A stretch of DNA of 31,645 nt from positions 1-31,645 of IMG/VR virus record IMGVR_UViG_3300024346_000313. One strand, given 5' to 3'. Origin of the DNA: a virus. A program made the position numbers and the translations under genes. The notes under the pieces are model-generated. The model ran no database searches and was not told the DNA's origin. It worked only from the letters and a program-made list of their open reading frames with translations. Positions within the stretch are counted from its first letter, which is position 1; each line of letters starts with the position of its first letter. This document shows, piece after piece, positions 1 through 31,645 of this stretch.

Positions 1-96
1 TTTAACCATCTTGCCAGCACCTTCTACATCACCTGGGTTCATGTAAAGATACGCACCTACAGCACCGATCGCCATAAACATGAATGCCTTAACCAT
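1..96 (-). CDS. Partial small membrane protein (3' end outside window)
   Basis: The ATG lies at 96-94 on the minus strand and the frame stays open to the window edge, giving 32 visible residues. The first 18 or so (starting MVKAFMFMAIGAVGAYLYM) form one hydrophobic membrane segment or uncleaved signal anchor, followed by a polar stretch. A good ribosome site (AGGAG, about 8 nt upstream) lies inside the end of the upstream gene, and the stop of that gene overlaps this start as TAATG, so the two are translationally coupled. Family not recognised. Confidence 0.6.
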   Translation of the reverse strand, partial: MVKAFMFMAIGAVGAYLYMNPGDVEGAGKMVK

Positions 97-308
97 TATT
101 TCATCTCCTTCGTTATCTTATTCAGTATAGCCTCAGCATCAGGATATGTCAACATATCTTGGATAAACTCAGACTCAACGTAATCCATCCATGCCAGTTC
201 GTTTGCCGTTTCAATTCGTTGGGCTTCTGATAAGGGTGGATGTTTGGGTTGAAAGCCGTTGTATGACTGAGTGAAACTAAATGAATAACCTTTGATGCCT
301 TTAGACAT
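96..308 (-). CDS. Hypothetical protein, 70 aa
   Basis: Small soluble, mildly acidic protein of unknown function in the leftward early-type block. It overlaps the end of the upstream 192-aa gene by 8 nt and the start of the next gene by 1 nt, as expected for a tightly packed operon. The C-terminal half is predicted helical. No signal peptide, membrane segment or known motif is visible. Confidence 0.65.
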   Translation of the reverse strand: MSKGIKGYSFSFTQSYNGFQPKHPPLSEAQRIETANELAWMDYVESEFIQDMLTYPDAEAILNKITKEMK

Positions 309-879
309 TGTCTGCCTCCATCAAGCCGAAGCCAATCTTTGTAAGTAAGTCGTCTGCTAGATTAGGATAAGATGCAATCATATCATCTACGAACTTGTCA
401 CGTTCTGCGTTGGTCATACGTGCAACGTCTTCAACCGCATTGCTAAAGGTTGCTTTCGCAGGTACTTTAATTGCTTTAGACGCTTGTACGGGCTTCTTAG
501 GCGCCTTCTTAGCAGTCTTTTGTAGGAAGTAGGGCTTGTTCCAACGACCTACGTTGATATCTGTATAGTGTGAACGACTGAAGTAGTCTGTCATCGCATC
601 ATCATCACAGAAATAGTTAGGACCCTTCATTGCGGCCAACAATTCTGTTAGGAACTTCTGTGCCTTGCCCTGATAGTGTGACTCAATCCAATACGTGTTG
701 ACTTGAATGTAACCATCACCATGTGAATAGTCTTTGAAGTCAATTGATCCGCTTTGGAGTGTCACTTGCAATGTTGAATGATGACGGATTGAAATAGAAC
801 CCTTCATGCCGTATTTGGAAAGCACCTTTTTGATTGCCGGTGCCAATGCTTTTTTGTCTTCTTGTGAAACGTATGCCAT
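301..879 (-). CDS. LPD29-like phage protein, 192 aa
   Basis: The N-terminal 90 residues (VSQEDKKALAPAIKKVL, then STLQVTLQSGSIDF, then IQVNTYWIESHY) resemble the LPD29 domain (large polyvalent protein-associated domain 29), which occurs in phage and mobile-element proteins and has no established biochemical role. A lysine/alanine-rich linker at about 120-140 leads to a helical C-terminal region. It is the first gene downstream of the leftward promoter at 916-943, with a 36-nt leader. The domain call is from memory of the family pattern, so the function stays unknown. Confidence 0.6.
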   Translation of the reverse strand: MAYVSQEDKKALAPAIKKVLSKYGMKGSISIRHHSTLQVTLQSGSIDFKDYSHGDGYIQVNTYWIESHYQGKAQKFLTELLAAMKGPNYFCDDDAMTDYFSRSHYTDINVGRWNKPYFLQKTAKKAPKKPVQASKAIKVPAKATFSNAVEDVARMTNAERDKFVDDMIASYPNLADDLLTKIGFGLMEADNV

Positions 880-907
880 ATTGTGTGCCTCTGTGTTTGC
901 CTAGTTA

Positions 908-945
908 TTATATACAGTATAGCATCAACTACAGGATTGTCAACC
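908..945. repeat. 38-bp promoter repeat, copy 1
   Basis: Matches 1742-1779 at 37 of 38 positions; the one difference (G/C) falls in the promoter spacer. The repeat covers the complete leftward promoter from upstream of -35 to downstream of -10, so a promoter cassette has been duplicated. Confidence 0.85.
916..943 (-). promoter_or_regulatory. Leftward sigma70-type promoter (early)
   Basis: On the minus strand TTGACA (943-938), a 16-nt spacer and TATACT (921-916), with TGC directly before the -10 (extended -10). It drives the 192-aa gene starting at 879. The -35 overlaps the 3' end of the upstream 61-aa gene. It lies inside a 38-bp sequence repeated at 1742-1779. Confidence 0.8.
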
Positions 946-1125
946 TTTTTTGGTAGGTTTCTTTTCTTTAGGATCTACTTTTTTCTTAGGCTTTCGACCC
1001 CAAGTGTAACCTACTTCATCCGGATCGCTCTTGGCGCCCGGTTCACATTTGGTTACCGTATTACCTTTGGCTAACCATTCTCGAATCGCCTGGTTATCCG
1101 CTCGTGTTCTTCCTGTTCTTGCCAT
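940..1125 (-). CDS. Small basic hypothetical protein, 61 aa
   Basis: Very basic protein with a lysine-rich C-terminal tail. The N-terminal half (RTRADNQAIREWLAKGNTV) looks like a short helix-turn-helix-sized unit, but no DNA-binding family can be assigned. One Cys at about 27. It lies 3 nt downstream of the 84-aa gene. Its stop codon overlaps the -35 of the next promoter, so transcription of downstream genes is re-initiated here. Confidence 0.6.
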   Translation of the reverse strand: MARTGRTRADNQAIREWLAKGNTVTKCEPGAKSDPDEVGYTWGRKPKKKVDPKEKKPTKKG

Positions 1126-1128
1126 TGA

Positions 1129-1383
1129 TTACTCCTTGTCTAGCATTGGTGCTTCTTCAACCGTAACCACATAGGCTTTTCCATTAGTGTCATGAACGGT
1201 CATTACTTTTTTAGTTGATTGTAACCAACCTTCAGTTGGGTGCAAGTCATAGTTGACTTTGCCAACTGATTCAATCAGTGTGTCGTTGTCACCAATCTCA
1301 CGTGTGACCAACTTCTGGATACGGTCTGCAATATAATCACAATACGCTAGGTTTAGTTTCGCTGGAAAATTTGAAAAGTCCAT
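1129..1383 (-). CDS. Hypothetical protein, 84 aa
   Basis: Start placed at the ATG at 1383 (MDFSNFPAKLNLAYCDYIAD) because GGAG lies 8 nt upstream; the longer frame to 1407 has no ribosome site and overlaps the upstream gene. N-terminal helix followed by a beta-rich second half ending in an acidic tail. No recognised family. Member of the leftward cluster of small early-type genes. Confidence 0.65.
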   Translation of the reverse strand: MDFSNFPAKLNLAYCDYIADRIQKLVTREIGDNDTLIESVGKVNYDLHPTEGWLQSTKKVMTVHDTNGKAYVVTVEEAPMLDKE

Positions 1384-1384
1384 T

Positions 1385-1717
1385 CTACATACTCCAATAA
1401 GATTCACGTGCAGGTGACATATAACCTGGGGTGTTGATTGGCTCTACAAACCATTCCTTGCTCATTAAGTTCTGAGCCTTGCGACTTGCTTCGATGTTCT
1501 GATGGAAGTATGAACATTCTGCGATACCATAACGGAACTGTGGATCATTCACAGCCTCTAGTAGGTCTGCTCTGTATCGTTTGCTCATTTTAGTAAGAGC
1601 CGCTTTGGCCGCAGGCATTGTTTTATAATATTGTCTATGGTCTGGACGAACTTCACCTGTCCGTTTGTCCATCTTGCCCATAATATAAGTTGATTGCTTT
1701 TCGTAAATATAAAACAT
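1385..1717 (-). CDS. Hypothetical protein, 110 aa
   Basis: First gene after the leftward promoter at 1750-1777. Basic and aromatic-rich, with a central helical stretch (about residues 34-60) and no cysteine pair, signal peptide or known motif. It ends 1 nt before the start of the 84-aa gene, whose ribosome site lies within its last codons, so the two are probably co-translated. Function unknown. Confidence 0.65.
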   Translation of the reverse strand: MFYIYEKQSTYIMGKMDKRTGEVRPDHRQYYKTMPAAKAALTKMSKRYRADLLEAVNDPQFRYGIAECSYFHQNIEASRKAQNLMSKEWFVEPINTPGYMSPARESYWSM

Positions 1718-1741
1718 TATTATACCCTCTGTTTGTTTAAC

Positions 1742-1779
1742 TTATATACAGTATAGCATCAACTACACGATTGTCAACC
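1742..1779. repeat. 38-bp promoter repeat, copy 2
   Basis: Second copy of the sequence at 908-945 with one mismatch. Both copies lie between leftward genes and both carry a full sigma70-type promoter. Confidence 0.85.
1750..1777 (-). promoter_or_regulatory. Leftward sigma70-type promoter (early)
   Basis: Minus strand TTGACA (1777-1772), 16-nt spacer, TATACT (1755-1750) with TGC before the -10. Drives the 110-aa gene at 1717 and probably the two genes after it. Confidence 0.8.
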
Positions 1780-1787
1780 ACTTTTGG

Positions 1788-2177
1788 TTAACTGAAGTCT
1801 TCCATCAGGTCATTTAATAAATTGCGACAGGCTTGCTCTGCTTCTGGTAGAGCCTCTTTGATCATATCATCTACCACACCATCTACATCAGTTTCAAACC
1901 ACTTGGCAACGTCTTCTGCCACACAAGATCCTAGGTGTCGTTCTGCCATAACCATGTCGTTGTATTTGATTTGGATACGAGCAATGAAATGCTCCCATTC
2001 ACCTGCTTCTAGTTTCGTAGTCAATTCTTGATAATAGTCCTCGCTTGGATCAAACACTAGATCCAATTGGGTAGTGTCAGGAGCGTAAGAACACTCGCAA
2101 ATGAATTGACTCTTGTCACCAACATCAGTGTTTTCTAGTGTGGTGTAGGTATTGCTTTCAAAAAAGGTATGTGTCAT
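1788..2177 (-). CDS. Acidic hypothetical protein, 129 aa
   Basis: Strongly acidic protein with a beta-rich N-terminal half and a helical C-terminal half (from about 85 on). Two Cys lie near residues 27 and 29 and another near 84. Its ATG overlaps the stop of the upstream 91-aa gene (ATGA-type, 4 nt). Small acidic early proteins of phages often bind and block host proteins, but nothing here shows a target. Confidence 0.65.
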   Translation of the reverse strand: MTHTFFESNTYTTLENTDVGDKSQFICECSYAPDTTQLDLVFDPSEDYYQELTTKLEAGEWEHFIARIQIKYNDMVMAERHLGSCVAEDVAKWFETDVDGVVDDMIKEALPEAEQACRNLLNDLMEDFS

Positions 2178-2449
2178 TGTACCAAATACTCCGTGTTCTT
2201 TTTAAGGTTCCATTTCTCTACAACAGGTAGTCCGAACTCATCTTCGTCTACTGCCACATAGGCTACAGTCTTTTTGACTATGCCATAACGGTAGCCTTGA
2301 TCATTTACAAGTCCACCTACCCATATCTTGTGTGGGAAGTCTTCGCACCAGTGGAACGGATCATCGTTGTTTGAATATTCGAAATAGTTGCCTACTTCTT
2401 TCTCAACGAACACTCCGATAGGATCTTTAGTGTGAGTCCAGTAAGCCAT
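2174..2449 (-). CDS. Hypothetical protein, 91 aa
   Basis: Start set at the ATG at 2449 (MAYWTHTKDPIGVFVEKEVG); GAGGAG lies 8 nt upstream. The longer frame from 2479 would overlap the real 52-aa gene. Aromatic-rich and mostly beta in character, with a mid-region HWCEDFPHKIW. It is coupled to both neighbours by short overlaps. No family recognised. Confidence 0.65.
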   Translation of the reverse strand: MAYWTHTKDPIGVFVEKEVGNYFEYSNNDDPFHWCEDFPHKIWVGGLVNDQGYRYGIVKKTVAYVAVDEDEFGLPVVEKWNLKKNTEYLVQ

Positions 2450-2607
2450 TATGCCAACTCCTCTTCTACGTCCATCCACAGTTCGTAAACCATGGAGGTC
2501 AGTTTAACCTTAACTTCTTTTGAGAGTGGAAGATCCTGTAAAAGTGAATCCACCTCGTCTAGTGTGTTGTCTAGACGTTCTAGTGTATCGTTTACATTGA
2601 CTGCCAT
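2449..2607 (-). CDS. Small acidic hypothetical protein, 52 aa
   Basis: Minus-strand ATG at 2607 with a strong GGAGG ribosome site, and TAA at 2451-2449 overlapping the next ATG as TAATG. The protein (begins MAVNVNDTLERLDNTLDEVD) is acidic and almost entirely helical, with regularly spaced leucines that would suit a short coiled coil. Function unknown. The ribosome site and the coupling on both sides are good evidence that it is real. Confidence 0.65.
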   Translation of the reverse strand: MAVNVNDTLERLDNTLDEVDSLLQDLPLSKEVKVKLTSMVYELWMDVEEELA

Positions 2608-2609
2608 TC

Positions 2610-2906
2610 TTACACCTCCATCGATGCTAGGTTGTCTTCCTGCATACCTTGCTCGGTAAAGTCCAAGCCCATGATGTTAGTATAGTTGGCGGCCGCTTCT
2701 TGGAAGCCTGTGTCTGAGTAGACATCCCAGGTGCTATCATGCTCAACTGTCACATGACCAATCACAGCATTGTCATCGCCTTCGTTGCAATGCTCGTAGG
2801 TGTCAGCGTTCATGTATTGAACATTGAAGCCTGAAAGTGTAACCTTACGACCTGCTTCTGCGCCCCAGTAGCCGTCGCCTTTAAGTGTAATAGAAAGTGT
2901 CTGCAT
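2610..2906 (-). CDS. Acidic hypothetical protein, 98 aa
   Basis: Start chosen at the ATG at 2906 (MQTLSITLKGDGYWGAEAGR), preceded by GGAGGG with a 7-nt gap; a TTG at 2924 has no such site. N-terminal part beta-rich, C-terminal part acidic and helical. First gene after the leftward promoter at 2942-2969 and head of the four-gene chain 2906-1788. No family recognised. Confidence 0.65.
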   Translation of the reverse strand: MQTLSITLKGDGYWGAEAGRKVTLSGFNVQYMNADTYEHCNEGDDNAVIGHVTVEHDSTWDVYSDTGFQEAAANYTNIMGLDFTEQGMQEDNLASMEV

Positions 2907-2941
2907 ATCGTTGCCCTCCAGCAAAATTAACTTACTCTATT

Positions 2942-2969
2942 AATATAACATCAATTAGACAGAAGTCAA
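2942..2969 (-). promoter_or_regulatory. Leftward sigma70-type promoter (early)
   Basis: Minus strand TTGACT (2969-2964), 16-nt spacer, TATATT (2947-2942), with TGT immediately before the -10. Drives the operon starting at 2906. Confidence 0.75.
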
Positions 2970-3001
2970 CCTATTTTGGACAAAAGATACAGAAAAGATT
3001 C

Positions 3002-3145
3002 TTAAGATTCCGGATGGGGGATAAATGTCCAACCTTCACCACATCTGATACATGGATCATAGGTAGTGTATCCGTGGCGGTGAGGATTGCCTAGACATCC
3101 ACTTAATATCGTTGCCACAGTCAACAGAAGAACTAATCTAATCAT
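3002..3145 (-). CDS. Small lipoprotein, 47 aa
   Basis: Start at the ATG at 3145, which overlaps the stop of the upstream membrane protein (ATGA). The protein begins MIRLVLLLTVATILSGC, a type II signal peptide with lipobox LSGC, so the mature chain of about 30 residues would be lipid-anchored at Cys17. The mature part has a further Cys pair spaced as CIRC. Paired with a two-helix membrane protein, it could be a lysis spanin-type pair or a superinfection-exclusion pair; the sequence does not decide. Confidence 0.6.
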   Translation of the reverse strand: MIRLVLLLTVATILSGCLGNPHRHGYTTYDPCIRCGEGWTFIPHPES

Positions 3146-3306
3146 GACATGAACCAAACTAAGGCACAAGCGGCAATAAGCCAAGGAGCATACTGCCAAC
3201 CTAACTTAATAGCACCAAACACGATGGCTAGGACTACACCAATGCCTAGTCCAAGCCATACTAAAGGCTCAATCAAGGCCCATGCTAGTTGAAAGTCGCC
3301 GTTCAT
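3142..3306 (-). CDS. Small two-helix membrane protein, 54 aa
   Basis: Start placed at the ATG at 3306 (MNGDFQLAWALIEPL); the longer frame has no ribosome site. Two hydrophobic segments (about 11-31 and 37-53) are separated by a short loop. It is coupled to the downstream lipoprotein by a 4-nt overlap. A holin-like or membrane-exclusion role is possible but unproven. Confidence 0.55.
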   Translation of the reverse strand: MNGDFQLAWALIEPLVWLGLGIGVVLAIVFGAIKLGWQYAPWLIAACALVWFMS

Positions 3307-3307
3307 A

Positions 3308-3394
3308 TTACATGCACCCAGAGATACAAACAATAAATGGAGAGCCAGTGGAGACTAATCCCCAAACGGCTGTGAACATAATAAATTCTATCAT
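3308..3394 (-). CDS. Possible 28-aa membrane peptide
   Basis: Short frame beginning MIEFIMFTAVWGLVS with GGAAAG about 9 nt upstream, ending 1 nt before the 54-aa gene. Nearly all hydrophobic. It is the first frame downstream of the promoter at 3429-3457. It may be a real micropeptide or only a leader. Confidence 0.35.
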   Translation of the reverse strand: MIEFIMFTAVWGLVSTGSPFIVCISGCM

Positions 3395-3428
3395 ACTAAA
3401 ATCTTTCCGTTGTTTAAGTTACCTCTAC

Positions 3429-3457
3429 AGTATAATATAGTCTTTCACAGAAGTCAA
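3429..3457 (-). promoter_or_regulatory. Leftward sigma70-type promoter
   Basis: Minus strand TTGACT (3457-3452), 17-nt spacer, TATACT (3434-3429). Drives the small membrane protein and lipoprotein genes. It sits back to back with the rightward late box at 3473. Confidence 0.75.
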
Positions 3458-3472
3458 GGTGTTTTGGTAAAA

Positions 3473-3478
3473 TAAATA
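3473..3478 (+). promoter_or_regulatory. T4-type late promoter box TAAATA
   Basis: TAAATA 41 nt upstream of the ATG at 3520, in a short intergenic region. T4 late promoters consist mainly of a TATAAATA -10 box used by the gp55 sigma factor. TAAATA alone is common by chance; placement is the support. Confidence 0.5.
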
Positions 3479-3519
3479 CAAGTGCAGTCGAAAGACGAGC
3501 ATCAATCAAGGAGAATCCC

Positions 3520-3741
3520 ATGACATTACGAAATATCAACCTAAATTTAGAACTAGGACAAGAAATCCTAGTGGGTCAAAATGGAGAGCGTGCCAAAATT
3601 ACAAAGATAGAGTATCACGAGAAGACAGGTGAGATTTCACTTAATACAACTCGAGGACCACGTAAGGCTTTCACGTTTAGATTATGTCATGACATGGGTA
3701 ACAGCGGGGTCTATAGTAACCCGGCAGATAAGTATCGTTGA
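3520..3741 (+). CDS. Hypothetical protein, 73 aa
   Basis: ATG preceded by AGGAG with a suitable gap. Small beta-rich protein with a basic C-terminus; the segment VGQNGERAKITKIEYHEKTG resembles the strand-turn-strand pattern of small barrel folds, without a named family. First gene of the rightward group running to 5612 and preceded by a late box, so probably made late. Confidence 0.6.
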   Translation: MTLRNINLNLELGQEILVGQNGERAKITKIEYHEKTGEISLNTTRGPRKAFTFRLCHDMGNSGVYSNPADKYR

Positions 3742-3752
3742 TAAATACTTTT

Positions 3753-4010
3753 ATGAAAGTATTAGACCTATTAGAAACAGAAGCAGACATTGAAGAATGG
3801 AAAGCGTCGAAAGAATTGTGCAAGTCGCCTAAGTCAGATGCGGCTATTGGAGCAAGTGCCTTGGCATCATGTAAGAGTCAAGGACTAAGAGCAAGAAGTT
3901 CTTCAACAAAGAAAAGCCAAAAGGTAGGCAAGAAGCGTTTGAAACTAGCAGGTAAGAAACTTAAGAGTACTAAGTATGGGGGACCTATCAGTCCAACTAG
4001 GACAGGATAA
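3753..4010 (+). CDS. Small basic internal-head-type protein, 85 aa
   Basis: Start placed at the ATG at 3753 (MKVLDLLETEADIEEW); a TTG at 3738 would add five residues. The N-terminus fits the capsid-targeting peptide pattern seen on other genes here, with a possible gp21-type cleavage after LLE. The rest is lysine/serine-rich with SKSQ-like and KKLKSTKYGGP elements, typical of small DNA-associated head proteins of marine T4-like phages. There is no ribosome site; a TAAATA lies only 5 nt upstream. It is coupled to the next gene by TAATG. Confidence 0.6.
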   Translation: MKVLDLLETEADIEEWKASKELCKSPKSDAAIGASALASCKSQGLRARSSSTKKSQKVGKKRLKLAGKKLKSTKYGGPISPTRTG

Positions 4011-4564
4011 TGGCTTCAACAGGATACGAAGGCAAAGTCCTTGTAGCACACCCAAACTTAGAATCTCCTTTCTTCAAAAAATCAGTTATATTTATTTACG
4101 AAGACATTCAGGGCAAAGGTGCCCAAGGTATTATACTCAATAAGCCATCACGCTTTCCTGTGAAGCAGATATTTCATTCTAATGGATATGAAGTAGACTT
4201 CCCAGAGGTTGTACACAGAGGCGGTCCTATTGGAGAGAAAGCAGTTAGTCTATTCCATTCAGGAGAATGGACAAGTGCCAATACGTATCCAATTGGAGCA
4301 TATAGTATAAGCAGTGATGAGTTTATGATAGAAAAAATGTCCACAGGCGACCATCCTCTCTACTGGAGAATGTGTGGCGGTGTTTGTGGATGGGGTCCTG
4401 GCCAACTTCAAGCAGAGGTTGAGGGATCATTACCGCATACGAGAAACAAAGGTTGGTTGACAATTCCAACAAATGACCGTATACTATTTGAATATGATGG
4501 AGATGAACAATGGGTGCAGGCTCTCGACCTAGCGTCACAACAGATGGTAGATCAGTACTTCTAG
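4010..4564 (+). CDS. YqgE/AlgH (UPF0301) family protein
   Basis: 184 aa, the usual length of bacterial YqgE/AlgH proteins. Family blocks are visible in order: LVAHPNLESPFFKKSVIFIYE near the N-terminus, then GAQGIILNKP (about 42-51), VHRGGPIGEKAV (about 73-84) and the signature CGWGPGQLQAEVE (about 126-138). The family is widespread in proteobacterial chromosomes; AlgH was linked to alginate regulation, but its molecular role is not settled. In a phage it is unusual and probably of host origin. Its 3' end carries the start of the next gene in another frame. Confidence 0.88.
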   Translation: MASTGYEGKVLVAHPNLESPFFKKSVIFIYEDIQGKGAQGIILNKPSRFPVKQIFHSNGYEVDFPEVVHRGGPIGEKAVSLFHSGEWTSANTYPIGAYSISSDEFMIEKMSTGDHPLYWRMCGGVCGWGPGQLQAEVEGSLPHTRNKGWLTIPTNDRILFEYDGDEQWVQALDLASQQMVDQYF

Positions 4565-4692
4565 ACCTACGAAATAAACAACGACTTTTCAAACGCGACA
4601 GCGGTGAATGGCTGGCAATTCAGCAACGCATTGATAGAATCGTTGCACAGAATTTTTTAGAATATCAAAATAGAGGAGAAGGATATGTATAA
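4510..4692 (+). CDS. Hypothetical protein, 60 aa, overlapping yqgE end
   Basis: The first 55 nt lie inside the end of the YqgE-like gene in another frame. The ATG at 4510 has GGAG 7 nt upstream, which supports a real start. The body is basic and helical (LLDLRNKQRLFKRDSGEWLA), a plausible small soluble protein. Its stop overlaps the next gene's start by 8 nt. No family recognised. Confidence 0.55.
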   Translation: MGAGSRPSVTTDGRSVLLDLRNKQRLFKRDSGEWLAIQQRIDRIVAQNFLEYQNRGEGYV

Positions 4693-5101
4693 AAAAATGA
4701 CAGCCGCTCTATTGTTAGCGGCATCGATTACAGGTTCTGCAGGTATGTTGAACCCATTATTCGCACAAGAACAACCTCAGGCTAAACCTGAGAAACCTTT
4801 TGTGTCAAAACAGTTCTTGTTGAACATTGTGTTGCCTTGTGATACTAAAGAAGCGATGGCCAAATTGTTAGAAGAAAAATATATTGAAAGACCGTACACG
4901 ATATCAATGGGACAAATGACAGTGGTAGGACCGGGCGGATCACAAAAGTTACCAGGCATTGTTAAAATATGGTCCAATCCAGAGACAATGTCATTTAGTG
5001 TTACAATAGAAGATCCTACACCACAAAATGATGTTATGTGTATGTTGACAAACGGAACAAATTTAAGACCAGCACCAGGATTTTCAGGGGGAGGCTTATA
5101 G
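4685..5101 (+). CDS. Secreted hypothetical protein, 138 aa
   Basis: Begins with a lysine pair and a hydrophobic stretch (MYKKMTAALLLAASITGSAG), then AQE around residue 28-30, which fits a Sec signal peptide cleaved near there. The mature part is mostly beta with two Cys about 65 residues apart that could form a disulfide in the periplasm. The C-terminus is glycine-rich. GGAGAAGG serves as ribosome site. Possibly modifies the host periplasm; family not recognised. Confidence 0.65.
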   Translation: MYKKMTAALLLAASITGSAGMLNPLFAQEQPQAKPEKPFVSKQFLLNIVLPCDTKEAMAKLLEEKYIERPYTISMGQMTVVGPGGSQKLPGIVKIWSNPETMSFSVTIEDPTPQNDVMCMLTNGTNLRPAPGFSGGGL

Positions 5102-5102
5102 G

Positions 5103-5612
5103 TTGGGCCAAGTCTTATTGCTGAATGCAGATGCACAACCAGTTTCATACTTACCATTGTCCGCTATAAAGTGGAAAGAAGCAATCACCTATCTATGGCT
5201 AGATAAAGTTACAGTATTAGAATGGTATGATAATTGGATGGTTCGAAGTGAAACCTGGGAAACTAGAGTACCAGCAGTAATGATGCTCAAGACTATGCAA
5301 CGCCGTAAACATAAGCCTCGCTTCTCTAAGGCCAATTTGTATGTGCGAGATGTATACACCTGCCAATACTGCAATACTCCTTACACAAAATCCAACTTAA
5401 CATTAGATCACGTAATACCTTTATCAAAGGGTGGAAAGACTTCGTGGACAAACATTGTTGCGGCGTGTGGACCTTGTAACAGCCGTAAAGGCAACAAAAC
5501 ACACATGAAGCCAATTAAAACACCTTATGCTCCTGACTATTACGATCTTGTTAACAAGCGTAAGCAACTAAGGATGGACGTTGTTCATCCAAGTTGGACA
5601 GCATACTTATAA
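5103..5612 (+). CDS. HNH endonuclease, chromosomal alphaproteobacterial type
   Basis: 169 aa from a TTG start that has GGGGGAGG 8 nt upstream; no nearby ATG is better. The C-terminal half holds a Cys4-type HNH domain: CQYC, then LDHVIPLSKGG, then WTNIVAACGPCNSRKG, with two CxxC pairs for zinc and the DH and N residues of the active site. The N-terminal half (LNADAQPVSYLPLSAIKW, EWYDNWMVRS) matches the stand-alone HNH proteins found in many alphaproteobacterial chromosomes rather than homing enzymes. It ends exactly where the convergent SGNH gene ends. Confidence 0.88.
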   Translation: MGQVLLLNADAQPVSYLPLSAIKWKEAITYLWLDKVTVLEWYDNWMVRSETWETRVPAVMMLKTMQRRKHKPRFSKANLYVRDVYTCQYCNTPYTKSNLTLDHVIPLSKGGKTSWTNIVAACGPCNSRKGNKTHMKPIKTPYAPDYYDLVNKRKQLRMDVVHPSWTAYL

Positions 5613-6245
5613 TTACACATAGGAAAACCCAACAGCGGGGCCTGTGCTATCTTTAATCATTTGATCTGCAAAGGCTTGTTGGGTTAGGGCGCCTGGGTGT
5701 TGCCCGTCTCGTGCAAAGTCGAGTATCTCTTTAAGAAACATTTTATCAATAGTGTTTCGTTGTTGAAATACTTTCTGTTTACTACAATGCCAATCAGCAA
5801 AGTAATGATAGTTTTGTATTTTCTTTTTGTTTAGATAGTGTGCTACGTGGTCGACCTTGCCCATTAGATCAACAGTAGCATCGTAATCATTAAACTGATG
5901 TTCAATCCATTTTTTAGATCGTACACTTCCTCTCCATGGCCCAAAGCGGTCAATGTAATCAGGGAATAGAATACAGTTTCGATTAATAAACGGCCAAAGC
6001 ACAACTACCATGTCACCCGGTTTGTGTTTGGCTGACATAATATTGTACCATACTTCTTTAGGACTAGCGCCAGGCTGTCCTCTATTGTCAATTAAGAGTT
6101 TAAGTCGGGCGGCAACTAGGGCTGGCCATGCTTGAACACTAGGGTTAGGTCCTTCTCTACCATTCTCTAGATAACAATCAGCAAGTCCATGCCCGTAAGT
6201 TAAACTGCAACCATAGGTTACAAGTCGCCTTATTACTTTAGCCAA
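5613..6245 (-). CDS. SGNH/GDSL hydrolase-like protein, 210 aa
   Basis: The N-terminus has TYGCSLTYGHG, the block I pattern of SGNH hydrolases with Ser in a GCSxTYG context. NRGQPGAS (about 53-60) fits block II, and GQHPGALTQQAFAD near 187 gives the block V His. A Trp/Phe-rich middle is typical of the phage branch of this family. Substrate unknown: SGNH enzymes cut esters on lipids, glycans or acyl groups. The start is a TTG overlapping the DUF454 gene by 13 nt. Last gene of the leftward aminolevulinate synthase operon. Confidence 0.68.
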   Translation of the reverse strand: MAKVIRRLVTYGCSLTYGHGLADCYLENGREGPNPSVQAWPALVAARLKLLIDNRGQPGASPKEVWYNIMSAKHKPGDMVVVLWPFINRNCILFPDYIDRFGPWRGSVRSKKWIEHQFNDYDATVDLMGKVDHVAHYLNKKKIQNYHYFADWHCSKQKVFQQRNTIDKMFLKEILDFARDGQHPGALTQQAFADQMIKDSTGPAVGFSYV

Positions 6246-6649
6246 CCTACTCTCGTTCCCATTTTAACACGCTTGGCATGTTCTTCTGTTGAGCCAGGAA
6301 AACGCCAAGCCCATATTGCAACTAATACCATAAAGCCGCCGCTCCATAATACAGCCTTAGGATTACCGGTAGTAAACCAAAGTACTGCTACACTTGAACT
6401 CATTGTTAAAAGCATGAAGTATTTGAATTTAGTAGGGAAGACACGCTTCTCTGCCCATCCACGTAGGAAAGGTCCAAACAGTTTATGATTCATGATCCAG
6501 TTGTGCATACGATCGCTTGACTTAGCAAAGCAATATGCGGCGCCAACAGCAGGTGTACTCCAAGGTAGTCCTGGGAGATACACACCAATAAAGGCAACGC
6601 CTAGTAGTAGTATGCCTAAGCAAAACCACAGTGTTTTTTTAATTTTCAT
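6233..6649 (-). CDS. DUF454 (YbaN-like) inner membrane protein, 138 aa
   Basis: Family pattern is clear: LGVAFIGVYLPGLPWSTPAV near the N-terminus, then CFAKSSDRMHNWIMNHKLFGPFLRGW (split by the usual membrane turn), then two more hydrophobic segments around 78-92 and 100-115. DUF454/YbaN proteins are small inner-membrane proteins of unknown function in proteobacteria, with length close to that seen here. It lies 4 nt downstream of aminolevulinate synthase with AGGA as ribosome site, so it is probably co-expressed with it. Host-derived in all likelihood. Confidence 0.85.
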   Translation of the reverse strand: MKIKKTLWFCLGILLLGVAFIGVYLPGLPWSTPAVGAAYCFAKSSDRMHNWIMNHKLFGPFLRGWAEKRVFPTKFKYFMLLTMSSSVAVLWFTTGNPKAVLWSGGFMVLVAIWAWRFPGSTEEHAKRVKMGTRVGWLK

Positions 6650-6653
6650 ATAA

Positions 6654-7856
6654 TTATCCTATAAGTCGTTTAAATGTTTTACGTAAGGCATCTACTAATT
6701 CGTGCATCATTGCATCTGTGTGCAATGGTGTTGGTGCTATTCGTAATCTTTCTTGTCCTACAGCAACAGTAGGATAGTTGATTGGTTGTATAAAAATGTT
6801 GTAATCATTTAACAACATGTCGCTCATCTCTTTGCATAACTTTGCGTCCCTTACCATAACGGGAATAATGTGTGTACACGCAACATCAAGTACTTCTATG
6901 TTTACTTCTTTTAACATATCTTTTAACTTAGCAGTCTTAGATTGTTGTTGCTCACGTAACTCATTGTGGTCTTTTAAATACTTTATAGAGGACAAGGCAC
7001 CAGCACAAAGGACCGGGCTGGTACTAGTGGTGAATATAAATCCACTGGCTACACTGCGGATTGCGTCTATGACCATTCCGTCGCCGGCAACATAACCACC
7101 TTGTACTCCAAAAGCCTTACCCAACGTTCCGTTGATTAGATCAACTCGATCTTCCCCTATCTTTTCACAGTATCCTGCACCAGTTTCTCCATACAAGCCA
7201 ACAGCATGCACTTCATCTATATAGGTCATCGCATCATATTGTTCGGCAAGGTCACAGACACTAGAAATAGGAGAGACATCGCCATCCATGCTATACACAG
7301 ACTCGAAAACTATACATGGTATAAATCCCGCGGCGGCAACTTCTTCTAACTTCTTTTCTAAATCGCTCATATTATTATGTTGCCAAATACGTTTCTCGGC
7401 TCTACTGTTTCGAACCCCTTGGATTAACGAAGCATGATTTTTGCTGTCACTTAAGAAACATATATTTGGAATAATTTTGCTTAAGGCAATGAGTGTCCAT
7501 TCATTAGCGACATATGCACTAGTAAACAGTAATGAACTATCTTTATGATGTAGTTTAGACAGTTCGTTTTCTAGTGCAACATGATAGTGACTTGTGCCGC
7601 CAATGTTTCGCGTACCGCCAGAACCACTTCCTGTTTGGTCTAGTGCAGTATGCATTGAATCGATGACAACCTTGTGTTGTCCCATTCCTAAGTAATCGTT
7701 TGAACACCAGTTAACAATGGTTTTTATATTGTAAGGACCATACCAGATCGCTTCAGGAAACTGTCCGCGTTCACGAACGATATCATTAAAGACCCTATAA
7801 TTGCCTTCGGCTTTAAGAGTCTGTATCTTCTTTTCGAATGGTGCTAGATTTATCAT
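6654..7856 (-). CDS. hemA: 5-aminolevulinate synthase (Shemin pathway)
   Basis: 400 aa, full length. It condenses glycine with succinyl-CoA to 5-aminolevulinate, the first committed step of tetrapyrrole synthesis in Alphaproteobacteria. It is far closer to that enzyme than to related oxoamine synthases: it has [39 protein letters not shown] and [15 protein letters not shown]. The PLP lysine is K247 (K248 if the TTG at 7859 starts it, equal to Rhodobacter numbering), with the D and H of DEVH also present. The C-terminus keeps IQPINYPTV and ERLRIAPTP. There is no ribosome site; translation may be coupled to the overlapping upstream frame or start on a leaderless transcript. All key residues are intact, so it should be active. 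Confidence 0.95.
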
Positions 7857-8010
7857 CAACTGTATTTATGTACGCACTTAACATGTCTCTATGAACTTGA
7901 TGTGTATAAGAACCACCGCTCCAATATACCGTAAACATGCCCATATCTTTAAGTTCGTTCTGTGCCGCGTTGTAATCGTCTAGCATTCGTTTAAAAAATC
8001 TTTTTAACAT
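7813..8010 (-). CDS. Hypothetical protein, 65 aa, upstream of hemA
   Basis: Small basic-to-neutral protein beginning [20 protein letters not shown], overlapping the start of hemA by 44 nt in another frame. The composition is that of a normal protein and its position suggests it couples ribosomes to hemA, which lacks its own ribosome site. Its own site is weak. Function unknown. It could also be a leader frame. Confidence 0.5.
7863..7868 (-). promoter_or_regulatory. Late-type TAAATA box directly before hemA
   Basis: Minus-strand CATAAATAC ends 6 nt before the hemA ATG. If used as a late promoter the transcript would start at or next to the start codon, giving a leaderless message. It lies inside the coding sequence of the upstream 65-aa frame, so it may be chance. 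Confidence 0.3.
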
Positions 8011-8021
8011 ACACTTACTTA

Positions 8022-8029
8022 TATAAATA
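8022..8029 (+). promoter_or_regulatory. T4-type late promoter TATAAATA
   Basis: Exact TATAAATA 19 nt upstream of the ATG at 8049, leaving room for a short leader with an AGGAG ribosome site. The best match to the T4 late consensus on the plus strand of this window. Confidence 0.75.
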
Positions 8030-8048
8030 CTAGCACAGGAGCATTAAC

Positions 8049-8315
8049 ATGAGAGCAACAGACATAGTTAGAATGACATTAGATTTAATTGACATGGCTG
8101 ACAAACCGGAACCTAAAATAGAAATCCAAGTAGCAACAGATGAGCCTGAGGAAGAACAGCGTTTCGCAAGTGTATTTAAAATGCTCCAAGCAAGAGGGCC
8201 AGGCGAGTATGCAAACTCACCTAATGAAGTTGTAGCAGATATAGATGATATTACTGGAGCAGTTAGAGGTGAACCTCAAGATGCAAGAGTAAAAGATCCA
8301 AGAGGAAATTTATAA
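8049..8315 (+). CDS. Hypothetical late protein, 88 aa
   Basis: Acidic protein; the first 18 residues (MRATDIVRMTLDLIDMAD) form an amphipathic helix, followed by a disordered-looking acidic region. AGGAG ribosome site. It overlaps the next gene as TAATG and shares the late promoter at 8022, so it is probably a virion or assembly protein. Family not named. Confidence 0.65.
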   Translation: MRATDIVRMTLDLIDMADKPEPKIEIQVATDEPEEEQRFASVFKMLQARGPGEYANSPNEVVADIDDITGAVRGEPQDARVKDPRGNL

Positions 8316-8587
8316 TGGCCGCGAACGGAATATCAACACAAACACTAAAAAGAACTAGACAAGATCAAAAACTTGCACTAGCACTAGCAAAGCGTGAAGG
8401 CAAAACAGTTGCCGCTGATGGAACTATTAGTGGTGCAACAGATACAAATGCTAATTCATATAGAGCAAGAAACACTCTTACAGTAAGTCAATTACCTACT
8501 AGGTACAATGCTTCAAGCAACACAGGTGCATTGGTTAACAATGCTAACAGTGGTGGACTTGTAACAGGTCGTCCTTGGACAGCATAA
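8315..8587 (+). CDS. Putative virion protein, 90 aa
   Basis: Starts MAANGISTQTLKRTRQDQKL, then a low-complexity middle, then a QLPTRY motif and a C-terminal NSGGLVTGRPW. This N- and C-terminal pattern is one I recall from small virion proteins of marine T4-like phages. It is coupled to the gene before it. Followed by two hairpins that probably end the unit. Exact virion location unknown. Confidence 0.6.
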   Translation: MAANGISTQTLKRTRQDQKLALALAKREGKTVAADGTISGATDTNANSYRARNTLTVSQLPTRYNASSNTGALVNNANSGGLVTGRPWTA

Positions 8588-8593
8588 AAGATT

Positions 8594-8623
8594 AACCCCT
8601 ACGCTATTTCTAACGCAGGGGTT
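8594..8623 (+). terminator. Hairpin after virion gene pair
   Basis: AACCCCT (8594-8600) pairs with AGGGGTT (8617-8623), 7 bp, with a 16-nt loop that can add two more pairs. There is no U-run directly after it, so it may be a partial terminator or an RNA-stabilising stem. Confidence 0.4.
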
Positions 8624-8645
8624 GCTGTCTCATTACTTGTTACTT

Positions 8646-8670
8646 CAAGGCTATGCCTTGTTGTTTTATT
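8646..8670 (+). terminator. Terminator between convergent genes
   Basis: CAAGGC (8646-8651), TAT loop, GCCTTG (8655-8660), followed by TTGTTTTATT. Lies between the rightward unit and the convergent gene ending at 8669. Confidence 0.55.
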
Positions 8671-8989
8671 ACTTACTAGGTTTACCGTTTACAAAATCGT
8701 AAAACTTCTCAGCCGCTTCTAATACAGCATCTGAACCTGGTACTTCGGGCATTGTAATAGTTGTTACAACTTCGCCGGTGTCCTGATCACGCTTTACAGT
8801 TTGTTCCCAACCTGCAAACTTTGCGTTATAATCATTCCAGATATTATTCTGTGCCATCTCTAGCACTTTGGTACGAATTTCGTAACCGTTTTTATTTGTT
8901 GTGATTTTTGGCATTGCGGCTTTAAACATTTCAGCAACTTCCTGTGTTTGTTTAAAGATGGCTTCGCCGTATTTTGTATCTACTGACAT
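8669..8989 (-). CDS. Hypothetical protein, 106 aa, phage-conserved type
   Basis: Helical N-terminal half, then NGYEIRTKVLEMAQNNIW (about 33-50), a WEQTVKRDQDTGEVVTT segment and a C-terminal helix. I recall this general pattern as a conserved unknown protein of marine myophages, but no function is known. Served by its own leftward promoter at 9025-9053, a CA-rich leader and a GGAG ribosome site. Single-gene unit ending at the terminator at 8646. Confidence 0.65.
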   Translation of the reverse strand: MSVDTKYGEAIFKQTQEVAEMFKAAMPKITTNKNGYEIRTKVLEMAQNNIWNDYNAKFAGWEQTVKRDQDTGEVVTTITMPEVPGSDAVLEAAEKFYDFVNGKPSK

Positions 8990-9024
8990 AATAATCTCCT
9001 TGTGTGTATGTGTGTAGTGCTATT

Positions 9025-9053
9025 ATAATAGCATTGTATTTAGTAATTGTCAA
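9025..9053 (-). promoter_or_regulatory. Leftward sigma70-type promoter
   Basis: Minus strand TTGACA (9053-9048), 17-nt spacer, TATTAT (9030-9025) with TGC in front. Followed by a leader with ACACACATACACACA just before the ribosome site, as in other leftward units here. Confidence 0.8.
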
Positions 9054-9118
9054 GAAAGAATCTACATTTTAGGCACCTTAGACCAAATATGCTAGTTTAA
9101 CTTTCAATTTATAGGCTC

Positions 9119-9124
9119 TAAATA
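9119..9124 (+). promoter_or_regulatory. T4-type late promoter box
   Basis: CTAAATAA about 45 nt upstream of the ATG at 9169. The leader holds a short hairpin, CTGAC paired with GTCAG. Confidence 0.5.
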
Positions 9125-9168
9125 ACTTACTGACTGCAATTGGTCAGCAATTAGAAAGGAGATCCACT

Positions 9169-9402
9169 ATGGAAATCTTAACAAAAGTAAAAGGATGGGC
9201 GGGCGCTCTAACTGAAGTAGGTGTAAGTCTACTATCATTAGGTATTATTTTAGAAGTGTTATTTAACGGACAAAATATTCCATTCTGGCCAAACATCAAT
9301 ATCATTGGAAACATACAAGATATTGTTGCTGGCTTTTCAGCACAAGGACTAGTAGGTCTAGTTGCTATCTGGGTTCTATATTCAATCTATAATAACAAGT
9401 AA
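9169..9402 (+). CDS. Small two-helix membrane protein, 77 aa
   Basis: AGGAG ribosome site. Two hydrophobic segments (about 14-32 and 57-72) flank a short FWPNINIIGNI loop. I recall close relatives as conserved small membrane proteins in marine T4-like phages, of unknown role; a holin-like or membrane-remodelling function is possible. It has its own late box and a strong terminator, so it is a single-gene late unit. Confidence 0.7.
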   Translation: MEILTKVKGWAGALTEVGVSLLSLGIILEVLFNGQNIPFWPNINIIGNIQDIVAGFSAQGLVGLVAIWVLYSIYNNK

Positions 9403-9425
9403 GACTTAGAACTCTTTAACAAGAG

Positions 9426-9465
9426 TGACAGAGCCATCTTGGCGGGCGGCTCTGTCATTTTTTTA
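9426..9465 (+). terminator. Strong rho-independent terminator
   Basis: TGACAGAGCC (9426-9435) pairs perfectly with GGCTCTGTCA (9448-9457), 10 bp, 12-nt loop, followed by a run of seven or more T. Ends the rightward 77-aa unit; the stop codon of the convergent 53-aa gene lies in its T-run. Confidence 0.92.
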
Positions 9466-9624
9466 TTTCTCTAATCCTAAACAAGGAATAAGAATAGATT
9501 GTTTACAGTTATCTGGATAAGCAATCGCTGATCCAAGGATAGGCAGACCAACCATACCAATAATGATAATCAAGAACGCCCAACCTAAACCTTTAGTTGT
9601 GCAATATTGTGTTTGTTCGCTCAT
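9463..9624 (-). CDS. Small membrane protein, 53 aa, paired with pseudoazurin
   Basis: The ATG overlaps the pseudoazurin stop as ATGA, so it is translationally coupled. One hydrophobic segment (about 15-35) with a polar N-terminus (MSEQTQYCTTKG) and a C-terminal tail with two Cys (about residues 40 and 48) that may lie in the periplasm and form a disulfide. A partner or anchor for the copper protein is an inference from position only. Confidence 0.65.
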   Translation of the reverse strand: MSEQTQYCTTKGLGWAFLIIIIGMVGLPILGSAIAYPDNCKQSILIPCLGLEK

Positions 9625-10052
9625 AGATCAGCCAACAATGCTTTTAGTTTTTTCTTTGACTTGCCTTTTACTTTAGCGTCTTTGATAGCGTCAACACCTT
9701 CTTGTGTCAAATCACCTACAACAACAATAGCAATCATGCCCATGCTCTTATGTGGTGAACATTGATACAAGTAAACGCCCGGCGTGTCAAATGTATATGT
9801 ATATTCTTTTGATAGTTTTGATTTCTTTGGTGCTTTCCAACCATCTGGTCCTGCAATGAATTCTACATTGTGACCTTTCTGTGTTGGCAACCATGTGATC
9901 GAATCTCCAACTTCAATAGTTGAGATGTCTTCACTGTATACCATTTTAGCGCCATCGTCACGCTTGTTCAACATGTCAACGGAAATATCTGCGGCTAGTG
10001 CCGGAGTTGATAGTAGACCCATGAGGGCTACTGTAGATAGTAAATTCTTCAT
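9621..10052 (-). CDS. Pseudoazurin-like type I copper protein
   Basis: 143 aa from the ATG at 10052, where GGAAAC gives a ribosome site; a longer frame to 10109 is not needed. Residues 1-20 are a signal peptide ending ALA. The mature part follows pseudoazurin: a VDMLNKRDDGAKMVYS start, EVGDSITWLP, KGHNVEF and CSPHKSMGM. The four copper ligands are H61, C98, H101 and M106, with the same spacing as H40, C78, H81 and M86 of mature pseudoazurin. The lysine-rich tail of about 25 residues extends past the copper domain. In bacteria it carries electrons in the periplasm to nitrite or other reductases. Has its own sigma70-type promoter. Confidence 0.9.
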   Translation of the reverse strand: MKNLLSTVALMGLLSTPALAADISVDMLNKRDDGAKMVYSEDISTIEVGDSITWLPTQKGHNVEFIAGPDGWKAPKKSKLSKEYTYTFDTPGVYLYQCSPHKSMGMIAIVVVGDLTQEGVDAIKDAKVKGKSKKKLKALLADL

Positions 10053-10099
10053 GTGTGTTTCCTTTGTGTATATGTGTAGTATGCTATTAGCATGTATAA

Positions 10100-10128
10100 T
10101 ATATAGCACGGATCAACCCAAGGGTCAA
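10100..10128 (-). promoter_or_regulatory. Leftward promoter of the pseudoazurin unit
   Basis: Minus strand TTGACC (10128-10123), 17-nt spacer, TATATA (10105-10100), with TGC before the -10. The leader then has a small ATGCT/AGCAT hairpin and ACACATATACACA ahead of the ribosome site. Confidence 0.7.
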
Positions 10129-10160
10129 CCCGTATTATATGTGTGTGCTAATTTGTAGCA

Positions 10161-10187
10161 GGGTGTGGCTTACTTGCCACCCTTTTT
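10161..10187 (+). terminator. Possible rightward terminator
   Basis: GGGTGTGGC and GCCACCC can form a 7-bp stem with a 2-nt bulge and a TTACTT loop, followed by TTTTT. The U-run is on the plus-strand transcript, antisense to the leftward DUF1127 unit. Confidence 0.4.
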
Positions 10188-10232
10188 CTTTTCGCCCTTA
10201 GGCTTGACGTATGTATGATCTGGATCAATCAT
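10170..10232 (-). CDS. Possible 20-aa basic peptide
   Basis: ATG overlapping the stop of the 44-aa gene (ATGA). Encodes MIDPDHTYVKPKGEKKKGGK, a short basic peptide ending in the stem of the hairpin at 10161. Coupling makes translation possible; it may be only a read-on frame. Confidence 0.3.
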   Translation of the reverse strand: MIDPDHTYVKPKGEKKKGGK

Positions 10233-10363
10233 GATGTCTTGTACATATTATGTTTGAACTCAGAAATGTCATTGGCTGCTTTGTAGTAACCGCTTTGACG
10301 CAGTTGGTGAATGGCCATACAGTATGAACGGTATTCCATTGCTTTGATAAATCTCTTAAACAT
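10229..10363 (-). CDS. Small protein, 44 aa, in DUF1127 operon
   Basis: Start at 10363 coupled to the upstream stop as TAATG. The segment QLRQSGYYKAANDISEFK resembles the C-terminal ELSRQGYHKEAKALMLES of the neighbouring 66-aa protein, so the two may share the short helix found after DUF1127 in some alphaproteobacterial proteins. Function unknown. Confidence 0.5.
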   Translation of the reverse strand: MFKRFIKAMEYRSYCMAIHQLRQSGYYKAANDISEFKHNMYKTS

Positions 10364-10563
10364 TATTTGCTCTCCAACATAAGTGCTTTGGCTTCTTTGT
10401 GATAGCCTTGACGAGATAGTTCAGCGGCCGCTCTTGCTCTGCCTGCTGATTCTCCAAAAGCCCATAGTGCCATTGCAAATGCTACTAGATATTTGCCAAG
10501 TGTTTTAATAAACTTTGGTGCTTCTACTGGTGTGTTTCCCACCACTTCCATTGATTCTTGCAT
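10363..10563 (-). CDS. Small membrane-associated protein, 66 aa
   Basis: Start at 10563 (MQESMEVVGNTPVEAPKFIK) overlapping the DUF1127 stop as TAATG. One hydrophobic stretch (about 24-40, YLVAFAMALWAFG) is followed by a basic ARAAAELSRQGYHKEAK helix similar to that of the 44-aa gene. Probably a membrane-bound small protein; no named family. Confidence 0.6.
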   Translation of the reverse strand: MQESMEVVGNTPVEAPKFIKTLGKYLVAFAMALWAFGESAGRARAAAELSRQGYHKEAKALMLESK

Positions 10564-10823
10564 TATACCCAACCTCTCAAGTTGCTGTTTGCTTCTACAG
10601 CCTCGCCACGGAGTGCTCTTGGATATGAAGTATGTGCAATATGCCAAATCTCTCCACGACAAATACCAATGTCGTCTAACTCACGAGATGATAGACTTGA
10701 TAATGCTTTGTATGTTTGTTTGATGTTTCTGCGTCTTTTTAATTCAGCACCTAAGTTTTTAAATGCGTTCGCAATGTGTGTAAGTCCGACTATTTCGAAC
10801 GTGTTTGCTACTATTGTAGTCAT
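10563..10823 (-). CDS. DUF1127-domain protein, 86 aa
   Basis: Start at the ATG at 10823 with GGAAA upstream. Residues about 28-66 carry the DUF1127 pattern: RRRNIKQTYKALSSLSSREL, then DDIGICRGEI. DUF1127 proteins are small, arginine-rich and abundant in Alphaproteobacteria; some bind RNA and affect sRNA maturation and turnover or phosphate and carbon metabolism. Here it leads a leftward operon of three to four small genes with its own promoter. A phage copy could alter host RNA turnover; that is inference. Confidence 0.8.
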   Translation of the reverse strand: MTTIVANTFEIVGLTHIANAFKNLGAELKRRRNIKQTYKALSSLSSRELDDIGICRGEIWHIAHTSYPRALRGEAVEANSNLRGWV

Positions 10824-10878
10824 TTTTTCCGTTTCCTTCGTATATGTATATGTGTGATGTTGTCTCGCAACATGTATA

Positions 10879-10907
10879 TATTTAACATGTAACGAGACGT
10901 TTTTCAA
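10879..10907 (-). promoter_or_regulatory. Leftward promoter of the DUF1127 operon
   Basis: Minus strand TTGAAA (10907-10902), 17-nt spacer, TAAATA (10884-10879), with TGT before the -10. The early transcribed part can fold ATGTTG-CGAGA-CAACAT and is followed by CACACATATACATATAC. Confidence 0.6.
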
Positions 10908-10959
10908 GTGCAAATGCCGCAAAGACGCTATGCGCCTATTGCATACCTACTTGCATACC

Positions 10960-11148
10960 TTAAACTATGTTGCGCCTGTCGAGGGTATCTCCACGTAGCA
11001 TACAGTCTAAGACGTATGCTTGATCACCTTTGCTAAATTCTGTTTTAACATAAGTTTCAAGGTTAGAATTGATCTGCATCAATCCTGTTTTTCTTGGTAG
11101 TCTGACCGCAGTCATTACACTACCAAGCATGTCTGCTATAGTTTTCAT
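10960..11148 (-). CDS. Hypothetical protein, 62 aa
   Basis: Start at the ATG at 11148 (MKTIADMLGSVMTAVRLPRK) with GGAG 6 nt upstream. N-terminal helix, basic middle, C-terminal AYVLDCMLRGDTLDRRNIV. It sits upstream of the DUF1127 operon but is separated from it by that operon's promoter. Its leader is about 90 nt and structured. Function unknown. Confidence 0.6.
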   Translation of the reverse strand: MKTIADMLGSVMTAVRLPRKTGLMQINSNLETYVKTEFSKGDQAYVLDCMLRGDTLDRRNIV

Positions 11149-11268
11149 TGTTTTCTCCAATATGTAATGATGCTTTATAAGGCGAGCGCCACGTGTCTTT
11201 TCACGTTTGTCAGGTCGGAGGTGTGAATAACTTCTCTTTTCTGGCCAGTCTATTTATCAATAAATCAC
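11149..11268 (-). promoter_or_regulatory. Long leader of the 62-aa gene with hairpins
   Basis: Holds ACGTG-TCTTTT-CACGT (plus-strand reading 11191-11206) and the palindrome GGCGAGCGCC (11181-11190). A late-type TAAATA box is on the minus strand at 11256-11251. No good sigma70 -35/-10 pair was found, so this gene may be late. Confidence 0.35.
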
Positions 11269-11301
11269 TTGACACGGTTATAATTGATGTTACACTAAAT
11301 A
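11269..11301 (+). promoter_or_regulatory. Composite promoter of the phosphate permease
   Basis: TTGACA (11269-11274), 16-nt spacer, TACACT (11291-11296) with TGT before the -10, overlapped by a late-type TAAATA at 11296-11301. The gene could be expressed early by the host polymerase and again late. Confidence 0.65.
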
Positions 11302-11305
11302 ATCA

Positions 11306-11355
11306 GAAGGCAACGTCGAGCCTTCCTTTAACGTGAGCGACGGGGTAAAGCCGTC
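11306..11355 (+). promoter_or_regulatory. Structured leader with possible pseudoknot switch
   Basis: Stem 1: GAAGGC (11306-11311) with GCCTTC (11320-11325), loop of 8. Loop bases CGTCG (11314-11318) are complementary to CGACG (11338-11342), giving an H-type pseudoknot. The same downstream bases can instead form stem 2, GACGG (11339-11343) with CCGTC (11351-11355). The two pairings exclude each other. The AGGAG ribosome site follows at about 11362. No known riboswitch class recognised. Confidence 0.5.
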
Positions 11356-11372
11356 AAGCAGAGGAGAAGACA

Positions 11373-12332
11373 ATGGACGCACTCACCACATGGAGCCTAA
11401 TTGGGTTCCTATTCGCTGCCTATGCAGTAATAGCAAATGATTCAGTACAAACTCTCGGTACATGGATGGCATCAAACAATGAGAGATTCAACTATAAAAT
11501 ATTATGGGGAGCCGCAAGTGCAGTGTTACTTGTAACCTTATGGTATGGCTGGTATGTAAACGGCGGTGACATTAGTTACGGCAGACTAAACAAAATTCCA
11601 TGGCAAGAGGTACAATGGTATCATGCTATGGCACCGGGCATACTTGTTATACTAACACGCTTTGGTGTACCTGTATCAACTTCCTTTCTAGTACTAAGTG
11701 CTTTCGCAAGTACATTTGTATTAGAGAAGATGCTTATGAAATCAATAATGGGCTACGGCATTGCGGCAATGTTCGCATACTTTGCTTGGTACTTTATTAG
11801 TAGAGTAATGGACGAAACAGCACCAGTCAAAGAAGAACATAAGGACTATTGGCGTGTTGCACAGTGGGTAGCAACAGGCGGCTTGTGGTGGACATGGCTG
11901 AGTCATGACATGGCTAACATTGCAGTGTTCCTTCCACGTGAAGTTCCGCTGGACCTAATGTTCCTAGTTAGCGTAGTATTTGTTATTGGCTTGTTCTTTA
12001 TGTTTAGAGAACGTGGAGGCAAGATACAAAATATTGTACTAGAAAAGCACAACACAAGATATGTGCGTAGTGCTACACTAATTGATTTATTCTATTGGTT
12101 GTGTTTGTACTTCTTCAAAGAACTAAACGATATACCTATGTCAACTACTTGGGTGTTCGTTGGTATGCTTGCAGGACGTGAACTTGCTATTGCATCGTTT
12201 ACAGGCAAGATGAAGTTCAAGAGTGTGTTTCCTTTGGTAGCACGAGACTTCCAGAAGATGATGATAGGACTAGGTGCATCAGTAGCCATTGTGCTAATGA
12301 TACATTATATATTAGTACCAAACGGTTATTAA
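11373..12332 (+). CDS. PiT-family (PHO4-like) phosphate permease
   Basis: 319 aa with eight or more hydrophobic segments. PiT transporters contain two inverted halves, each with a GxND motif and a PVST motif. Here the first half has IANDSVQTLGTW (D23) and GVPVSTSF (98-105); the second has LSHDMANIAVFLPRE (D179) and IPMSTTWVF (254-262). It therefore probably imports inorganic phosphate across the inner membrane, coupled to H+ or Na+. Shorter than typical PitA (about 500 aa), mainly from a smaller central loop. Single-gene unit with its own promoter, structured leader and terminator. Substrate is inferred from the family. Confidence 0.82.
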   Translation: MDALTTWSLIGFLFAAYAVIANDSVQTLGTWMASNNERFNYKILWGAASAVLLVTLWYGWYVNGGDISYGRLNKIPWQEVQWYHAMAPGILVILTRFGVPVSTSFLVLSAFASTFVLEKMLMKSIMGYGIAAMFAYFAWYFISRVMDETAPVKEEHKDYWRVAQWVATGGLWWTWLSHDMANIAVFLPREVPLDLMFLVSVVFVIGLFFMFRERGGKIQNIVLEKHNTRYVRSATLIDLFYWLCLYFFKELNDIPMSTTWVFVGMLAGRELAIASFTGKMKFKSVFPLVARDFQKMMIGLGASVAIVLMIHYILVPNGY

Positions 12333-12337
12333 TATTG

Positions 12338-12367
12338 AAAGGGTTGTGTTCGACGACACAACCTTTT
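12338..12367 (+). terminator. Terminator after phosphate permease
   Basis: AAAGGGTTGTGT (12338-12349) pairs with ACACAACCTTTT (12356-12367), 12 bp with one G-U, loop of 6. The next promoter's -35 starts 4 nt later. Confidence 0.8.
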
Positions 12368-12370
12368 CTC

Positions 12371-12398
12371 TTGACATATATAGTAGTGATGCTATAAT
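12371..12398 (+). promoter_or_regulatory. Consensus sigma70 promoter
   Basis: TTGACA (12371-12376), 16-nt spacer, TATAAT (12393-12398), with TGC before the -10. Drives the dehydrogenase-like gene and prs. Confidence 0.9.
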
Positions 12399-12430
12399 TA
12401 GTTTATACATTGTACAAATGGAGACTACTG

Positions 12431-13183
12431 TTGAAAATAGGAATAGCAGGCTATGGGTTTGTAGGCAAGGCACATGAACTTATTCTAAAAGACTACCACG
12501 ATCTTATTATATATGACCCTGCACTAGGACACTACGGTGACCTAAGACATGCAGATGCAACTATTATTTGCGTAAGCACACCAGAAGGATCACATGGCGG
12601 ATGTCATATGGACAATGTATACTGCATTGTTGAAGACAATCCTAATGTACCTATATTAATTAAAAGCACAATTTCAGTAGAAGGTTGGAAAATGTTACAG
12701 CATGTGTATCCGCATACTGATATTGCATTTAGTCCTGAGTTCCTACGTGCGGCGCATTGGGAAACAGATGCACAACTGCAAGATAAAATTTATGTAGGAG
12801 GTAAGAACACAGGCTTTTGGGCAGATATTTTTATTACAGCATTGGGTAAGATTGATGTAGAGATTGCAAAACCAGAAGAATTAATTACAGCAAAGGCAGT
12901 AAGAAATAGTTTCTTAGCACTAAAAGTTAGTTTCTTTAATCAAGTATATGATTATTGCAAAGCACAGAATATAGACTACGACTCAGTTGCAGACGTTGTT
13001 GGAGACGACAGCAGGATAACAAGGAGTCACACACAAATTACAGAAGAACGAGGTTTTGGAGGACATTGTTTCCCTAAAGACGCAAAGGCATTTACTACAA
13101 GTGCAAAACAACAGGGCGTTGAATTGAGTATACTTGACGCCGCCATACAATATAACAACGACATAAGAAAGGGAACCACTTGA
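12431..13183 (+). CDS. Short UDP-glucose/GDP-mannose dehydrogenase-like protein
   Basis: Start placed at a TTG at 12431 ([19 protein letters not shown]) with GGAG 7 nt upstream; a TTG at 12410 would add seven residues without benefit. 250 aa: an NAD-binding Rossmann domain with [15 protein letters not shown], and FSPEFLRAA, then the central helical domain with the catalytic Cys in FGGHCFPKD (C213, K216). The C-terminal UDP-binding domain of full-size enzymes (about 390-440 aa) is missing. It may oxidise a nucleotide sugar in a reduced form, or bind a different sugar. It overlaps the prs reading frame end to start. Confidence 0.8.
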
Positions 13184-13185
13184 AA

Positions 13186-14118
13186 ATGAAAATCATCACG
13201 GGAAACGCTAACCCGAAATTAGCACAACAGATCGCAGAGCATTGTTTTGCTGATCTTGTTCCAGCAACAGTTTCTACATTTGCGGACGGTGAGACTAGTG
13301 TAGAGTTTAATGAGAACATTCGTGGAGAAGATGTTTTTATTGTTCAAAGCACAGCAATGCCAGTTAATGATAGTTTAATGGAACTGTTGATAATGATTGA
13401 TGCCGCAAGACGTTCAAGTGCAAGTAGAATTACAGCAGTTATTCCTTACTTTGGTTATGCTAGACAAGATCGTAAGAGTGCTTCACGTACACCTATCACA
13501 GCAAAACTAGTTGCTAACTTATTAGTTACAGCAGGTGCAGATAGAATCCTTACAATGGATTTACACGCAGGACAAATACAGGGCTTCTTTGATATTCCAG
13601 TAGACGACTTAACAAGCCGTGTTGTATTTGCTAAAGACATTGGACGTAACGTCAACACAACAGAAGGTGCAGTGTTTGTATCACCAGATGCAGGCGGAGT
13701 TGTTCGTGCTAGAAAATTTGCAGACATGTTCCATGCAGACATTGCTATAGTAGATAAGATGCGTCCGTCAGCAGGTAAAAGCGAAGTCATGAACTTGATC
13801 GGCGATGTTAAAGGTAAACACGCCATTCTGGTTGATGATATTGTTGACTCAGGTGGCACACTATGTAATGCGGCTAAAGCAATTATGGATGCAGGTGCGT
13901 TGAGTGTTAGAGCATACATCACACACGGAGTACTATCAGGCGAGGCATGTCAAAAGGTTGAGAAGTCAGTGCTAGACGAATTAGTAGTTACAGATACTAT
14001 TGCAGATCGTTGTCCTAAGAATTGTAAAAAGACACGACAGGTTAGTGTTGCGCCTTTGTTTGGTGAGGCAATGAGACGAGTTACTAACGAGGAATCAGTC
14101 AGCAGTTTATTTGTGTAA
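13186..14118 (+). CDS. prs: Ribose-phosphate diphosphokinase (PRPP synthetase)
   Basis: 310 aa from the ATG at 13186; a TTG at 13180 overlaps the upstream stop and has better ribosome-site spacing (GGGA 5 nt before), so it may be the true start. It makes PRPP from ribose 5-phosphate and ATP for nucleotide and NAD synthesis. Motifs: [10 protein letters not shown] near the N-terminus, ATP-site [11 protein letters not shown], metal-site [17 protein letters not shown] and PRPP-loop [12 protein letters not shown]. Full-length class I type. prs genes occur in other large marine phages, sometimes with NAD salvage genes, none of which is in this window. Confidence 0.95.
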
Positions 14119-14155
14119 AACTATTCGAAGTTGGCGCTAACATCTAGTTATACAG

Positions 14156-14161
14156 TAAATA
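14156..14161 (+). promoter_or_regulatory. Late-type TAAATA box
   Basis: TAAATA 22 nt upstream of the ATG at 14184, with the ribosome site between. Confidence 0.45.
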
Positions 14162-14183
14162 CATGTGTAACAAGGAGAAGCAG

Positions 14184-14447
14184 ATGTGTTCACCTGAAGA
14201 CCGTAAAGAAGCCAATAGACTATTTTGGATAGTCAAAGGCCACCTAATTCCTGAACAAGAACCAGACTATATTGTAGAAGGGTATCTTCAAAGTTATTTC
14301 AAACGTTTATGGAATAATGAATCAGGATGTATGGAATTGTATGAAGAAGGATTTGAACGAGCATATAACGAACGCCTAGACAGACAAAATCAAGAATACT
14401 TATTAGATATTAATAATGTTGCTGTCTTAGGCGGTCATTACGATTAG
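14184..14447 (+). CDS. Hypothetical protein, 87 aa
   Basis: Start at the ATG at 14184 (MCSPEDRKEANRLFWIVKGH), which has GGAG 6 nt upstream; the ATG at 14163 has none. Acidic, helical and aromatic-rich protein. Its stop overlaps the stop of the convergent lipase gene by a few nt. No family recognised. Confidence 0.65.
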   Translation: MCSPEDRKEANRLFWIVKGHLIPEQEPDYIVEGYLQSYFKRLWNNESGCMELYEEGFERAYNERLDRQNQEYLLDINNVAVLGGHYD

Positions 14448-15202
14448 TCTAGGTTAGATATATGTTTGATGTACTCAGTCATTGAGTGATCACCAAAACT
14501 ATCAACCTTACCTTGCTTCAGTCCCATCCATATACCGCGCCACTTGTCTTTCCACAACTGCCAACCTGTAGGCTTTCTGTATTTGCCGTACGCATTTAAG
14601 TAATGCTGTTCGCCGTGATGTACGTACCCCATAATAGCAAGAGGAACAGTAGTAACAATGTCATTGTTGTTCTTCCATCTGTGATGAATAACATCTAGAC
14701 TATTACAATACCCCTTCCAGCCTACACGAGGTGAACCGAATGTATATAGTTCGACTGGATCGTTTAGTTCTACGTTATGTTTACAACGACTTGCCATAAT
14801 AGTAGCCATTGCCGCACCTAACGAGTGACCACAAAACCAAAGCGTCTTGCCTAAGTTTACTTTACGATTGATATCTTCTTCAATCATTGGCCATAGTTCG
14901 TCTACTTCTGCTTTGAACCCCCGGTGTACTCGACTTATTGTTTCTGCCATTACTGGCAACGCCTTTAAGTCTGCTGAGATATCATTAAATTCTGTAGGCT
15001 CTGTTCCTCTACATGCAATTACAATATCAGTTTTGTTCATGAAGCGATATGCTTGTGCTCCATTCTGTTCGTAAAATTCAACTGTAGTAAACCCTAGTTT
15101 CTTGACTTGACTCTTAGCACTTTTCATGTTACAATAAGCAATAGAGGCAAGTTTAGCAAAAAGTAAGGATCTTTCGTTGAAGTTCATATCATTTAATGTC
15201 AT
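14444..15202 (-). CDS. Class 3 lipase-like alpha/beta hydrolase
   Basis: 252 aa. The nucleophile elbow is GHSLGAA (about 130-136), with FGSPRVGWKGYC after it. DHSMTEY near the C-terminus would supply the catalytic His; the acid is probably the D of NNNDIVTTVP. CRGTEPTEFNDISADL matches the oxyanion strand of lipase_3 proteins. No signal peptide, so it acts in the host cytoplasm or from the virion: phospholipid release or help in lysis is possible. It is the only leftward gene between 14184 and the end of the window, with its own late promoter. Confidence 0.85.
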   Translation of the reverse strand: MTLNDMNFNERSLLFAKLASIAYCNMKSAKSQVKKLGFTTVEFYEQNGAQAYRFMNKTDIVIACRGTEPTEFNDISADLKALPVMAETISRVHRGFKAEVDELWPMIEEDINRKVNLGKTLWFCGHSLGAAMATIMASRCKHNVELNDPVELYTFGSPRVGWKGYCNSLDVIHHRWKNNNDIVTTVPLAIMGYVHHGEQHYLNAYGKYRKPTGWQLWKDKWRGIWMGLKQGKVDSFGDHSMTEYIKHISNLD

Positions 15203-15228
15203 ACTGCCCTCTCCTAAGTTTACAAAAG

Positions 15229-15236
15229 TATTTATA
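15229..15236 (-). promoter_or_regulatory. T4-type late promoter TATAAATA (lipase)
   Basis: Exact TATAAATA on the minus strand, 26 nt before the lipase ATG at 15202, with GGAGAGGG as ribosome site between. Confidence 0.7.
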
Positions 15237-15244
15237 TTGCTTGC

Positions 15245-15250
15245 TAAATA
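15245..15250 (+). promoter_or_regulatory. T4-type late promoter box
   Basis: GCTAAATAG 18 nt upstream of the ATG at 15269; divergent with the lipase promoter only 8 nt away. Confidence 0.55.
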
Positions 15251-15268
15251 GTATTAACGGAGCAACTA

Positions 15269-15526
15269 ATGAAAAAACGTACAAGAAGCATATTGCAAGA
15301 GTTGAACACAGTAGGACGGTCACGTAATAATGATCATCTAATTGAAGCAACTGGCAACAATATTATTGAGAGCGCAATTAATCTATTAAATAGAATTGCA
15401 GAAACGTATGATGATGAAACTGCTAATGAATTAGAACGTAGGTTTTTGAATTCAATTAGAACAGGTGATGCTCGAAAATTTAAACGGACCATGCATAAAA
15501 TTATGGAATCAAAAAATGAAGATTAA
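15269..15526 (+). CDS. Putative head-associated protein, 85 aa
   Basis: N-terminus MKKRTRSILQEL has an [L/I]-x-E pattern (LQE at 9-11) that fits prohead-protease cleavage. The rest is helical, with ESAINLLNRIAETYDDETAN and a basic C-terminal half. I recall this type as a conserved small protein in marine T4-like phages. It overlaps the nucleotidyltransferase gene by 11 nt and leads the late block. Confidence 0.6.
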   Translation: MKKRTRSILQELNTVGRSRNNDHLIEATGNNIIESAINLLNRIAETYDDETANELERRFLNSIRTGDARKFKRTMHKIMESKNED

Positions 15527-16676
15527 AGATCTGCTAAATGAAGCACCAAAAAAAATTAAGCGTAGTGACGATGACAGTTGGTTAAAGAAAGCCGACGATG
15601 CAGTACGTGGCAGTTTTCCTATGAAAGCAATACAAACTATGCAAGGCGCTATTGGTAGACCAGGACCTGATGAAAAAGATTTAAACAAAGACAAAACGAA
15701 AACTAAAGTTATCAAAAAGAAAAAGTCGACATACCGGAAGCCAGTCCAAAGCAGAAATGATAAAATTGATCCTAACAACATTCCAACAACAGCAGGCTTT
15801 GTGGACAAGCGAAATGATGTTGGGTATGAGTACGAACGAGATAGAGACCTTTGGATCCCAAAGAAGAATAACGAGCAACCGCTAACAGGTCGCGAAGGTG
15901 CAATACGTTACAATAAAGCAGACAGCGCCAAACGTTATTATGTAAAAGAAACTATTATTAAAGAAGGCGGTAACATTTTCCAAGGTACAGCAGACTTTGA
16001 TCAAAAACTTATTCCAGACATGATGAAACAAATTAATAGTGTAATGTCCAAGACAGGCGTTAAGGCATTACCAATTGGATCAGGTGCATCACCACAAGCA
16101 GGCAAGATGAGCGGTGACTTGGATATGATTGCAGATGCAGGACAACTTATTAAAAAGTTTAATGCCCCAGATGTTAAGACTGCAAAAGTAGAACTAGAAA
16201 AGATGTTCCAACAAGCAGGCTTTGAAACTAAGAAGACAGGACAGATTGTCCATGTAAAAACTACAGTAGGTGATGTTCCACAGCAAGTAGACATTATGGT
16301 TGTTGACAATGGCGAGACTGCAAGCAAGTTTCACGTACATGACATACCAGGTGGTTCACCTTACAAAGGTGTGCATAAACAAATTATGATTGCTGACTTA
16401 GCAAAGCAAGCCGGGTTCAAGTGGAGCCCTTACAAAGGATTAGTAAGTAGAGAAACTAACGAACTTGTAAGCAACGACTTAGATAACATTGCAAAGCAGT
16501 TGATAGGTCCTAATGCAACAGCAAGAGATTTAGGATCAGTAGAAAGTATTCTAGCAAAAATGCCAAGTGCAAAAGAAATTGTTGATCGCCAAGAAGCAGA
16601 TCCAAATAGTGCTTGGAATAAAAAGAAAATACAAACACAAGAAAATGAGATAGTAAATGCGTTACGCAGAATTTAA
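15516..16676 (+). CDS. Pol-beta/PolX-like nucleotidyltransferase with capsid-targeting N-terminus
   Basis: 386 aa from the ATG at 15516 (MKIKDLLNEA), overlapping the gene before it; the longer frame from 15465 is not used. The first nine residues end in LNE and match a gp21-type propeptide. Residues 20-170 are basic and look disordered. The catalytic core has PIGSGASPQ (GS near 188), SGDLDMIAD (D201, D203) and QVDIMVVD (D259), the three acids of the polymerase-beta nucleotidyltransferase fold. A later GSPYKGVHKQIMIADLAKQ and WSPYKGLV segment recalls the PolX thumb. Likely DNA-end filling or nucleotide transfer in the head or just after injection. Confidence 0.75.
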   Translation: MKIKDLLNEAPKKIKRSDDDSWLKKADDAVRGSFPMKAIQTMQGAIGRPGPDEKDLNKDKTKTKVIKKKKSTYRKPVQSRNDKIDPNNIPTTAGFVDKRNDVGYEYERDRDLWIPKKNNEQPLTGREGAIRYNKADSAKRYYVKETIIKEGGNIFQGTADFDQKLIPDMMKQINSVMSKTGVKALPIGSGASPQAGKMSGDLDMIADAGQLIKKFNAPDVKTAKVELEKMFQQAGFETKKTGQIVHVKTTVGDVPQQVDIMVVDNGETASKFHVHDIPGGSPYKGVHKQIMIADLAKQAGFKWSPYKGLVSRETNELVSNDLDNIAKQLIGPNATARDLGSVESILAKMPSAKEIVDRQEADPNSAWNKKKIQTQENEIVNALRRI

Positions 16677-17784
16677 AATATTAAAAGAAGCCGAAGCACG
16701 TATTCAACATGCAGAAGATGTTATCTTCTGGGAAGGTAGTGCTGGCGCAATGAGAGTGTTGCAATCACTACGCAATATGGCAAAGGATGATCACAAGAAC
16801 GTTACACTTAAATGGGACGGATCTCCTGCACTTATATTTGGGCGTGATGAGCAAGGCGAGTTTGTGTTTACAGACAAGTCAGGCTTTGGCAAGAAGGGCG
16901 GAGTAGGACGTACTAAAAGCCCAGATGCAATTAGAGATGAGTTACTTGGACGCTCCGGTGGCGTCAACAGAGATAACCCAGATAGAATAGCATTTGCTGA
17001 TAAGATGGCAACTATTTTTAGCCTGTACGAAAAGGCTGTACCAAAAGACTATAGAGGTTACTTTAAAGGCGACTTGTTGTATTACACAACACCAGAAGTA
17101 AAAGAACAAAACTACGTGTTCACACCAAACATTGTTACATATGCAATTGATGTTAACAGCAAGATTGGTAAGCGTATTGGTCAAAGCACATCAGGTATTG
17201 TTATACACAGAGAAGTTGACTCCGAAGGTAACGAAGGACCATTTAGGAGTATAGATATATTCCAAGGCAATGCAGTATTAGTAGTGCCTAGTGTAACTAC
17301 AGAAGCACCTGTAGAAGTAGATACTTCTATACTTGATAACGCAGAAAAAGTAGTAAAACAAAACGCACAAGGCTTTGATGCTATGCTTGATGAGCCTAGT
17401 TTACGAGCAAAACAATTAACAGATTTACCTAAAATATTCTATACATACATCAACAGTAAAGTTGATACGGGATTAGATAACTTAGGCAGTGACTTTAGTA
17501 AGTGGTTACAAACTTCTAAACTTAGCGAAAAGAAAAAAGTTAATGTACTTGCATACATTAAAGAACACATGAATCATTATAAAGCGATGTGGAATGTTGT
17601 TGCTTCTGTTATGCAAGCCAAGGATGATATTATTGCCAAGTTTGACAGTCAAGGCGGTGATGTTAAACAGTCAATTGGTGACACACCGGGCGGTGAAGGA
17701 TATGTACTTGCACATCCTAAAGGCGATATTAAATTAGTACCAAGAAAAACATTCTCTGCGGCAAACAGAGCAGTTACTAGATAA
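16657..17784 (+). CDS. DUF6267-type ligase-like nucleotidyltransferase
   Basis: 375 aa, overlapping the upstream gene by 20 nt. The order of motifs fits the covalent nucleotidyltransferase superfamily (ATP/NAD ligases, capping enzymes): motif I KWDGSPALIFG with the putative adenylated K52, motif III FKGDLLYY (136-143), motif IV EGYVL (347-351) and motif V DIKLVPRKTF (357-366). A long helical insert lies between III and IV. The N-terminus MRYAEFKILKEAE has LKE before Ala, again a gp21-type site. It resembles the DUF6267 proteins of cyanophages as I recall them. Adenylation of nucleic acid ends is inferred. Confidence 0.7.
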   Translation: MRYAEFKILKEAEARIQHAEDVIFWEGSAGAMRVLQSLRNMAKDDHKNVTLKWDGSPALIFGRDEQGEFVFTDKSGFGKKGGVGRTKSPDAIRDELLGRSGGVNRDNPDRIAFADKMATIFSLYEKAVPKDYRGYFKGDLLYYTTPEVKEQNYVFTPNIVTYAIDVNSKIGKRIGQSTSGIVIHREVDSEGNEGPFRSIDIFQGNAVLVVPSVTTEAPVEVDTSILDNAEKVVKQNAQGFDAMLDEPSLRAKQLTDLPKIFYTYINSKVDTGLDNLGSDFSKWLQTSKLSEKKKVNVLAYIKEHMNHYKAMWNVVASVMQAKDDIIAKFDSQGGDVKQSIGDTPGGEGYVLAHPKGDIKLVPRKTFSAANRAVTR

Positions 17785-17794
17785 GGAAAACAAA

Positions 17795-18178
17795 ATGAAA
17801 ATTACAGATTTATTAAACGAAGGCCCATATGATACAGATCCAAAACTTATGCCATATGTAAGAATGGGTCAAAAGATTTCTTCAGCATTAGAACCATCAA
17901 GTGGAATCAAATGGGACGATGCAGAATTTAACAAAGCGGCCGCACTAGGTTCGTCATTTGGCAAACTAGGTTCATTGTTTGGTCCTAAGACTCCGGGCGA
18001 AGCATTAAAAGATGCAGGCGTTGATGTTGAACAAGCAAAAGCAATTATTTCAAAAGTAAAAAATGTTAAAGCCGGAGTTGGTGTTAAAGATGTTGATTCA
18101 GACAACGATGACGCAGAAGACAAAGCACCAAGCGACGATGATGTACATCGTCAAGCCAAAGACTTTGCAAGAGGCTAA
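17795..18178 (+). CDS. Acidic putative internal head protein, 127 aa
   Basis: Starts MKITDLLNEG, the clearest example of the propeptide pattern, with cleavage expected after LNE. AAGGAA ribosome site. The middle has FGKLGSLFGPKTPGEAL and the C-terminus is a low-complexity acidic stretch (DSDNDDAEDKAPSDDD). No enzyme motif. Probably carried in or processed in the prohead. Confidence 0.6.
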   Translation: MKITDLLNEGPYDTDPKLMPYVRMGQKISSALEPSSGIKWDDAEFNKAAALGSSFGKLGSLFGPKTPGEALKDAGVDVEQAKAIISKVKNVKAGVGVKDVDSDNDDAEDKAPSDDDVHRQAKDFARG

Positions 18179-18183
18179 TATTA

Positions 18184-19131
18184 ATGACTGAGAAGTTCAC
18201 AGCAACACAATGGGCAGAAATAGAAGGCGGTCACGAAATGACTCCGGCTAAAGAAGAACCATATTCCTTTTTAAAAGACATACATGAATCACGTATGACT
18301 CGCCAAGCCGGCACAGTCAAAAGTTTAACGTATACAGATTGTTGCGAACGTTTATATCTAAGTGTTTTAATACTTGAAATACTAAATCAATATGCATACT
18401 TTAGAAACACAGCAAGGGAATATGCAAAGCGAACTACAGGATATGATACTTTTAAATCGTATCGAATGAGTGGCACAGACTTGTATAATTTTGCTTACTT
18501 CGTTAATGGCGATGATGAGGCTATGCTAAAACTTAAAGATCCAACTTCTGCTAGAAATGCTAGAAATCGTACAACACTTCCTCTAGCACAATTAAATGGT
18601 TGGCTTAAAACAGTGCGTGGTAGTACAGCATATCCTCAGACATCACAATTCCTTATGAGACTTGAGAGTGCATTAAAGATTACTAACACTGAATATAGAA
18701 CAGTACGTAGAAATATTACACGCTACAAAGCATTAAACACTAAAGACAAACAAGACACAGTTACTAGACTATTAATTGCCGCAAGAGCAAAACTACGCAA
18801 TAGTGACTTAATAGATGATCTTAGTAAACTAGCCGCTACTAACGACTTAGAAACAGCAAGAGTAGCAGACAACGAACCGACAGTAAGTGTTCCGGATATT
18901 AGTACAGACGCAAGAGATATTAGTTTATATCGTTATCTTGTAGGTACTGAGAATGTAATGCGTACTAAAAACTTCTTAGATCTCGCAAAGCAAGGCAAAA
19001 GTATACCTGGTCAGTTTGTACAAGGGTACCAACCAGCCATTAAAATGATGGATGATATTGTACAAGCAGGGCCTGCATACGTTAATTTACTTAGAACTTT
19101 GCATCAGAGAGCAAAAAAGAGCCGTAAATAG
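18184..19131 (+). CDS. Hypothetical late protein, 315 aa
   Basis: Large soluble, basic, mostly helical protein with no recognised domain. The N-terminal 45 residues look like a flexible arm (TATQWAEIEGGHEMTPAKEE). It lacks the propeptide pattern of its neighbours. It lies 6 nt downstream of the 127-aa gene, in the late block. Possibly a virion or assembly protein; no more can be said from sequence. Confidence 0.65.
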   Translation: MTEKFTATQWAEIEGGHEMTPAKEEPYSFLKDIHESRMTRQAGTVKSLTYTDCCERLYLSVLILEILNQYAYFRNTAREYAKRTTGYDTFKSYRMSGTDLYNFAYFVNGDDEAMLKLKDPTSARNARNRTTLPLAQLNGWLKTVRGSTAYPQTSQFLMRLESALKITNTEYRTVRRNITRYKALNTKDKQDTVTRLLIAARAKLRNSDLIDDLSKLAATNDLETARVADNEPTVSVPDISTDARDISLYRYLVGTENVMRTKNFLDLAKQGKSIPGQFVQGYQPAIKMMDDIVQAGPAYVNLLRTLHQRAKKSRK

Positions 19132-19151
19132 GGGTTTTTTTGCCTCTATGG
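19129..19151 (+). terminator. Weak hairpin after 315-aa gene
   Basis: ATAGGGG can pair with CCTCTAT (7 bp, one G-U) around a T-rich loop. The T-run lies in the loop and not after the stem, so termination is doubtful. Confidence 0.3.
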
Positions 19152-19157
19152 TAAATA
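19152..19157 (+). promoter_or_regulatory. T4-type late promoter box
   Basis: GGTAAATAC about 57 nt upstream of the ATG at 19215, in an 83-nt intergenic region with no other signal. Confidence 0.55.
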
Positions 19158-19214
19158 CATATAACAACTTCGTAGAGAAACGAAATTGGTCATTAGAGAC
19201 TATAGGAGAATAAA

Positions 19215-19547
19215 ATGGCATCAGTAGCAAGAGTAAATCAAGACGGACGTGATCACGGCGTATCATATTCAACAGGACAAGTAACAGGCATCGAAATTGA
19301 TGCAGTTGTATCATTAGCGGCAAAAGACGGCATCGACGGAGCATTGGCTCAAATCGTTGCTGAGTTTTCACCGTTGCTTTACAAGTCAACAGGTACAGCA
19401 GGTAAGATCTTTGCAATCGTAGACGGACATCACCAGGATGCGGCGTCAATGACTGCACGTTTACAAAACATGGGAACAGTAGATGGCGTTGACTTGTCAG
19501 CATCAACAGTTGTTATCCGTGACTTGGACGCATTTAGCGCAACATAA
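19215..19547 (+). CDS. Putative virion structural protein, 110 aa
   Basis: Strong AGGAG ribosome site, own late box and own strong terminator, the layout of an abundant late product. The chain is small, acidic, alanine/valine-rich and predicted alpha/beta (SYSTGQVTGIEIDAVVSLAA; KIFAIVDGHHQDAASMTARL). No signal peptide or membrane segment. A capsid decoration or other virion protein is a fair guess; the family is not recognised. Confidence 0.6.
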   Translation: MASVARVNQDGRDHGVSYSTGQVTGIEIDAVVSLAAKDGIDGALAQIVAEFSPLLYKSTGTAGKIFAIVDGHHQDAASMTARLQNMGTVDGVDLSASTVVIRDLDAFSAT

Positions 19548-19600
19548 GAATTCCTTTACCTTAGGAACGTGATTAACGGCCGTAATGGCAGGCGTCACAC

Positions 19601-19632
19601 AAAGGGTTCAGTTTTTACTGGACCCTTTTTTT
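19601..19632 (+). terminator. Strong rho-independent terminator
   Basis: AAAGGGTTCAG (19601-19611) pairs with CTGGACCCTTT (19618-19628), 11 bp with one G-U, loop TTTTTA, followed by T-rich sequence to 19632. Confidence 0.9.
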
Positions 19633-19650
19633 ATGGCTATAAGTAATAGT

Positions 19651-20049
19651 ATGAAATTTAAATTAATTACTCTTGTAGATATTACACAGACAAATGCCCG
19701 TCGCGGCGAAGATAAAGTATCTTACGGACAGCAACAAAACTTTATGAGTGTGTCGCAGACACTTGGACTTAGAACAAACTTTGAAATATCTACCCCTATT
19801 CCATCAATGCAAACTGTAAAAGGTTGGGGGACAAAGTTTAAAACAGGCAAACACAAAGTATGGACTGCTACTGTTACCGTTGAACAAGAAGCCGCCCATA
19901 GTGTTGAACTAATGCAAGAGGACTTTAACCTAGTACCAATTATAAAAGGATTGCACGAATCAGTAAATATCGATGAGCCTGTGTTTTGGACATCAGATAC
20001 CGAAAACTGTAATATATTGTTTACCTTTCTAGACGAAAATGATAAATAG
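19651..20049 (+). CDS. Conserved phage protein, 132 aa
   Basis: Start set at the ATG at 19651 (MKFKLITLVDITQTNARRGE); earlier starts at 19585 and 19633 run through or abut the terminator. No clear ribosome site. The N-terminal LVDITQTNARRGEDK and the later LRTNFEIS pattern is one I recall from small conserved proteins of marine myophages. Beta-rich middle with TVTVEQEAAH. Function unknown. Confidence 0.6.
   Translation: MKFKLITLVDITQTNARRGEDKVSYGQQQNFMSVSQTLGLRTNFEISTPIPSMQTVKGWGTKFKTGKHKVWTATVTVEQEAAHSVELMQEDFNLVPIIKGLHESVNIDEPVFWTSDTENCNILFTFLDENDK
20043..20048 (+). promoter_or_regulatory. Late-type TAAATA box
   Basis: GATAAATAG overlapping the stop of the gene before it, about 80 nt upstream of the ATG at 20127. 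Confidence 0.4.
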
Positions 20050-20126
20050 TTTATAAGGCAAACATAAAACACATCACATTACACTAACAGGCACTAATAC
20101 GTACGAGTTGATTAATGGAGAACATA

Positions 20127-20357
20127 ATGGCAACTGCCTTAGAACGTAAAAATTTAGAAGCACACGTCGACCTTTGTGAGGCACGTTATAAAAATCTCGA
20201 AGGACGCCTAGACGGCATCGAAGTCAAAGTAAACAGCATTCACGATGACTTAATGTCAGGACAACAATCAATGACTAAAGTAATCATTGGAGCCGCTGGT
20301 ACAATAGTAGCAGGCTTATTATCTACAATCGTAGTTATATTACTAAACCTTTCCTAA
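20127..20357 (+). CDS. XhlA-like coiled-coil membrane protein, 76 aa
   Basis: Start at the ATG at 20127 (MATALERKNLEAHVDLCEAR), with GGAG 7 nt upstream. Residues 1-50 are a charged heptad-rich helix (LEGRLDGIEVKVNSIHDDLM) and residues 54-76 a single C-terminal membrane segment. This layout matches haemolysin XhlA-type and similar phage lysis accessory proteins, though the family is not proven. Could be part of the holin system. Confidence 0.55.
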   Translation: MATALERKNLEAHVDLCEARYKNLEGRLDGIEVKVNSIHDDLMSGQQSMTKVIIGAAGTIVAGLLSTIVVILLNLS

Positions 20358-20360
20358 ACA

Positions 20361-20366
20361 TAAATA
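20361..20366 (+). promoter_or_regulatory. Late-type TAAATA box directly before start
   Basis: CATAAATAC ends 4 nt before the ATG at 20371, which has no ribosome site. If active it would give a leaderless message. Confidence 0.35.
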
Positions 20367-20370
20367 CTGT

Positions 20371-20655
20371 ATGAACTTAAGAGAATTAACATCTGACATT
20401 CTGGTCGAGAAGCAGATTTGGGGCCGCAAAGGAAATAAGGCTGTACGTAAGTATAGATGTTCCGGTGGCACTAGGCACGGAAGAATTGTAAGTACCCCGG
20501 CTAACTGTTTTAAAGCAATCAATATTAAAGCCCGTGCTACAATGAAACGTACACAGGCACGTTTAGGTAAAAGAATTGCACGTAAGGCGAAGCGTACTAA
20601 GCGTATGAATCCAGCAAGTCGTAGAGTTGCTAGTATGAATAAGGCACGTAGATAG
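20371..20655 (+). CDS. Basic internal head protein, paralog 1, 94 aa
   Basis: N-terminus MNLRELTSDILVE fits a gp21-type propeptide (LVE). Then IWGRKGNKAVRKYRC, HGRIV, a second Cys, and a lysine/arginine-rich tail ending in KRMNPASRR. About one third of residues are K or R, as in proteins that bind DNA in the phage head. The next gene is a tandem paralog. Two Cys near 32 and 46 could form a small metal or disulfide site. Confidence 0.65.
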   Translation: MNLRELTSDILVEKQIWGRKGNKAVRKYRCSGGTRHGRIVSTPANCFKAINIKARATMKRTQARLGKRIARKAKRTKRMNPASRRVASMNKARR

Positions 20656-20656
20656 A

Positions 20657-31645: not shown

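Follow-up and report, generated by a model that had tools for sequence, protein, structure and literature searches.

Genes for 5-aminolevulinate synthase (ALAS) are already known from aquatic phages, as the initial annotation of the DNA considered here had stated. Both phage synthase genes (valaS) and hemO–pcyA/X–valaS cassettes have been described (Wegner et al. 2024; PMC11480375), and one phage homologue, CB_2, is active, as judged by complementation of an E. coli strain auxotrophic for 5-ALA (PMC11480375). Estuarine data also show that alaS genes and transcripts of the viral fraction rise with salinity (PMC13390420). A bacterial parallel, as told in PMC11480375, is the hemO–pcyA–alaS island of Bradyrhizobium ORS278, a clustered tetrapyrrole set that holds alaS, as the phage locus does, but that is bacterial and includes a phytochrome gene. 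A phage ALAS as such is therefore already known; what is newly noticed here is its strongly conserved partner, a protein of the DUF454 family.

The stretch of DNA that we analyzed (the window) is a virus fragment of 31,645 bases recorded in IMG/VR. Its source is a marine T4-like phage, and its NrdB is 64–66% identical to the NrdB proteins of T4-like cyanophages and of the Pelagibacter myophage Mosig. Four frames that the initial annotation had grouped together are all present on the minus strand, where they are read in the following order: a small frame of 65 codons (7813–8010), a candidate gene of unsure coding status; the ALAS gene (6654–7856; 400 amino acids from the ATG at 7856, with a TTG at 7859 as an alternative start in an open frame spanning 6654–7859); a gene for a YbaN-like DUF454 protein, a predicted small membrane protein (6233–6649; 138 amino acids); and a gene for a putative SGNH/GDSL-type hydrolase (5613–6245; 210 amino acids). 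The small frame overlaps the start of ALAS by 44 nucleotides, 4 nucleotides separate the ALAS stop from the DUF454 start, and the DUF454 and SGNH genes overlap by 13 nucleotides. Because the block is flanked on both sides by plus-strand genes (at 5103–5612 and from 8049), and because of the 4-nucleotide gap and the 13-nucleotide overlap, it is plausible that the four frames form a single transcription unit. No RNA families were found in the window, and promoter-like sites were no more numerous in it than in shuffled sequence.

Several other genes of the window deserve mention. A gene at 11373–12332 (plus strand) encodes a membrane protein of 319 amino acids that is 84–100% identical among the best 80 IMG/VR loci; it had no match in Pfam, NCBIfam, or PHROG and none in deposited phages, and its NDS and PVSTS motifs resemble those of phosphate permeases. 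A pseudoazurin-like blue-copper protein is encoded at 9621–10109 (minus strand; 101.6 bits to TIGR02375, just under the cut-off of 109.85), and a blue-copper gene also lies near ALAS in several related phages. There is also a YqgE/AlgH-like gene (PF02622; 4010–4564, plus strand), and 32 of 80 loci have a counterpart close to ALAS. Also on the plus strand are a gene for a NifU-like domain protein (PF01106; 24029–24364), possibly iron-related, and a UDP-glucose dehydrogenase-like gene followed by one for ribose-phosphate pyrophosphokinase (12410–14118).

Judging from its sequence, the frame at 6654–7856 is an intact ALAS, in keeping with the earlier description of a full-length, active-looking enzyme. 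It scored 553.1 bits against TIGR01821, whose curated equivalog cut-off is 338.55, whereas the best rival model, that for glycine C-acetyltransferase, gave 320 bits against its own cut-off of 460, and every other synthase model likewise fell under its own cut-off. The PDB matches were the ALAS structure 7x98 (439 bits) and the ALAS of R. capsulatus (2bwn; 404 bits). We aligned the window protein with the latter and compared residues taken to be functionally important. Window residues R21, N53, T82, N84, I85, H141, D214, H217, K247, and R372 correspond to R21, N54, T83, N85, I86, H142, D214, H217, K248, and R374, respectively, of the R. capsulatus enzyme. The lysine that binds PLP and the substrate-binding residues are among them (K247, D214, H217, H141, R21, N53, T82, and R372), and the aligned active-site residues are invariant across 29 phage ALAS sequences; the active site is thus intact. 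In-frame stops were flagged in a few relatives, and the two that we checked were the gene's own terminal stop. By analogy with the active homologue CB_2, the window enzyme would be expected to form 5-aminolevulinate from glycine and succinyl-CoA.

The window ALAS shares with the valaS products (PMC11480375) its setting in an aquatic T4-like phage and an identity of about 55% to alphaproteobacterial ALAS. The valaS products also often lack heme-feedback residues, and the window agrees: the position of His342 of R. capsulatus ALAS, known for heme feedback, is occupied by leucine, and there is no cysteine among the last residues. Because the known feedback histidine is absent, the enzyme should stay active when heme is plentiful, an expectation drawn from the sequence together with the characterized phage homologue. 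The locus differs from valaS in two respects. First, hemO and pcyA/X often lie beside valaS, whereas in relatives of the window a heme oxygenase gene, where present, usually lies at a great distance from ALAS in the genome; a scan of the window frames near ALAS gave no hemO or pcyA/X match, and a distant copy may lie outside the fragment. Second, the main text of PMC11480375 names no DUF454, whereas the window ALAS is paired with one.

A scan of IMG/VR yielded 496 related ALAS loci, of which the best 80 are 69–82% identical to the window protein. Bacterial ALAS reach at most 56% identity, and the best of them are alphaproteobacterial. A search of 50,697 phage records, a set that may omit close ones, gave matches only below 60% identity, of the KBL/BioF kind where annotated, so that no deposited phage in the set was found to carry this ALAS. 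We also constructed a quick maximum-likelihood tree with SH-aLRT support (no bootstrap; CB_2 sequence not included), whose root is uncertain given the great length of the outgroup branch. In this tree 31 phage ALAS, the window's included, formed one clade (SH-aLRT 99) apart from bacterial ALAS, and the window sequence sat among ALAS proteins and not with KBL; the phylogeny for which the initial annotation had called thus places it in a phage ALAS clade and not with another oxoamine synthase. Three other phage ALAS (records G077, G088, and G090) formed a second clade inside the bacterial part of the tree, which suggests that phages may have acquired ALAS twice. The loci L573, L574, and L575 represent this second, apparently separately acquired lineage, which lies inside alphaproteobacterial ALAS, and the phages concerned also carry DUF454 and heme oxygenase genes, DUF454 being 12–21 kb from ALAS.

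DUF454 is the usual partner of ALAS among these phages. Counted over 86 distinct phage ALAS sequences, 65 had a DUF454 gene no more than 1 kb away on the same strand, 57 downstream (43 of them within 60 nucleotides) and eight upstream within 425 nucleotides (five of the eight overlapping). At a limit of 60 nucleotides, 48 of the 86 retained the partner, 43 downstream and five upstream, so that spacing as well as pairing is conserved. DUF454 was farther away on the same strand in three cases and on the other strand in four; ten ALAS genes had no DUF454 close by, although both flanks reached 1.5 kb, and four loci were cut by contig ends. The two genes overlap by 11 nucleotides in one locus (L009), and in another (L165) the order is reversed, with an ATGA overlap of DUF454 and ALAS. 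Across 80 loci the pair was retained where other neighboring genes differ. The pairing with DUF454, part of the neighborhood that had been thought unusual, is in fact common among these phages.

The association extends to longer records and to searches started from other genes. DUF454 was present in all 24 records of at least 33 kb found with ALAS as bait; in three of these records the two genes lie about 26 kb apart. Related records of at least 30 kb found with other baits contained both genes in three cases (in one of which only the start of ALAS is visible, at a contig end), ALAS alone in one, DUF454 alone in two, and neither in 18 (Fisher p 0.018; the relatedness of the phages, for which no correction was made, inflates these and all of the pairing counts). 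DUF454 was therefore present in two of the 20 ALAS-less records, and the ALAS-alone record, of 91 kb, had no DUF454. Conversely, a search begun from DUF454 found ALAS within about 3 kb in 48 of 80 loci. An independent-pairs test on a tree of HNH left only three well-supported independent pairs, too few to be of use.

It is likely that phages assembled the pair, since DUF454 did not occur within 5 kb of hemA in any of 80 alphaproteobacterial loci, whereas 80 phage ALAS loci searched with that HMM gave 63 DUF454 frames. On these 80 bacterial loci, a hemA–DUF454 operon is rejected as the source of the pair. The proposed search for hemA beside DUF454 was thus positive for phages and negative for alphaproteobacteria. 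A regular partnership of ALAS and DUF454 appears to be unreported in the literature that we searched, in which the papers naming DUF454 are not on phages.

The other two members of the block are a different matter. The initial annotation had linked all four frames, and this stands for DUF454; the SGNH gene and the small frame are local additions that give no functional hint for the unit. A relative of the SGNH-like protein occurred within 5 kb of ALAS in six of 80 loci (nearest full match in L343, 71%), and a frame similar to the small one in three of 80. The SGNH-like protein had no Pfam or PHROG match; its motifs GCSxTxG, N, and DGxHP are visible, and its model, of low confidence (pLDDT 55.8), had PDB matches among SGNH/GDSL esterases (best E 9e-5). 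The small frame had no family match in Pfam, NCBIfam, or PHROG.

The DUF454 protein of the window matched PF04304 with an E-value of 3.7e-27 (95.1 bits; gathering cut-off 35.1) and fell below the narrower NCBI model NF007818 (56 versus 163). Its AlphaFold model is small and all-helical (mean pLDDT 85.8), and a PDB search with the model gave no clearly similar solved fold and no transporter fold; the protein is probably located in the membrane. Phage DUF454 proteins are 42–88% identical to it and bacterial ones 23–33%. E. coli YbaN belongs to the same curated family and is likewise a small helical protein predicted in the membrane, but the phage members adjoin ALAS. The ybaN gene is part of the conserved Fur regulon (PMC10164565, PMC7157518), and DUF454 is raised by iron restriction in Avibacterium.

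Elsewhere, DUF454 sometimes keeps company with genes for heme. DUF454 and heme oxygenase are both enriched close to T11SS genes (PMC12282271). We found DUF454 adjoining heme oxygenase in two Acinetobacter contexts and on one Pseudoalteromonas plasmid, in one case with a TonB-dependent receptor between; most of the plasmid contexts examined were without a heme gene. One phage locus (L240) has DUF454 near hemO and a PcyA-like gene, and no ALAS was found in that 65-kb record. In four genomes (L494, L495, L502, and L503) DUF454 and hemW, both on one strand and beside parB, overlap or abut. A general bacterial adjacency of DUF454 and hemO is nevertheless rejected: in an even sample of 78 Pseudomonadota DUF454 loci, for which a positive control passed and about half had 5-kb flanks, neither heme oxygenase nor ALAS occurred in the available flanks, and genes resembling apt and dnaX were the most frequent neighbors. 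Nor is heme oxygenase a specific companion of DUF454, because nine of 21 related phage records lacking DUF454 carry it; among related phages it is common whether or not they have DUF454.

How might the two proteins act together? We propose, and give an even chance to, the explanation that the locus is a phage tetrapyrrole unit in which a deregulated ALAS is joined by a DUF454 protein that assists, at the inner membrane, in handling heme or iron. On this proposal the phage ALAS, if expressed as we presume, would raise 5-aminolevulinate during infection. DUF454, which is probably translated from the ALAS message and whose frame overlaps that of ALAS in some phages, would reside in the host inner membrane and help to convert the extra precursor to usable heme, or balance iron and heme there; its biochemical action might be on the flux of iron or of heme and porphyrin, which is a guess. 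The suggestion in the initial annotation that DUF454 serves the same process as the synthase holds insofar as the two genes are truly linked and their linkage hints at what DUF454 does; it is association that points to a common process and to a part for DUF454 in heme or iron handling.

A serious contender, if on balance a doubtful one, is that the pair has been kept by shared ancestry together with a favored site for accessory genes, and that DUF454 has an unrelated membrane function of its own. HNH and YqgE neighbors are also often common to the loci, DUF454 in bacteria is mostly beside other genes, and the distance correlation of ALAS and DUF454 in a mirror-tree comparison was no better than that of ALAS and the neighboring HNH gene, which gives no excess of co-evolution. 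Such inheritance accords poorly, however, with a pair that survives changing flanks, both gene orders, and overlaps, with long ALAS records that hold DUF454 even about 26 kb away, and with two apparent acquisitions of ALAS, each with DUF454 in the genome.

A stronger form of our proposal, which we put forward tentatively and consider rather unlikely, would make DUF454 a dedicated tetrapyrrole protein, one that phages have paired more than once with a deregulated ALAS and that might, for example, act as its partner in the membrane to deliver, protect, or move heme, porphyrin, or ALA. A narrower form, which keeps the iron branch of the heme- or iron-handling explanation alone, and which we judge unlikely, is that DUF454 serves iron supply as part of a Fur-type iron economy, and that the iron demand of heme production is the sole reason for its pairing with ALAS. 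The Fur regulation of ybaN, the response in Avibacterium, and the presence in the window of a NifU-like Fe-S protein are in its favor, but neither a transporter fold nor a solved relative of DUF454 was found, and adjacency to hemW and hemO points equally to heme. Finally, that the synthase is instead another oxoamine synthase (KBL, BioF, or serine palmitoyltransferase) is very improbable and is rejected: these enzymes share a fold family and their models gave weaker matches, but all the scores lay below the respective cut-offs and the tree places the window sequence among ALAS.

The proposal of a tetrapyrrole unit bears on both partners. The pairing suggests that phages may manage the fate of the extra precursor, beyond merely raising its level, and it singles out DUF454, a functionally uncharacterized family whose E. 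coli member is controlled by Fur, as a candidate for a testable role in the handling of heme or iron. Should DUF454 prove to be a dedicated tetrapyrrole protein, this would provide a function for the widespread, Fur-controlled YbaN family.

Follow-up and report, generated by a model that had tools for sequence, protein, structure and literature searches.

Viruses are already known to pair polymerases of the pol-beta superfamily with ligases. In phages, RlaP (PF10127), a pol-beta nucleotidyltransferase (NTase), occurs with an RNA ligase, and the two are proposed to act in RNA repair (PMC7824862). PgVPolX of Phaeocystis globosa virus joins a polymerase X to a ligase, so that filling is followed by sealing (PMC5537341), and ASFV PolX fills gaps despite lacking the thumb and 8-kDa domains (PMC5330486). 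A different precedent comes from the internal proteins of phage T4, which enter the prohead by means of a ten-residue N-terminal sequence, are cut by gp21 after L/I-x-E and are delivered together with the DNA (PMC9026906).

The locus described here lies in a 31,645-base viral contig from a marine virus of bacteria, the whole of which is referred to as the window, and it shares features with each of these systems. Two overlapping genes, P1 and P2, are present as the initial annotation had it (Table 1), with an overlap of 20 bases and in different frames. Like RlaP and its partner, they bring together, in large phages, a pol-beta-fold NTase and a ligase of the covalent-nucleotidyltransferase type, but the homologues of P1 do not match RlaP, and virion targeting of RlaP goes unmentioned in the available portion of that source (PMC7824862). 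PgVPolX is closest in layout to the five ORFs in which P1 and P2 are fused, although it shows lyase activity and its ligase domain is NAD-dependent, whereas the phage version has DUF6267 and head-protease sites (PMC5537341). ASFV PolX shares with P1 a minimal architecture without the 8-kDa and thumb (DNA-binding) domains and works with a virus-encoded ligase (PMC5330486); ASFV is, however, a eukaryotic virus, and its DNA ligase has a distinct N-terminal domain and not DUF6267 (PMC6344480). The T4 internal proteins share with P1 and P2 the N-terminal targeting peptide of ~10 residues and the gp21-type cutting site, but are neither polymerases nor ligases (PMC9026906). We conclude that the P1/P2 pair is real, conserved and probably packaged, and that comparable polymerase-ligase pairs are already known. 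The assertion in the initial annotation that no phage system of this kind had been described was therefore too strong, since phage RlaP with RNA ligase is on record (PMC7824862) and giant viruses have PolX with a ligase.

Table 1. Coordinates in the window of P1, P2, their predicted features and their neighbours (arrows mark predicted cuts).
Feature	Position	Strand	Details
Small 85-aa protein 5' of P1	15269..15526	+	virion structural family phrog_11854 (head and packaging), E 1.7e-13
P1, PolX-like nucleotidyltransferase gene	15516..16676	+	386 aa
P1 residues 1-9, MKIKDLLNE↓A, capsid-targeting-like, L-x-E site	15516..15542	+	relatives: MKI[TN][DE]LLNEA/G
P1 small beta-rich extra domain, residues about 86-143	15771..15944	+	pLDDT 83-89; lacking in short homologues
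P1 second predicted prohead-protease site, I-K-E↓G, residues 148-151	15957..15968	+	
P1 palm and N-subdomain (nascent base-pair-binding part), residues 151-370	15966..16625	+	structural alignment with pol beta
P2, DUF6267 ligase-like covalent nucleotidyltransferase gene	16657..17784	+	375 aa
P2 residues 1-12, MRYAEFKILKE↓A, capsid-targeting-like, L-x-E site	16657..16692	+	
P2 motif I, K52-W-D-G, predicted adenylated lysine	16810..16821	+	invariant, 45 homologues
P2 helical insert of ~110 residues (about 223-331) between motifs IIIa and IV	17323..17649	+	model secondary structure
P2 motifs IV (E347-G-Y-V) and V (K359-L-V)	17695..17739	+	invariant, 45 homologues
Cassette 3' of P2	17795..23670	+	genes 17795, 20371, 20657, 20980 and 22900 share the P1/P2 N-terminal targeting pattern

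P1 matched no Pfam family, and a sequence search of solved structures with the P1 and P2 alignments returned no relevant relative, the fimbrial, BAR-domain and kinase rows being taken as spurious. For the domain at residues 151-370, the AlphaFold2 model has pLDDT mostly above 90; its best Foldseek matches were DNA polymerase lambda (E 2.3e-6), and VIA-align superimposed it on pol lambda and pol beta with a Z of 11.8 over ~165 residues, so that structure prediction and fold comparison bear out the polymerase-beta fold proposed in the initial annotation. Residues 154-343 of the model correspond to pol beta 142-335, which comprises the palm and the N-subdomain. Both the 8-kDa lyase domain and the helix-hairpin-helix DNA-binding subdomain are absent from P1: the structural match begins at about residue 142 of pol beta, and it is right there that the short P1 homologues start. 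Across P1 and 50 diverse homologues (23-92% identity), S199-G200-D201-x-D203, Q257 and D259 are invariant, and the GS motif (G188-S189) is GS or GT in the 50 relatives while the Asp triad does not vary. The residues that the initial annotation had picked out (GS, D201, D203 and D259) are thus no chance resemblance, and P1 displays the hallmarks of family X, namely a GS motif, a D-x-D and a third Asp in a pol-beta palm. Together, alignment and model make it well supported, short of proof, that P1 is a minimal PolX-like nucleotidyltransferase. Its identification as RlaP was rejected: PF10127 is absent among the matches listed for the 50 relatives (the best 25 of 31 families, E <= 1) and has no match anywhere in the window (G000). 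The beta-rich domain that precedes the NTase also appears ahead of the ligase in the linker of one fused protein (L064:3696-6089, ORF residues 376-426; E 2.8e-9); it is mobile, and a head-protease-like site comes after it.

P2 matches the Pfam family DUF6267 (PF19782, E 4.6e-36), as do all 45 of its relatives. This family of unknown function occurs in 163 records of sequenced phages, most of them marine cyanophages, and at least 539 stretches of virus contigs also contain it; no paper naming it was found in a literature search that had most subscription journals outside its reach. The P2 model is confident (mean pLDDT 89.5). Foldseek alone returned nothing from the PDB at E <= 0.001, and after structural re-alignment the top 50 rows were all RNA or DNA ligases. 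RNA ligases led, with that of Naegleria at the best Z, 7.1, a value which alone may reflect a common arrangement; DNA ligases came next at Z 5-6, and the individual scores included TbREL1 (5.9), LigIV (5.9), T4 Rnl1 (5.7) and AsfvLIG (5.1). Ligase motifs I (K52-W-D-G), Ia (R63), III (G138-D139), IV (E347-G-Y-V) and V (K359) are invariant in 45 homologues. The ligase assignment is convincing because the structural match and the conserved motifs agree, and the ligase-superfamily fold suggested for P2 is upheld in this way, with a weaker structural comparison than that of P1. The presence of motifs III-V, also suggested at the outset, stands, but motif IV is better assigned to the C-terminal E347-G-Y-V, with V at K359, than to the GIVIH strand at 180-184. 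P2 ends 16 residues past motif V and has no C-terminal OB domain with motif VI, and none of the 45 DUF6267 proteins matches the DNA-ligase (PF01068) or RNA_ligase (PF09414) models at E <= 1. From motifs and model, the view of P2 as a divergent ligase-type covalent nucleotidyltransferase is likewise well supported rather than proven. That P2 substitutes for a replicative DNA ligase was rejected as a general rule, as several phages bearing the pair encode a canonical ligase: an ATP-dependent one lies on the same contig in G018, G020 and G023, and among the jumbo phages PA5oct has a PF01068 ligase and Atu_ph07 and Phosso have NAD-dependent ones.

From four scans of IMG/VR we obtained 96 loci that are distinct at 95%, of which 93 were left when 3 truncated ones were set aside. 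At these marine-phage loci the two genes are adjacent (79) or fused in one ORF (5) in 84 of 93 cases; P1 stands alone in 7 and P2 in 2. Whole-contig searches located the DUF6267 gene elsewhere on the contig in one exception (L151/G006) and the NTase in another (L054/G013), and the remaining unpaired loci are mostly fragments. More distant NTases of the P1 type are found in L056, L070 and L116. These gene arrangements support a functional link between P1 and P2. In G013 (L217:2180-3400), a distant P1-type NTase lies away from DUF6267; its N-terminal domain is of another kind and ends in SITE↓G, and additional genes bearing the targeting pattern come after it.

The co-occurrence expected of such a pair is, however, not a property of the whole DUF6267 family, which is widespread in cyanophages without this polymerase. 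No P1 homologue was found in the complete cyanophage genomes bearing DUF6267, and the ligase-like protein can therefore work without PolX. The cyanophage partner is a HIGH-type cytidylyltransferase-like enzyme, encoded downstream of DUF6267 in P-HM1 and S-SM1 and fused to it in S-PM2. Like P2, cyanophage T4-GC71 belongs to DUF6267, and it shares a position downstream of gp41; its partner T4-GC190, the family of the S-SM1 enzyme, was detected in S-SM1 virions (PMC3037559). In contrast to P1, this partner is of the HIGH superfamily and not PolX-like, and no targeting sequence was evident in the cyanophage DUF6267 proteins examined. The S-SM1 enzyme paired with DUF6267 itself starts MKKFSAFLNE↓A. 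In L056 a PolX-like NTase, DUF6267 and a HIGH-type enzyme are encoded consecutively. HIGH-type partners are located at L198:5173-5739, L202:3983-5758, L204:19257-20420 and L056:3185-4171.

Capsid targeting of both proteins, put forward in the initial annotation from their N-termini, is sustained by a wider comparison. A short N-terminal peptide ending in a T4-type L/I-x-E site is found in P1, in P2 and in nearly all of their relatives. Cleavage of P1 at E150 would leave a mature NTase beginning GGNIF, and the P3 residue of the site ahead of the NTase domain is L or I in 84 and V in 3 of 89 distinct homologues; in the short homologues this pre-NTase site, near their start, is the only one. On the side of the ligase, [LIV]-x-E occurs no more than 30 aa ahead of the domain in all 86 distinct homologues, and each of the five fused proteins has a protease-like site immediately ahead of it (IREG, LTEG, IREA, ISEA and IKEG). 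Of the 13 genes in 15516-23670 of the window, 7 bear the targeting pattern, P1 and P2 included, as against none of the 38 others, a contrast that is descriptive because the pattern was picked after seeing the sequence. These signals suggest that P1 and P2 are probably packaged in the virion.

Distant relatives in jumbo phages add to this picture. Remote P1-type NTases adjoin a ligase-like protein of the KxDG...EGxV type in Sinorhizobium phage Phosso and Agrobacterium phage Atu_ph07, and in PA5oct the two are three genes apart. The NTase starts M-GG in Phosso, Atu_ph07 and immuto and M-SG in PA5oct, exactly at the predicted cut point of P1, so the native end of the jumbo type coincides with the mature end predicted for the T4-like type, which supports packaging and processing. 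EST35_0231, the NTase of PA5oct, carries the annotation 'structural protein, ESI-MS/MS', and that of the PA5oct ligase-like protein has no mass-spectrometry mark. The jumbo-phage ligase-like partners match RNA_ligase PF09414 weakly (E 0.002 and 0.085). When the DUF6267 profile was compared with those of the jumbo-phage ligase-like proteins, only motifs IV-V aligned (with EGVV...FKVV of the Phosso protein by hhalign, E 0.0046, probability 7.6), and we do not claim a common family for the two because of this limited extent and low probability. Besides its P1/P2-like pair, Atu_ph07 encodes a separate RlaP, RNA ligases and an NAD-dependent DNA ligase. The Lak phages have the NTase, with no KxDG ligase within 4 kb. 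In Flavobacterium phage immuto, the P1-type NTase is directly followed on its 3' side by a 907-aa protein (L212:4914-7637) with weak pol-beta NTase, weak cytidylyltransferase-like and weak peptidase-like matches.

From the computed folds, catalytic residues, linkage and targeting signals we infer packaging, activity and an order of action. Both proteins would be drawn into the prohead by their targeting sequences and freed there by a protease of the gp21 type, which would probably cut P1 at E9 and E150 and P2 at E11; once they are injected with the phage DNA, P1 would add the nucleotide or nucleotides missing from a gap or end, after which P2 would seal the remaining nick ahead of phage gene expression. 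In general terms, as a virion-carried two-enzyme module for nucleic-acid repair by gap filling and then sealing, we consider that this proposal has an even chance of being correct. The likeness to bacterial end joining drawn in the initial annotation goes too far, since nothing Ku-like or end-bridging was identified. As for the substrate, DNA appears more likely than RNA: it is favoured by the PolX fold of P1 and by the gp41-type helicase gene lying upstream in P-HM1, S-PM2, S-SM1, Melnitz, Atu_ph07 and Phosso, whereas the absence of an OB domain from P2 and the bias of its structural matches towards RNA ligases speak for RNA. Given the other ligases or RlaP coexisting with the pair in Atu_ph07, G018, G020 and G023, the pair presumably supplies something that those enzymes do not, and early availability is one explanation for this added role. 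Our fuller but more tentative reading, plausible without being the expected outcome, is that a packaged PolX-like/ligase pair, released from protease-cut precursors, mends gaps, nicks or ends of the incoming DNA before expression begins, and that it is widespread in marine T4-like phages and also present in jumbo phages.

The same enzymes could instead act on RNA, with P1 restoring lost nucleotides and P2 religating the tRNA or rRNA that anticodon nucleases of the host cleave upon infection. The RNA-ligase character of the best structural matches of an OB-less P2, the weak PF09414 matches of the jumbo-phage partners and the precedent of phage RlaP with RNA ligase (PMC7824862) are consistent with such a role; we nevertheless hold it to be unlikely, as P1 matches DNA polymerases X, RlaP is not among the matches listed for its homologues, Atu_ph07 possesses RlaP and RNA ligases apart from this pair, and no tRNA gene is present in the window. 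Less probable still is a chemistry unrelated to nucleic-acid ends, for example nucleotide transfer to proteins or small molecules, in which the ligase-like fold merely needs some nucleotidyltransferase as a partner. The pairing or fusion of cyanophage DUF6267 with a HIGH-type enzyme instead of a polymerase (S-PM2, P-HM1 and S-SM1) and the row of all three genes in L056 point in that direction, but P1 retains the palm and N-subdomain of template-using polymerases and P2 the full set of ligase motifs. It is also conceivable, though very improbable in our judgement, that P1 and P2 are ordinary late or structural head proteins of enzyme descent that have lost catalysis: they do lie in a cassette of capsid-targeted genes, and the PA5oct homologue is recorded as a structural protein, yet the catalytic residues are all invariant in homologues down to 23-35% identity.

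Repair of incoming nucleic acid by packaged enzymes remains our preferred reading. With a ligase fold assigned to DUF6267 and a conserved PolX-like partner that has head-protease sites, a formerly anonymous gene pair now yields a testable hypothesis, namely that phages may inject repair enzymes along with their DNA. If so, an incoming genome could already be under repair before phage genes are expressed, in parallel with the PolX-ligase systems of giant viruses, and isolates with pair-like arrangements (Atu_ph07, Phosso and PA5oct) render the hypothesis directly testable.

PADLOC gave no meaningful match to defence systems, and the sole NCBIfam row was an incidental CodY far under its cut-off. 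Elsewhere in the window, just upstream of the cassette and on the opposite strand, 14444-15202 (-) encodes a class 3 lipase (PF01764, E 1.8e-20). A UDP-glucose/GDP-mannose dehydrogenase-like gene followed by a ribose-phosphate pyrophosphokinase (PF13793, E 4e-54) occupies 12434-14118, and 9621-10052 (-) encodes a copper protein of the plastocyanin/azurin type whose start resembles a signal peptide (PF00127, E 2.3e-15). The protein encoded at 24029-24364 has a NifU-like iron-sulphur scaffold domain (PF01106, E 2.1e-22). Finally, 6654-7859 (-) encodes a protein of the aminotransferase class I/II fold (PF00155, E 4.2e-62); judged by eye, it looks like 5-aminolevulinate synthase, whose gene would be an uncommon metabolic one in a phage.
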